A stretch of 40,711 nucleotides of DNA from a virus. Below the pieces are notes generated by a model. That model had not been told where the DNA came from, made no database searches, and worked only from the letters and a program-made list of their open reading frames with translations. The number at the start of each line of letters is the position of its first letter. The stretch's first letter is position 1. The stretch is taken from IMG/VR virus record IMGVR_UViG_3300044527_000988, positions 1-40,711 of that record, one strand, 5' to 3'. Of the stretch, positions 1 through 40,711 are shown in pieces. The position numbers were made by a program, and so were the translations under genes.

Positions 1-254
1 TGGTCACCCATGGAGCACGCCCCGCACCTGCAGCAGCCGCATCGGGCAGACGTTCCGGTGCGCGTTGATGTCCTCCGTGCGGTACAGCCGCCAGCACGAG
101 TCGCAGTGTGTGCAGTGGCACCGCGGCTCACCGTCACGCCAGGGCCGCGGCCCGGCGTCGCGGGCCTTGACCATGGCCACGAGGAGCGGCCACGCTTCTT
201 CGGCAGGCATCGCGTTGACGTGCGCGATGACGTCGGCGGCGGTCGGGTCGCGGT
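1..254. repeat. Terminal direct repeat, left copy (contig overlap)
   Basis: Bases 1-254 recur at 40458-40711 with one difference: position 127 is C and its partner 40584 is G, which changes a Glu codon to Asp in the gene read on the minus strand. The repeat lies inside a coding sequence and its ends fall at no gene boundary. It is best read as assembly overlap of a circular or circularly permuted genome rather than a biological terminal repeat. Confidence 0.9.
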
Positions 255-351
255 ACTCCCCGCCGACCAGACCGGCGCGCCAGCTGCCGTCCGTGCGCGG
301 CTCGTGGGTCACCAGCCTCGCCGGCGCCAGCTTCGGAGCGTCACCCGGCAT
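4..351 (-). CDS. Small Cys/His protein, paralogue of 36348-36722
   Basis: A 115-aa protein of unknown function. Its C-terminal half contains CHCTHCDSC followed by WRLYRTEDINAH and a final Cys (NVCPMRL), a pattern that could bind zinc. The segment AADVIAHVNAMPAEEAWPLLVAMVKARD precedes it. The same architecture, clearly homologous, is encoded at 36348-36722 in the same operon. The ATG at 351 overlaps the end of the upstream gene by 11 bp. Members of this kind often bind nucleic acid or partner proteins; that is inference. A second, truncated copy of this gene closes the window. Confidence 0.75.
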   Translation of the reverse strand: MPGDAPKLAPARLVTHEPRTDGSWRAGLVGGEYRDPTAADVIAHVNAMPAEEAWPLLVAMVKARDAGPRPWRDGEPRCHCTHCDSCWRLYRTEDINAHRNVCPMRLLQVRGVLHG

Positions 352-703
352 CGGCCACCCCCGCGTGCAGCTCGGGATTCGGGCACTCACCAGCGCCCAG
401 CCAGGAGGAGCCGCACAGGGCGCACACCCGGGTCGGGACCGCGACCACCGGGCCGAAGTCGCCGACGCTCGGCACCCACTCCTCCGCGGACGGCACCACG
501 CGCTCCGGCGCAGGGTCCACGGTGGCACCGCGGAGCTCGCGGAGGGCAGCGGCCACCGACGGCGGCACCGCTGCGGGCGGCAGGGCCAGCTCGGCGCGCA
601 CGGCGGCGTGGTAGTCGCCGCGCGCCAGGGCGTCGGCGAGGTCGCGCAGCACGGCGATGCGGACCGCGAGGGCGGTCCGCGCGGTGTCGACGGCGTCACC
701 CAC
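341..703 (-). CDS. Hypothetical protein with CxxC motif
   Basis: A 120-aa protein starting at GTG 703, inside the last 8 bp of the preceding gene. The N-terminal half is helical and Ala/Arg-rich. The C-terminal part has VCALCGSSWLGAGECPNPELH, that is CxxC plus a further Cys and a His, suggesting a small zinc knuckle. It belongs to the leftward operon that starts beside the operator at 927-953. Function is not recognised. Confidence 0.7.
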   Translation of the reverse strand: MGDAVDTARTALAVRIAVLRDLADALARGDYHAAVRAELALPPAAVPPSVAAALRELRGATVDPAPERVVPSAEEWVPSVGDFGPVVAVPTRVCALCGSSWLGAGECPNPELHAGVADAG

Positions 704-914
704 GGAACACCTCGACGGAGTCGGGGTCGAGGCGGCGCATCATGCCGGCCCAGTCGGCCTTCGTCGCCTCCCACCGGGCGTCAGCGTGCGCCGCTTCGTC
801 CTGGCGGCGGGCGGCGTCGAGCAGGTCGGCGTCGACGGTGCAGAGGCCCGACGCGTGGCGCAGCGCGAGGCGTGCGGGCGGGGCGGTGGTTCGAAGGGGG
901 TTGGCGCGGGACAT
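696..914 (-). CDS. Hypothetical protein, first gene of leftward early operon
   Basis: A 72-aa protein. The start at ATG 914 is chosen because GGGAGGAG lies just upstream, ending about 6 nt before it; an earlier in-frame ATG would run through the operator. The sequence is helical and charged, ending DPDSVEVFRG, and matches no family I recognise. As the promoter-proximal gene under the left operator it holds the position occupied by N in lambda, but no antitermination motif such as an arginine-rich N-terminus is obvious. Confidence 0.75.
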   Translation of the reverse strand: MSRANPLRTTAPPARLALRHASGLCTVDADLLDAARRQDEAAHADARWEATKADWAGMMRRLDPDSVEVFRG

Positions 915-926
915 CGGGGCTCCTCC

Positions 927-953
927 CGTACGGCCACTGTCCGTGGCCTTACG
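927..953. promoter_or_regulatory. Left operator (oL-like), 27-bp palindrome
   Basis: The inverted repeat has arms close to CGTAAGGCCAC and GTGGCCTTACG separated by 5 bp, with one arm mismatch here (CGTACGGCCAC). It lies 13 bp upstream of the start codon of the leftward operon, where it would block initiation. A near-identical copy lies at 1566-1592 on the other side of the repressor gene. It is the presumed binding site of the protein encoded at 1062-1547. Confidence 0.8.
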
Positions 954-1061
954 CTGGAGAACCTTACCCACACTTTGCGTGGCCTAGCCACTACGAACTG
1001 CGCGCATGCGCGGCTAGCCGGCGTTGGTGGCCGGAAAATAGTTCATCGCTCAACCGAGCGC
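954..1061. other. Intergenic region upstream of leftward operon
   Basis: This lies between the left operator and the 3' end of the repressor gene. It holds a further small palindrome, GTGGCCTAGCCAC at 979-991, and a relatively AT-rich patch (GGAAAATAGTTCATC around 1033-1047). The leftward promoter must lie here or overlap the operator, but I cannot fix a convincing -35/-10 pair. No open reading frame is evident. Confidence 0.5.
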
Positions 1062-1547
1062 CTAGTCGGACCGCCGAGCCAGATCGAACGCGAGCGCCTT
1101 GACCTCGCCCGCGGACATCGACTTAAGCGCCTCCGCGATGGCCTGGGCCGCGCCCGCCTTGGCGGGAGCCAGCTCGCCGATGGTCTGGGCCGCGTCCGCG
1201 AGGTCGGGGTGGACCTCGATCATCTGGGTGTTGGTGTCGGCGTCGAGCACCTGGACGACGAGCCGCTTCCCGACGCAGCGGGCCCACCGCGAGTAGGTGC
1301 GGATGTCGGGCTCGTTCCTGCCCGCCTTCCAGGCCTGGACGGTGCTCTCGGCCACGGTGATGTCGAAGTCTCGCTTCAACAGCGCCACGACGTCGGCTTG
1401 GCGCAGGTTGAGCTTCGCGCGCGCGGTCCGGAGCGTCGCCGGGATCGACTCCGTGTGCCCCGAGGGCTCGGGGAGGGTGACTCGCGGGATGGAGTCGATT
1501 CCAGCGCCACTCCGGACGCGTTGGTGCTTGGGCTTGTCGTTGGGCAT
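1062..1547 (-). CDS. Lambda repressor-like (XRE-type HTH) regulator, candidate prophage repressor
   Basis: A 161-aa protein starting at ATG 1547. Residues about 35-95 form an XRE-type helix-turn-helix: TLRTARAKLNLRQADVVALL, then ITVAESTVQAWKAGRNEPDI, with the recognition helix around STVQAWKAGR. The C-terminal part (ELAPAKAGAAQAIAEALKSMSAGEVKALAFDLARR) is helical and may drive oligomerisation; there is no LexA-type Ser/Lys peptidase domain. The gene is flanked by two copies of the same operator and faces away from the Cro-like gene, the classic place of a phage CI repressor. It would be autoregulated through the operator at 1566-1592, 19 bp upstream of its start. Confidence 0.75.
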   Translation of the reverse strand: MPNDKPKHQRVRSGAGIDSIPRVTLPEPSGHTESIPATLRTARAKLNLRQADVVALLKRDFDITVAESTVQAWKAGRNEPDIRTYSRWARCVGKRLVVQVLDADTNTQMIEVHPDLADAAQTIGELAPAKAGAAQAIAEALKSMSAGEVKALAFDLARRSD

Positions 1548-1565
1548 CGAACCCCCGTAACTCAA

Positions 1566-1592
1566 CGTAAGGCCACTTCTGGTGGCCTTGCG
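1566..1592. promoter_or_regulatory. Right operator (oR1-like), 27-bp palindrome
   Basis: Arms CGTAAGGCCAC and GTGGCCTTGCG are separated by TTCTG. The site agrees with the left operator at 927-953 at most positions, including both GGCCAC/GTGGCC cores and the outer CGTA/CG bases. It sits between the divergent repressor (start 1547) and Cro-like gene (start 1632), so occupancy would affect both. Confidence 0.8.
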
Positions 1593-1602
1593 GCGCGGGA
1601 TG

Positions 1603-1629
1603 TGGTAGACCACTTCGGGTGGGGTGACA
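1603..1629. promoter_or_regulatory. Weak second right operator (oR2-like)
   Basis: A degenerate copy of the operator centred on CCAC-TTCGG-GTGG, with the same 5-bp centre spacing; each arm matches 7 of 11 consensus positions. It lies immediately before the Cro-like start codon and overlaps its GGGTGGGG ribosome-binding sequence. A strong and a weak site in tandem would fit cooperative repressor binding; this is inference. Confidence 0.45.
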
Positions 1630-1631
1630 GC

Positions 1632-1946
1632 ATGTCTGACGAGACGTTCGGTGGTCGTATCCGTGCCCGGGCCCTGGCCCTTGGCATCGTAGACGACCGG
1701 GGAAGGGCCACCGCGGCCCGTCTGGCTGAGTTCCTGTCCGCGCGGTGGCGCATCGAGATCAAGCCGCGCACCGTCGAGGCGTGGCTCGCGAACGAGCGGG
1801 TGCCCCGCACCGGTCGCATGGTGCGCCTGCTGACGGAGCTGACCATCCACGGCGACGAGCGCGACGAGCTGCTCGCCCTGGCTGCGGAGGTCGAGCCCGA
1901 CGAGGCCCCGCCGATCGACTCCACCGCTGCCGCCGACGTGGCCTGA
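1632..1946 (+). CDS. Cro-like HTH regulator
   Basis: A 104-aa protein with ATG at 1632 preceded by GGGTGGGG. The stretch TAARLAEFLSARWRIEIKPRTVEAWLANERVPRTGRMVRLLTEL is an HTH in which RTVEAWLANERVP reads as the recognition helix and following loop. It is the first gene of the rightward early operon, divergent from the repressor, so a Cro role is the natural reading. The C-terminal tail is acidic and Ala-rich. It could instead be an unrelated transcription factor, since the identity rests on position plus a generic HTH. Confidence 0.7.
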   Translation: MSDETFGGRIRARALALGIVDDRGRATAARLAEFLSARWRIEIKPRTVEAWLANERVPRTGRMVRLLTELTIHGDERDELLALAAEVEPDEAPPIDSTAAADVA

Positions 1947-1963
1947 CCGCATCCCGCCCCCTT

Positions 1964-1990
1964 CGACCTCACCGTCCCACGTCGAGGTCG
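1964..1990 (+). terminator. Possible hairpin between Cro-like and CII-like genes
   Basis: CGACCTC at 1964-1970 and GAGGTCG at 1984-1990 form a perfect 7-bp stem with a 13-nt loop. No U tract follows, so it is not a standard intrinsic terminator. Its place between the first and second rightward genes resembles the tR1 region of lambda. It could equally be an mRNA processing or attenuation structure. Confidence 0.35.
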
Positions 1991-2024
1991 CACCCGCCAC
2001 CGGCATCACATGCGAGGAACCACG

Positions 2025-2474
2025 ATGATCCGAGCCTACACCACCCTGAACCGCCGCCAGCGCGCCTTCCTCAGCGAAGTCCACGAGCTCGGCCTCACCA
2101 CCGACCTCGCCCTCTCCGCAGCGGCGGCAGCGGTCGGCGAGCTCATCGACGAGTCCGCGATCTCCCGCTGGCGGAAGGGCGAGGGGCACGCCCCGCTGGG
2201 CCTCCTCCCCGTGCTGCTCGGCCACGTCGACCAGCCGGCGCTGGTGCTCGACGTCCTCGCCCGTCCGCTCGGCCTCCGGGTCGAGGTGGTCGAAGCCCCG
2301 TCCACCGGCCTGCGCTCCGTCGACGCCGAGGCCCTGGACGTCGTCCGCGAGGCGATGGCCATCGTCGAGGCGCACAAGGCCGGTGCCTCCGCGGCGCGCA
2401 TCGTCACGATGGGCCGCTCGTTGGCGAAGGAAGCGCGCGAGCTGAGCGACGCCGCCATCGCGAGCGCGAAGTGA
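2025..2474 (+). CDS. HTH regulator, possible CII-like protein
   Basis: A 149-aa protein; ATG 2025 is preferred over one 15 nt earlier because GCGAGGAAC lies 5 nt upstream of it. The N-terminal half contains ALSAAAAAVGELIDESAISRWRKGEGHAPLGLLPVLLGHVDQP, with ESAISRWRKGE as recognition helix. It is followed by ALVLDVLARPLGLRVEVVEA and a long helical C-terminus. Order and shape resemble phage CII-type regulators, which also combine an HTH with a conserved leucine-rich segment and a helical tail. That assignment is tentative; a replication-associated DNA-binding protein is an alternative. Confidence 0.55.
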   Translation: MIRAYTTLNRRQRAFLSEVHELGLTTDLALSAAAAAVGELIDESAISRWRKGEGHAPLGLLPVLLGHVDQPALVLDVLARPLGLRVEVVEAPSTGLRSVDAEALDVVREAMAIVEAHKAGASAARIVTMGRSLAKEARELSDAAIASAK

Positions 2475-2500
2475 CCACCCCCCGACCCCTTGGAGCCTCC

Positions 2501-3259
2501 GTGTCCGACCTCTCGATCCCTCGCCTGCTCTCCGGCCTCTCCGCGATCCGCGACCTTGTGCGCCTCGAGGACGACCGCCACCACGCAGCGGTCGAGAAGG
2601 CCCGCAAGCTCGGGCAGGACGAGCCCGGCGCCGACCTCCCGCGGGCGTCCTCGCCGAAGTGGGTCCGCACCGCCGCCAAGCTCCTGCGCGAGTCGGAGGC
2701 GGAGCCCTGGTACGCCCACCGCGACGTCGCGGACGACTGGGACCCGATCGGGCTCACCTTGGCGCAGCTGCGCGACGCGCCGGAGTTCGCGACCATCGCC
2801 GCCGAGCTGGTGGACGTCCGCTGGAGCATCGGCGCCACCGTCCAGCGGGACCTCGCCCACGAGCGGGTGGTCCTGGGCCGCATGTGCGTGGTGCCGCGCG
2901 AGGAGCGCGCCACCTGGCCGACCAACAGCGAGCCGCCTGCGTTCCGGTTCCGCTTGAGCGTGCCCGCCTTCGCCCTGGCCACCAGCGACGAGATCGAGCG
3001 CGCCCTCCACGAGCTGCTCGCCCAGTGCGGGGTGGGGGACAACGGGCCGGTGAAGCGCCGCCCCGACATCGTGGGGCACAGCTCCACCCTCGCCCGCTAC
3101 GGCGCCACCGACATTCAGGAGGCCCACGCGGTGGCCTGCGCGATGGCGTCGCCCGAGACGAAGCGGGCGATGGCGCGGTACGGCTTCGACCCGGCGAGCG
3201 GGCAAGGCATCCTCTGGCCCGCGCGCAGCCCCCGTCAGCCCTCCCTGGGTGACGCGTGA
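2501..3259 (+). CDS. Hypothetical early protein
   Basis: A 252-aa protein. GTG 2501 is chosen because TGGAG lies 8 nt upstream, although GTG 2471 overlaps the previous stop and is possible. The protein is soluble and mixed alpha/beta, with a helical N-terminus (LSGLSAIRDLVRLEDDRHHAAVEKARKL) and a C-terminal segment ATDIQEAHAVACAMASPETKRAMARYG. I see no catalytic motif and do not recognise the family. It overlaps the next gene by 4 bp (GTGA), so the two are translationally coupled. Confidence 0.7.
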   Translation: MSDLSIPRLLSGLSAIRDLVRLEDDRHHAAVEKARKLGQDEPGADLPRASSPKWVRTAAKLLRESEAEPWYAHRDVADDWDPIGLTLAQLRDAPEFATIAAELVDVRWSIGATVQRDLAHERVVLGRMCVVPREERATWPTNSEPPAFRFRLSVPAFALATSDEIERALHELLAQCGVGDNGPVKRRPDIVGHSSTLARYGATDIQEAHAVACAMASPETKRAMARYGFDPASGQGILWPARSPRQPSLGDA

Positions 3260-3564
3260 GCCGCCATCTGATGTGGGCCGCCGCCCTGCTTGCTGCGTCG
3301 GCTCCGGGGCCAGTGGTTGCTCCGGAGGAGGACGACGTCCTGCGCTTCCGTCGCACCCCGACGGTGCCGTTCGACTGGCTGCGCCGGAACGACCACGAGG
3401 GCCGGCGCCACCACCGCGACTCCGCCCACCCGAAGGTCCAGGCAGCCGATCGGAAGCGCCAGATGCGGGCAGCCAAGCGCATCGCCACCGCCGGACACAC
3501 CCAGCACTGCGCTGCCCGTCAGGTGTGGGGCGATGGCACATGCGACTGCGGCGTGACCCCGTGA
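3256..3564 (+). CDS. Hypothetical protein with C-terminal Cys/His cluster
   Basis: A 102-aa basic protein starting at GTG 3256 through a GTGA overlap. It is rich in Arg and His (NDHEGRRHHRDSAHP) and ends with GHTQHCAARQVWGDGTCDCGVTP, a Cys/His cluster that might bind zinc. The hydrophobic N-terminus (MWAAALLAASAPGPVVA) could be mistaken for a signal peptide but lacks a clear charged start. Function unknown. Confidence 0.6.
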   Translation: MSRHLMWAAALLAASAPGPVVAPEEDDVLRFRRTPTVPFDWLRRNDHEGRRHHRDSAHPKVQAADRKRQMRAAKRIATAGHTQHCAARQVWGDGTCDCGVTP

Positions 3565-3758
3565 AGCCGCACCCGAAGGGCAGCACCAAGTTCCCGGTGC
3601 GCGTGCTGGACGCGGTGTACGACCGGTGCGAGCTGTGGCTGCGCTCCGTGTGCTCCGAGGGCGCGGGCTGGGCGTACGGCTGCATCTGGACGGGTGAGCC
3701 CGCCTGCGAAGACGGCCCCTGCTGCTACGGCGGGTGCTCGACCCGGGTGACCCCGTGA
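3561..3758 (+). CDS. Cysteine-rich mini-protein
   Basis: A 65-aa protein starting at GTG 3561 with a 4-bp overlap. The last 40 residues hold seven cysteines (DRCELWLRSVC, YGCIW, ACEDGPCCYGGC). A zinc-binding or iron-sulphur fold is possible. It sits directly before the RusA gene, to which it is coupled by GTGA. Not a family I recognise. Confidence 0.6.
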   Translation: MKPHPKGSTKFPVRVLDAVYDRCELWLRSVCSEGAGWAYGCIWTGEPACEDGPCCYGGCSTRVTP

Positions 3759-4195
3759 CCGCCCCCGTCCGCCTCCGCGTGTACGGCACGCCGGGGCCGC
3801 AGGGGTCGAAGAAGCACGTCGGCGGCGGGCGCATGGTCGAGTCGTCGAAGAAGGTCGGCCCCTGGCGCGAGGCGGTGACCACCGCGGCGCAGATGGCCGG
3901 GGTCGCGGGCCTGCGCCTCGACGGGCCGCTGCTGCTGCGCGTGGAGTTCGTGCTCAAGCGGCCGCGCAAGCACTTCACGTCGAAGGGCCTGCGCCCCGAC
4001 GCGCCGCACTGGGTGACCACCACGCCGGACCTCGACAAGCTCCTGCGCTCGACCAAGGACGGCCTCGTGCAGGCCGGGGTGATCTGCGACGACAAGCTCG
4101 TCGCCGCGGGCGGCCAACACAAGCGGTACGCCAGCGAGGGCGAGACCCCCGGGGCCATCGTCGAGATCACGCGGCTGGTGGAGGGCGCGTGCTGA
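3755..4195 (+). CDS. rusA: RusA-family Holliday junction resolvase
   Basis: A 146-aa protein. RusA enzymes cut four-way DNA junctions as dimers during phage recombination and replication. The family hallmark is present: TTTPDLDKLLRSTKDGLVQAGVICDDKLV at about 88-116, with the conserved aspartates D92, D94, D112 and D113. The N-terminus RLRVYGTPGPQGSKK matches the usual beta strand and glycine loop. Length is slightly longer than the common 120-140 aa. It lies in the early operon among replication genes, coupled by 4-bp overlap upstream and 7-bp overlap downstream. Confidence 0.9.
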   Translation: MTAPVRLRVYGTPGPQGSKKHVGGGRMVESSKKVGPWREAVTTAAQMAGVAGLRLDGPLLLRVEFVLKRPRKHFTSKGLRPDAPHWVTTTPDLDKLLRSTKDGLVQAGVICDDKLVAAGGQHKRYASEGETPGAIVEITRLVEGAC

Positions 4196-4201
4196 CCACC
4201 C
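4180..4201 (+). repeat. Gene-junction repeat, copy 1
   Basis: GGAGGGCGC, then G, then TGCTGACCACCC. The sequence ends the RusA gene (EGAC stop) and starts the next gene (MLTT). It recurs at 4533-4554 with A in place of G. It carries a ribosome-binding sequence, a stop and a start, so duplication of the unit would move a gene with its translation signals. Confidence 0.7.
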
Positions 4202-4548
4202 ACCCGCCCTACGTGCTGATCCGGCCCGCGAACGACATCAGCAGCGACTACGACCGGCTCGACTCCGAGCCGCACCACTACCTCGCGGCCGCCATCTCCG
4301 ACCTGTCGGAGGAGTACTGGTGCGCCGGGTGGCTCATCGGCTGCGAATGGACCCTGCTCGACATGGTCGAGGGCCGCATCCCGCCCGCGTGGGGCATGGG
4401 CGAGGTCGCCGAGGCTGAGCTCGACAACCTGCGCTCGATCCGCGCCGCGTGTGGCGGCGGGTGGGTGGCGTGGGTCGGCGACGGCGTGGTCGCCCTGGCG
4501 CCCGATGAGATCGACGCGACGCGCGCGGCGCAGGAGGGCGCATGCTGA
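4189..4548 (+). CDS. Hypothetical protein between rusA and methyltransferase
   Basis: A 119-aa acidic, Trp-rich protein (WCAGWLIGCEWTLLDMVEGRIPPAWGMGE) with no motif I recognise. It starts MLTT and ends QEGAC, exactly like the neighbouring gene boundaries, because a 22-bp repeat flanks it (4180-4201 and 4533-4554). That framing suggests it entered as a cassette. Confidence 0.65.
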   Translation: MLTTHPPYVLIRPANDISSDYDRLDSEPHHYLAAAISDLSEEYWCAGWLIGCEWTLLDMVEGRIPPAWGMGEVAEAELDNLRSIRAACGGGWVAWVGDGVVALAPDEIDATRAAQEGAC

Positions 4549-4554
4549 CCACCC
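4533..4554 (+). repeat. Gene-junction repeat, copy 2
   Basis: Second copy of the junction repeat, differing from 4180-4201 at one base (A instead of G), which makes this start codon ATG instead of GTG. Confidence 0.7.
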
Positions 4555-5336
4555 CCGAGCGCCGGTGGGAGATCCGCCAAGGTGACGCCCTCGCACTGCT
4601 CCAGTCGCTCCCTGATGCGAGCGTGGACGCGCTCGTCACCGACCCGCCCTACTCGTCGGGTGGCCAGTTCCGCGGCGACCGGATGCAGGAGACATCGACG
4701 AAGTACACGGGCACCGACACCATGATCGTCCGCCCGGAGTTCGCTGGCGACAACCGCGACCAGCGTGCCTACGCCTACTGGACCGTGCTGTGGCTCTCCG
4801 AGTGCGCCCGCGTGCTTAAACCCGGCGCACCGGTCGCCCTCTTCGCCGACTGGCGCCAGCTCCCCGTCACCACCGACGCCCTGCAAGGGGGCGGGCTGGT
4901 CTGGCGCGGGGTGGCCGTCTGGGACAAGACGGAGGGTGCGCGCCCGACGATGGGCGGGTTCCGGTCGCAGTGCGAGTACCTCGTCTGGGGCACCAACGGC
5001 CCCCGCGACGCCGAAGGGATCGAGGCCGTCGGGTGCCTGCCGGGGGTCTTCCGGCACTCGGTGAGGCAGGCCGACAAGCACCACATCACGGGCAAGCCCA
5101 CGGCGCTGATGCGTGACGTGGTCCGCATCTGCCCCCCGGGCGGGCTTGTGCTCGACCCGTTCGCGGGAAGCGGGACCACGCTGGTGGCGGCGCTTGCCGA
5201 GGGCCGCCGAGGGCTCGGCTTCGAGCGGACCGAGGCGTACGCGTCGATTGCGCGCGGGCGGTGCGAGGCGGCGGAGTCGAACCGGGAGTACTCGGCGCCC
5301 GGTGAGCAGGCTGGCCTGTTCGGCGGTGCACCATGA
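4542..5336 (+). CDS. DNA N4-cytosine/N6-adenine methyltransferase (beta-class order)
   Basis: A 264-aa protein that should transfer a methyl group from S-adenosylmethionine to an exocyclic amino group in DNA. The catalytic motif DPPY is at 34-37, and the AdoMet-binding motif FAGSGTT at 207-213, followed by the usual helix (LVAALAEGRRGLGFE). Catalytic motif before AdoMet motif gives the beta-class order seen in many phage orphan enzymes. No restriction partner lies nearby. A likely role is protection from host restriction; the target sequence cannot be read from the gene. Confidence 0.9.
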   Translation: MLTTPERRWEIRQGDALALLQSLPDASVDALVTDPPYSSGGQFRGDRMQETSTKYTGTDTMIVRPEFAGDNRDQRAYAYWTVLWLSECARVLKPGAPVALFADWRQLPVTTDALQGGGLVWRGVAVWDKTEGARPTMGGFRSQCEYLVWGTNGPRDAEGIEAVGCLPGVFRHSVRQADKHHITGKPTALMRDVVRICPPGGLVLDPFAGSGTTLVAALAEGRRGLGFERTEAYASIARGRCEAAESNREYSAPGEQAGLFGGAP

Positions 5337-5539
5337 CCGCCGCCGGCTGCTCCTGCTGGCTCCTCGACCGCGGCATCACCCGCCGCGACGGCCGCGCCTG
5401 GGACCCCGTGTCGGGCCGTTGCGGTCGGTGCGGGCTGCCGTACCGCCGCGTGGTGCCGCTGCCCGTGCTGCGCCTCGAGGTGGTGAGCCGCCCCGTTCGC
5501 CCCGAAGACCTGTCGCCGACCGAGGTGTCCCGTGGGTAG
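5333..5539 (+). CDS. Small zinc-ribbon-like protein
   Basis: A 68-aa protein, ATG 5333 overlapping the methyltransferase stop. CSC near the N-terminus and CGRCG at about 30-34 could form a zinc site. The rest is basic and Val/Pro-rich. Function unknown; it is a typical short early phage gene. Confidence 0.6.
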   Translation: MTAAGCSCWLLDRGITRRDGRAWDPVSGRCGRCGLPYRRVVPLPVLRLEVVSRPVRPEDLSPTEVSRG

Positions 5540-5891
5540 GCCCAGCGCCATCGCGCCCCTGATCCTCGACTGGCTCCGTACCCCGGGCCCTGACGGGCAG
5601 CTGTGGCCGTGGAAGGTCTGCGAACTCGCGCAGGGCATCGGGTGCGCGTGGACCACCGTGGCGCAGCAGGTGGCCGTGCTGGTGGAGGCCGGCCAGGTCG
5701 AGCACGCCGGCCACACGTACGCGCCCCGTGGCGTCCAGCCGAGCCTGTACCGGGCGGTCGAGGTCGCGGAGGTGGTGGAGGGTGCGCACGCTGCCCAAGG
5801 GGTGCACGAGGTGGGCCGCGTCGAAGTGGCGGGTGGCCCGTCGGTTGGTGAGCCGGTGGACGTCCACGGACGCCAGCGGGCGCGTCCATGA
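5532..5891 (+). CDS. Predicted winged-helix DNA-binding protein
   Basis: A 119-aa protein starting at GTG 5532 with GAGGTG upstream. Residues about 8-65 (IAPLILDWLRTPGPDGQLWPWKV, ELAQGIGCAWTTVAQQVAVLVEAGQVEHAGHTYAP) read as a winged helix: a recognition helix (AWTTVAQQVAVLVEAG) followed by a short wing. It precedes the putative replisome organiser by a 4-bp overlap and may act with it or regulate it. Confidence 0.6.
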   Translation: MGRPSAIAPLILDWLRTPGPDGQLWPWKVCELAQGIGCAWTTVAQQVAVLVEAGQVEHAGHTYAPRGVQPSLYRAVEVAEVVEGAHAAQGVHEVGRVEVAGGPSVGEPVDVHGRQRARP

Positions 5892-6820
5892 AGCCGAAGG
5901 GCGCCGCCTGGGGGGCGAGCTTCGCCGCGATGCCCGTGGCGGCGTGGCCGGTCATCGCCGAGCACCTGTCGCACCCGTGGCCCGAGGAGGCTGCGCGGTT
6001 CGACCTGCGGTGGTTCGCGGACCAGAACAAGCGGCAGGTCCCGGGGCGGTACGACCTCGCCGAACGCTGGGGGTGGACGCCCGACGAGGTGCGCACGCTC
6101 CTGCGCAACGCGGGGCGCTGGTGGGACCCGCTGTGGGGTCCTGCTCCGACGAAGCGCGAAGGGACTCTGACCCACGGTGACCCGGCGCGACCCAAGCTGA
6201 CCCACGCTGACCCACCGGCGACGGGCGAACCTGAGGAATCCAACACTCCTGACCCGGCGCGACCCACCGTGACCCAGGCTGACCCAACGTCGCCACAGCG
6301 CGATCCTTCTTCACCCTCACAGGCACCCACACCCCCACAGCAGGACATCCCGGCTCCGCCGGTCCAGCCCACGCTGGTCGGACCCCCGGCACCGCCGAAG
6401 ATCGACCCCCACCGCGAGGCGTGGCACACGGCGGCGCTGTTCTGGGGCTCCCAGGTCCTCCCAGCGTGCGGCCGGAAGCCCAGCAGCGGCCCGGAGAGCC
6501 CGTCGAAGGGCATCGGCTCCAAGCTCATGACCGCGGTCCGCAACGACGCCGAGGCCGTGCTCGACGCCCTGCGGTTCGTGGCGTGGAGCCAGCACAGCCG
6601 AGCGCTGCACTTCCGAGCCGAGCGGTACGACCTCGACACCGTGCTGCGGCACGTCGAGGCCTACTCCGGCCTGTGGCGCGAGTTCGGGGACAAGCCCCTC
6701 GGCGGGACGCAGGAGCGACGCACCGGAGGCCCGGCACCGCCGTCCGCCGGCGACGGGGTGCTGGACCGGCTGTGGGCGATGGAGCAGGCAGCGAAGCGGG
6801 CAGAGGAATTCGAGGCGTAG
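5888..6820 (+). CDS. Putative replisome organiser / replication initiator
   Basis: A 310-aa protein in three parts: an N-terminal domain (1-95) with a winged-helix look (GRYDLAERWGWTPDEVRTLLRNAGRW), a Pro/Thr-rich linker (about 96-175), and a C-terminal helical domain (REAWHTAALFWGS to the end). Phage replisome organisers such as lambda O share this plan: origin-binding domain, linker, then a domain that recruits the helicase loader. The linker is encoded by a 10-bp phased DNA repeat (6177-6288), as the lambda origin lies inside O. A possible loader gene follows at 7223. The assignment rests on architecture and context. Confidence 0.65.
   Translation: MKPKGAAWGASFAAMPVAAWPVIAEHLSHPWPEEAARFDLRWFADQNKRQVPGRYDLAERWGWTPDEVRTLLRNAGRWWDPLWGPAPTKREGTLTHGDPARPKLTHADPPATGEPEESNTPDPARPTVTQADPTSPQRDPSSPSQAPTPPQQDIPAPPVQPTLVGPPAPPKIDPHREAWHTAALFWGSQVLPACGRKPSSGPESPSKGIGSKLMTAVRNDAEAVLDALRFVAWSQHSRALHFRAERYDLDTVLRHVEAYSGLWREFGDKPLGGTQERRTGGPAPPSAGDGVLDRLWAMEQAAKRAEEFEA
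6177..6288. repeat. Phased 10-bp iteron array, candidate replication origin
   Basis: Five contiguous 10-bp units occupy 6177-6226: CTGACCCACG, GTGACCCGGC, GCGACCCAAG, CTGACCCACG and CTGACCCACC. Four more occupy 6249-6288: CTGACCCGGC, GCGACCCACC, GTGACCCAGG and CTGACCCAAC. The core is TGACCC. Since 10 is not a multiple of 3, each unit is read in a different frame, so the regularity belongs to the DNA, about one helical turn per unit. A less GC-rich stretch follows at about 6300-6340. Position inside a putative initiator gene fits a lambda-type origin. Confidence 0.7.
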
Positions 6821-6830
6821 GGAGGGCGAG

Positions 6831-7226
6831 ATGGTCAAGGTGTACGAGTGGAAGATGGTGCCGGTTCAGGAGATGCACACGGCCAGCGTGGACGGCTGGG
6901 AGCGGGACAGCGGCCCCGTGCTCGACGCGCTGCACTTCGCCTGCCTGATGCGCCGCGAGGTGGTACCGGGGCGGGTCACGAGCCCGGCCGCCCGCGAGCA
7001 CGTCACCGGCACCGAGGACGGGCTGGGGGAGCAGTCCGACCCGCTGCGCAACTGCTGGACGTGCGCGCACGCCGCAGACAACACCACCATCTGCCACGCG
7101 GAGCTGACCAACGAGCGGCGGGTGTGGACTCAGAGCGGCACCCACGCTCCCGATGCGAGCTCGCTGCTTGCGTGCCTCCCCGACGCCGACGGCTGCCCAG
7201 CCTGGGCCCCGAAGGCGACGCCGTGA
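6831..7226 (+). CDS. Hypothetical protein with Cys/His motif
   Basis: A 131-aa protein preceded by GGGAGGGCGAG. The N-terminus (MVKVYEWKMVPVQEMHTASVDGW) is beta-like; the C-terminal half has NCWTCAHAADNTTICH and a further Cys pair at the end, a possible zinc site. It lies between the replisome organiser and the loader-like gene. Confidence 0.65.
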   Translation: MVKVYEWKMVPVQEMHTASVDGWERDSGPVLDALHFACLMRREVVPGRVTSPAAREHVTGTEDGLGEQSDPLRNCWTCAHAADNTTICHAELTNERRVWTQSGTHAPDASSLLACLPDADGCPAWAPKATP

Positions 7227-7897
7227 GCCGCTCGATCCGGGAGGCCATCCTCGGCGCGTGGAAGGTGCTGGAGGGCGCCGGCCTGCGCCGCCCCTGGGGG
7301 AGCGACCACGAGGTCGCCAACGCCCTCGACACCTGGGCCCTGGTGCTCGCCGACGTCGAGCCGGGCCGCCTGCTGGTGATGGCCACGGCCTGGCTGCGCT
7401 CGCCGGAGGCGCGGTTCGGCCGCTGGCCGATGCCCGGGGCGCTGCTGCACGCCCTCGGCGACAACGTCGAGACGGACGAGGCGGACGAGGCGTGGGGCGA
7501 GGTGCTGGCGCTGCTGCAGTCGAGGGGGCGCGACTGGTGCTGCCGGAGCGTGCCCACCGTGCAGGCGCTGGTGGACCTGGAGCAGGCGATGCGCGAGCGC
7601 GTGCAGGAGCTCCGCACCCGCGGGGATGCGCTCCTCGCCGAGCAGCAGGAGCGGCGGAGGGCTGGGCTGCCGAAGGGGCCCGAGGACCGGCTGGTCGCCG
7701 TGTTCGCGGGCCTGTCCGCCTGTGGTGGATGGCGCGGGCTCGCGGTGTCGGAGGACCTGGTGGCGCACCGGGCCGCGTTCCGGGCCGCGTTCCGTGGCAC
7801 GACCAAGCGCCGGCAGCTCGAGGGGCAGGAGGCCGAGGTGGTCGCCCTGCTCGGTGGTGGGCCGAGGCCCCGGCTGCTGGCTGGGGGTCGCCCGTGA
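7223..7897 (+). CDS. Possible helicase-loader-like protein
   Basis: A 224-aa helical protein starting at GTG 7223 (GTGA overlap). Residues about 25-80 read DHEVANALDTWALVLADVEPGRLLVMATAWLRSPEARFGRWPMPGALLHAL. This resembles the N-terminal region of phage helicase loaders of the G39P type: W..L.D.....v..A...L.......P..G.L. Position directly downstream of the initiator-like gene supports a loader. The remainder is charged and helical (QAMRERVQELRTRGDALLAEQQERRR). The similarity is a weak pattern, not a demonstrated match. Confidence 0.45.
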   Translation: MSRSIREAILGAWKVLEGAGLRRPWGSDHEVANALDTWALVLADVEPGRLLVMATAWLRSPEARFGRWPMPGALLHALGDNVETDEADEAWGEVLALLQSRGRDWCCRSVPTVQALVDLEQAMRERVQELRTRGDALLAEQQERRRAGLPKGPEDRLVAVFAGLSACGGWRGLAVSEDLVAHRAAFRAAFRGTTKRRQLEGQEAEVVALLGGGPRPRLLAGGRP

Positions 7898-8310
7898 GCC
7901 GCGCGTGCGCGCCCTGCGGCGATGCCCCGCTGACGTTGTGCCAGCACTGGGGTGACGGGTGGAGGGACATGGCGGTGTGGAGCAGGCTCGGCATCAAGCT
8001 GAGCGCGTGCGACGAGCGCTGGTGGACCGGCGTGGCCGACGAGCGCGACTGCGCCGCCTGCCCTTCCCCGCCCGTGGACCTTGGCCGCCTGCTCCTCGAC
8101 GCCCTCGACAGCGGCGGTGCTGACGCGCGCATCACCGCCCACACCGCCCGCGATGGGCACACGTTCCTCGCCGAGCGCCAGTACCTCGTCGAGTGGTGCG
8201 GGAGCCCCGTGTACCACGGGACCGACCTCGTCGAAGCCCTGTCGAGGCTGGCGGAGCGCACCCGCCCGCCCCTGTCGCCCCCAACCCTTTGCGCACTGGA
8301 GACAGCATGA
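7894..8310 (+). CDS. Hypothetical Cys-containing early protein
   Basis: A 138-aa protein starting at GTG 7894 (GTGA overlap). It has scattered cysteines (ACAPCGDAPLTLCQHW; RDCAACPSPP), suggesting metal binding in the N-terminal half, and a C-terminal part (TFLAERQYLVEWCGSPVYHGTDLVEALSRLAERT) of mixed structure. No family recognised. Confidence 0.6.
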   Translation: MSRACAPCGDAPLTLCQHWGDGWRDMAVWSRLGIKLSACDERWWTGVADERDCAACPSPPVDLGRLLLDALDSGGADARITAHTARDGHTFLAERQYLVEWCGSPVYHGTDLVEALSRLAERTRPPLSPPTLCALETA

Positions 8311-8561
8311 ACGCCGTGAACAGCCAGATCGAGACCGCAGCACCGAACCGCAAGCGCACCGTCGACGAGTGGGTGGAGGCCCTCACCGACTGGGTCGCCG
8401 AGCAGGACCGGAGCGGCACGGAGGTCTGCCTGGACCGCCCGGGCAGGCGCACGGAGGCCGGGAGGCACGCGTGGGCGTGGCTGGTGGGCGAGGGGTACGT
8501 GGTGCGCGACGTCGTCGACGGCCTCGGCGGGCACTCGGCGCACGTGTGGAGGCTCACTTGA
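8307..8561 (+). CDS. Small winged-helix-like protein
   Basis: An 84-aa protein, ATG 8307 in an ATGA overlap. The segment TEAGRHAWAWLVGEGYVVRDVVDGLGGHSAHVWRLT has the helix plus beta-hairpin pattern of a winged helix. Function unknown, perhaps regulatory. Confidence 0.55.
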   Translation: MNAVNSQIETAAPNRKRTVDEWVEALTDWVAEQDRSGTEVCLDRPGRRTEAGRHAWAWLVGEGYVVRDVVDGLGGHSAHVWRLT

Positions 8562-8698
8562 AGCCGTACATCACCGCCCGCAAGTGGGTTGACATCTTCC
8601 TCTCCATCGCCGCGCTGGGCGCGGTCTGCGCCGGGATCCCGACGCTGGCCGTGTACGGCATCACCTGGGCGTTCGTGGCCGCGGGTGGTGCGCCGTGA
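8558..8698 (+). CDS. Small membrane protein (TTG start)
   Basis: A 46-aa protein. TTG 8558 overlaps the previous stop (TTGA) and GGAGG lies 6 nt upstream, supporting this rare start. After a basic N-terminus (MKPYITARKWVD) comes one hydrophobic stretch (IFLSIAALGAVCAGIPTLAVYGITWAFVAA), long enough for one or two membrane passes. Its role is unknown; small early membrane proteins of temperate phages sometimes act in superinfection exclusion. Confidence 0.6.
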   Translation: MKPYITARKWVDIFLSIAALGAVCAGIPTLAVYGITWAFVAAGGAP

Positions 8699-9045
8699 TC
8701 GACCTGGAGCGCCTTCGCGCCGACCTGGCCGCGGCGTCGCCGTTGCGCCCCGAGGACATGGCGCAGGCCGTGGAACGGCTGACCGAAGCACTGCAGACCG
8801 TGCGTCAGGACCTCGTGATGGTGGTTCCGGCCGCGGCTGTCGAACGCGTGTCGAAGATGCTGCCAATCGGCGTCAGCGCGATGCCGGCTCACGCGCCGAA
8901 CATGGTGGTCGACCCCGAGGTGTTCGCCCGCATGAGGGAAGCGCTTCTGATCGGCGACGCCCGCCGTTCCGCGAGCGAGGTCGGCCCGCAGCGCCAGCCC
9001 GCCAACCGAGCGCAGCGGCGCGCTGCTGCACGCAGGAACCGCTGA
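8695..9045 (+). CDS. Hypothetical helical protein
   Basis: A 116-aa protein starting at GTG 8695. Predicted helices fill the first half (DLERLRADLAAASPLRPEDMAQAVERLTEALQTVRQDL) and the C-terminus is very basic (RQPANRAQRRAAARRNR), suggesting nucleic-acid contact. It is the last gene of the tightly coupled early operon; a 41-bp gap follows. Confidence 0.6.
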   Translation: MIDLERLRADLAAASPLRPEDMAQAVERLTEALQTVRQDLVMVVPAAAVERVSKMLPIGVSAMPAHAPNMVVDPEVFARMREALLIGDARRSASEVGPQRQPANRAQRRAAARRNR

Positions 9046-9069
9046 CCCTCGCCTGGAACGTGGTACAGG
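9042..9069 (+). promoter_or_regulatory. Possible promoter of the lipoprotein gene
   Basis: CTGACC at 9042-9047 and TACAGG at 9064-9069 are separated by 16 bp. They resemble degenerate sigma-70 boxes ahead of the gene at 9087. The break in gene overlap here supports separate expression, but the match is weak. Confidence 0.3.
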
Positions 9070-9086
9070 TAGGGTCGGAGGTCCCG

Positions 9087-9620
9087 ATGTGGCTCGTGGC
9101 GTTGCTGGCGTGTGAGCGGGGAGAACAGGGGCCGCAGGCGCGGGTGAAGGTGCAGGACAGCACGCCCGCGCACAGCACGCCGGGGCCGACGCACAGCGCG
9201 GCCGAGGTGGTGCACACGGGCACTCTCCCTGCCCTGCACACGGGCGAGCCCTGTGGTGCGGCTGGGGGCCTGGGGTGGCAGGTGCTCGAGTGGCAGGAGG
9301 AGACGGTGGCCGACCTCGAGGTGTCGCCGTCCGGCAGCGCGGCGGTGATCGGGCGCCTGCTGGTGCCGTTCGGTGAGGCGCTCGACGTGTGCTCCGCCAC
9401 CTGCTCCGAGCCGTGGGCGCTGGTGCTCCTGGGCAGGCCGGGCGAGCACTGCACCGACCGTCCCGCCACCCTGCCGCTGCTCGACGTCGAGGAGGGCGAG
9501 GAGGTGCACGTGTGCGTCGCGGTGTACGAGCCAGGGGCGGATTCGGATACGACGTGCGAGATCACGGCGGGCGAATGGGCGCAATCGTTCCACGTGACAG
9601 CGTACTGCGCGGATTGCTAG
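9087..9620 (+). CDS. Phage-encoded lipoprotein
   Basis: A 177-aa protein, ATG 9087 with GGAGG upstream. It opens MWLVALLACERGEQG: a very short hydrophobic signal ending in a lipobox (LLAC), so cysteine 9 would be lipidated. A Thr/His/Pro-rich linker follows (DSTPAHSTPGPTHSAAEVVHTGTLPALHTGEPC), then a beta-rich domain with paired cysteines (DVCSATCSE; HCTD; HVCVAVY; TTCEIT; YCADC). The protein would sit on the cell surface or inner-membrane face. It lies between early and late operons, the usual place for a lysogenic conversion or superinfection-exclusion gene; that role is inference. Confidence 0.75.
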   Translation: MWLVALLACERGEQGPQARVKVQDSTPAHSTPGPTHSAAEVVHTGTLPALHTGEPCGAAGGLGWQVLEWQEETVADLEVSPSGSAAVIGRLLVPFGEALDVCSATCSEPWALVLLGRPGEHCTDRPATLPLLDVEEGEEVHVCVAVYEPGADSDTTCEITAGEWAQSFHVTAYCADC

Positions 9621-9658
9621 AGGCGCAAGAATTCTGAAACGAGGCAGGTCGTAAGGGC

Positions 9659-9732
9659 GTAACCCCCGGAGGGCGCCAACCCGCGTTACACGCGTTACGA
9701 CACCCGTTACAGTCGGATGCGCTCCGCGTTAC
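9659..9732. repeat. GTTAC boxes upstream of the late operon
   Basis: GTTAC occurs at 9685, 9694, 9706 and 9728 (start positions), and inverted as GTAAC at 9659. The last two overlap the -35 and -10 of the late promoter. Such clustering in 75 bp of a noncoding gap suggests binding sites for a late activator or repressor. Confidence 0.5.
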
Positions 9733-9742
9733 ACTGTAGCGG
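9707..9742 (+). promoter_or_regulatory. Late promoter upstream of terminase genes
   Basis: -35 TTACAG at 9707-9712, 17-bp spacer, -10 TACACT at 9730-9735. The ATG at 9743 lies only 7 nt beyond the -10 box, where transcription would begin, and there is no ribosome-binding sequence. The transcript is therefore expected to be leaderless. ACAGTCGG at 9709-9716 recurs near other late promoters. Confidence 0.6.
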
Positions 9743-10330
9743 ATGGAGCCGAACCCGAAAGCCGTACTGTCGTGGATGTCTGAGGTTCCCGGCCGCACAC
9801 CATCCGACGCGGTCGCGCGGTTCTGGCCCACGGCGCACGAGTCCGAGCTAACCCGACTCTCCACCCGTGTCCGGCAGTGGGTCTTCCGCGCGCGCCGGGA
9901 GGGTGGCCACGAGCCTGCACCACCCCCCGCAGAGCCCACCCTCGGGCGCCGTTCGGGCCGTCCGCGGGTCCACGAGCCCGCGGAGGTGGTTCCGCCCACC
10001 CCTGCGCAGGCCCTCGGCGCCGTCGAGCGCCCTGCGGCCCGCCTCGAGGTCACGGGCTGGACCCGCCTGCAGTACCTCGAGTGGGACCTCGTGGAGTGCG
10101 TGCGTGACCTGGACCACGCGCGCGCGACGGGGCAGATCAAGCTCGCGATTGACGCCGGCCGGCGAGCCTCCGACGTCCGGGCGGCGCTCGACCAGGCCCG
10201 CGGCGAAGCCGGCCGCGCGGTTAAGCTCGACCGCAACCCCGCGGCCGTGGCTGCGGAGATGGCCCGACGGCAGCAGCAGCTTGCGCAGCTGGCCGCCGCC
10301 CCGGGCGCCACGAAGGATCGGGACCTGTGA
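9743..10330 (+). CDS. Putative terminase small subunit
   Basis: A 195-aa protein, first gene of the late region. The N-terminal segment (MEPNPKAVLSWMSEVPGRTPSDAVARFWP, then LSTRVRQWVFRARREGG) looks like a DNA-binding HTH. A Pro-rich linker leads to a long helical part (ARLEVTGWTRLQYLEWDLVECVRDLDHARATGQIKLAIDAGRRASDVRAALDQARGEAGR) suited to ring oligomerisation. Small terminases recognise the packaging site and load DNA on the large subunit, encoded two genes downstream. Family membership rests on context and domain plan. Confidence 0.6.
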   Translation: MEPNPKAVLSWMSEVPGRTPSDAVARFWPTAHESELTRLSTRVRQWVFRARREGGHEPAPPPAEPTLGRRSGRPRVHEPAEVVPPTPAQALGAVERPAARLEVTGWTRLQYLEWDLVECVRDLDHARATGQIKLAIDAGRRASDVRAALDQARGEAGRAVKLDRNPAAVAAEMARRQQQLAQLAAAPGATKDRDL

Positions 10331-10659
10331 GGCACACCGACGAGCTCGCCTGGATGGCCCACCACCTACGCGCCGCAGCCGAGCGGGCGCGCGGCTCGTG
10401 GGCTGACGCGCCGACGCCGCCCGCGCCCCCGTGCTGGTGTGGCGTGGTGCACTGCGTCCCGCTCGACCACCGCAGGATGGAGGTGCTCGGCGAGAAGTGG
10501 ACCGGGCGCGGGTGGGCCGAGTACGGCACGAACCCCGCCTACTCGTGGGTGCTTCGCGCCGGGGTGGATGCGTTCGAGCGGGCGCTGCGCGCTGAGGCGC
10601 CTGCGTTGTGGGCCGCGGTCGAGTCGGATGCCCTCGTGGCCCGCGCGGCGCTGCGGTGA
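10327..10659 (+). CDS. Hypothetical protein between terminase genes
   Basis: A 110-aa protein from GTG 10327. It contains CWCGVVHC in the middle (possible metal site), then YGTNPAYSWVLRAGVDAFERALRAEAPALWAAVESD. It is coupled by 4-bp overlaps on both sides to the terminase genes. No family recognised. Confidence 0.6.
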   Translation: MRHTDELAWMAHHLRAAAERARGSWADAPTPPAPPCWCGVVHCVPLDHRRMEVLGEKWTGRGWAEYGTNPAYSWVLRAGVDAFERALRAEAPALWAAVESDALVARAALR

Positions 10660-12104
10660 GCGACCTCGACGAACTCGTCGCAGCCCAGGCCGATGACCTC
10701 GAGTGGCTGGCACAGGTCGAGGCGCAGTACCCGCTGGCGCTGGCGTCCCTGTGGACGGCCCCGGCGGCGCGGTGGGACCAGCGGCGGTCGGTGCTCGCGG
10801 CGATGACCGCCCCCGTCGTCTCGCTCGTGCTGGGCGGGGAGCGCGCGGGGAAGTCGCGCGGGCTGCAGCAGCTCACCACGGCGATGGCACTGGGTGGCGA
10901 CCACCCCGCCGTCCGGGCCTGGCTCGCGGCGAACGACCTCCCGACCCACCTGATCCCCGACGGTCCCGGGCGCGTGTACGCAGTGGCACTCACCTCGACA
11001 GCGTCGCTCCGGTACCACCGGAACATCTTCGACCAGCTCCTCGGCACCGGGAAGACCTGGTACAACCGGAACGGGAAGGGCGAGGCGTGGCTCCAGATCG
11101 ACGTTCCCGGGCACAGCAGGGCGGGGGAGATCTGGTTCAAGAGCGTTGACCAGGGCCCGGACGCGATGCAGGGCGACTCGATCCGGTGGGCGTGGATCGA
11201 CGAGGAGCCGAAGGGCGAGCAGGGCCAGCTGGTGTACGCCCAGTTGAAGGCCCGCGTGATGGACCAGCGGGGCCGCGTCGGGATCTCGATGGTGCCGATG
11301 TCCGGGTACACGTGGGTGTACGACGAGCTCGTGGTGAAGCGGAAGGACTCGCCGACCATCGTGGAGCTCGACGCCCTCGACAACCCCTTCCTCCCCCGCG
11401 ACCGTGCCGAGGCGCACTACGGCGCGATGGACAAGGATGAAGCCGAGATGCGGCGGTATGGCCGCTTCGTCTCCCGGATGGGCGCCGTGTACCCCACCTG
11501 GGACCCGACCGGGTCGGACCGGTACGGGATGGGTCACGTGTGCGACCCGTTCCCTGTGCCTCCCGACGCGCCGATCTTCCGCGCCGCGGACTTCGGCCTC
11601 GCCGACCCCACCGTCATGCTGTGGGCCTTCGTCGACGACGACGGCACCATCTACGTGTTCCGCGAGTACTACCAGCCCGACGGCATCTCGTACCGCTGGC
11701 ACGCGGAGCAGTGCGCCCACCTCGAGGGGCGGCGCGTCGTCGACGGCGAGTGGAGCGGCGGGGAGCCCGTAGAGGCCGGGTGGGGCGACCACCTGCCCGA
11801 CGCGCTGCAGGCGTTCGCCGCGGTGGGCCTGCAGATGGGCCACGCGGAGAACGGCAAGAAGGACGTCAACGGCGGCGTCGACCGGGTGCGCGACCGCCTC
11901 CGCCTGCGCTCCGACCACCGGCCGCGGCTGAAGGTGTTCTCGAGCTGCGTGAACACCATCCGCGAGATGAGCGGCTACGTGCTCGACCCGCAACGCCGCG
12001 ACGAGCAGCCCCGCAAGCTGCACGACCACACCTGCGACACGCTGCGCTACCTCGTCGGCGGAATCGACGACTACTTCGCCGTCGGGATCGCCGCTGGGGC
12101 CTGA
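10656..12104 (+). CDS. Terminase large subunit
   Basis: A 482-aa packaging motor. The N-terminal ATPase has Walker A GGERAGKS at 60-67, Walker B IRWAWIDEE at 176-184 with the catalytic Glu, and the coupling segment GISMVPMSGYTW near 209-220. The C-terminal RNase H-like nuclease begins with FRAADFGLADPTVMLW, giving the metal-binding Asp at 312, and ends with HDHTCDTLRYLV containing further acidic residues. The motor cuts concatemeric DNA and pumps it through the portal. The gene ends 34 bp inside the oppositely oriented portal gene. The packaging type (cos or pac) cannot be read here. Confidence 0.92.
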   Translation: MSDLDELVAAQADDLEWLAQVEAQYPLALASLWTAPAARWDQRRSVLAAMTAPVVSLVLGGERAGKSRGLQQLTTAMALGGDHPAVRAWLAANDLPTHLIPDGPGRVYAVALTSTASLRYHRNIFDQLLGTGKTWYNRNGKGEAWLQIDVPGHSRAGEIWFKSVDQGPDAMQGDSIRWAWIDEEPKGEQGQLVYAQLKARVMDQRGRVGISMVPMSGYTWVYDELVVKRKDSPTIVELDALDNPFLPRDRAEAHYGAMDKDEAEMRRYGRFVSRMGAVYPTWDPTGSDRYGMGHVCDPFPVPPDAPIFRAADFGLADPTVMLWAFVDDDGTIYVFREYYQPDGISYRWHAEQCAHLEGRRVVDGEWSGGEPVEAGWGDHLPDALQAFAAVGLQMGHAENGKKDVNGGVDRVRDRLRLRSDHRPRLKVFSSCVNTIREMSGYVLDPQRRDEQPRKLHDHTCDTLRYLVGGIDDYFAVGIAAGA

Positions 12105-13606
12105 GGGATCCGCAGCGCCGCGCGGGTGATCTGCGCCGCCCGGCCTGCCGTCAGGGGCTCGCCGCTCTCCGCAGCCTGGCGCGCGGCCTCGAGGAGCACG
12201 GGCGCGATGGCCAGCGCCGACCCCACCGGGTCCGGGTCACCGGCGAGCTCGAGCGCACCCGCCAGCCGCCACTGCTCCTGGTTGTCGTCGGCCTCCCCGG
12301 TCGCGACCCGACCCACTGCGGCCGTGTACCAGGCCGAGAGCGCCGCCGACTGCCGAGAGGGCTGGTCGTCGACCTCCGGCTTCGGGCGGCTCGACTCCCT
12401 CGACGACGGCGGCACGCCCACCGGGGCGTCGCGGAAGCCCTCGTACGAGGCCGCTGCCCTCGGGTCGGCGCCCATCACGGTGACCCAGAACCCGGCGCGC
12501 GCCTGGCGCTGGTCGTAGCTGGTCTGGAGCGCCTCCACGGCGGACGTGTCGAAGCGCACCTCGTCGGAGGCCGACCCGCCGACCTGCTGCGCGATCACGG
12601 TCAGGGCCTCGGCGATGAGCGCCAGATCCGAGACGACGAGCGAGCCCCAGTAGTCGCGCATCTCCGCCTTGGCGACGGCGAAGTTCGCCTGCGGGATGCC
12701 GGCCCGGGTGGGCGGCACGCGGAGCACCGAGAGGGTCTCGTCCCGGACGGCGGTGTCGAGCCCGCTGAAGTCGACATCCTTCGCCGTCCACGAGGTCGAC
12801 GAGACGGTGGGGCCGCCCGACAGGGCGAGCACGCCGACCCCCGAGGCCATGGCCGCCAGGTACTGCTCGACGACCTCTTTGAGCGCCCGCGGTCCGACGG
12901 TCTGCGCGGACGGGTACGTGATGATCACGTCGGGACGGCCCTTCCCCGCCTGCGCCGCGGCGAAGGCGCGCGACTTCTGCACGGTCAGAAGGCCATCCTT
13001 CAGCGTGCGGATCGCGCTCTCCCCGTACAGCGCCGACAGCCCGTCCGACCACGAGACGTCGTGGATGTGTTGCACCTCGAGGGGCGAGAGCCGGACCTCG
13101 CCGCCGTAGATCCACCGCACGATCACGCCGCCGCGCACCTCGGCGCGCATCTGTTCGGGGTGCAGGCGGTGGAGTTCCCACTCGTTGATCCCGACCGAGC
13201 GCAGCCACAGGTACGCGTTCCCGGTGAGGGAGAGGTCGGCCTCGAGCTGGCGCAGGAGCAGCGTGCGCGTCACCCCCGGCGACGGACGCTTGAGGAGCCG
13301 CAGGAACGGGTGGCCGGGCACCTGCTCGACTCCGTCGGGGCCTTGCACCACCACGATCGGAAGCCCCCCGACGTCGTCGCACCGCGCACGGATGCAGGCG
13401 CGGACCCACGGGAACGCGGCCATCGCCGACAGCGCGCCGAGCTGCGAGAAGCCCGGCTGCACCGGGTACCCGGCGTACCCCGCTGAGGCGGTGATCTCGA
13501 TCGGTGCGAGCAGCTGGCGCACCCACCCTCCGACCGTGTCGCGCGCACGGGCGAGGAGTCCGGGGCGCAGCGCGAGGGACGTGGACGACGGGTCGGCAGG
13601 TGGCAT
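12071..13606 (-). CDS. Portal protein (HK97-type), encoded on the opposite strand
   Basis: A 511-aa protein starting at ATG 13606. Portal hallmarks are visible: VRACIRARCDDVGGLPIVVVQG, FLRLLKRPSPGVTRTLLLRQLEADLSLTGNAYLWL, LHPEQMRAEV, VQHIHDVSWSDGLSALYGESAIRTLKDGL, DFSGLDTAVRDETLSVLRVPPTRAGI and NFAVAKAEMRDYWGSLV. The last 90 residues are a less typical Ala-rich helical tail. The portal forms the dodecameric vertex through which DNA enters. Here it runs against terminase and capsid genes, overlaps the terminase end by 34 bp and has its own promoter-like -10 box 7 nt upstream. Confidence 0.92.
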   Translation of the reverse strand: MPPADPSSTSLALRPGLLARARDTVGGWVRQLLAPIEITASAGYAGYPVQPGFSQLGALSAMAAFPWVRACIRARCDDVGGLPIVVVQGPDGVEQVPGHPFLRLLKRPSPGVTRTLLLRQLEADLSLTGNAYLWLRSVGINEWELHRLHPEQMRAEVRGGVIVRWIYGGEVRLSPLEVQHIHDVSWSDGLSALYGESAIRTLKDGLLTVQKSRAFAAAQAGKGRPDVIITYPSAQTVGPRALKEVVEQYLAAMASGVGVLALSGGPTVSSTSWTAKDVDFSGLDTAVRDETLSVLRVPPTRAGIPQANFAVAKAEMRDYWGSLVVSDLALIAEALTVIAQQVGGSASDEVRFDTSAVEALQTSYDQRQARAGFWVTVMGADPRAAASYEGFRDAPVGVPPSSRESSRPKPEVDDQPSRQSAALSAWYTAAVGRVATGEADDNQEQWRLAGALELAGDPDPVGSALAIAPVLLEAARQAAESGEPLTAGRAAQITRAALRIPQAPAAIPTAK

Positions 13607-13619
13607 GCATGCGATTGTA
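13607..13619 (-). promoter_or_regulatory. Portal promoter -10 element (leaderless)
   Basis: Read leftward, TACAAT occupies 13619-13614, followed by 7 nt (CGCATGC) and then the portal ATG at 13606. No ribosome-binding sequence is present. A good -35 is not visible at the usual distance (TCGAAT with a 17-bp spacer), so an activator may be needed. Confidence 0.55.
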
Positions 13620-13630
13620 TCGCGTCGTGA

Positions 13631-13666
13631 TGACAGATTCGACACAGTCGTGATAGCGTCTCTGTC
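13631..13666 (+). promoter_or_regulatory. Head operon promoter (leaderless), divergent from portal
   Basis: -35 TGACAG at 13631-13636, 17-bp spacer, -10 TAGCGT at 13654-13659, then 7 nt to ATG 13667. Geometry is identical to the promoter at 9707. CGACACAGTCG at 13641-13650 (from CGACACAG with flanking base) lies between the boxes and may be a regulator site. Confidence 0.5.
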
Positions 13667-14476
13667 ATGGGTGCAGATCTCGACCTCGACGACCTCGACG
13701 GGCTGGCCTTCGCCGGCCGCAACGGCGCGCACCACACCTGGCGTGCCGAGGGCAGCGCTGCGGACGGTGCCACCGTTGACGAGGGTTCGGCGCGCTTCAT
13801 CCTGTACGGAGGCGGCGAGGTCCGCTACAACCCCCAGTGGGAAGCCGGCGGCGACGTGATCGCCACCCGCGAGTTCCGACTGGCGCCGTTCCGTCGGAAC
13901 CCAGTGGTCCTCGCCGATCACGACCCGCTGCGGGTGATCGGCGTCGGCACCGCGAAGATCGTGCAGGATGGAGACACCGCCCGCCTCGAGGGCGCGGTCC
14001 AGTGGGACCTGCACGAGAGCAACCCCACCGCCATCCTCATCGCTGGCCAGCACGCGCGCGGCGTGCGCAAGGCCGTGTCGATCGGCTTCATGCCGGGCAA
14101 GGGCAGCGTGGCGCGCACGAAGCTCCCCGAGGGCGACCGCTGGCGGCTCGATCCCGACACCGTGCCCGAGTGGCGCGCAGGCCAGTACTACCGCCACCCT
14201 GAGCTGTACGAGTGGAGCTCGGTGGCCGTGCCCCGCGACCCCACCGCGCTGCAGCTGCAGTCGTGGGCGCTCGCCTCCGAGGACCCGCAGGAGCAGATCC
14301 GCCGCGCCGTGCGCGAGGTGCTCGCCTCCTCGGCCGCCGAGGTGGTGCTCGACGCCGTGCGCCACGACCCGGCGATCCGCCAGTCCATCCAGGCCGCAGC
14401 ACTGCTCGCGGCGCCACCGCCCACCATCACCCCGCCTTCCCCGCTCGATGCGTGGTGGGCCACTCGGAGCGCATGA
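13667..14476 (+). CDS. HK97-type prohead maturation protease
   Basis: A 269-aa serine protease that trims the capsid scaffold domain during maturation. The expected catalytic residues appear in family context: His85 in VVLADHDPLRVIG, Ser138 in KAVSIGFMPG, and an acidic residue (Glu182) in ELYEWSSVAVPRDPTALQL. Length is typical. The C-terminal 70 residues are helical and Pro-ended and may contact the scaffold. It overlaps the capsid gene by 4 bp (ATGA). Confidence 0.88.
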   Translation: MGADLDLDDLDGLAFAGRNGAHHTWRAEGSAADGATVDEGSARFILYGGGEVRYNPQWEAGGDVIATREFRLAPFRRNPVVLADHDPLRVIGVGTAKIVQDGDTARLEGAVQWDLHESNPTAILIAGQHARGVRKAVSIGFMPGKGSVARTKLPEGDRWRLDPDTVPEWRAGQYYRHPELYEWSSVAVPRDPTALQLQSWALASEDPQEQIRRAVREVLASSAAEVVLDAVRHDPAIRQSIQAAALLAAPPPTITPPSPLDAWWATRSA

Positions 14477-16047
14477 TGTCGATCACGACCCCGGACGAGG
14501 TCGTCAAGACCCTGTCCTCCCTGCAGGACCACGTCAAGACCCTCGTTCCCGGCGAGAAGTTCTCGCGGCTGGACGAGGCCGTCTCGACCCTCACCGGTCA
14601 GCTGCGCGACCTGCGCCGCCAGTCGATCGAGGCCGCGCACGCCGCGCCGACCGGCTCCGACGCCGACGCCCAGCAGCGGTACACCGTGCGCGCCGAGAGC
14701 GTGCGCGCGCAGGCCGTCGATCCGAGCCTCCGGCAGGGCCCCGTGTCCTACGCCGCCCCCGAGGCCGCGCGCCCCGGCCGCGAGTACGCCGCCTCGAAGA
14801 CCTCCGAGCGGGCCGTCCGGCTCCTCACCGAGCACGACGAGATGGGCCGCGCCCAGCCCGGCCTGCTCGACGACGTCGCGCCCGTCACCGAGTGGCAGGC
14901 CGAGCTCCAGCACATCGTGACCGTGCGCGGCCTCGCCAAGATGGCCCGGTCCCGCGGCACGACCAGCGGCGGCACCAGCTTCGGCACGACCCCCGCGATC
15001 GACGCCGCCCTCCGGCGCCACCTGGACCGCGGCCCCGCGTGGGTCCGCCAGGCGTTCGCCGACAACGCCACCGAGGGCGCGGAGATGATCCCCGACGTCA
15101 CCCTCCCCGAGCTCTACCGCAAGCTCGAGGCGGCCCGGTCGGTGACCAACCTCTTCGAGACGATGCAGATGCCCACGGGCGGGTCGACGATCAACCCGTT
15201 CTTGGTGACCGGGTGCCAGCCCTTCCTGGTCGGGCAGCCCGTCGCCGGCGACCTGGACCCCGCGATGATCCAGCGTTCGCAGCCCGTGACCTCCAGCGTC
15301 AACGCGGCGCCGAAGACCTGGGGCGTGACCCTCCCCGCGAACCGGGACGCCTCCGAGGACTCGATCATCGAGTACGCCGGGATGGCGCTGATGCTCCTGG
15401 CCGAAGCCATCCGCGACGGCAAGGAAGACGCGTGGATCAACGCCGACACGAACGGCGGTGATACCGGCCTCGCCGGCTGGAACCCGCGCAGCCGCTGGTC
15501 CACCCTCGGTCACGCCAACGACCACCGGAAGACCGCGATCGGCCTGCGCCACCACTCGTTCGACGTGTCGTCCAGCTCCGCCCTCGGCACCCAGACGGCC
15601 GCGGGCATCATGGCCGAGTTCATCAACCTCGACTCCCCGCACATGCTCGGCGAGCTGGCGATCATCACCTCGCCGGAGTTCTACATCGCGAAGCTCCTGC
15701 AGGACACCAACCTCCTCACCGTGGACAAGATCGGCGCCCTCGCGACCCTGCTCACCGGCCAGGTCGGCAGCATCGCCGGGCACCCCCTGGTGATCTCCGA
15801 GTTCGTGGACAAGCAGTACAACACCAGCGGCATCTACGACGACTCGACGAAGACGAAGACCGGCGTCCTCATCGTGAACCGCAGCCGCTGGAAGAACGCG
15901 GTCCGCCGCGGCCCGCGCGTCGAGGTCGAGGTCGTCGCCCGCCAGCACGTCACGTACACCACCCTGACCGAGCGGTGGACCCCGCGCCACATCGGCCAGT
16001 CGACCGAGAAATCGGTCGCGTGGTGCTACAACGCCGACATTTCCTGA
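14473..16047 (+). CDS. Major capsid protein (HK97 fold)
   Basis: A 524-aa protein. Residues 1 to about 120 form a helical delta/scaffold domain (EVVKTLSSLQDHVKTLVPGEKFSRLDEAVSTLTGQLRDLRRQSIEA). This would be cut by the adjacent protease, leaving a mature subunit near 400 aa. The remainder shows capsid-family features: GAEMIPDVTLPELYRKLEAARSVTNLF, ASEDSIIEYAGMALMLLAEAIRDGKEDAWINADT, and the C-terminal SRWKNAVRRGPRVEVEVVARQHVTYTTLTERWTP. Start at ATG 14473 through the ATGA overlap; the adjacent ATG 14476 is equally possible. Confidence 0.92.
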   Translation: MMSITTPDEVVKTLSSLQDHVKTLVPGEKFSRLDEAVSTLTGQLRDLRRQSIEAAHAAPTGSDADAQQRYTVRAESVRAQAVDPSLRQGPVSYAAPEAARPGREYAASKTSERAVRLLTEHDEMGRAQPGLLDDVAPVTEWQAELQHIVTVRGLAKMARSRGTTSGGTSFGTTPAIDAALRRHLDRGPAWVRQAFADNATEGAEMIPDVTLPELYRKLEAARSVTNLFETMQMPTGGSTINPFLVTGCQPFLVGQPVAGDLDPAMIQRSQPVTSSVNAAPKTWGVTLPANRDASEDSIIEYAGMALMLLAEAIRDGKEDAWINADTNGGDTGLAGWNPRSRWSTLGHANDHRKTAIGLRHHSFDVSSSSALGTQTAAGIMAEFINLDSPHMLGELAIITSPEFYIAKLLQDTNLLTVDKIGALATLLTGQVGSIAGHPLVISEFVDKQYNTSGIYDDSTKTKTGVLIVNRSRWKNAVRRGPRVEVEVVARQHVTYTTLTERWTPRHIGQSTEKSVAWCYNADIS

Positions 16048-16072
16048 TCTCACCCCTTCCGGAGCGCACACC

Positions 16073-16519
16073 ATGCTTTCCCTCCTCGCGGCCATGGCCG
16101 CCCTGCTCACCACCGAGGCCGCCGCACAGCAGGCCGCCTCGCTGTGTGTCGACTTCACCTACGCCGCCAACACCGACGACGAGCGCTACATCCCGATGCC
16201 CTTCACGGGCTCGTACGAAGTGACCGGGATCATGTTCGCTCCCGCGACCGCCGTGGCGGTCAACGCGAGCAACGTGAACGCCTTCACCGTCGCGATGAAC
16301 GCGGGCACGGCGTCCACCTCGTGGACCACGCTGGCGTCGCACACCACCGACTCCGATCTCACCAGCTCGGCCTACGTGATCGGCACCGTGATCGACCTCA
16401 CGGTGACGAAGCCCGCGACCGTCAGCCGTGGCTACCAGTTCCGGGTCGAGAACACCAACGGCGGCACCGGCGCTGCCTTCGACGGCGCGGTGTGCATCGC
16501 GCTCCGCAAGGTGGGCTAA
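16073..16519 (+). CDS. Probable capsid decoration or head fibre protein
   Basis: A 148-aa protein directly after the capsid gene, ATG 16073 with CCGGAGC upstream. Most of it is Thr/Ala/Val-rich beta structure (TAVAVNASNVNAFTVAMNAGTASTSWTTLASHTTDS), as in small decoration proteins. The first 23 residues (MLSLLAAMAALLTTEAAAQQAAS) look like a secretion signal, odd for a virion protein assembled in the cytoplasm. They may simply be a buried hydrophobic helix. Confidence 0.55.
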   Translation: MLSLLAAMAALLTTEAAAQQAASLCVDFTYAANTDDERYIPMPFTGSYEVTGIMFAPATAVAVNASNVNAFTVAMNAGTASTSWTTLASHTTDSDLTSSAYVIGTVIDLTVTKPATVSRGYQFRVENTNGGTGAAFDGAVCIALRKVG

Positions 16520-16520
16520 G

Positions 16521-16733
16521 ATGGCCGACGAGAAGCCGAAGCCCGGCAAGTTCGACACCATCGAGAAGGGGAGCCAGGACATGTGGCCCGCCCTCCGCAC
16601 CCCTCCCGCGAAGCTCGCCGCCGAGATCCTGGCCGGCAAGCACGACGGGTGCCTCTCCGAGCTCGGCGAGCTCGCGGCGGTGCACCTGCACTCGGACCAG
16701 GTTCTCGAGGCCGTCCGCGCCCGCAAGGGCTGA
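16521..16733 (+). CDS. Small virion-region protein
   Basis: A 70-aa protein (MADEKPKPGKFDTIEKGSQDMWPALRTPPAKLAAEILAGKHDGCLSELGELAAVHLHSDQVLEAVRARKG written here only by description: basic Pro-rich start, helical end). It lies between the decoration-like protein and the head-tail adaptor. A connector accessory role is possible; no family recognised. Confidence 0.6.
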   Translation: MADEKPKPGKFDTIEKGSQDMWPALRTPPAKLAAEILAGKHDGCLSELGELAAVHLHSDQVLEAVRARKG

Positions 16734-16755
16734 TCCCTGACAGACGGAGAGCAGC

Positions 16756-17373
16756 TTGCCGATCATCACCCCAGCGCAGGTCCGTGACCACTACCAGGCG
16801 CTGCAGGGTGGTGGCGACGACGTGCTGCTCTCCGCGATGATCGCCCGCGCTGACGGGCTGGTGGCCGCGTACTGCGGCTTCCCTGAGAACGACGCCGGCA
16901 TCCACACGCTCGAGGACAGCACCTACACGCTGTACCTCGAGGCCGCCCCCGAGGAGCCGCGCGCGCTCCGGCTCCCGCTGCGCCCGGTGGTCTCCGTCAC
17001 GTCCGCGAACGTGGACCCGACCTGGGGGCACGCGTCGAGCACGGCCCTGGTCTCCGGCGACTACGCGGTCTCCGTCCGCGACGGCACCCTCTACGCGACC
17101 CCCACGGGTTCGCTGCAGGCGTGGTCGACCGCCTACCGGGCGAACAAGGTGGTGGTGGTCGCCGGCTTCACGACCTGCCCTCCCGCCCTCGTGGCCATCC
17201 TCGCGACCGCTGTGCGTGACCTGCTCGCCCAGGGCCGGGCCGGGGACAAGACCGGCGGCACCTCGTCGAGCGGCCAGAGCTTCACCCGCTCGCACCCCGC
17301 ACACCTGCTCTCCGACTCCGTGCGCGCTGCGCTGGACGGCGCCTACGTCGTCTGGCGCCACCGGGTGGGCTGA
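16756..17373 (+). CDS. Head-tail connector (gp6-like adaptor)
   Basis: A 205-aa protein from TTG 16756, supported by GGAG 6 nt upstream. The opening ITPAQVRDHYQALQGGGDDVLLSAMIARADGLVAAYCGFPE is the helical pattern of HK97 gp6-like adaptors. A central beta region (LRLPLRPVVSVTSANVDPTW) and a C-terminal helical segment (CPPALVAILATAVRDLLAQGRAG) follow, as usual. Adaptors bind below the portal and dock the tail. Confidence 0.75.
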   Translation: MPIITPAQVRDHYQALQGGGDDVLLSAMIARADGLVAAYCGFPENDAGIHTLEDSTYTLYLEAAPEEPRALRLPLRPVVSVTSANVDPTWGHASSTALVSGDYAVSVRDGTLYATPTGSLQAWSTAYRANKVVVVAGFTTCPPALVAILATAVRDLLAQGRAGDKTGGTSSSGQSFTRSHPAHLLSDSVRAALDGAYVVWRHRVG

Positions 17374-17846
17374 TGGCCGCGCCGCGCCTCGACGACGTCA
17401 TCGTCAGCATCCGCAACGCCCTGGCCGACGACCACGGCGGGGGCCTCGACCTGTCGGGCCCTGGTCGCGTGCTGCGCGGTCGGTACACGTCCCCGCCCGC
17501 CGCCGCCCTCCCCTGTGCCGCCATCTCCGGCACCACGAACCGCACCCAGCGCGGAGCCGTGATGACCCGGTGGACGACCACCTGCGCGCTGGCGATCGAC
17601 GTGTGGGCCGCCTCCCCCGAGCTGTCCGCGGAGTCGCGCGTGGTCTGCGCGGAGTCGGTGTGCGACGCGGTCACGTTCGCGCTGCAGACGGCGGCGGACA
17701 CGACCGGCAACACCCTGCACGGTCTCCCCGACCTGCTGATCACCACGGATGTGGTGTCCGACCTCGACGAAGGCGACGGGCACGCCCACGTCCGTGCTAC
17801 GGTGGGGTGGACTCTGCACAGAGCAACGCGGGGGCTGTCGCGGTGA
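17373..17846 (+). CDS. Probable tail terminator / neck protein
   Basis: A 157-aa protein, ATG 17373 sharing a base with the preceding stop. The mix of helix (LDDVIVSIRNALADDHGGG), basic beta strands (GAVMTRWTTTCALAIDVWAA) and late VSDLDEGDGHAHVRATVGWTLHRA fits the small alpha/beta fold of tail terminators, which cap the tail tube. Position after the adaptor and before tube genes agrees. Assignment is mainly contextual. Confidence 0.55.
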   Translation: MAAPRLDDVIVSIRNALADDHGGGLDLSGPGRVLRGRYTSPPAAALPCAAISGTTNRTQRGAVMTRWTTTCALAIDVWAASPELSAESRVVCAESVCDAVTFALQTAADTTGNTLHGLPDLLITTDVVSDLDEGDGHAHVRATVGWTLHRATRGLSR

Positions 17847-18661
17847 GCTGGTACGACGACAACTTCAAGCGCCGCGCCGCGATCTCCGTGCCGAACAGCG
17901 CGGGGGCTGCGTCGGGCGACATCGACATCACGATCCCGCCCGACTGGGACGAGTTCTGGGACATCATCGACTCCGCGGGCGAGGAGCTCCGGATCACCCA
18001 GGCCGACGGCCGCACGCTCGTGAGCTACGACGTCGACAAGCCCGGCGGCGGCGCGTTCTCCGTCGGCGCTCGCACGGGGCGGCTCCGCATCGACGGCGGG
18101 ACCCTGAAGAACACCGCGAATGCGTGCTGCCTGTTCTGGGTGTACTTCGACACGGACACCACCGCGGGTGCTGGTGACGTCGCCGTCACGATGGCGAGCA
18201 TCCTCGACGGATACATCGAGCTGGGCCGACCCGCCGATCGGCGGATCGTGCTGCAGAAACAGCCGCCCGGCCTCACCCGGCCGCAGAGCCTGGAGAGCAA
18301 GGAGAGCACCGCCACCATCCATTACTGGTTGGACGCGGCCCAGGTGCTCGAGCTCTACCGCCGCCCGTCCTCGGGGCACCTCCAGTACGAGGAGGTCGCC
18401 GGCGTGCTCGTCGTCGTGAAGGACGACGCAGGGGCCGACGCCGACACGCTCGAGGTCCACGCCGACACCCGCTTCGTCGAGGTCATCCGCGGGCGGGAGC
18501 GCCGGATGTGGATCCGGATCTCCGTCACCGGCGGCACGGATGGCAGCCGCTACACCGTCGGCGTGGTCGTGTACACCTCGACCCCGGCCGACTCCACGAA
18601 CCAGACGATCACGCACCGCTTTGGGCTGGCCGTCGTCGACGCACTCGAGCCCGCGGGCTGA
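17843..18661 (+). CDS. Hypothetical virion protein upstream of tail tube
   Basis: A 272-aa protein from GTG 17843 (GTGA overlap). It is beta-rich throughout. It opens SWYDDNFKRRAAISVPNSAGAASGDIDITIPPDWDEFWD, a form seen in concanavalin-like or DUF2341-type modules of surface proteins. Its place in the neck/tail region suggests a structural role, perhaps tail or neck decoration. Confidence 0.55.
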   Translation: MSWYDDNFKRRAAISVPNSAGAASGDIDITIPPDWDEFWDIIDSAGEELRITQADGRTLVSYDVDKPGGGAFSVGARTGRLRIDGGTLKNTANACCLFWVYFDTDTTAGAGDVAVTMASILDGYIELGRPADRRIVLQKQPPGLTRPQSLESKESTATIHYWLDAAQVLELYRRPSSGHLQYEEVAGVLVVVKDDAGADADTLEVHADTRFVEVIRGRERRMWIRISVTGGTDGSRYTVGVVVYTSTPADSTNQTITHRFGLAVVDALEPAG

Positions 18662-18676
18662 CAGGGGAGGATCACC

Positions 18677-19636
18677 ATGATCGGAGCAGGAGCGGTCTGC
18701 GGCCTGGCGACCGAAGGCACCTACGGCACCTACGAGGCCTCCACCGTGTGGCTGGCGATCGTCTCGTCGTCCCTCGGCGGCGGCCCGAAGCTCGAGCAGC
18801 CCGGCACGCTGCTGCCCGCCGCGGCCGCCGTGTCGCACCGCACCCGGCGCGGAGCCATCAAGGTGGCGGAGGAGTACGGTGGCGACATCGAGTTCATCCC
18901 GACGTTCGGCCAGAAGGGCACCAGCGTCATGCTGCGCCACATGTTCTGGAACGCGCCGGCCGAGTCGGGCGCGGGCCCGTACACCTACACCTACACGGTC
19001 GGCTACTCGATCCCCGGCCTGTCGGTGCAGCAGATCGACGGCACCGACCCCACCGACACGGACGTCGCCCGCCGCTTCGACGGCTGCGTCGTCTCCTCGT
19101 GGGAGTTCATGGTGTCGGCGGGCGGGTTCGCACGGATCAAGTGCTCGCTCATCGCCCAGGGCGCCACCGACCCGCAGGCCCTCGCCGGAACGATCGCGGT
19201 CACCGACGGCGAGGAGGTCATCGCCGCAGCCGCCACCACGTTCACCTGGAACAGTGCCACCCTGGCCGCGGTGGACTTCTCCATCAAGTGCGACCACAGC
19301 GCCGTCCGCACGCCGTACATCGGCGGGTACGCGACGGCCAAGCCCGTCCCCGATGGGTTCGCCGCGATCACGATGAGCGCGAAGGTCTACGTCGCGAACG
19401 GCGACCTGCTGGACGCGTACAAGGCCGGCACGCAGTCGGACCTGGTGATCGCCTTCACCGGCACCGGCAACAACTCGCTGACCATCACCGGCGAGCTGGC
19501 GAAGCTCACCAGCTGCACCCGCGCGGTCGACACCGCCGGGATCCTCTACTACCAGTGCGAATGGGTCTGTCTCGGATCGGCCACGAAGACCGGCGTCAAG
19601 GCCGTCCTCATCAACGACAACAACGACTGGGAGTGA
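18677..19636 (+). CDS. Major tail tube protein
   Basis: A 319-aa protein with GGGGAGG upstream of ATG 18677. Beta-rich throughout, with GPYTYTYTVGYSIPGLSVQQIDG, FDGCVVSSWEFMVSAGGFARIKCSLIAQGA, and a C-terminal ITMSAKVYVANGDLLDAYKAGTQSDLVIAFTGTGNNSLTITGELAKLTS. This matches siphovirus tube proteins, which hold a tail-tube beta barrel. It is directly followed by the tail-assembly chaperone, the conserved order. Confidence 0.8.
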   Translation: MIGAGAVCGLATEGTYGTYEASTVWLAIVSSSLGGGPKLEQPGTLLPAAAAVSHRTRRGAIKVAEEYGGDIEFIPTFGQKGTSVMLRHMFWNAPAESGAGPYTYTYTVGYSIPGLSVQQIDGTDPTDTDVARRFDGCVVSSWEFMVSAGGFARIKCSLIAQGATDPQALAGTIAVTDGEEVIAAAATTFTWNSATLAAVDFSIKCDHSAVRTPYIGGYATAKPVPDGFAAITMSAKVYVANGDLLDAYKAGTQSDLVIAFTGTGNNSLTITGELAKLTSCTRAVDTAGILYYQCEWVCLGSATKTGVKAVLINDNNDWE

Positions 19637-19638
19637 CG

Positions 19639-20352
19639 ATGACGCTGGCCTCCGAATGGGTCCGGGAGATCGTGTGCTATGTCGCCGTCGGTGACATGTG
19701 CTGGCGCGTCCGCCGGGTCAACTCCGCGCAGCTGTCGGCGCAGGGCTACGACCACCTCGAGGGCTCCGAGGCCTACAAGGCCGTGCAGGCGGACATCGCC
19801 CGCGAACGCCGCGAGTACCTGGCCACCCTCAACCAGTCCGACCCCACCGCGAAGGCCGAGGCTGTCGCCCAGGTCGCCGTGGCGGAGCGATCCCGCACGC
19901 TGCGCCGGCTCGAGGCGCTGGAGTCGACCCCCGAGGGGAAGCGCGCCCTGCTCGCGCGGTGTGACGCGTACCTCTGCGCCTCCGTCGACGCCGCCGGGCG
20001 GCTGGCGCAGCGGGTCACCGAGCCGCAGATCTTCGACGCCGCGCCCGCGATCCTCGGCGAGTGGGAGCCGTGGCAGTGGGTGGCAGCCACCGAGAACGAC
20101 GCGCCCGACGCCGGCAAGGTCTCCGTGGGGCTGCTGGGCGAGGTCGATCGCGAGCTGATCGGGCTGGCCATCCAGAGCACGCAGGGGGGCCTGACGCGGC
20201 GTCGCGTGACGACCTTTCGTCCGGGACCCGGAGCGCCTTCGGCTCCTGCACCGGCTGGCGGTGGTCTACCACACGGACCCCGGGACGGTGGCGCAGTGGG
20301 CACCGGAGCGGATGGCGCTGGGGATCGCGTGCCTGGAGCTCCGGGCGAGTGA
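19639..20352 (+). CDS. Tail assembly chaperone, zero-frame product (G-like)
   Basis: A 237-aa reading frame. Up to about residue 193 it shows normal codon use. Content includes EVVRE-like helices, DIARERREYLATLNQSDPTAKAEAVAQVAVAERSRTLRRLEALE and DAAPAILGEWEPWQWVAATENDAPDAG. From about 20215 this frame becomes Pro/Gly-rich with poor third-position GC, so it no longer looks coding. The real coding signal passes to the +1 frame (20219-20410). Chaperones of this type bind the tape measure before tube assembly. Confidence 0.75.
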   Translation: MTLASEWVREIVCYVAVGDMCWRVRRVNSAQLSAQGYDHLEGSEAYKAVQADIARERREYLATLNQSDPTAKAEAVAQVAVAERSRTLRRLEALESTPEGKRALLARCDAYLCASVDAAGRLAQRVTEPQIFDAAPAILGEWEPWQWVAATENDAPDAGKVSVGLLGEVDRELIGLAIQSTQGGLTRRRVTTFRPGPGAPSAPAPAGGGLPHGPRDGGAVGTGADGAGDRVPGAPGE

Positions 20353-20410
20353 GCGGAGGGACGAAGTGAAGAACGCGACGCAGGCGTCCGTGATCGTGGC
20401 GGACTGGTAG
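20219..20410 (+). CDS. Tail assembly chaperone, +1 frame extension (T-like)
   Basis: Sixty-three codons open from a stop at 20207-20209 to TAG at 20410, with strong GC3 and no good start codon. The product reads RDPERLRLLHRLAVVYHTDPGTVAQWAPERMALGIACLELRASERRDE, like the T half of lambda-type GT fusions. A +1 slip of tRNA-Phe from TTT to TTC at ACC TTT CGT (20212-20220) would join it to residue 193 of the upstream frame, giving about 256 aa. The fusion is needed in most siphoviruses for tail assembly. Confidence 0.65.
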   Translation, partial: VRDPERLRLLHRLAVVYHTDPGTVAQWAPERMALGIACLELRASERRDEVKNATQASVIVADW

Positions 20411-20418
20411 GGGGAAGG

Positions 20419-20784
20419 GTGAAAATCACCGCGCGGATCGAGGGCTTCGACGAGAAGGTGCGGCGGATCAACGCCGGCGCCGTCCGTGCTGTCGAGGCCC
20501 CGCTGCGCGACCGGGCGGAGAAGATCGTCCGCGAGGCGCGCGACCGCTGGCCGGTGGACTCCGGCCGCTCGCGCGACGGCATCGAGACCCAGGTCTACGC
20601 CACGCCCTCCGGCCTCGTGCTCGAGTTCACGGGCCGCGCCGGGTACACCACCCGCGTCCGTGACCGGGGCGAGCCGATCGGCACCTCCTGGCGCCGCCTG
20701 GTGCAGGGCCCGGCCCTGTCGATGGGTCGCGCCGCAGCGCCCGAGATCGTGGCCGCGCTCGCTGCGCACGTGGAGGCCGCGTGA
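20419..20784 (+). CDS. HK97 gp10-like protein
   Basis: A 121-aa protein from GTG 20419 with GGGGGAAG just upstream. The sequence KIVREARDRWPVDSGRSRDGIETQVYATPSGLVLEFTGRAGY matches the HK97 gp10-like head-tail joining family, in which RWPVDTGRSRDG is typical. In most phages this gene lies before the tail tube; here it lies between the chaperone and the tape measure. It overlaps the tape measure by 4 bp. Confidence 0.65.
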   Translation: MKITARIEGFDEKVRRINAGAVRAVEAPLRDRAEKIVREARDRWPVDSGRSRDGIETQVYATPSGLVLEFTGRAGYTTRVRDRGEPIGTSWRRLVQGPALSMGRAAAPEIVAALAAHVEAA

Positions 20785-22718
20785 GCGACGCCGTCATCAA
20801 GATCGGGGGCGACCTCTCCGACCTCAAGCACGAGTTCGCGCTCGCGACCCAGTTCGCGAACCAGCGCGTGAAGGAGATGGCGCAGGAGGCGAAGCGCCAC
20901 ACCTCCGCCGCGACCACGGCCGCGTCCTCGTCCTTCGCCTCGATGCGCGGCGTCGCCGAGCGGTCGGCCTCGATCATGGGCGGGGCCTTCGGGGACTTGG
21001 GCGACATCGTCTTCGACCTCGGCGAGCGGGCGACCTCGGCCGGCGGCGCCATCGGCGGGATCGGCGTCACCGCCGGGGCCGCGGTCGTCGGGGTGGCCGC
21101 GCTTGGGTACGCCGCGTTCCAGCTCGCGGGCTACGCCGACGAGGCGGCGAAGCGGCTGGAAGAGGCCGGGCTTGCGGCCATGATCCCGAAGGACGCGCAG
21201 GACTCCCTCGACCGGTACCGCGACGGCACCAAGGCACTCCGCGACGAGGCCGACCTGCTGACGGTGTCGCTGTCCGGCGACCTGCTCGACGCGGTTGGCG
21301 ACCTGTCCTTCGCCCTCACCGGCGCGCTGGACAAGCTCGGGAAGCTGAAGGACGCGGCGAGCGAGAAGATCGGCGACACCGGCGGCGGCTCCACCTTCCG
21401 CCGCGTGCTGCTCGCGGTCGGCACCGGCCTCGGCTCCGAGGTGGCGGGGCTGGTGTCCGGCGCCATCGAGACCCAGATCGCGGACGGGGAGAAGCTCAAC
21501 GAGATCCGGACCACCGAGGCGCAGCTGGTGAAGGACGGCACCGCGTACGCAGAGCGCGAGGCATCGGCCCGCGAGGCGGTGAACCAGACGATCACCGACG
21601 GGCTGGAAGAGACGCGGAAGCTGAACGACGAGCGGCGCAAGCAGGCCGAGGCCGATCGAGCGGCCGAGAAGGCGCAGCGCGAAGCTGCCGCGCAGTTCAT
21701 CGCGGACCTGAGGGCGCAGGGCAAGGAGTGGAAGGCGCTCGGCGAGGCGATCGGCGAGGCCGCCGAGCAGCGGAAGATCTGGGACGATGCGATGGCCGGG
21801 GTTGCCGATCTCGGCCCCGCTGCGGCCCCGCTCGCCAACATGGACTTCTCCGGCGCCGCGGGGGCTATCAGCGGCGGAGCGGGCGGGATCGTCGGCGGCG
21901 CGCTGAAGGGCATCTCTGCGGCCGGCGGGGACGGCGTGATGGTCGCCCTCGCGACCACCGGCCCGGTCGGAGCCGCGATCGCCACGCTGGTCTCCCTGCC
22001 CGGGATCTTCGACGGGCTGCTGGACACCGTGAGCGATCTCGTCGGCACGTTCACCGAGCTCCCCAGCGAGATCGGGCGGACGCTGACCGAGACGATCCCC
22101 GGCATCCTTGGCGGCCTGGGTGACCTCGTGACCTCGATCGTCGGGGCCGCGCTCGACCTTCCCGGGATCCTGATGGACGCCGTCCCCGAGCTCGTGTCGT
22201 CGATCGTGCAGCTCGTGCCGAACCTGATCGGCGACCTCGTGACGATGTTCGCGGAGAAGCTGCCGCAGATGTTCGTCCAGGCCATCGAGTTCCTGCTCTC
22301 CGGCGGGCTCTACGGGGCGATCGCCCGCGGCGTGTGGGACGGGCTCAACGAGGTCTTCAACGACTTCCCGCAGAAGATCGCCGACAAGCTCGGCGAGATG
22401 CTCTCCAAGGTGCTAAACCCCTTCAAGGACAAAGAGGGCGATTTCCTCGGGACCAACCTCACCGCGGAGGGCGGCCGACGCATCGCCGGGTGGGACCTGC
22501 CGAGCTTCGACCGCGGCACCAGCGAGATCACCCGCACCGGCATCGCACGCGTCCACCGGGGCGAGGAGATCCGGCGCAAGGGCGAGGGCCCGAGCCGCGG
22601 CGCCGCCCCCGTGATCAACGTCTACGGCCCCGACACCCGCGAGATCGTGCGCCAGATCCGCGAGCTCCTCGGCGGCGACCACGGGGCCGGGTACGGTCTC
22701 GGGGACGCGCTCCCGTGA
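20781..22718 (+). CDS. Tape measure protein
   Basis: A 645-aa protein from GTG 20781. Ala/Gly-rich helices include coiled-coil segments (REAVNQTITDGLEETRKLNDERRKQAEADRAAEKAQREAAAQF). Hydrophobic stretches lie near residues 90-115 (AIGGIGVTAGAAVVGVAALGYAAF) and in the C-terminal half (TGPVGAAIATLVSLPGIF; VTSIVGAALDLPGILMDAVPELVSSIVQLVPNLIGDLV). It sets tail length. At about 0.15 nm per residue the tail would be near 100 nm, short for a siphovirus. It carries no obvious lytic transglycosylase domain. Confidence 0.88.
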   Translation: MSDAVIKIGGDLSDLKHEFALATQFANQRVKEMAQEAKRHTSAATTAASSSFASMRGVAERSASIMGGAFGDLGDIVFDLGERATSAGGAIGGIGVTAGAAVVGVAALGYAAFQLAGYADEAAKRLEEAGLAAMIPKDAQDSLDRYRDGTKALRDEADLLTVSLSGDLLDAVGDLSFALTGALDKLGKLKDAASEKIGDTGGGSTFRRVLLAVGTGLGSEVAGLVSGAIETQIADGEKLNEIRTTEAQLVKDGTAYAEREASAREAVNQTITDGLEETRKLNDERRKQAEADRAAEKAQREAAAQFIADLRAQGKEWKALGEAIGEAAEQRKIWDDAMAGVADLGPAAAPLANMDFSGAAGAISGGAGGIVGGALKGISAAGGDGVMVALATTGPVGAAIATLVSLPGIFDGLLDTVSDLVGTFTELPSEIGRTLTETIPGILGGLGDLVTSIVGAALDLPGILMDAVPELVSSIVQLVPNLIGDLVTMFAEKLPQMFVQAIEFLLSGGLYGAIARGVWDGLNEVFNDFPQKIADKLGEMLSKVLNPFKDKEGDFLGTNLTAEGGRRIAGWDLPSFDRGTSEITRTGIARVHRGEEIRRKGEGPSRGAAPVINVYGPDTREIVRQIRELLGGDHGAGYGLGDALP

Positions 22719-23494
22719 CGGCGCACCTCTACTGGTACCCCGAGGATGACGGGCTCGTGCGCTCCATCGACCTCGGGCTCGGGTGGCGCGAGTTGATCAC
22801 CGGCGACGGCGCCGATCTCGTCGCGGCCCGCAGCGCAGATGGTCAGCGGATCGTGACCACGTTCACCTCCATGCGGCAGGTCAAGGCGCTCGTGGAGTAC
22901 GTCACCGACGCCGCGGTGGTGCGCGAGCTCTACGCCATCGCCAACCACCTGCGCCGCAACGGGGTGATCGGGCTCGCCGAGGAGGACGGCGCCACCTGGG
23001 GCGGCTTCGCCCGCGAGGCCCCGGAGCAGGGCGAGACCGTGATCAAGATCGAGGACAACTTGTGGGAGGGCTGGTCGACGGCCGACCTCGCGGTAGGCGA
23101 CACGGTCGTCATCCAGGGCGCGAGTCCGGGAGGGAAGTGGGAGGAAGCCGTGCTGTCGGCGATCAACGCCTCCAGGCGGAAGATCACCCTGTCCAGCGGC
23201 CTGCGCTTCGACTACTCCACGGAGCCATACGTCCTGGTGCGTGACAGCCGGTTCTGGCCGTTCCTTCGCCTGAAGGACGGAGCGATGGGGACGCCGCCGA
23301 TCCGCACCGACCACCGCATCACCTGGGCACTGGACCTCGACCTCGAGGAGCCACCGTCTCGGATCGCGCGGGCGGCCGAGAGGGGGACGCGGTTCCGTGG
23401 GACGTCCGGCGACCCGCTCGGGGAGGAGAGCTACGGCGCCGACCTGGACGGAGGCGAGGCCGTCGCCGGGCCTTCCACCTCCGTGAGGTGGTAG
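22715..23494 (+). CDS. Distal tail-like protein
   Basis: A 259-aa beta-rich protein from GTG 22715 (GTGA overlap), first gene after the tape measure. This is the usual place of the distal tail (Dit-like) protein connecting tube and tip. Segments such as GLGWRELITGDGADLVAARSADGQRIVTTFTSMRQVKALVEYV and a C-terminal PPIRTDHRITWALDLDLEEPP support a structural beta protein. Assignment is contextual. Confidence 0.6.
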   Translation: MTAHLYWYPEDDGLVRSIDLGLGWRELITGDGADLVAARSADGQRIVTTFTSMRQVKALVEYVTDAAVVRELYAIANHLRRNGVIGLAEEDGATWGGFAREAPEQGETVIKIEDNLWEGWSTADLAVGDTVVIQGASPGGKWEEAVLSAINASRRKITLSSGLRFDYSTEPYVLVRDSRFWPFLRLKDGAMGTPPIRTDHRITWALDLDLEEPPSRIARAAERGTRFRGTSGDPLGEESYGADLDGGEAVAGPSTSVRW

Positions 23495-24994
23495 GTGTGG
23501 TCGGACGCCTTCCTCGACTCGCTACAGGGCGACTTCGCCCCGATCTTCCTGCTTGAGTCGGTGCAAGTCGGCGACTTCTCCGGCGGCCGCGACCTGCGGA
23601 TCTCGTCGCACTACGTGTCCGGCTACGAAGAGGCGATCGATCCGCCGCGGTGCTCGATCTCCCACGGAGAGCTGCAGGTCCCGTCGTGGACCCGCACCGG
23701 GACCGCGGTCACGATCGCATCGACGAAGGACCTCCGCCGCCAGGTGCGGCCCGGGCAGGTAGTGCGGCTGCGGATCGGCTTCCGCTCGTGGTCGCCGGGC
23801 GAGTACGAGACGGTGTTTCTCGGAGCCGTCCGCGGGCTCCGGTGGTCCGCCGGCCGGTGGTCGCTGTCGCTGGTGGACCTGGCCTATTCGCTCCAGTCGC
23901 GCTTCGTCTCCCAGACCGCCGACCCCCGCCTGTTCGCGTCCCTCGACGAGTCGGCGACCGTGTCGAGCGCCTACACCGCGAGCGACACCACCATCAACGT
24001 GGACAGCACCGCGGGCTTCGTCCTGCCCGACTCCGACCCGTTCCTGCTCCTCGTCACCCCTGACGGTGGCGAGGATCCGTTCTTCGTGACGGCGACCGCG
24101 AAGACGGGGACCACCTTCACCGGGTGCAGCCCGGGGCAGCTCGGAACCACGGCCGTGTCCTGCGGGACGTCCACCACGATCACCCCCTGCGCCTACACCG
24201 AGACGCACCCCTTGAACGCCGTGCGCCGGATCCTCGTGTCGACCGGCACCGCGGGCGCGAACGGCTCGCGCGACGTCCTGCCCGCCTCCTGGGGCTACGG
24301 CCTGCCCGCCGAGCTCGTCGACGGCGAGGACATCGTGTCGCACGTGCTGGCGTCCAGCCCCGCGACGGGCGCGAACGACTGGGTCTTCCTCGCGACCGAG
24401 CCCGCGGATGACGGGCAGTCGGCGATCGGCGAGTTCCTGCGGCCGGGCGGGTTCTTCTTGGGCGAGCACCAGGGGCGGATCACCGCGCGCGCCGTGATCG
24501 ACCCTTCGACGGTGACGCCGCCCCACTCGTGGAACCTGCGCGACGGCACGGTCGAGAGCTACGACGCCTGGGACCCGGCCGTGATCGAGTCGCGGACGAT
24601 TCAGATGGCCATGGCGGGCGGCGGAACCTGGGGGACGTCGGCGACGGAGCAGCTCGACACCCGGCCGTGTCGGGAGAAGCTGGTGATCGATCAGCCCAGC
24701 ATCTACACGAACGAGACGGCGTGGGGGTCCTCCATCGACGACCGCCTCCGCCCATACCTGCTGCGCCGCGGGGAGCGGCTGACGATGCGCTCCGCGGGCC
24801 TGCGCCTGGCGCCCGCCGCGATCGGCGACTGCCTCCGGCTCACCACCGACCAGGTCACGAGCCGCTACGACGTGGAGGGCAACGGCTTCAACGAGCGCAG
24901 GACCTTGATCATCGGTGGCGGCCCCGACTGGTTCCGGGGCGAGTGCCGGTTCACCATCCTGTCGACCGTGCCGGGTGCGCTGGTGACCCAGTGA
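23495..24994 (+). CDS. Tail hub / tip protein
   Basis: A 499-aa protein whose GTG directly follows the previous TAG. It has beta strands throughout: VQVGDFSGGRDLRISSHYVSGYEEAI; TGTAVTIASTKDLRRQVRPGQVVRLRIGFRS; YETVFLGAVRGLRWSAGRWSLSLVDLAYSLQSRF. Later segments include ITARAVIDPSTV and RPYLLRRGERLTMRSAGLRLAPAAIGDCLRLTTD. The pattern and position match tail hub (Tal/gp27-like) proteins at the tail tip. No peptidoglycan hydrolase domain is evident. Confidence 0.65.
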   Translation: MWSDAFLDSLQGDFAPIFLLESVQVGDFSGGRDLRISSHYVSGYEEAIDPPRCSISHGELQVPSWTRTGTAVTIASTKDLRRQVRPGQVVRLRIGFRSWSPGEYETVFLGAVRGLRWSAGRWSLSLVDLAYSLQSRFVSQTADPRLFASLDESATVSSAYTASDTTINVDSTAGFVLPDSDPFLLLVTPDGGEDPFFVTATAKTGTTFTGCSPGQLGTTAVSCGTSTTITPCAYTETHPLNAVRRILVSTGTAGANGSRDVLPASWGYGLPAELVDGEDIVSHVLASSPATGANDWVFLATEPADDGQSAIGEFLRPGGFFLGEHQGRITARAVIDPSTVTPPHSWNLRDGTVESYDAWDPAVIESRTIQMAMAGGGTWGTSATEQLDTRPCREKLVIDQPSIYTNETAWGSSIDDRLRPYLLRRGERLTMRSAGLRLAPAAIGDCLRLTTDQVTSRYDVEGNGFNERRTLIIGGGPDWFRGECRFTILSTVPGALVTQ

Positions 24995-25689
24995 GCCGCG
25001 GCCGGGGCTTCCCGCCTCCCGGCGAGCGCGCGGCCCTGCTGCTGTGGACCGGCGGCCGCTACACCTGGGCGGCCCCGCTCCGGGACGGGCTCGTGCCCGT
25101 GTCGCAGCTCGACGGCTCGATCCGGTGGGCCGTGCCGGCAGGCGGGGGCGGGGGTGGCAGCGGCACCTTGAACCACGCGCTCCTGACCAGCAACCTGGCA
25201 TGGACGTCCTCCGGCCACACGGGCACAGCCAACCGGATCGCGGGCTTCGGCGGGGCGGGCGCGGCGGCCCTGTACCAGATCGGCGCCGACCTCCAGGCGT
25301 GGGACGCCGACCTCGACGCCCTCGCGGCGCTGGCCTCCACCGGGGTCGCGGTCCGCACGGGATCGGGGACCTGGACGGTGCGCACGATCACCGGCACCGC
25401 ATCGGAGATCAGCGTCACCGACGGGTCAGGCGTCTCGGGCGCGCCCACAATCGGGATTGCGAGCAACCCGACGATCCCCGGAACCGGCGGCATGGTGCTG
25501 CCGATCGGCACGACGGCGCAGCGTGGCACGTCCACCGCGGGCCGGCTCCGAGCGTCCACGACCCTCGGCGTGCTCGAGTACTACAGCGGCACGGGCTGGG
25601 AGCAGGTCGCGTCGGAGTCCTACGTCACCACGGTCTCCTCCGCGCTCATCGCCGGAGCTCGCCGGCTTGCTCTCTTCGGGGGTCTCTGA
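24991..25689 (+). CDS. Tail fibre-like protein
   Basis: A 232-aa protein from GTG 24991 (GTGA overlap). After a Gly-rich hinge (PAGGGGGGSG) it has the fibre-type segments LYQIGADLQAWDADLDALAAL and VRTGSGTWTVRTITGTASEISVTDGSGVSGAPTIGIASNP. It then reads MVLPIGTTAQRGTSTAGRLRASTTLGVLEYYSGTGWEQV, a motif common in phage fibre tips. It probably trimerises and contributes to host contact. Confidence 0.7.
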   Translation: MSRGRGFPPPGERAALLLWTGGRYTWAAPLRDGLVPVSQLDGSIRWAVPAGGGGGGSGTLNHALLTSNLAWTSSGHTGTANRIAGFGGAGAAALYQIGADLQAWDADLDALAALASTGVAVRTGSGTWTVRTITGTASEISVTDGSGVSGAPTIGIASNPTIPGTGGMVLPIGTTAQRGTSTAGRLRASTTLGVLEYYSGTGWEQVASESYVTTVSSALIAGARRLALFGGL

Positions 25690-26891
25690 TGTCGCTCGGG
25701 ATCGTGCTCACCACCACCACGCTCCTCCGCGTGACGACGACGACCACCGACGTGCTCCACTACGCCGCCAGCTACGGCGACGACACGGGGACCGCGGTGT
25801 CGCTCGACGCCGTCGCCCCGGGCTCGATCTCCTCGGCGACCACGACGACGATCGTGGGCTCGCCGGCGAGCGGGAAGCGCGTGGTCAAGTCGGTCACGCT
25901 GCGGAACACGTCGACGACCGCCACCGTCACGACCTCGATCGACCTGTACGACGGCAGCAACGCGCGGCCGCTGTGCCCCTGCCGACTCGGTCCGGGCGAG
26001 GCGCTCCAGTACGAGGCCGGCGCCGGCTGGCGTGTGCTGATGGCCAGCGGCGACCCGCGCCCCGGGGCGGGCACCGCGAGGGCTGGCCGCCCCTTCATGG
26101 TGCAGAAATCCTGCACAGTCCCCGAAGCCGCCGGGTACTGGTACTCGACCAGTAAGGACGCCGGGACCCCGGGGCCGTGGGCGCCCGGCGCCCCAGGCGT
26201 GAACGGCCGCGTCACCGACGGCACCACGACGACGGACGCCGGGTGCATCCCATGGGCGAACGCCACCTCCGGCTACGTCACGAGCCTGGACATCCTGAGC
26301 GGGTCCAACTCGATCGCCGGCGGCGCGATGCTGGTGGATGTCGTCTGGGTCAACAGCGGGCTCACGGTCACGACCACCACCGCGCAGGCGATCACGACTC
26401 CGACGCTACCGGCGCGCGATGTGAACGGGAGCAGCAACGGCGAGGGCTACGGGATCGCGCTCCTCTTCGTGGCCGCCGCGACGAACGCCGGGGCGATCTC
26501 GAACAGCACGGTGAACTACACCGATTCGGACGGGAACGCGCAGGTGGCGACGCTGTCCGCCGTGATCCCGACTGTGATCCCCGCGACGCCGGTCATCGGC
26601 ACGGTGGTGCCGTTCCTGCAACCTGCGGGCTCTCGCGGCGTGCAGTCCATCCAGTCGATCACCCTCGGGACGAGCCTCGCAACGGGGACGATCTCGCTGC
26701 TGATCTATCGAGAGATTGCCGCGGTTCCGTTCAGCGCGGTGAACACCGGCACGCTCGCGATCGGGGGCCAGTCCAACGCGGTCGGGCCGCGATGCTACGA
26801 CGGGAGCTGCCTGCTGCTGTGGCTCTCGCTGAACGCCGCGACCGCATCGGGTCCGCAGATCCGCGGTGCCATCGTCGAGCGGGTGCAGTAG
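25689..26891 (+). CDS. Tail tip / receptor-binding candidate
   Basis: A 400-aa protein, ATG 25689 sharing a base with the upstream stop. It is extremely Thr/Ser/Val-rich beta structure (TTTTLLRVTTTTTDVLHY; ATTTTIVGSPASGKRVVKSVTLRN) with two apparent repeated beta domains. A short Pro/Gly stretch (GTPGPWAPGAPGVNGRV) between them resembles a collagen-like hinge. A baseplate or receptor-binding role is likely from position; no family is recognised. Confidence 0.55.
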   Translation: MSLGIVLTTTTLLRVTTTTTDVLHYAASYGDDTGTAVSLDAVAPGSISSATTTTIVGSPASGKRVVKSVTLRNTSTTATVTTSIDLYDGSNARPLCPCRLGPGEALQYEAGAGWRVLMASGDPRPGAGTARAGRPFMVQKSCTVPEAAGYWYSTSKDAGTPGPWAPGAPGVNGRVTDGTTTTDAGCIPWANATSGYVTSLDILSGSNSIAGGAMLVDVVWVNSGLTVTTTTAQAITTPTLPARDVNGSSNGEGYGIALLFVAAATNAGAISNSTVNYTDSDGNAQVATLSAVIPTVIPATPVIGTVVPFLQPAGSRGVQSIQSITLGTSLATGTISLLIYREIAAVPFSAVNTGTLAIGGQSNAVGPRCYDGSCLLLWLSLNAATASGPQIRGAIVERVQ

Positions 26892-26951
26892 GAGGCACTC
26901 CGCACAGTCGGATAGCCCGACACAGCGGTCACGTGATACAGTCGGGTTGCG
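26892..26951 (+). promoter_or_regulatory. Promoter-like gap with ACAGTCGG repeats
   Basis: The gap holds ACAGTCGG at 26904-26911 and 26938-26945, with CCGACA inverted at 26917-26922. TACAGT at 26937-26942 could be a -10 box, preceded by TGA (extended -10 form), ending 9 nt before ATG 26952. No ribosome-binding sequence is present, so this too may be a leaderless start. No good -35 is visible. Confidence 0.45.
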
Positions 26952-27311
26952 ATGTCTGTTACCCTCCCGAACTTCACCGCCGAGCGCCATGACGACGTCG
27001 TCATCGCCGACACCTGGTATCGGCTGGTGCAGCTGGTCGACGGCGACGGCACCGGCTTCGACCTCACCGACGCCACCGGAACCGGCGAGGTCTACAACGA
27101 CTCGGGCACGCTCGCCACGATCACGGTGGGCGCTGTCGGGCACGCGTCGTACCTGATCACGGCCGGCTGGCTCGCGCTGTCGATGGCCGCGACCGTCACC
27201 GACGACCTCACCCAGCAGCGCGCCCGGTACCGGGTCCGCCTGACGTGGTCCTCCCCCGCGTGGGCGATCACGATCCTCGAGGGCGACCTCGAGATCCGGG
27301 CGGTCTGGTGA
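26952..27311 (+). CDS. Small tail/baseplate protein
   Basis: A 119-aa beta protein (SVTLPNFTAERHDDVVIADTWYRLVQLVDGDGTGFDLTDATGTGEVYNDSG, ending AITILEGDLEIRAVW). The pattern of an applied-value or range domain (LTDATGTGEVYNDSGTLATITV) is typical of short baseplate upper proteins in tail-tip gene clusters. It begins a second late sub-operon after the gap at 26892. Confidence 0.6.
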   Translation: MSVTLPNFTAERHDDVVIADTWYRLVQLVDGDGTGFDLTDATGTGEVYNDSGTLATITVGAVGHASYLITAGWLALSMAATVTDDLTQQRARYRVRLTWSSPAWAITILEGDLEIRAVW

Positions 27312-27955
27312 GCGGGTCGCTGCAGCTCGTGGTCCAGCGGCCCACCGTGCGGGTGGTCGCCGGCGCGATCCCTGTCTACGACGCCGGCCTCGCGTCCCTC
27401 GTCACGGTCGACACCGCCGCCGACCTGCTGCCGTACACGACCGGCGCGAACGCGTGGGCGAGCACGTCGCTGACGGCGTTCGCGCGGACGCTCCTCGACG
27501 ACAGCACCCGGGCCGCGGTCCTCGCCACCCTCGGCGGCGTCGACGTGTCCGTGACGCCCGGCTCCACGACCAGCGACACCACCGGGACGACGGTGGCCAC
27601 GCTGACGCTGACGACCGGCAAGAGCTACGTTATTACCGGTGTGCTGGTGTGCACCACCGCCCTCGCGAGCACGGCGCTAAACACCCGGGCTCTCGCGGGC
27701 GGTGGGCTCACCGCCTCCGCGGTTGCGTTTCACTGGAACGCTGGCCAGACCACGACCTTCGCGGGCGGTTCGACCCGGCTGGACGACTGGACGCCGCTGA
27801 CCAGCGGGCTCGGGACGACGGAGCGCGCCCTGGTGATCCACGGGCACCTCACCTGCACGGCCTCCGGCACGGTCGAAATCCAGATCCGGAGCGAGGTCAA
27901 CGGGTCGAGCGTCGCGGTGACGGCCGGTGTGCTTCGCCTCGTGGAGTGTCCGTGA
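27308..27955 (+). CDS. Tail fibre-type protein
   Basis: A 215-aa protein from GTG 27308 (4-bp overlap). The segment TVDTAADLLPYTTGANAWASTSLTAFARTLLDDSTRAAVLATLGGV is a widespread phage fibre linker motif. The C-terminal half (SVTPGSTTSDTTGTTVATLTLTTGKSYVITGVLVC to EIQIRSEVNGSSVAVTAGVLRLVE) is a beta-sandwich likely to be the exposed head. Confidence 0.7.
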   Translation: MSGSLQLVVQRPTVRVVAGAIPVYDAGLASLVTVDTAADLLPYTTGANAWASTSLTAFARTLLDDSTRAAVLATLGGVDVSVTPGSTTSDTTGTTVATLTLTTGKSYVITGVLVCTTALASTALNTRALAGGGLTASAVAFHWNAGQTTTFAGGSTRLDDWTPLTSGLGTTERALVIHGHLTCTASGTVEIQIRSEVNGSSVAVTAGVLRLVECP

Positions 27956-28596
27956 GGTACCTGTACTCGACCACCACCCCGGACGTGTACGGCTGGACCC
28001 GCGGCACCGAGCTCCTCGCCGCAGCCGGCGTACCCGTGCACCCTCTGGTGCCTGGCGCGCTCGTGTACGTGACCGAGGATCCGCGCGGCTCGGGGCGGGC
28101 TCCCCTCTGGGTGCTCGTCAGCGAGAAGCCCTGGGAGGGCGCGCGAGAGGTCGCCGACGATGCCATCATCGTCGGCAAGCCCCGGCCTCTGCTCGATCGC
28201 GACCTCGCCGCGGTTCGGCTCGCGGCCCTGTCCGAGCTCTCCCGGCTCGGCGCCGCGCTCGCGGAGGAGCCCGTCCGCCTGGAGGGGCGCCCGCCGCTCG
28301 GGGTGGGCGTCGACAGCCAACGCGATTGGACCAGCCTCCTGACGGCCACGTCGGTCGCGGAGGCGCTGGGCTTCGACCCGTCGGCGGTGGGTGTGTACCC
28401 GTTCCCGTTCCCCGCCCGCGACGGGAGCGTGGTCGTGCTCGAGAACGCGACCGCCGCGCGGGTGCTGTACTTCGAGCTGTTCGCCCACGGCGCCGCTCGG
28501 CGGAAGCTCCTCGACGCCGCAGCCCAGGCGGTCTACGCCGCCACCACCTCGCAGGGCGTCGCCGATGCCCTCCTCGCGTACAGGGGGAGCCTGTGA
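27952..28596 (+). CDS. Tail protein, DUF4376-like
   Basis: A 214-aa protein from GTG 27952. The C-terminal half (GVGVDSQRDWTSLLTATSVAEALG, then VVVLENATAARVLYFELFAHGAARRKLLDAAAQAVYAATTSQGVADAL) has the DUF4376-like pattern found in tail fibre assembly or tail-tip proteins. In these a short beta strand is followed by helices ending in AA.. T....V. The N-terminus is beta-rich. Identification is by pattern only. Confidence 0.55.
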   Translation: MRYLYSTTTPDVYGWTRGTELLAAAGVPVHPLVPGALVYVTEDPRGSGRAPLWVLVSEKPWEGAREVADDAIIVGKPRPLLDRDLAAVRLAALSELSRLGAALAEEPVRLEGRPPLGVGVDSQRDWTSLLTATSVAEALGFDPSAVGVYPFPFPARDGSVVVLENATAARVLYFELFAHGAARRKLLDAAAQAVYAATTSQGVADALLAYRGSL

Positions 28597-28598
28597 CC

Positions 28599-28757
28599 AT
28601 GCCCCTCTCCGATCGCCAGCGGCAAGCCCTCGCGGATGCTGCCTCGGCGTCGGGCCACCCGTCCGGCTCGGTCACCGTCTCGCTCCATTTGGACGGGCGC
28701 CGCATCACCGACATTCTCCGGCGGTGCCCGAAGCTGCTGATGGGGAAGAAGCCATGA
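28599..28757 (+). CDS. Small hypothetical protein
   Basis: A 52-aa protein. ATG 28599 is preferred over GTG 28593 because GGGGGAG ends 9 nt before the ATG but only 3 nt before the GTG. It reads LSDRQRQALADAASASGHPSG then SVTVSLHLDGRRITDILRRCP. No family is recognised; it precedes the lysis genes with an ATGA overlap. Confidence 0.6.
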   Translation: MPLSDRQRQALADAASASGHPSGSVTVSLHLDGRRITDILRRCPKLLMGKKP

Positions 28758-29188
28758 CCGGAGCCCTGGGGTTCGTCCTCGTCATCTACGCCCTGTCCGC
28801 GTCGCTGTACGGCGCCGTCCACTGGCGCGTGATGCGCGCCGCGGCCTCGATCCCGCCGTCCGTGCGGCTGGCGATCGGGATCCGCGAGCGGCTGGTGGTC
28901 CCGGCCGGCCTCGTGTCCGCCGCCGGCGCCCTCCTCGCGCTGGCACAGGGCTGCCACCTCGCCCTCGTGGCGCTCGTGGTCGCCGCCGCCCTGTCCGCCC
29001 TCCTCGACGGCGCGATCGCCGGAGCCCTCGTGGTCGCCGGTGGCTCGCAAGCCCCCGCGATCGCGCGCACCCACCGCCTCGCCGACGCGGGCTCGAGGGT
29101 GGAACAGGGCGCCGCCATCCTGCGCCGGCTCGAGGACGCACGGCGCGGAGCCGAGGCGCGCAACCACCGCCACCACGCGGAGGCGTGA
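28754..29188 (+). CDS. Multi-pass membrane protein, holin candidate
   Basis: A 144-aa protein. Hydrophobic stretches lie at about 4-22 (ALGFVLVIYALSASLYGAV), 48-66 and 67-95 (LVSAAGALLALAQGCHLALVALVVAAALSALLDGAIAGALVVAG). A charged C-terminal tail (RTHRLADAGSRVEQGAAILRRLEDARRGAEARNHRHH) follows. Three membrane passes plus a charged tail, three genes upstream of the endolysin, fit a class I holin, though the tail is longer than usual. A membrane-anchored spanin-like role is an alternative. Confidence 0.5.
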   Translation: MTGALGFVLVIYALSASLYGAVHWRVMRAAASIPPSVRLAIGIRERLVVPAGLVSAAGALLALAQGCHLALVALVVAAALSALLDGAIAGALVVAGGSQAPAIARTHRLADAGSRVEQGAAILRRLEDARRGAEARNHRHHAEA

Positions 29189-29189
29189 C

Positions 29190-29471
29190 GTGCCCGACCT
29201 CCTCCCTCCGTCGGCCGCCGGCAGCGACGGACCACCCACGACGCCGCGCGCCCTCTCCCCCGAGGCGCGCGACGTGCTGATCCTCCAGGCGCTCGAGGAG
29301 CTGATCACCAAGGCGGGCGAGCGCAGCTACCTGCGCAGCTTCGCCGAGTCGAAGGTGGGCGACCGAATCCGGATCGACCACCTCGCGTTCCTCGTGGCGT
29401 TGGCCTCGATCGCCGCCGGGCTCGGCGTGTCCCTGCCCGACGTGTGGCGCGTCGTCACCGGTGCGCCGTGA
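29190..29471 (+). CDS. Small protein with one membrane segment, holin/antiholin candidate
   Basis: A 93-aa protein from GTG 29190 with GGAGG upstream. A soluble helical N-terminus (ARDVLILQALEELITKAGERSYLRSFAESKVGDRIRIDH) precedes one hydrophobic segment (LAFLVALASIAAGLGVSLPDVW). Placed among lysis genes; the exact role cannot be decided. Confidence 0.5.
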   Translation: MPDLLPPSAAGSDGPPTTPRALSPEARDVLILQALEELITKAGERSYLRSFAESKVGDRIRIDHLAFLVALASIAAGLGVSLPDVWRVVTGAP

Positions 29472-29572
29472 CCCCGCAGGGCGAGGCCGTGGCGATCGCC
29501 GTCGGCGTGTCCTGCTCCCTGGCCCTCGCCTTCGTGGTGGTGGTCGCCATCCTCTCACGCGTGGAGCCGTGA
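29468..29572 (+). CDS. 34-aa membrane peptide
   Basis: GTG 29468 overlaps the preceding stop by 4 bp and its TGA shares a base with the endolysin ATG. The peptide is MTPQGEAV, then the hydrophobic AIAVGVSCSLALAFVVVVAIL, then SRVEP. One membrane pass and perfect packing between overlapping genes support a real gene. A tiny holin or pinholin-like function is possible. Confidence 0.65.
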   Translation: MTPQGEAVAIAVGVSCSLALAFVVVVAILSRVEP

Positions 29573-30306
29573 TGACCGGAGCCGCCATCCTCGCCCTGGC
29601 CCGCTCGCGCATCGGCGAGGCCTACCGCCTCGGGGTGTCCGTCGACCTCGACGACCCCGACTACCACGGCCGCCTCCACGGCACGCCGGCCCCGCTCGAC
29701 GCCACCACGGACCGTGCGTGGGACTGCGCCGAGCTGGTGTCGTGGGCGGTGTCGATCGTGTGCGACGGGAAGCGCGTCGGGTGCGGGCCCGACGGCGTCG
29801 AGCCCTACACCGGCCACTGGGCGCAGGAGATCGCCGTGGACACCGGCCCCGCGTACCGGATCCCCGTGGCGGAGGCGCTGTGGACCCCCGGCGCGATCCT
29901 GCTCCGCGCTCCGGCGGCGGGCATCGGCGGGCACATCGGCATCGCCACCGGCACCGGGCGCGGGATCGTCGAGGCGCACTCCACCTCCGTCGGCGTGGTC
30001 GAGCGCCAGGACGCCCACCAGCGCCGGTGGTCGGCGGGCGTGTGCGTGCGCGGCGTGCAGTACCTCGCGACCGGGCCCACCCAGGGCTACGCCGCTCCGG
30101 CCGGCGTGCTCCGCCAAGGGCAGCGCGGGCTCCTCGTCGAGCGGCTCCAGGTCGCCCTCCGCACCCGCGGCTACGACCCCGGCCCCACCGACGGCGACTA
30201 CGGGCCGCGAACGGCGCGGGCCGTGCGGGCGTACCAGATCGACCGCGGGCTCGTGCCCGACGGCGAGGCGGGGCCGATCACGCTCGGCGCGCTGGGGGTG
30301 TCGTGA
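29572..30306 (+). CDS. Endolysin: NlpC/P60-like peptidase with PG_binding_1 domain
   Basis: A 244-aa enzyme expected to cut peptidoglycan stem peptides at lysis. The N-terminal peptidase (about 1-165) has Cys52 in RAWDCAELVSWA, His121 in IGGHIGIATGTG and a further His136 in VEAHST, matching the Cys-His-polar triad of NlpC/P60 enzymes. The C-terminal domain (about 180-243) is a classic peptidoglycan-binding module: LRQGQRGLLVERLQVALRTRGYDPGPTDGDYGPRTARAVRAYQ. No signal peptide, so export depends on a holin. Confidence 0.85.
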   Translation: MTGAAILALARSRIGEAYRLGVSVDLDDPDYHGRLHGTPAPLDATTDRAWDCAELVSWAVSIVCDGKRVGCGPDGVEPYTGHWAQEIAVDTGPAYRIPVAEALWTPGAILLRAPAAGIGGHIGIATGTGRGIVEAHSTSVGVVERQDAHQRRWSAGVCVRGVQYLATGPTQGYAAPAGVLRQGQRGLLVERLQVALRTRGYDPGPTDGDYGPRTARAVRAYQIDRGLVPDGEAGPITLGALGVS

Positions 30307-30677
30307 CCGACGCGCTCCACCAACGCATCGCCGAGCTGCGCACCTTGCCGGCCGGTTGGCTCGACGGCGCAGGGCTGCCGCCGTCGGAGTCGGCGCTGCA
30401 GCGCGCCGAGCAGGTGGCGCGTGAAGCCATCGCGCGCGGGTGCCCTGGGTATCCGCACGCCTACCCGACCGAGCGGGGTGGGGTGCAACTGGAGTGGGAT
30501 GCGGCGACAGGAACCGCGGATGTCGAGTTCGACGCAGGCAGCGTGTGCGCCGTGTTCATGGCGAAGCACGGTCCGGACAGCGACACCGAAGACGAGGCCG
30601 GGCTGGTCCCGTGGCTCGTTGCGCGGCTTCGTGACCTCCCGCCCCCGACCCCGGAGTCCACATGCCTCTCCCGTTGA
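30303..30677 (+). CDS. Conserved-looking hypothetical protein
   Basis: A 124-aa protein from GTG 30303 (GTGA overlap with the endolysin). The pattern LRTLPAGWLDGAGLPPSESALQRAEQVAREA, then AYPTERGGVQLEWDAATGTADVEFDAGS, is one I have seen in many unannotated small bacterial and phage proteins: LP.GWLDG.G..P, then P...GG...EW. Function is unknown. It is unusual in a lysis module and may be a moron. Confidence 0.6.
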   Translation: MTDALHQRIAELRTLPAGWLDGAGLPPSESALQRAEQVAREAIARGCPGYPHAYPTERGGVQLEWDAATGTADVEFDAGSVCAVFMAKHGPDSDTEDEAGLVPWLVARLRDLPPPTPESTCLSR

Positions 30678-31297
30678 TCGCCGTCGTCGGCTACGGCGTC
30701 TCCGCCCTCACCGCCGCCTCCATCGCCGCCCTCCGCGCTGGCCGGGCCGTCGTGCCGCGGGTGGCCCGGTTCGAGGGGGTGCCGATGCCCACCGTCGTGC
30801 TGCACCCGGACCTCCGCGCGTACCGCGGCGAGCTGCTGCACGCGATCGAGTGGTGGGAGGCTCGCGGGCACGACTGCGCGGTCGTGACCGGCGAGCGCCC
30901 CGAGGGCTCCCGCGGCGACGTCCGCGTCATCCCTCCCCCGCCCGGCTGGGTCCGCACCGGCCACCTGGCCACGGCGCAGCTCGACGCCGAGCTGGAGGAC
31001 GACCCCGACGTCGACGACGCACACGAGGTCGACGCGGTGGACGGCGTGATCCGATCCTCGACGATCGTGCTCGACCCCGAGCGGCTGTCTCGCCCCGGGA
31101 TCGACGTGGCGCGCGTGATCGCCCACGAGCTCGGGCACGCGGCCTTCGGGTACCTCCACTGCACCGCGAGGCTCGGGAGGAAGCACGCCCACGAGCGAGC
31201 GGTGAAGCTCGTCATCCCGAAGGCGGGCCACCTGATGCACCCGAGGTACAGCGAGGGCGGGTGGGGCGACGAGGGGCTGGTGGTCACCGAGGGGTGA
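30662..31297 (+). CDS. Membrane-anchored zinc metalloprotease (zincin)
   Basis: A 211-aa protein, ATG 30662 with CCGGAG upstream. The N-terminus (LPLIAVVGYGVSALTAASIAAL) is a single membrane anchor or uncleaved signal. HELGH at 155-159 with a third His at 166 gives an HExxH-x6-H site, and LMHP at 191-194 resembles the Met-turn of metzincins. The spacing is one residue longer than the usual HExxHxxGxxH. The catalytic domain could face either side of the membrane. Its place after the endolysin suggests lysis, cell-surface modification or exclusion. Confidence 0.7.
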   Translation: MPLPLIAVVGYGVSALTAASIAALRAGRAVVPRVARFEGVPMPTVVLHPDLRAYRGELLHAIEWWEARGHDCAVVTGERPEGSRGDVRVIPPPPGWVRTGHLATAQLDAELEDDPDVDDAHEVDAVDGVIRSSTIVLDPERLSRPGIDVARVIAHELGHAAFGYLHCTARLGRKHAHERAVKLVIPKAGHLMHPRYSEGGWGDEGLVVTEG

Positions 31298-31754
31298 GCG
31301 CGCTCCGGGGGTTGCCTCCGGTGCGCACCATGTCGGCGGGCTCGCCCTCGATCGAGTCGAGGATGGCGGCGAGGTCCACGTCGCGCCGGGTGAACGTGAT
31401 GTCGGCGGGCGCAGCCTTGCTCCGGTGCGCGGACTCCAGCAGCCGGCGGTGAGCCCAGGTCGCCACGTCCTCGGGAGCGGCCGCGACCACGAGCCCGGCG
31501 TGCTCCTCGGCGGAGAGGGGCAACTGCAGCACCACCCGGGAGCGGGTGCCGTCCTTCCTGGGGCGACCCGGCCCCGCGCTCGCGAGGCGGACCCCGAGCC
31601 GGCGCAGGCGACCCCTGACCGCCGACAGGGACAGGCCCGTGCGGGCGGCGATGTCGGCGGCGGAGAGCCCGGACTCGGCGAGGGCGCGGAGGTCGGGGGC
31701 AACCTCCACCGTCGAGCCGGTGGCCGTGGTGGTGACGGTGATCGGCACGGTCAC
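31284..31754 (-). CDS. HTH DNA-binding protein
   Basis: A 156-aa protein from GTG 31754 (GTGA overlap). Residues about 16-55 (VAPDLRALAESGLSAADIAARTGLSLSAVRGRLRRLGVRL) form a clear helix-turn-helix. The second half (VVLQLPLSAEEHAGLVVAAAPEDVATWAHRRLLESAHRSK) resembles a ribbon-helix-helix dimer region with a basic C-terminal segment. It is the last gene of the leftward block and ends 14 bp inside the zincin gene, tail to tail. Confidence 0.65.
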   Translation of the reverse strand: MTVPITVTTTATGSTVEVAPDLRALAESGLSAADIAARTGLSLSAVRGRLRRLGVRLASAGPGRPRKDGTRSRVVLQLPLSAEEHAGLVVAAAPEDVATWAHRRLLESAHRSKAAPADITFTRRDVDLAAILDSIEGEPADMVRTGGNPRSALTPR

Positions 31755-32269
31755 CACCGCTCGAGGAGGTGTGCGTACAGGGGGTGCCACTCGAGCCACG
31801 CCTGCGAGGTCGGATCCCAGCGGTAGGCCTCGCGCCACTCGCGGCCCTCTCCGATGCAGTCTCCGCCCGCGGCCCACACCTCCGCCACCTGGGTCCGATC
31901 GACCACGCGGTACGCGACCGGGCCCGCGACGAACCCGTTGTCGCCATGCTCGCACACGACGGCGTTGATGGCCGCGGTCCGCCCGTAGGCGCCGCCCGAA
32001 CCGAAGTAGCTCCAGCCGTAGATGTGGCCGAGGCGGACGACCCCTGCGGCGTTGCGCGCCGACTTCTCGGCCACGCGTCGCGCATGCTCTGCGGCGTAGA
32101 ACTCGCGCCGACGCTGGTCGCGCTCGGCCTCCTGCCACTGCTGCCCAGCGGCGAAGGCTGCGGCGAAGGCTGCGGCGTGCACGTCCTGCTTCCACCCGGC
32201 CCGGCTCGGCCGGGCGCGGGCGACAGCCTCGTCAGCAACGGTGGTTGCGATCTCGTTGATGCTGGTCAT
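31751..32269 (-). CDS. Hypothetical protein
   Basis: A 172-aa protein with AGGAG upstream of ATG 32269. The N-terminal half is Ala-rich helix (AAAFAAAFAAGQQWQEAERDQRRREFYAAEHARRVAEKSA), the second half aromatic and beta-like (LGHIYGWSYFGSGGAYGRTAAINAVVCEHGDNGFVAGPVAY). No family recognised. A 12-bp tandem duplication (GGCGAAGGCTGC, 32150-32173 on the plus strand) encodes part of the Ala-rich helix. Confidence 0.65.
   Translation of the reverse strand: MTSINEIATTVADEAVARARPSRAGWKQDVHAAAFAAAFAAGQQWQEAERDQRRREFYAAEHARRVAEKSARNAAGVVRLGHIYGWSYFGSGGAYGRTAAINAVVCEHGDNGFVAGPVAYRVVDRTQVAEVWAAGGDCIGEGREWREAYRWDPTSQAWLEWHPLYAHLLERW
32150..32173. repeat. 12-bp tandem duplication inside a coding sequence
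   Basis: GGCGAAGGCTGC occurs twice head to tail, in frame (four codons), encoding Ala-Ala-Phe-Ala type repeats on the minus strand. Probably recent slippage. Confidence 0.7.
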
Positions 32270-32302
32270 GGTGTAGCTCCTGTGGGTTGCTTGGGGTCGA
32301 TG

Positions 32303-32593
32303 TCAGGCCAGGGTGAGGCCGGAGAAGTGGCTGCGCGTCCGGACGCCCTGGTCCCAGGCGACCACCAGGAACTCGCCGTCAACCTCGTCGACGGTCCCGG
32401 CCTCGTGGTCCTCCTCGGTCTCGCCGCCCTCGACGCGGAGGCCGACGGGGTCGCCCTGGACGTACACGGTGACGCCGTCCACGAGGATGGCGCCCGCGCC
32501 GCCGTCCCTCTTGGCGGCCGCGGTGGACTCCGCCCACTCTTCGATGGTGGCGGGACGGATGGCGGCGGCGGTGTTGTAGTCGGTGAGGGTCAT
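32303..32593 (-). CDS. Hypothetical acidic protein
   Basis: A 96-aa acidic protein (ILVDGVTVYVQGDPVGLRVEGGETEEDHEAGTVDEVDGEFLVVAW) with GGAG upstream of ATG 32593. Its leader (GGAGCCACACCATGAC) closely resembles that of the next gene (GGAGCTACACCATGAC), pointing to a shared translation signal or duplication. It is first in the operon read from the noncoding region at 32594. Function unknown. Confidence 0.65.
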   Translation of the reverse strand: MTLTDYNTAAAIRPATIEEWAESTAAAKRDGGAGAILVDGVTVYVQGDPVGLRVEGGETEEDHEAGTVDEVDGEFLVVAWDQGVRTRSHFSGLTLA

Positions 32594-32914
32594 GGTGTGG
32601 CTCCGCTCGGGGGCTCAACCGCCCTCCGATGGATATATATTCACACGCCGCCGGGAGACCGGCAACCCTCACGCGAAAATATATTCGCGACGCTCACCGA
32701 CCCACCCTCACCGGGCCGGCGGAGCTGGGCCAGACGTGGGCCAGCTTCGGCCCCGTTGGGCGCTCCCGGGCTGGCCCAGTCTGGGCTACGATCCGCTTCG
32801 CAGGCTGATCCTGCACCCGAAGTGTACTCCCAAGGGGAATCGCTCACGTCAGCCTCCCGTGCGGGTCGTCGAGGAGGTTGGGCCAGCGGCTGGGCCATAC
32901 CAGTTTTGGCAAAC
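32594..32914. other. Noncoding region with AT-rich palindrome and TGGGCCA array
   Basis: No convincing gene is present. The left part has ATATATATT (32633-32641) and a palindrome CGCGAA-AATATA-TTCGCG (32672-32689), very AT-rich for this genome; a leftward promoter for the operon at 32593 probably lies here, with CGGCAA (TTGCCG read leftward) at 32660-32665 as a possible -35. The right part holds TGGGCCA at 32726, 32737, 32879 and 32891 and its complement TGGCCCA at 32772. Confidence 0.6.
32726..32897. repeat. TGGGCCA/TGGCCCA word array
   Basis: Five copies of a 7-bp word occur in 172 bp: forward at 32726-32732, 32737-32743, 32879-32885 and 32891-32897, inverted at 32772-32778. Two pairs are spaced 11 and 12 bp, close to one helical turn. 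The arrangement suggests paired binding sites for a regulator, recombination accessory protein or second origin. Confidence 0.5.
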
Positions 32915-33568
32915 TTAGCCACAGGACACGCCGAATGCTTCGCGGATAAGCTCGCAATCCTCGAACCACTCGCCACGGATTCGGTGCTGGGCGAAGCGCT
33001 GGTGTAGCTCGACCTCGGCCGCGCGAGCGTCCTGGCGAGACCGGAACCGCTTCCTGGCGAGCACCGTCACCTCCTCGGTGGTGGAGAGGTTGCGGGCGCG
33101 GGTCACCGGGTTGACGCTGTGCCCGATCTTCACGCGCCCGTGCGCCGCGAACAGGTACACCCAGGCGGCTCGGGGGCGGCGCTCCTCGTGCGACTTCCGG
33201 CGGCCGTACGCCACGGCGGCCTGACGGCACGCGTCGTCGTAGGCGGTCGCGCGAGCGCTGATGAGGGCCTCCCGGACCTCGGCCACCCGGATGCGCGTGA
33301 CGGTGAGCAGGTCGCCGACCAGCTCCCACGCCCACGGCTCGCCGCCCAGGAGCGTGCGCAACTGCTCCGCCATCCTTCGGCACCCGCACACGAGCCTGAG
33401 CGAAGGCTCGGCCTCGTCGTCCAGCCACACGACGTTGCGCATGTTGCTGCCCTCGCCCGCCACCTTCCACCGAACCCGGCGGCCGCCCACGTCGAGCGTC
33501 ACGTCCGCTTCCCACCGCCCGTCCCCATCCCACGCCGGGCCGTTCGATGCCGCCAGCACCCGGATCAC
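32915..33568 (-). CDS. T5orf172 / GIY-YIG-like nuclease-domain protein
   Basis: A 217-aa protein from GTG 33568 (GTGA overlap). The C-terminal 75 residues match the T5orf172 family of the GIY-YIG superfamily: AAWVYLFAAHGRVKIGHSVNPVTRARNLSTT, then EVTVLARKRFRSRQDARAAEVELHQRFAQHRIRGEWFE, with Tyr, Lys, Gly and the late Glu in the usual places. The N-terminal part has CGC and beta strands and may bind DNA. Such proteins occur in phages and mobile elements, some in anti-phage or homing roles. Confidence 0.75.
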   Translation of the reverse strand: MIRVLAASNGPAWDGDGRWEADVTLDVGGRRVRWKVAGEGSNMRNVVWLDDEAEPSLRLVCGCRRMAEQLRTLLGGEPWAWELVGDLLTVTRIRVAEVREALISARATAYDDACRQAAVAYGRRKSHEERRPRAAWVYLFAAHGRVKIGHSVNPVTRARNLSTTEEVTVLARKRFRSRQDARAAEVELHQRFAQHRIRGEWFEDCELIREAFGVSCG

Positions 33569-33732
33569 CGGTCGCCTCGCTCGTCCAGCGCCACGCGCCG
33601 CAGCCACGCCGACGCCGAGAGGTCGGACTCGGCAGCCCGACGCCGGACCTCCGCCAGCTCGGCCGGGGTCAGGTTGACCACCAGCCGGGCGGAGCGGGGG
33701 TTCGGGTTGCGGGGGCGTCCGCGCGCGGTCAC
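33565..33732 (-). CDS. Ribbon-helix-helix (Arc/CopG-like) protein
   Basis: A 55-aa protein from GTG 33732 (GTGA overlap). A basic arm (TARGRPRNPNPRSA) precedes RLVVNLTPAELAEVRRRAAESDLSASAWLRRVALDE, which is the strand-helix-helix pattern of Arc/CopG repressors that dimerise and bind DNA through the strand. It probably regulates the local operon. Confidence 0.75.
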   Translation of the reverse strand: MTARGRPRNPNPRSARLVVNLTPAELAEVRRRAAESDLSASAWLRRVALDERGDR

Positions 33733-34055
33733 GGGCGCACCTGGCCGAGGCTCCGGCACTCGTTCTCGCCGATGGCCCCGTGCTTCCGGAGATACTCCGA
33801 GGCCAGCGCCACGGTGTAGGCGTCTTTGGCGCGGTAGTCGGCTTCCCCGTACGTCCCGCTGTGGAGCAGGACCAGCGTGCCGTTCTGTGGCAGCCCGTCG
33901 CGCTCCCGCTCCTTGCGGCGCGCGAAGTCGAGCGCGAGCGCCGCGTTGTCCATCACGTCGCCCCGGTCGTAGTAGGTGACGCGGAGCACGTAGTCTCCGG
34001 CGGAGAACCCGGCAAACGCGGGGTGGACGTCGAAGGGGTCACGTTCGTTCAGCAT
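33729..34055 (-). CDS. Hypothetical protein
   Basis: A 108-aa protein with GGAG upstream of ATG 34055 (ERDPFDVHPAFAGFSAGDYVLRVTYYDRGDVMDNAALALDFARRKERERDGLPQNGTLVLLHSG). Mixed alpha/beta, no recognised motif. It is the first gene downstream of the inverted repeat beside the integrase. Confidence 0.6.
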   Translation of the reverse strand: MLNERDPFDVHPAFAGFSAGDYVLRVTYYDRGDVMDNAALALDFARRKERERDGLPQNGTLVLLHSGTYGEADYRAKDAYTVALASEYLRKHGAIGENECRSLGQVRP

Positions 34056-34081
34056 GGGGTGCTCCGTTGTTCTGGATTAAC

Positions 34082-34120
34082 TGTATGCGGGTATTCGCGG
34101 AGACGCAATACCAGCATGCA
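34082..34120. repeat. Inverted repeat next to integrase, attP or terminator candidate
   Basis: Inner arms GGTATTCGCG (34090-34099) and CGCAATACC (34104-34112) surround GAGA; outer arms TGTATGC (34082-34088) and GCATGCA (34114-34120) extend the symmetry. The stretch is markedly AT-richer than its surroundings and lies 9 bp from the integrase stop codon. Paired inverted core sites beside int would fit a phage attachment site. A stem-loop terminator for int is the alternative, though no T run follows. Confidence 0.45.
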
Positions 34121-34128
34121 AAATAATC

Positions 34129-35244
34129 CTACGAGCGCACGGGGAAGGGGATCACCGTCCCGTCCGGCACCGGCAGGTCGAGCCCTGCCTGAATCGTCGC
34201 GTCCGCGAGCTCGTGCGCGCGCACCTTCCGGTAGTGCGCGAGCGCCGTGGCCGCCGAGTGCCCCAGGAGCGCCGCCTCGCGGTCGGGCCCGACGCCGGCC
34301 GCGTAGAGGGCGTCGACGACGGCGCGGCGGATCCCGTGCGGCGACACCTGTCCGCCCAGCCGGAGCCGGGCCGACGCCTCCGCCAGCCACGTCCCGACCC
34401 GCACGACCACCCGGGACCGAGACACCGGCAGCACCCGGTCGGCAGGCCGGCGGCGCTCCCACGTCGCCACCTCGCGCCACACGGAGGGGTGCAGGGGCAC
34501 GGTGCGGCTCCCGGTCTTCCCCGTCAGCGTCAGGGCCCCGCCGTCGACGTCCGCCCAGGTCAGGTCCGCCAGCTCGCCGATCCGCGCGCCCGTCGCCCAC
34601 AGCAGGACCAGCGCCTGCCGCACCCACCCGGAGGCGGCCCTGATCAGCCGGACCACCTCTTTCCGCTCGGGGGTGTAGTCGGTGTAGACCCTGGTGGCCT
34701 CGCGCTGCTCGACGCGGATCGTGGGCAGGTCGCGGGCCGGAGCCACGCCCACCTCGCGGCCCCACCGCCACGCCTGGCGCAGATACTTCAGGTCGCGAGC
34801 GATCGTGCTGGCGCCGTCCCCGATCCGCACGCGCCCGTCCCGGTGGCGCTCGAGGGCGAGCCGGTCGAGCGCGTCGAGGCGGACGTGGCGCAGCTGGGTG
34901 GCCGACAGCCGATCGGCCGCCGCCTTGCAAGAGGCCTCCGTGCGCGGGGAGACGTCCGCCCGCTCCTGCTGGCTACCCACCCAGCAGTCGAGCAGGTCGT
35001 GCACCGTGCGCACCTGCCCCTCGCTCGCTGCCGCTGCGGTCGCCTGGCCGGGCAGCGCCTTCACGGCCTCGGTGGCTTCGTCCGGAGTGCCCCACCCGAC
35101 CCACACGTCCTCGCGCTCGCGGTGCCCGACGGCGCGGTCCGCCCTCCAGTACCAGCGCCCGTCCTCGCGAGGGCCCCGCTTGACCCTGATCCGCACCTTG
35201 CCCACCGTGATCGGCGCGGGCCGCTTCGCCGCCTTCTTCGTCAC
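34129..35244 (-). CDS. int: Tyrosine recombinase integrase
   Basis: A 371-aa enzyme that would integrate the phage at an attachment site. The N-terminal region carries an AP2-like/arm-binding segment (VRIRVKRGPREDGRWYWRADRAVGHREREDVWVGWGT) and a SAM-like core-binding domain (about 75-175). The catalytic domain has Arg221 in WATGARIGEL, Lys243 in TGKTGS, His303 and Arg306 in SPHGIRR, His329 in LLGHSAATALAHY and the nucleophile Tyr338. GTG 35244 overlaps the excisionase-like gene by 4 bp. Both genes end the leftward operon, so they are expressed upon induction. Confidence 0.93.
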   Translation of the reverse strand: MTKKAAKRPAPITVGKVRIRVKRGPREDGRWYWRADRAVGHREREDVWVGWGTPDEATEAVKALPGQATAAAASEGQVRTVHDLLDCWVGSQQERADVSPRTEASCKAAADRLSATQLRHVRLDALDRLALERHRDGRVRIGDGASTIARDLKYLRQAWRWGREVGVAPARDLPTIRVEQREATRVYTDYTPERKEVVRLIRAASGWVRQALVLLWATGARIGELADLTWADVDGGALTLTGKTGSRTVPLHPSVWREVATWERRRPADRVLPVSRSRVVVRVGTWLAEASARLRLGGQVSPHGIRRAVVDALYAAGVGPDREAALLGHSAATALAHYRKVRAHELADATIQAGLDLPVPDGTVIPFPVRS

Positions 35245-35495
35245 CGGACACCCCCACGACGCAGGGTACGCCGGGGCGCGTCCTCGACGGGAGCCAGAGG
35301 GACGCGCAGCTCGTCGATCACGTCCGCCCACACCACCACGGGGCCGGGGAGGTCGGGGCGCTCCCGCACGAGCCCGCGGTCGTGCAGCCACCGCCGCGCG
35401 TCCGCCTCGCGCCACGGCAGGCGCTCGATCGCCTCGGCGACCGGCAGCACCGCGGCGGGGCCGAGGGCAACGCGGAGCTCGCGGCGGGTGGTCAC
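35241..35495 (-). CDS. Excisionase-like HTH protein
   Basis: An 84-aa protein from GTG 35495 (GTGA overlap). VAEAIERLPWREADARRWLHDRGLVRE, then GPVVVWADVIDELRVPL, is a MerR/Xis-like winged helix: helix, W at the turn, recognition helix, wing, then the W..V segment typical of excisionase-type proteins. Its position immediately upstream of int strongly supports a directionality factor. Confidence 0.65.
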   Translation of the reverse strand: MTTRRELRVALGPAAVLPVAEAIERLPWREADARRWLHDRGLVRERPDLPGPVVVWADVIDELRVPLAPVEDAPRRTLRRGGVR

Positions 35496-35734
35496 GGCTG
35501 CGACACCGGCGGAGGCCACGCGGCGCCGTTCCGGCTGGCCCACTGCCGAGCCAGGGACAGCGCGTGGTCGAGGTCACGCAGGCCCCGGATCGCGCGCAGC
35601 GGCTGCCCAGCGGCAAGCCACGCGTACGCCGACCGCCCCCGGTCGCTGTCGCGCAAGCGGGTCCGGCGGCGCTGCAGCCCGCACATGCGCGCGCGGGTGG
35701 CCGCCAGCTCCTCGAGCACGTCGTCGAGGCTCAT
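35492..35734 (-). CDS. Small helical protein
   Basis: An 80-aa protein with AAGGAGCG upstream of ATG 35734 (ATGA overlap). It is helical and Arg-rich (EELAATRARMCGLQRRRTRLRDSDRG, RAIRGLRDLDHALSLARQWASRNGAAWPPPVSQP). Function unknown. Confidence 0.65.
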   Translation of the reverse strand: MSLDDVLEELAATRARMCGLQRRRTRLRDSDRGRSAYAWLAAGQPLRAIRGLRDLDHALSLARQWASRNGAAWPPPVSQP

Positions 35735-36111
35735 GGTTCGCGCTCCTTGCCGCTGCCGTGCACCGGTCCGCATGGCCCGGCGGCGCAACGCTCGACGAAC
35801 GAGCGGGTGACGCGGACGCCGCTTGCCGGAGATCCCGGCGCCACCTCGACAAGGAAGCCGCCCTCCAGGAGGGGGTGAAAGTCCGGGCGCCAGAAGGGGT
35901 TCGACAGCCTCCGTTCGACCTGCTCGTCTCCGCGCCCGACCAGCTCCGGAAGGTAGAACACGTCGTCCCAGGGCCGCCCCTTCGTCTTGTACAGGTGCAC
36001 GACGAGCCACGCGGCGGCTTCAGTTTCGACGCGCCCGAAGGTCCCCGTCAGGACCAGGGCCCCGGTGAAGATGTCGCAAGGCGCGCAGGCCCAGGGGGCT
36101 TCGGGGCTCAA
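35731..36111 (-). CDS. Hypothetical protein (TTG start)
   Basis: A 126-aa protein. TTG 36111 overlaps the stop of the upstream gene (TTGA), as at 39991 and 8558, so this start is favoured. The sequence ACAPCDIFTGALVLTGTFGRVETEAAAWLVVHLYKTKGRPWDDVFYLPELVGRGDEQVERRL, then GVRVTRSFVERCAAGPCGPVHG, is alpha/beta with two Cys pairs. No family recognised. Confidence 0.65.
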   Translation of the reverse strand: MSPEAPWACAPCDIFTGALVLTGTFGRVETEAAAWLVVHLYKTKGRPWDDVFYLPELVGRGDEQVERRLSNPFWRPDFHPLLEGGFLVEVAPGSPASGVRVTRSFVERCAAGPCGPVHGSGKEREP

Positions 36112-36351
36112 GAGAGCACCACGTCGCGCAGCAGGAGCGCGTGGGCGAGGGCCTCGTCTTCGGTGGGGTGGTACCAGGACGTGAAACGGCTCCGGGTCGC
36201 CCAGACCTGCGGCGGCTGGGTCCACGGCGCCCCCGTACACGCCGCCCTTGCTGGCTCCACGCGCGGGAAGGGCTCGGAGGCCGGAGTCCACCAGTGCCCG
36301 GTGGTGGCACGCTTCCACTCCAGCGCCTCCGTGCGCTCGCGGGGGGGTCAC
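36108..36351 (-). pseudogene. Small gene interrupted at a run of seven C
   Basis: GTG 36351 overlaps the upstream stop (GTGA) and starts VTP, but after the C7 run (36341-36347 as G on the plus strand) this frame loses sense. The frame reached by skipping one C reads RERTEALEWKRATTGHWWTPASEPFPRVE and later SWYHPTEDEALAHALLLRDVVLS, with strong GC3, and ends at 36108 in a TTGA overlap with the next gene. Either one C is an error or mutation, or a +1 slip on CCC-C is used. An internal GTG at 36260 could give a 50-aa product. Listed as pseudogene only because the frame is broken as read. Confidence 0.6.
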
Positions 36352-36722
36352 GGGGTCACGCCCAGCGATGCCGCGCGCACCGCTTGTTGCAGGAGGCGGA
36401 GCGTGCACACGTCCTGGTGCGCGTCGATGTCCTTTGTGCGGTACAGCCGCGCGCACGAGCTGCAGTGGCTGCAGTGGCCCCGCGGGTCTCCGTCCTTCCA
36501 GGGCTTCGGCCCCTCATCCGGCCGCGCCCGCAGCAGCGCCACGAGCAGCGCCCGCGCCTCCTCGGCGGGGAGCGCCACGACGTGGGCCACGAGGTCGGCG
36601 GGGGTGGGGGTGCGGCCGATCAGGCCGTCACCGTCGCAGTGCACGCACCAGGGCTCGCCCTCGCGAGCACCGGCGCCACGGCACTTCGGGCATGCGACCC
36701 GCACGACAAGCTCGCCGCTCAT
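36348..36722 (-). CDS. Cys/His protein with zinc-ribbon start, paralogue of 4-351
   Basis: A 124-aa protein, ATG 36722 in an ATGA overlap. The N-terminus has ACPKCRGAG and WCVHCDGDGLI, a DnaJ-like CxxC pair. The rest (TPADLVAHVVALPAEEARALLVALLRARPDEGPKPWKDGDPRGHCSHCSSCARLYRTKDIDAHQDVC) aligns closely with the protein at 4-351. The two genes lie in the same leftward operon about 4 kb apart on the circular map. Function unknown. Confidence 0.75.
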   Translation of the reverse strand: MSGELVVRVACPKCRGAGAREGEPWCVHCDGDGLIGRTPTPADLVAHVVALPAEEARALLVALLRARPDEGPKPWKDGDPRGHCSHCSSCARLYRTKDIDAHQDVCTLRLLQQAVRAASLGVTP

Positions 36723-37189
36723 CGCGACACCTCCCGCCACACCGCCGCGAGGGCGAGAGCGTCGACGAGCCGGCTGCCGTCGGGGAGGCGGGTGTTGTCG
36801 TTGGGGTCGATCTGGAGGTCTGCGCTGTCGTACCACTTGAACGGGGTGGTGTGGCTGGAGCTGTCCGTGTCGAGAATCCACGCCGGGCCGCAGCAAGAGA
36901 ACGTGGGGCACTGAAGATAGGGCCGGGGCGCTCCGTCGTTGGCGACACGCTGCACCGCTGCCCGCAACACCCGGTCCCGGCACTCCGCGCGGGAGAGGTC
37001 GAGGGACAGGTCCCCGGGGAACATGAGCCAGTCGCCCACGTCGGTCCACAGCATGGCCCGGCCGTCGCCGGAGAAGTCGCCGATGGACACGGCGCGCACC
37101 GGCACGCCGTTGTGCACGAGGCCGTGCACGGGGCCGGTCCAGCCCTCCAAGAGCTTGCGCGTGCAGGTCACCAGAAGCCGCTCATCCAC
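36719..37189 (-). CDS. Hypothetical protein
   Basis: A 156-aa protein from GTG 37189 with GGAGG upstream, overlapping the previous gene by 8 bp. It is alpha/beta (RAVSIGDFSGDGRAMLWTDVGDWLMFPGDLSLDLSRAECRDRVLRAAVQRV; LQCPTFSCCGPAWILDTDSSSHTTPFKWYDSADLQIDPND). The CPTFSCC cluster is notable. No family recognised. Confidence 0.65.
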   Translation of the reverse strand: MDERLLVTCTRKLLEGWTGPVHGLVHNGVPVRAVSIGDFSGDGRAMLWTDVGDWLMFPGDLSLDLSRAECRDRVLRAAVQRVANDGAPRPYLQCPTFSCCGPAWILDTDSSSHTTPFKWYDSADLQIDPNDNTRLPDGSRLVDALALAAVWREVSR

Positions 37190-38168
37190 GGGTCACCTCC
37201 GGAAAGCCATCGTGTTGCACGCCGTCGAGGAGCCGCCCGGCAGCCTTCTTGCCAACCCGCAACACCGTGGTGTCGCCGCCGACCTCGTGCGGGATCTCGC
37301 CCTTGCCGAGCCGCCGGGCGGACTCGCGCACCGGGGCGTCGGGCCACGTGTGACGCCGCGCGCCACCGTCCTCCGGGTGCGGTTCGTGCATGCCGGGCCA
37401 GCCGGTGCCGTTGGCGTCCACGTCGTCACCGGGCGCCCACTCGCCCCACTGCTTGAACAGGAAGGGCACGCCCGCCGTTCGGCACTGGTCGCGGACCGAT
37501 CGGAGCCAGTCGGGATGCGACGGCCTCGCCTTCGCGCCGGACTCACCCCCAGCGATCACCCAGTGGATGCCCGGCATCGTGCCGAACGAGTCGGCCCCGT
37601 TGAAGCAGGTGTACGCCAAGTCCACCGGCCCCAGCATTGGCTCCACCGACAGGAACCGCACCCGAGCGGGCACCCGCAGCAGGTGGGGGATCCGCTCGTC
37701 GGCGCGCTGCTGGTCCTCGACGGTGGTCCCGACCCACACGTGCGCGGGCCACAGCTCCGGCTTCGCGCGGAAGTCGCAGTGGGCGTCGTCGAGCCACCGC
37801 CGCGGCACCATCCGCATCACGTTCTCGGGGCGCTTCGTGAGCAGGAGCACGTCGACGTTGCGCAGCCCAGCGAGCAGGTCGAGGGCATCCCGCCGCCACT
37901 CGGCGACGGCCGGGTGGTCGTCGAACACGTCGGCCATCGACGCCACGAACAGCCGCAGGCGGCGGCCCTCGCGCGCTGCCCGGCGGTCGACCTTGGCGGG
38001 GAGGCTCCAGTCCTGGACCCGCCGACGCTGCCCGCGCCACAGGCCGTGGTGGAAGCGGTTCGCCAGCGTCTCCGCGTAGCAGTGCGCGCACGCCGGGGAC
38101 ACCTTCGTGCAGCCCCACCACGGGTTCCACGTCGCGTCCGCCCACTCGATCGCCGTCTGATCACCCAC
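37182..38168 (-). CDS. Phage Gp37/Gp68-family protein (DUF5131)
   Basis: A 328-aa protein. GTG 38168 is chosen because GGAG lies 6 nt upstream and the family usually begins just before IEWADATWNPWWGCTKVSPACAHCYAE. Those three cysteines (C-x6-C-x2-C) resemble a radical-SAM-type iron-sulphur site. LFVASMADVFDD, DVLLLTKRPENV, VWVGTTVEDQ, RFLSVEPMLG, WVIAGGESG and PFLFKQWGEW are further family blocks. The substrate is unknown; the fold is a TIM barrel related to DNA-photoproduct lyases, so nucleic-acid modification is plausible. It is a common but uncharacterised phage gene. Confidence 0.85.
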   Translation of the reverse strand: MGDQTAIEWADATWNPWWGCTKVSPACAHCYAETLANRFHHGLWRGQRRRVQDWSLPAKVDRRAAREGRRLRLFVASMADVFDDHPAVAEWRRDALDLLAGLRNVDVLLLTKRPENVMRMVPRRWLDDAHCDFRAKPELWPAHVWVGTTVEDQQRADERIPHLLRVPARVRFLSVEPMLGPVDLAYTCFNGADSFGTMPGIHWVIAGGESGAKARPSHPDWLRSVRDQCRTAGVPFLFKQWGEWAPGDDVDANGTGWPGMHEPHPEDGGARRHTWPDAPVRESARRLGKGEIPHEVGGDTTVLRVGKKAAGRLLDGVQHDGFPEVTRG

Positions 38169-38700
38169 GGTCGTCTCCACTGCGTTGCCGCTCAATCCAC
38201 CGTTGTTCTCTCGCGTCCTTCGCCATCTCCCGCCCGCTCGGCTCGTCGGGCCACGCGCTCGTGCGCCGCCCCGTGTCCGGTGGGCACGTCTCGAGGTGCG
38301 TCCGCCAGATCTCGACGTCCCCCTCCGGCACCACCCGGCCCACCACCGCGCGCCGGTCGGAGGTCGCCCAGCCGAAGGTGAACGGCACCCCCACGAACCC
38401 GCGCCACGCAGGCTCCCGCAGCCGTCGAGCGGCCTCCTCCTCCCGGGGCAGCACGCGCACCGGCTCGGGGTCGACGGGCGCGTCCGTCGTGCCGACCAGC
38501 AGCACGGGGCGAGCGCACCGGGGGCACGTCGCCCGCCGCGGAGGGCGGACCGGCTGGGCCCGCGGGTGGCGAAGCGCGGCCGCTGCGGGCGCAGCAGCCG
38601 CGGGAGCCCCCACAGGCTCCACCAGGGCGGGCGCCCCGGCCTTGTCCACCCGACGGAACCACTGGGGCTGGTGGTCGTCGTCCAGCTCCGGGCCGCTCAC
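38161..38700 (-). CDS. Zinc-ribbon protein
   Basis: A 179-aa protein from GTG 38700 (GTGA overlap). CPRCARPVLLVGTTDAPVDPEPVRVLP forms a single CxxC ribbon, then a helical and beta segment ends in WRTHLETCPPDT, where H and C could complete the zinc site. This layout recurs in GC-rich phages as an uncharacterised family. It overlaps the Gp37/Gp68 gene by 8 bp. Confidence 0.65.
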   Translation of the reverse strand: MSGPELDDDHQPQWFRRVDKAGAPALVEPVGAPAAAAPAAAALRHPRAQPVRPPRRATCPRCARPVLLVGTTDAPVDPEPVRVLPREEEAARRLREPAWRGFVGVPFTFGWATSDRRAVVGRVVPEGDVEIWRTHLETCPPDTGRRTSAWPDEPSGREMAKDAREQRWIERQRSGDDRG

Positions 38701-38894
38701 GGCGCCACCGCCTGGCCGCCGGCCATCTCGCCGTAGCACTCCGAGCACACCCGGAACGCCGCGCCCGACTCCCGATCGAGGCGCCACCGACGCCGCTCCC
38801 GCAGTGGGAGCAGGTGCCACGGCACCGGCCGCAGGGGGTGGCGCGGCTCCTCCGCGCCGTCGCACCGGCTGCACCGGCTCGTGCGGTCATGCAC
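38697..38894 (-). CDS. Small zinc-finger protein
   Basis: A 65-aa protein from GTG 38894, with GGAGG 6 nt upstream and an 8-bp overlap with the ERF gene. CSRCDGAEEPRH and VCSECYGEM give two CxxC pairs 35 residues apart, a treble-clef or ribbon pattern. Possibly an adaptor or DNA-binding factor. Confidence 0.7.
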   Translation of the reverse strand: MHDRTSRCSRCDGAEEPRHPLRPVPWHLLPLRERRRWRLDRESGAAFRVCSECYGEMAGGQAVAP

Positions 38895-39579
38895 CGGCCA
38901 CCTCCGTGGCGAGCACGCGCTCGCGGAGGGCGGCGTCCGACTCCAGCGCCCGCGACAGGCGCGCGAGGCCCGCCGGGTCCATCGACGACGGGCGGGGCTT
39001 GCCGGTGCTCTCCAGGTACGCCGCGACCTGGCCGTAGCTCAGGCCGAGCTTGCCGAGCCCTGCGCAGAACGGCGCTCGCGCCCGGTCCCAGGTGGGGTGA
39101 TGCTTCGGCTCTGCCTTGGGGGCCGGCTCCTCGCGCGGTGGCGTCGCCGCTGGTGCCCGCCGCTCGACGCGCTGCGTCCGCTCCTCCTGGGCGGCCCGCC
39201 CGTCGTCGTCCTCCTCCGACGGCGCCACCCCGAGCACCGCCTCGAGGGAGTACCGGCGGGCGTACGTGAGCTCGGACCCGCGCTCCTGCGCCCCACCGCT
39301 CCACGGCAGGGGAAACGTGGACTCCAGGCGCTCGCCGCAGGTGTGCAGCAGGATCGTGCGGAGGCAGACGCGGTCGCCATCCACCACGACGGGCTGCGAC
39401 ACCGCGAGGCCGTGCGCGGCCAGGAGGGGGCGGACGGACTGGAGCAGGTCGTCCAGGGGGACGTACGTGTAGTCGGCCCGTCCGCGGACCTGCCCCTTGC
39501 GGCTCCGGGCGGGGTCCTTGACGGCGCCCTGGAACGCCGACAAGGCGGCGGCAAGGCTGGTGTGGGCGGTGGTCGTCAC
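38887..39579 (-). CDS. erf: ERF-family single-strand annealing protein
   Basis: A 230-aa protein from GTG 39579. ADYTYVPLDDLLQSVRPLLAAHGLAVSQPVVV, RTILLHTCGERLESTFPLPW and QERGSELTYARRYSLEAVLGVAPSEEDDDG are the core ERF blocks, with the conserved Y..L and YARRY motifs. ERF proteins anneal complementary strands and help circularise or recombine phage DNA. The C-terminal part (about 140-230) is a Pro/Glu linker plus a small helical domain. No exonuclease partner is obvious nearby. Confidence 0.88.
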   Translation of the reverse strand: MTTTAHTSLAAALSAFQGAVKDPARSRKGQVRGRADYTYVPLDDLLQSVRPLLAAHGLAVSQPVVVDGDRVCLRTILLHTCGERLESTFPLPWSGGAQERGSELTYARRYSLEAVLGVAPSEEDDDGRAAQEERTQRVERRAPAATPPREEPAPKAEPKHHPTWDRARAPFCAGLGKLGLSYGQVAAYLESTGKPRPSSMDPAGLARLSRALESDAALRERVLATEVAGA

Positions 39580-39791
39580 GGGGTCTCCGAGGGTCGAGAG
39601 GGTGCAGGGGCGCCACCGAAGCGGCGCAGGACGGCTGCGGTGTTGGGGCCGAGGTACGAGGCGCCGTGGGCGGTGATGGCCCACACGCCGAAGCGGGGGA
39701 ACCCACCGTCGTCGTGGCCCCACCGCTCGACGCAGCAGAGCCAGCCGCGGGCCTTGCCGCAGCAGCGGCGGTGCAGGGTCTCCGGGCTCAC
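39576..39791 (-). CDS. Small Cys-rich hypothetical protein
   Basis: A 71-aa protein from GTG 39791 (GTGA overlaps on both sides). RRCCGKARGWLCCVERWGHDDGGFPRFGVWAITAHGASYLGPNTAAVLRRFGG has two CC pairs and reads like a tiny winged helix with a metal site. Directly upstream of erf. Confidence 0.6.
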   Translation of the reverse strand: MSPETLHRRCCGKARGWLCCVERWGHDDGGFPRFGVWAITAHGASYLGPNTAAVLRRFGGAPAPSRPSETP

Positions 39792-39991
39792 GCGGCCCTC
39801 CGAAGGGGCGCGGGCTCGAGGGCGCGCGCCCACTCGCGGTAGGCGGCGTCGGTCTCCGCAACCTGGGCGGCCAGGGCGAGCGTCGCCTCGTACAGCGCCT
39901 CCGACTCGGCGTCGTAGTCGCAACGGCAGTCCTCCAGGGCGCAGCCGGGGCAGCGGTCGTCGTCCGGCACGAGGTAGAGCGCGGCGATCAA
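39788..39991 (-). CDS. Small protein with Cys cluster (TTG start)
   Basis: A 67-aa protein. TTG 39991 overlaps the upstream stop (TTGA). DRCPGCALEDCRCDY near the N-terminus is a compact four-Cys cluster, then helices (SEALYEATLALAAQVAETDAAYREWARALEP). Function unknown. Confidence 0.65.
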   Translation of the reverse strand: MIAALYLVPDDDRCPGCALEDCRCDYDAESEALYEATLALAAQVAETDAAYREWARALEPAPLRRAA

Positions 39992-40224
39992 GACGCCACC
40001 CCGTCGTCCGCCGCGCGGTGCAGCTGTCCCGCGCGCAGGTACAGCTCCTCGACGCCGCGGTCCTCGGGCGCCAGGCGGTGGGCCTCGAGCAGCAGGCGGG
40101 CGATCACGCCCGTGTACCCGCAGAGCGCCACCCGCTCGGCCGTGCGCCGGTCGAGGGGCGCGATCTGGTCGCGCAGGCGGTCGAGGGTGACGATGAGGCC
40201 GTCGATGGTCTCCGTGGGGGACAT
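39988..40224 (-). CDS. Helical small protein
   Basis: A 78-aa protein, ATG 40224 with GGGGGG upstream. Nearly all helix (SPTETIDGLIVTLDRLRDQIAPLDRRTAERVALCGYTGVIARLLLEAHRLAPEDRGVEELYLRAGQLHRAADD). No recognised family. Confidence 0.65.
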   Translation of the reverse strand: MSPTETIDGLIVTLDRLRDQIAPLDRRTAERVALCGYTGVIARLLLEAHRLAPEDRGVEELYLRAGQLHRAADDGVAS

Positions 40225-40355
40225 CAGCAGACCCCCCACAGGCCACGGGTGGACGTCGTCACCAGGTACGCCGCCCACCACGCGCGGACGTCGGAGTCGC
40301 CGGGGAGCAGGTCCGCGGCGTCGAAGGCGAGGGCGATGGTCTGGCCGATGGTCAT
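40224..40355 (-). CDS. 43-aa hypothetical protein
   Basis: ATG 40355 is preceded by GGCGGGAGCC and overlaps the upstream stop (ATGA); its TGA shares a base with the next ATG at 40224. The peptide reads MTIGQTIALAFDAADLLPGD, then a Trp-containing helix ending WGVC. Coupling at both ends supports a real gene. Confidence 0.65.
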   Translation of the reverse strand: MTIGQTIALAFDAADLLPGDSDVRAWWAAYLVTTSTRGLWGVC

Positions 40356-40468
40356 GGCTCCCGCCTGTTCAGCGCGGCCCACCACCGGGCGCAGACGTGG
40401 TCTGGGGCGAGGCCGACGACGGCCAGCACGAGGATGACGAGGGCGGCGGCGACGAGTTGGTCACCCAT
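40352..40468 (-). CDS. 38-aa membrane peptide
   Basis: ATG 40468 lies inside the last codons of the Cys/His gene (8-bp overlap). The peptide is MGDQ, a hydrophobic helix (LVAAALVILVLAVVGLA), then PDHVCARWWAALNRREP. One membrane pass with a basic C-terminal tail. Function unknown. Confidence 0.65.
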   Translation of the reverse strand: MGDQLVAAALVILVLAVVGLAPDHVCARWWAALNRREP

Positions 40469-40711
40469 GGAGCACGCCCCGCACCTGCAGCAGCCGCATC
40501 GGGCAGACGTTCCGGTGCGCGTTGATGTCCTCCGTGCGGTACAGCCGCCAGCACGAGTCGCAGTGTGTGCAGTGGCACCGCGGGTCACCGTCACGCCAGG
40601 GCCGCGGCCCGGCGTCGCGGGCCTTGACCATGGCCACGAGGAGCGGCCACGCTTCTTCGGCAGGCATCGCGTTGACGTGCGCGATGACGTCGGCGGCGGT
40701 CGGGTCGCGGT
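40458..40711. repeat. Terminal direct repeat, right copy (contig overlap)
   Basis: This is the second copy of bases 1-254. Joining the two copies restores one continuous leftward operon: the 38-aa gene at 40352-40468 overlaps the end of the gene whose full copy lies at 4-351. The single mismatch suggests two phage haplotypes in the sample, or one base-call error. Confidence 0.9.
40461..40711 (-). CDS. Partial second copy of the 4-351 gene (cut by window end)
   Basis: Same protein as at 4-351 but truncated at its N-terminal side by the contig end. It carries Asp where the first copy has Glu (WRDGDPRC versus WRDGEPRC) because of the single mismatch between the terminal repeats. On the circular genome the two entries are one gene. 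Confidence 0.85.
   Translation of the reverse strand, partial: RDPTAADVIAHVNAMPAEEAWPLLVAMVKARDAGPRPWRDGDPRCHCTHCDSCWRLYRTEDINAHRNVCPMRLLQVRGVLHG

Follow-up and report, generated by a model that had tools for sequence, protein, structure and literature searches.

The window analysed here is a stretch of viral DNA of 40,711 nucleotides, in which positions 5888-6820 of the forward strand encode a protein of 310 aa. We regard this gene as a putative replication initiator, based on its open reading frame, AlphaFold2 (AF2) modelling and the family matches of its relatives. Upstream of it lie genes for a RusA resolvase (3734-4195; PF05866, 1.2e-11) and a DNA methyltransferase (4542-5336; PF01555, 3.1e-27). 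Downstream, also on the forward strand, the gene at 7223-7897 is a candidate helicase-loading partner. Homologues of this gene are found 3' of the initiator in two relatives, L001 (85% identity) and L067 (37%), and the protein 3' of the initiator in a third, L046, shows a weak helicase-loader match (phrog_2289, E 0.016). The product of 7223-7897 itself gave no confident family match in Pfam or PHROGs, and no confident helicase or loader was identified in the window. The first 30 nucleotides of the window recur at 40458, which fits direct repeats of ~254 bp at the ends (40458-40711), with the same tandem unit at 211 and 40668. The record is probably that of a genome that can be closed to a circle or has redundant ends.

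The AF2 models indicate an N-terminal helix-turn-helix, a Pro/Ala-rich, disordered linker that bears the repeats described below, and a helical C-terminus. In the full-length model the helix-turn-helix is confident (residues 33-73) and the helical C-terminus is of low confidence. The predicted DNA-binding domain covers residues ~17-80 (5936-6127, forward strand), with a putative recognition helix at residues 65-73 (6080-6106, forward strand); modelled alone with 12 sequences it reached a mean pLDDT of 81.8, the helix-turn-helix again at high confidence. No wing strands were predicted in this domain. The original prediction was of a winged-helix/linker/helical protein; the models do not support its winged element. 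The C-terminal helical domain (6398-6706, forward strand), which is 95% identical in L001 and has homologues by hhalign in further relatives, is a putative helicase or loader contact.

No family match to the window protein was found in Pfam (no family at E<=1), PHROGs or NCBIfam, and the Pfam search gave no RepA_N (PF06970) domain. Fold searches with the helix-turn-helix domain (Foldseek/VIA) returned many helix-turn-helix regulators and no significant match: the top VIA rows were complex-I subunits, whose Z of 5-6 is lower than the level the tool itself regards as trustworthy, and a Z of 3.9 to the DnaD N-domain (2v79) was not relied on. As these searches gave nothing significant, the assignment of the N-terminus as a putative DNA-binding helix-turn-helix rests on the model together with the domain swaps considered below.

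Two phased arrays in the linker

The linker-coding DNA contains nine copies of [C/T]GACCC (YGACCC) in two forward-strand blocks with a 10-bp period. Block 1 (6168-6217) has five units, starting at 6168, 6178, 6188, 6198 and 6208, and block 2 (6250-6289) has four, starting at 6250, 6260, 6270 and 6280. The steps between successive starts are therefore 10, 10, 10, 10, 42, 10, 10 and 10 bp. The intervening spacer (6218-6249, unstranded) is partly conserved, with the pattern CGGCGAC..GCGAAC..AATC. The units are short, non-palindromic direct repeats in which no inverted symmetry was seen; within them the core is kept while the spacer bases vary. YGACCC occurs 71 times on the forward strand of the 40.7-kb window and 43 times on the reverse strand, and no 10-bp-phased pair was found outside the array on either strand. 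Two 10-bp blocks of five and four units had been proposed previously, and both the repeats and their period hold. The position given for block 2 (6249-6288) was correct to 1 bp, but that for block 1 (6177-6226) was 9 bp off: there is no unit in its last 10 bp (6217-6226), nor does one start at 6218. The shared order of the two blocks is borne out by a 17-mer, TGACCCGGCGCGACCCA, that begins at 6178 in one and at 6250 in the other.

When the linker was recoded 20,000 times with synonymous codons, the seven phased pairs were never reached; the maximum was five. In a less post-hoc test, in which the best 5-mer and any period from 7 to 30 competed across the whole gene, the observed phasing was reached by 0/2,000 synonymous recodings and 0/2,000 codon shuffles, and no stretch elsewhere in the genome scored above 4. 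A generic four-unit column test did not mark the window array, taken alone, as exceptional (its 10-bp score came second to period 24), because only about six columns are fixed. Relatives were therefore needed, and the case for the window array rests on the word test together with these. In an unbiased search over periods of 7-30, 11 bp was the best period in the initiator gene of every relative. Among 172 control windows from the same loci, no 10- or 11-bp period reached a score of 33; the five that did reach it had codon-compatible periods of 12, 21 or 30.

Exchange of the putative DNA-binding domain together with its repeats

The closest relative of the window initiator is that of L001, a viral contig of 27,963 bp. 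The two proteins are 95% identical over residues 171-273 in the C-terminal region, while their N-terminal domains have diverged (41% identity). The L001 linker has no GACCC array; it carries two blocks, each made of five CCRCCAGC units with an 11-bp period. At the DNA level, identity between the window and L001 is 93-97% up to ~5840, falls to ~40-70% from there to ~6367, and is 93-100% beyond this point through the core of the C-terminal domain. Because the flanks are 93-97% identical and the interior has diverged, the ~500 bp at 5841-6367, which hold the helix-turn-helix domain, both blocks and the GCGCG element and A/C-rich stretch discussed below, were exchanged as one unit.

Relatives L046, L047, L050 and L056 have CCGCCAGC blocks at 11 bp with a 43-bp step between blocks, both as in L001. 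They also share an L001-like recognition helix (WGWTDWAVK vs WGWSDWAVK), here joined to an unrelated C-terminus. Since the repeat and N-terminal types of L001 recur together on an unrelated C-terminus, the repeats follow the N-terminus and not the C-terminus. Variation in the DNA-binding domain tracks repeat type across the window, L001 and L046: WGW[ST]DWAVK accompanies CCRCCAGC (L001/L046), and WGWTPDEVR accompanies YGACCC (window).

The window N-terminus used alone as query found no relative. A profile search with the N-terminus added L067, L068, L069, L070/L071, L078, L083, L084 and L085, each with two blocks in the linker and with repeat cores including CTACCACTCCC, CCTCCAGCCCG, CTCCAGC, ACCAACCG, GTCCAGC, GGGCCAGC and CCTCCAGC. 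The C-terminus of the window protein is homologous to those of L067, L068, L071, L078 and L083 (pairwise hhalign probability 93%, E 2.4e-7). A YGACCC array with a 10-bp period was seen in no close relative, which leaves the window as the sole example of this variant; a tblastn search of cultured phages with the window protein and a search of genome contigs gave no relatives. A pattern scan of viral contigs for YGACCC at 10 bp returned 43 stretches, the majority being simple-sequence repeats of GACCC or arrays of an unrelated kind. Only a few of these fall in replication-like proteins (L022, L037, L005), and the bare motif is thus not diagnostic. Viral contigs L003, L004, L012 and L042 contain long CGACCCTGCT tandem arrays (10 bp) adjoining 9-bp arrays; these have the look of plain tandem repeats with no link to initiators.

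Conserved geometry and the DNA that follows block 2

All 11 relatives have two 11-bp-phased blocks. From the start of the last unit of block 1 to that of the first unit of block 2 the step is 42 bp in the window and 43-44 bp in 9/11 relatives. This step of 42-44 bp corresponds to about four helical turns. The outliers are L084, which has one extra site between the blocks (16 + 27 = 43), and L071, with a step of 56. The proposal that selection acts on the DNA and not on the peptide is supported by this comparison: all relatives keep 11-bp DNA arrays while both the unit and the peptide change, block spacing is conserved, and no relative was found that retains the peptide and has lost the DNA phase.

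Directly 3' of block 2, 9/11 relatives have CACGCGCG. It is read in frame 0 in L069 and L085, in frame 1 in L046, L056, L068, L071, L078 and L083, and in frame 2 in L084; being encoded in three reading frames, it is a DNA element and not a peptide one, which again argues for selection on the DNA. The element is an alternating purine-pyrimidine sequence, found for example at L046:2858-2865, L069:3331-3338 and L084:920-927. The window version is CCACAGCGCG (6293-6302, unstranded), and the counterparts in L001 and L067 are CCATCGCGCGCG and CACGGGCG.

Next to this element lies an A/C-rich stretch of relatively low GC content (6303-6361, unstranded), a candidate unwinding element. At a GC content of 0.67 against a gene mean of 0.73 it is the weakest version of this feature, which is clear in most relatives, where GC goes down to 0.30. 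The 60 nt after the CACGCGCG-type element fall in the lowest-GC 0-9% of the gene in 12/12 cases (window and relatives), with a coding-strand A+C content of 0.67-0.83. The less GC-rich patch noted earlier after the arrays is present in the window in a mild form (6300-6349, GC 0.62 against the gene mean of 0.73).

Comparison with origins inside known initiator genes

A search with L048, an array-bearing DnaD-like initiator, reached cultured phages and lambdoid O proteins. In gene O of HK620 the depositors annotated a two-piece rep_origin; it coincides exactly with ACCAGC repeated at 11 bp in two blocks, and AT-rich DNA follows. O genes of the HK620/P22 type (HK106, ST160 gp18) have the origin inside the initiator linker, as proposed for the window, and resemble it in the short direct repeats in two blocks; in these phages an AT-rich stretch follows the repeats, and a helicase or P gene lies directly downstream. 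The block step in HK620 is 44 bp, and its ACCAGC core resembles the CCAGC of relatives L001, L046, L069 and L085. HK620 differs from the window in unit number (3 + 3 against 5 + 4), period (11 against 10) and core (ACCAGC against YGACCC). The HK620/P22-type and window proteins have no detectable sequence similarity, the window is GC-rich and HK620 lacks CACGCGCG. The O genes of HK106 and ST160 score low in the four-unit search owing to short blocks that stand apart, and Pantoea PA-1 showed no clear array.

The lambda origin lies in the middle of O and consists of four 18-bp inverted-repeat iterons and an AT-rich region, and the O protein has an N-terminal DNA-binding domain and a C-terminal partner-binding domain joined by a flexible linker (PMC7466680, PMC6022878). 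The window shares the position of the repeats within the middle of the putative initiator gene, and its protein is predicted to have this layout. However, each lambda iteron is bound by an O dimer, whereas the window has nine short direct sites, one per turn, and no lambda-type 18-bp inverted-repeat iterons. The original comparison with lambda therefore holds for an origin inside O but not for the form of the iterons, for which the HK620-type O is closer.

Plasmid initiators of the RepA_N family offer a further parallel. In pSK41 the origin, with four Rep boxes, occupies DNA of rep that encodes the linker, and in pPR9 a natural swap has replaced ~500 bp of N-terminal domain and origin while the C-terminus is >97% conserved (PMC5703833), the kind of event seen between the window and L001. 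In both plasmids, as proposed for the window, the origin sits in a dispensable rep linker and is bound by the N-terminal domain. Most iterons of the RepA_N family are direct repeats of semi-palindromic form (PMC7145576), and these initiators have a winged helix-turn-helix, unlike the window protein with its lack of a predicted wing or RepA_N Pfam match. In SPP1, oriL lies within gene 38 and combines direct repeats with an AT-rich unwinding element, and initiation requires the loader gp39 and the helicase gp40 (PMC6316719). SPP1 shares with the window direct repeats inside the initiator gene, but has a second origin, oriR, and no sequence similarity to the window was seen.

Proposed function of the arrays

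We consider it highly likely that the arrays are the iterons of a phage theta-replication origin that lies inside its own initiator gene and is bound by the product of that gene. Read from the sequences, the evidence comprises the repeats, their phasing and conserved geometry, the cassette exchange, the way the repeats track the N-terminus and the frame-independent element downstream. In L085 a DnaB helicase gene lies directly downstream of the initiator (PF03796, 7.7e-58; phrog_19, 6e-75). The initiators of two other relatives match replication families: L067 matches phrog_345, 'replication initiation O-like', over the linker and C-terminus (E 3.3e-4), and L068 matches phrog_19658, 'replication initiation protein' (1.5e-4). 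Together with the swap of N-terminus and repeats and the annotated HK620 origin, these findings support the placement of the arrays as in lambda O that was first suggested. Cumulative GC skew, which had been proposed as a check, has no turning point at 6.2 kb and gives no support. The DnaB-type gene of L085 (L085:3302-4627) overlaps the end of the initiator gene. In L071 (3900-5552) and L083 (3968-4474) a ParB_N-domain protein takes the place of the window-type downstream gene directly 3' of the initiator, with a Pfam match in L083 and a similar start in L071.

We infer DNA binding, melting, helicase recruitment and origin use along the following lines. The N-terminal helix-turn-helix would bind each YGACCC, one protomer per helical turn; as the sites are direct and non-palindromic, all protomers would lie on approximately the same face of the DNA. 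Given that the blocks are about four turns apart, the nine protomers may form a single nucleoprotein wrap of ~120 bp. Such a wrap would strain the adjoining GCGCG and A/C-rich stretch (6293-6361), and the C-terminal domain would bring the helicase or its loader. The iterons and the domain that reads them would make up a cassette for specificity that can be exchanged ahead of a replisome-matched C-terminus. The origin-in-initiator architecture is known and the class of mechanism is not new; what is new is the family of the protein, together with the YGACCC unit at 10 bp.

The arrays could also be an operator, through which the helix-turn-helix protein regulates its own gene or the early operon while replication starts elsewhere. 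Autoregulation would equally suit a helix-turn-helix protein whose gene contains its sites, and origin activity is itself our reading of the arrays, on which GC skew is silent. We nevertheless judge this unlikely: the sites lie ~280-400 nt inside the gene and not at a promoter, and an array of nine or ten phased sites with low-GC DNA next to it has the anatomy of an origin. The adjoining DnaB gene of L085, the O-like PHROG matches and the matching layout of the HK620 origin also speak against an operator. The two roles are in any case compatible and not exclusive.

Plasmid parC loci of the R1 type consist of two sets of five 11-bp repeats, and the resemblance to two sets of about five repeats at ~11 bp raises the idea of a centromere-like or packaging site bound by one adaptor protein per helical turn. 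An ATPase for such a system might be host-encoded or distant, but no ParM/ParA-type gene was seen beside the arrays, whose neighbours are replication genes, and the repeats are part of the gene for the protein proposed to bind them and are exchanged together with the N-terminus of that protein; we find this very improbable. Least probable of all, and rejected on the recoding tests and control windows, is that the repeats are a peptide repeat or slippage by-product of a low-complexity Pro-rich linker with no role at the DNA level, for although the linker is Pro/Ala-rich and disordered and codon-multiple repeats occur elsewhere in such genomes, a period of 10/11 is no codon multiple, synonymous recoding destroys the phasing (0/20,000), the unit core is kept while spacer bases vary, block spacing is conserved, a DNA motif appears in three frames and the controls gave only periods of 12, 21 and 30.

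DnaD-like initiators and wider implications

Arrays with a period of 11 bp (or 22 bp) were also found in the linkers of DnaD-like 'helicase loader' genes of cultured phages (L091-L096, L100, L102-L104). The phages concerned include Listeria vB_LmoS_188, Lactobacillus Lrm1 and phiAT3, Pseudoalteromonas HS2, Cellulophaga phi18:3, a Vibrio phage and two Staphylococcus phages. These genes resemble the window family in having phased linker arrays, recovered by the same unbiased search, and often lie directly upstream of dnaB/dnaC-type genes. In the phage records examined, the arrays carry no origin annotation, and in the open-access literature we found no paper that presents such 11-bp arrays as common to phage initiators in general.

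We tentatively suggest that this may be a widespread design, convergent or anciently shared, in which unrelated initiators (the window family, HK620/P22-type O and DnaD-like proteins) write the origin into their own disordered linker, with one site per helical turn (10/11 bp); HK620 and the window family have the sites in two blocks separated by about four turns. The reading domain and its iterons would then be a portable ~500-bp cassette that fits different C-termini, and CACGCGCG a further origin element beside the melting site in the window family. For a family of phage genes that lacked annotation, the analysis proposes a function and an origin. It also offers a sequence-only origin test for metagenome phages, namely a linker array whose period is no multiple of a codon, in two blocks spaced by about four turns. 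The natural swap series (the window, L001, L046 and others) is a data set for a code relating iteron to recognition helix, and bears on how replication specificity may change while the replisome interface is kept. The anatomy seen across the relatives is unusually clean, enough to merit a bench test, and the 11-bp arrays of cultured Listeria, Lactobacillus, Staphylococcus and lambdoid phages make the reading testable now.

The DnaD-like genes differ from the window in belonging to a different N-terminal family and in often having one block of 4-5 units; that of Staphylococcus Henu2 has a 22-bp superperiod. Most of their arrays were reached by 0-1/300 recodings, with those of Pseudomonas Orisa03 and Shewanella 3/49 weaker (2/300).

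Follow-up and report, generated by a model that had tools for sequence, protein, structure and literature searches.

Among phage transcripts that begin at the start codon itself are those of lambda cI and similar repressors. Lambda is credited with the first leaderless case, and such genes are common in Actinobacteria, Deinococcus-Thermus and some delta-Proteobacteria (PMC3160421). Experiments in Deinococcus established that a -10 motif located 6-7 bp before an open reading frame drives leaderless mRNA (PMC12340547), and most of the middle and late mRNAs of Thermus phage phiYS40 are leaderless (PMC3594737). In the open-access literature we found no account of a phage group in which a leaderless promoter is conserved at the portal gene. 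The leaderless mechanism is already known, and its conserved link to the portal gene appears to be undescribed.

The locus considered here comes from an uncultivated tailed phage, IMG/VR record IMGVR_UViG_3300044527_000988, and the whole stretch of 40,711 bases that was analysed is called the window. Its G+C content is 69-76% along its length (72% is also quoted for the genome), and it encodes an integrase, an ERF recombinase, a terminase large subunit (terL), a portal protein, a putative protease, a capsid protein, a tail tube protein and a tape measure protein. A search of isolate phages found no DNA-level resemblance to the packaging region, and isolate phage matches to window proteins were only distant and mixed and indicated no single host. 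Scans of genome contigs for a host with the portal and the integrase found no relative, and an Rfam search gave no matches.

Three genes of the packaging region have a TANNNT box exactly 7 nt before their ATG. The first of these (9743..10330, +) encodes a 195 amino acid putative terS and has the box TACACT (9730..9735, +), with a -35-like TTACAG (9707..9712, +) 17 bp upstream. The protein has no Pfam or PHROG match, and a profile comparison with the relatives' counterpart revealed no similarity, so its name reflects only its position before terL (10656..12104, +; Terminase_6N, E 1e-6; PHROG terL), which is homologous to the relatives' terL. The second gene encodes the portal protein of 511 amino acids (12071..13606, -; Phage_portal PF04860, E 7e-32), and its box is TACAAT (13614..13619, -). 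The third encodes a putative prohead protease of 269 amino acids (13667..14476, +; PHROG 617, E 3e-7, a major head protein family), with homologues that lie behind the portal gene in the relatives. Its box is TAGCGT (13654..13659, +), with an extended TG at 13651-13652 and a -35-like TGACAG (13631..13636, +) 17 bp upstream. Judging from their gene content, the three units would be expressed late. A preliminary description of the window had reported these hexamers, spacings and coordinates, and all of them are correct on re-reading the sequence. It had also assigned a TKACAG -35 at 17 bp to two of the promoters; this element is present at terS and the protease, but the matches are modest to weak and can alternatively be read as GTTACA (9706-9711) and ATGACA (13630-13635) at 18 bp. 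No -35 is recognisable at the portal, and a generic promoter scan, which requires 9 of 12 matches, recovers none of these promoters. The fourth candidate in that description, TACAGT (26937..26942, +; extended TG 26934-26935), is real, though looser, as it lies 9 nt before the ATG of a gene matching PHROG 1084 (26952..27311, +). No relatives of this gene were useful for testing the 9-nt spacing.

The geometry is rare in the window. TANNNT occurs at 39 sites on both strands, a density of 0.00047-0.00052 per base per strand, and the number expected at any one distance over the 69 called genes is 0.034, compared with three observed at exactly 7 nt. The probability of three or more genes at one distance is about 6e-6, or about 2e-4 if any of 39 distances is allowed. 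The two strands together contain 2,760 ATG/GTG/TTG triplets, of which only five are preceded by TANNNT at exactly 7 nt, and the three of these that are ATG are the starts of terS (9743), portal (13606, -) and protease (13667).

These three genes also lack a ribosome-binding sequence, as had been proposed. Their pairing energies with the anti-Shine-Dalgarno sequence are +1.7 (terS), +0.3 (portal) and +0.5 (protease) kcal/mol, compared with -4 to -11 for most genes, and equally poor pairing is otherwise found only in a few operon-internal genes. By contrast, the gene at 34055 (-) has an ordinary leader, with TACAGT followed by 24 nt that include GGAG and then by ATG. The arrangement does not extend to the whole late class, however, because most of the other structural genes retain Shine-Dalgarno sites, including the capsid-region and tail genes at 16073, 16521, 18677 and 20419.

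Relatives sought with the terL, capsid and protease proteins consisted mainly of one contig, 3300035666_000169, which shows no difference from the window across the 13.9 kb compared; it provides no evolutionary information, and these searches were therefore useless for conservation. The portal protein, followed by a nine-member alignment, gathered 39 loci that contain the portal 5' end. These form 25 clusters at 75% amino-acid identity, referred to here as lineages, most of which are about 25-37% identical to the window portal, and every in-frame start was allowed. The motif search in related phages that had been suggested as a check found the same portal geometry in 14 of the 25 lineages, counting the window: TANNNT precedes the start by 6 nt in ten clusters and by 7 nt in four, and by 3-5 or 8-11 nt in none. 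Of the 18 portal promoters listed, some of which are related, 12 have a TTG -35 at a spacing of 16-18 bp from the -10, compared with 0.58 expected. Examples are TTGACA-17-TACGCT-6-ATG (L022), TTGCTA-17-TAACGT-6-GTG (L010), TTGCCT-17-TAGGGT-6-GTG (L005) and TTGCGC-18-TACGGT-7-ATG (L009). The exact box at 6-7 nt is missing in the other 11 lineages, three of which have degenerate or shifted boxes. L008 has a degenerate -10, TAAACC, at the equivalent place, and L035/L036/L044 have an exact TTGACA, 17 bp, a degenerate CACGCT and 6 nt; some of the lineages without a box, e.g., L037, use a Shine-Dalgarno sequence instead. A C immediately precedes the start codon in 16 of the 18 listed promoters. This frequency exceeds the general rate only modestly, as about half of the window genes have a C there too; a C at this position is consistent with the pyrimidine-purine initiation sites known in mycobacteria (PMC3898074). 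The recurrence of the box at the portal of many distantly related phages argues that it is a selected feature and not chance.

The same comparison bears on whether the start codons were misassigned, that is, whether the true starts lie downstream behind Shine-Dalgarno sites, with the TANNNT boxes being either ordinary promoters or chance occurrences. The starts first picked by a simple composition-based caller were different ones at terS and at the portal, and N-terminal residues are the least conserved ones. However, the similarity of the window portal to those of L002-L004 begins at residue 4-10, so its start cannot be much farther downstream, and the exact spacing of 6-7 nt to the start is kept in the relatives despite differing boxes and leaders. 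We consider misassigned starts very improbable. The true portal frame is the one starting at 13606, which matches Phage_portal, and not the overlapping frame of ATG 13610. The predicted portal mRNA start (13604-13619, -) is near ATGCATG, in which the out-of-frame ATG 13610 is 4 nt ahead of the true start, and so it depends on the exact transcription start which of the two ATGs would be 5'-terminal.

The box geometry recurs in three lineages at the gene that precedes terL and occupies the terS position: L007 and L010 (TTGACG-17-TAAACT-6-GTG) and L011/L014/L015 (TTGCGG-17-TAGTGT-6-GTG). At the other genes in the relatives' contigs, with the portal and terS matches removed, TANNNT at 6-7 nt is at the background of other distances, and therefore the feature is tied to certain genes that begin transcription units and is not genome-wide. 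Four control phages were scanned at their annotated starts. TANNNT at 6-7 nt is absent from phiC31 (51 genes), Myxococcus phage Mx8 (82) and Pseudomonas phage D3 (55). It occurs three times, each at 6 nt, in Thermus phage P23-45, whose host belongs to a phylum with many leaderless genes. Two actinophages with a distantly related terL were also scanned. Cellulosimicrobium phage DS1 has no TANNNT-led gene at this spacing, and in Arthrobacter phage Jasmine (L053:1397) TTGACA-17-TACGGT-6-ATG stands ahead of gp2, with which a rightward operon opens. The Jasmine box looks like a leaderless promoter, and this phage is culturable.

Taken together, it is highly probable that these boxes belong to sigma70-type promoters that yield leaderless mRNA, in an arrangement conserved for the portal. 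We predict that RNA polymerase, presumably with the host primary sigma factor, would initiate on the first base of the start codon or within one base of it, because the -10 box is placed 6-7 nt before that codon. The resulting mRNA would be translated from its 5'-terminal AUG or GUG by the ribosomes of a host assumed to be leaderless-competent, and most genes farther down each unit would initiate at ordinary Shine-Dalgarno sites. The portal would be the constant element in a wide range of uncultivated tailed phages, transcribed from a leaderless promoter of its own that is located behind terL and in some of them follows a terminator-like hairpin, and the terS-position gene would also be leaderless-promoted in several of them. 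The preliminary suggestion that transcripts begin at the ATG is thus supported, as a prediction, by the portal geometry across lineages, the sigma70-like -35 elements and the recurrences at the terS position.

Alternatively, the -10 boxes could be real promoters that share the work with upstream promoters or read-through; much of the mRNA would then be leadered, with only a minor leaderless form. The gene at 9144-9620 is co-directional with terS, and no terminator was found in the 122-nt gap between them. However, read-through leaders would have no Shine-Dalgarno sequence before terS, portal or protease, and in the window read-through from terL cannot serve the portal, which is on the opposite strand. 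Furthermore, strong terminator-like hairpins part terL from portal in L007, L010 and L030, which fits a separate portal unit. A largely leadered mRNA is therefore quite unlikely. A stem is also present between terL and portal in L002 (4118-4160) and in L003/L004; its paired bases differ, the loop GGCAACCGAGACG is common to them, and it could be read either as a terminator or as a structured RNA.

The orientation of the portal cistron is peculiar to the window. In the relatives, terL, portal and protease are co-directional, with the start of the protease gene either adjoining or overlapping the end of the portal gene, and the protease has no promoter of its own. Unlike in every relative examined, the window portal cistron is inverted with respect to terL and the protease; it ends convergently within the end of terL, and its start is 60 bp from the protease start. 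The portal and protease promoters are back to back inside those 60 bp, with their -35 regions adjoining. By this comparison, the portal promoter would be the conserved one, moved with its gene, and the leaderless promoter of the protease would be specific to the rearranged window phage because the portal cistron is inverted here. The three units had been described as sharing one geometry, but they differ in how widely it occurs: the portal and terS-position promoters recur in relatives, and the protease promoter is specific to the window. No convincing inverted repeats flank the portal segment, and so it is unlike a reversible switch and the reading as an invertible segment was rejected. The inversion is a possible rearrangement, and an assembly error is less likely; the identical contig may come from the same reads and therefore cannot rule on this point.

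A further suggestion, which we make tentatively and consider doubtful as it stands, is that many kinds of uncultivated phages keep the portal as a separate, obligately leaderless unit that is selected per se, strongly enough that in the window phage it survived a whole inversion together with its promoter. A leaderless portal might, for instance, hold the low copy number per capsid or permit translation under a changed late ribosome state.

Another explanation involves the heptamer ACAGTCG, of which the window has five copies. Four are in the promoter regions of terS, the protease and the gene at 26952 (9709, 13644, 26904 and 26938, all +), and as many shared 7-mers among the three regions arise in 1.2% of shuffles. 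This would be compatible with a phage-encoded or phage-modified polymerase factor that reads the promoters as a true late class and has a shared site such as ACAGTCG in its signal. However, the motif was noticed after the fact, its offset from the ATG varies (about -34, -23, -48 and -14), and the -35/-10 pattern of the relatives is of the ordinary sigma70 type, all of which makes such a factor unlikely. The varying positions rule out ACAGTCG as a fixed promoter element.

Several other sequences in the window have a regulatory appearance. The ACAGTCG copies near the terS, protease and 26952 promoters are a possible operator. Four copies of CGTTAC (9684-9733) are upstream of and overlap the terS -10, and the palindrome TACAcTGTA covers that -10 itself. 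Another palindrome, GTAAGGCCAC-N5-GTGGCC, precedes the genes at 696-914 (-) and 1602-1946 (+), at about 920-955 (-) and 1570-1600 (+), respectively, and looks like a shared operator. Finally, a 321-nt gap (32594-32914) contains two TATATT boxes (32636 and 32680) in this G+C-rich genome and could be an attachment site or a regulatory site close to the integrase.

Sequence alone indicates that a broad range of uncultivated phages have conserved leaderless initiation within their packaging module, at particular genes and not across the genome. The arrangement offers a clean test of why a phage uses leaderless mRNA for a low-copy structural protein. The box geometry also aids in setting start codons in GC-rich phage genomes, where the composition-based caller missed the starts of terS and portal.

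Compared with the systems described above, lambda cI is a leaderless repressor made in lysogeny, whereas the window genes concerned are packaging genes. Thermus phages phiYS40 and P23-45 resemble the window in that boxes yielding leaderless mRNA (predicted here) precede phage genes, and no sequence relationship to either was found. There an entire temporal class is leaderless, whereas here only the first genes of units would be and the other structural genes are led by Shine-Dalgarno sites. A late regulon of the phiYS40 kind would also involve a shift of host IF2/IF3 in the course of infection. As in the window, the box of Arthrobacter phage Jasmine gp2 heads a rightward operon that leads to terminase and capsid genes, and the later genes are mostly led by Shine-Dalgarno sites; however, only gp2 has a box in Jasmine, and its terminase and portal genes have none. 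The leaderless genes of Deinococcus-Thermus and Actinobacteria are similar in form and share TANNNT 6-7 nt before ATG or GTG, the lack of a Shine-Dalgarno sequence and an optional -35 at 17 bp (PMC12340547, PMC3160421, PMC3898074), and the window terS box, TACACT, is the commonest Deinococcus variant. In those bacteria the arrangement serves cellular genes of all functions, whereas here it is restricted to the head genes of phage packaging units, and the relatives have a conserved TTG -35.

Follow-up and report, generated by a model that had tools for sequence, protein, structure and literature searches.

The window analysed here is IMG/VR record IMGVR_UViG_3300044527_000988 at its full length, 40,711 bp of ~73% GC from an uncultured phage. 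Its head-gene region contains the following features, of which the portal gene is the only inverted one:

9743..10330, plus strand: open reading frame of 195 aa heading the upstream rightward unit, with a TACACT-N7-ATG box upstream
10656..12104, plus strand: terminase large subunit, terL (PF03237, E 1.2e-6; phrog_5653, E 1e-12)
12071..13606, minus strand: portal gene, inverted, 511 aa (PF04860, E 6.7e-32; phrog_2662, E 2.5e-31; HK97 portal fold)
12071..12104: 34-bp tail-to-tail overlap of terL and portal, read from the sequence
13607..13666: 60-bp divergent gap between portal and protease, read from the sequence, 52% GC and among the lowest-GC stretches of the record
13614..13619, minus strand: TACAAT, candidate -10 box serving the portal and separated from its ATG by 7 nt
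13630..13639, minus strand: the 10-mer AATCTGTCAT, on the portal's own strand and shared with the relative L067 upstream of the portal
13654..13659, plus strand: TAGCGT, candidate -10 box serving the protease-capsid operon and separated from the protease ATG by 7 nt, with a possible -35 (ATGACA) 18 nt upstream
13667..14476, plus strand: prohead protease (phrog_617, E 3.2e-7; HMM with relatives)
14473..16047, plus strand: major capsid protein (phrog_2263, E 4e-5; HMM with relatives)

Family assignment is secure for the portal and significant for terL, protease and capsid. The terL gene starts with a GTG at 10656 that overlaps the stop of the preceding reading frame. Searches with Pfam and PHROG profiles returned no match for the product of 9743..10330, whose position suggests that it is the small terminase. 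A small protein encoded after the capsid gene (16073-16519) is common to the relative L009 and, weakly, to L018; it is possibly a capsid decoration protein.

The record holds one portal gene only, and it is intact, with an ATG start and no internal stops. Codon-position GC on its minus strand (0.73/0.54/0.94) resembles that of terL, which is the pattern of a coding strand. An AlphaFold model of the product (mean pLDDT 62, with the core mostly at 80-90) matches the HK97 portal 8cez in Foldseek (E 1.6e-11), and the portal is HK97-type (PF04860) both by a significant profile match over the cut-off and by its portal fold. The first-pass annotation had described a leftward portal amid rightward terL, protease and capsid genes, and this is borne out by the reading-frame coordinates and profile matches; its lengths for the tail overlap (34 bp, 12071-12104) and the divergent gap (60 bp, 13607-13666) are exact. 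The inversion makes the portal a separate unit that converges on terL.

Because the contig is metagenomic, the portal segment could have been joined in the wrong orientation during assembly, a concern already raised in the first-pass annotation. A contig from a different metagenome, L002 (IMGVR_UViG_3300035666_000169), has the same gene order and matches the window at 100% identity over 9,947 bp, a stretch that spans both junctions. Because it may have been sampled at the same site as the window, it counts as a second assembly, not as an independent virus. However, the two contigs agree, and both breakpoints sit exactly between complete genes. The junctions also lack an inverted repeat that could mislead an assembler, since the matches common to both are chance-like (19 nt, 74%), and the pattern recurs in L115 and L121, a pair of contigs unrelated to these two. 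An assembly inversion is therefore very unlikely. The inversion itself is the only feature that points to a phase-variable segment switched by a recombinase; flanking inverted repeats were not found, a recombinase gene is not seen adjacent to the portal, and the window and L002 both present a single orientation. We consider phase variation barely credible. Inverted repeats at the junctions were rejected as a cause of either inversion or misassembly, as none exceeds chance.

Portal, capsid and terL queries run against IMG/VR yielded 97 usable portals, which form 32 clusters at 70% identity. Orientation of the portal relative to the capsid genes is readable in 31 clusters: the two share a strand in 28/31 and are opposed in 3/31, corresponding to three lineages, namely the window, L009, and L115/L121 (IMGVR 3300030330_005305 and 3300030430_003247). 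In L115, terL, protease and capsid run in one direction (rightward), whereas the portal and a MuF gene behind it run in the other; in L121, from a metagenome different from that of L115, portal-MuF is inverted relative to protease and capsid. The portal of L009 is directly divergent from the capsid gene, and the contig ends inside the portal. The inversion in the window is thus not one of a kind, as portal or portal-MuF cassettes are flipped in at least two other lineages.

Orientation of the portal relative to terL, readable in 26 clusters, is opposite in the window, L115, L071 and L139. Both L071 (terL 750-2081, minus strand; portal 2441-3508, plus strand) and L139 (terL 7001-8323, plus strand; portal 5564-6625, minus strand) have terL as the flipped gene, diverging from a portal-protease-capsid run. 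L162 and L192, candidates for further rearrangements, were set aside because their records are too short; L192, a 4.6-kb record without a portal match, carries protease and terL ~700 bp apart on opposite strands (2729-3945), with no portal between them. The terL-portal junction often holds extra reading frames, some on the opposite strand (L018:1945-3087; L049:4182-4586 and 4807-5280), which suggests an insertion hot spot. Portals with a MuF-like domain fused at their C-terminus occur in L003 (4240-6306, 688 aa) and L049 (5806-8271, 821 aa); the window and L018 portals do not have this domain.

The first-pass annotation had proposed looking for the same order in related phages. It is found in the identical L002, and the portal is flipped in two other lineages, but the nearest relatives, L067 and L018, carry terL>portal>protease>capsid all on one strand, and the inversion in the window is therefore derived. 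The annotated phages with the nearest public portals (MW462191, OP947159 and MW202777) have the canonical order. Single-protein scans with the window's capsid and with its terL found no close relative beyond L002, and one genome scan returned only three distant prophage-like loci.

Approximately unbiased (AU) tests reject a grouping of the window with L115 for the portal (p 7e-8) and with L009 for both portal (p 0.02) and capsid (p 1e-49). The inversions consequently arose separately, and common ancestry of all inverted portals is ruled out. Before L067 was added, the window stood beside L018 in each of four single-gene trees (portal, terL, protease and capsid). With the larger set, the capsid tree joins the window to L067 (98/94) and then to L018 (99/94). 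In the portal tree, the window falls within a well-supported clade of seven members that includes L067 and L018 (99/99), but it lies outside L067+L018 (94/88), and for terL the AU test rejects window+L067 (p 0.007). These last two results indicate that recombination is possible, even replacement of the portal from a sister lineage: the original gene would have been lost and a sister-lineage portal inserted in reverse, bringing its promoter. Differing portal and capsid histories in L071 and L139, within the same phage group, are consistent with such replacement. However, a portal grouping of window+L067+L018 is not rejected (p 0.23), the four earlier single-gene trees had agreed on one sister, L018, and the window and L067 have the AATCTGTCAT 10-mer in common ahead of the portal. 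Replacement is thus unlikely, and the portal appears to have been flipped in place.

Promoter-like boxes on both strands of the portal-protease gap had also been described in the first-pass annotation. A strict scan of the 60-bp gap for the sigma-70 consensus gave no match, but TANNNT does lie before each start codon. Only 40 TANNNT sites occur in the record on both strands, and two of them sit exactly 7 nt before the portal and protease ATG. Both boxes together arise in 0.02% (2e-4) of dinucleotide shuffles of the gap, in a test framed after the boxes had been seen; the chance level of the protease box alone in the gap is 2%. Neither start has a Shine-Dalgarno sequence, and no good -35 accompanies the portal box of the window. 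In high-GC bacteria, leaderless genes are documented to carry TANNNT about 10-12 nt ahead of the start codon (PMC3160421, PMC3898074). In sequence, the window's portal and protease resemble such TA-led genes: the first T of the box lies 12-13 nt ahead of the start codon, and a Shine-Dalgarno sequence is missing. Unlike in bacterial leaderless genes, the box is found in phage structural genes and is concentrated on one of them. These features suggest that the gap boxes are active promoters and that the portal mRNA may be leaderless.

Boxes similar to those in the gap also precede 9743 and 26952. The latter (26937-26952) consists of TACAGT-N9-ATG with a CGACACAG element, which is also present in the portal-protease gap, and is possibly another late promoter. 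In L067 (3750-3835) and L009 (5765-5835), operator-like TGACA-N3-TGTCA palindromes extend over the presumed -35 of the portal promoter and are possible regulator sites. The window has no such sequence: a search allowing up to 2 mismatches gave 4 matches, where 7.9 are expected.

The position of TANNNT relative to in-frame portal starts was compared in two sets, a first, closer family clustered at 80% identity and the wider set of 32 portal clusters at 70% identity. In the closer family, 15/18 clusters have the box 6-7 nt ahead of the portal start (1.5 starts expected), and at the same position it precedes terL in 1/14, protease in 1/17 (the window itself), capsid in 0/16 and adaptor in 0/13; at this position the box marks portals and is rare at the other genes. 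In most of the boxed clusters of this family, 84 or 96 nt lie between the portal start and the conserved region that follows, and TTGCCN/TTGCTA is often present 17 nt upstream. The portal box drops to 13/32 in the wider set (2.7 expected), which indicates a feature of the closer family and not of all relatives. A protease-start box is seen in 2/30 of the wider set, equal to expectation. The canonically ordered L018 has a perfect TTGACA-N17-TACGCT-N6-ATG at its portal and L067, also canonical, has TTGACA-N18-TACGCT-N10-ATG; at the inverted portals of L115/L121 a leaderless-type box was not found. Cause and effect are thus probably the reverse of those in the first-pass proposal, in which the portal acquires a promoter of its own by inverting: canonical relatives, including L018 and L067, already have a promoter-like element before the portal start.

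We propose that the portal was a self-contained gene that flipped in place together with its own promoter, that this was tolerated, and that a separate box drives the protease-capsid-tail operon; on the evidence above, this account is probably correct. The portal start in this phage group lies 6-10 nt behind a -10 box, so the gene would have a promoter to itself and, in many members, would give a leaderless mRNA. Ancestrally, this promoter would have headed a portal-protease-capsid operon. On the branch leading to the window, portal gene and promoter would then have flipped together without leaving their place, yielding a monocistronic unit that reads toward terL; the 34 bp by which its end now overlaps the convergent terL would be a consequence of this reorientation. 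Such a flip removes the promoter from the head of the operon, so the remaining genes need another start, for which the TAGCGT box immediately before the protease is the candidate. The portal would have been able to invert because it was already equipped with a promoter, and the flip would have been tolerated because no gene lost its promoter. The portal can therefore probably flip without harm, its own promoter being already present in this phage group.

The inversion could instead reflect adaptive rewiring, in which portal dosage is uncoupled from capsid expression and the terL and portal mRNAs repress each other through complementary 3' ends. Portal and protease do have separate boxes, the arrangement recurs in L115/L121 and L009, and no terminator was found between the convergent, overlapping ends of terL and portal, so some transcriptional interference is possible. 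However, the antisense overlap is not a common feature, as in L115 the inverted cassette, which includes MuF and small genes, shows no overlap with terL. The inverted lineages are also few (3/31 clusters) and apparently scattered. Because the portal box is already present in canonical relatives, the flip adds little to the portal's own dosage. Adaptive rewiring is consequently doubtful, and the flip of the portal with its promoter appears to be near-neutral and not selected.

Relative to the canonical HK97-type cassette, the window has terL, portal, protease and capsid adjacent and in the same order, with an HK97-type portal fold, but its portal is reversed where the canonical genes all occupy one strand. 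L115/L121 resemble the window in having a leftward portal with rightward protease and capsid (and, in L115, rightward terL), but their inverted cassette includes the MuF gene and small open reading frames, and they belong to a different lineage. Phage P2 (NC_001895) offers a characterized parallel: Q and P are leftward and O, N, M and L rightward, so that, as in the window, the portal on one side and the scaffold/protease and capsid genes on the other point away from each other. According to its record, a short intergenic region in P2 holds both promoters (TSS 3016 and 3127) with a shared activator site (3057-3087); the window gap, unlike that of P2, is only 60 bp. P2 transcribes terL (P) together with the portal, in a leadered and activator-dependent manner. 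In the window, and independently in L115, terL instead stays on the capsid strand, and in the window it converges on the portal; the window thus shares with P2 a portal divergent from protease and capsid, but not a portal and terL in one operon. Searches of open-access papers returned no report of a lone inverted portal, which is weak negative evidence. The portal inversion is a head-gene rearrangement that recurs within an uncultured phage group.

HK97-type head genes rank among the best conserved for both order and strand, and their co-transcription is assumed to balance a single portal ring against hundreds of capsid subunits. It is conceivable, although we hold this only tentatively, that in a large uncultured group the portal, alone or joined by MuF, forms a leaderless and flippable cassette with autonomous transcription, that its own conserved promoter and not its place in the operon sets stoichiometry, and that portal/terL strand reversals recur at the same junctions. 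A portal that keeps its own promoter and has been flipped at least three times indicates that gene order can persist while strand changes. Inverted phages and their canonical relatives are thus natural pairs for asking whether portal dosage depends on operon position.
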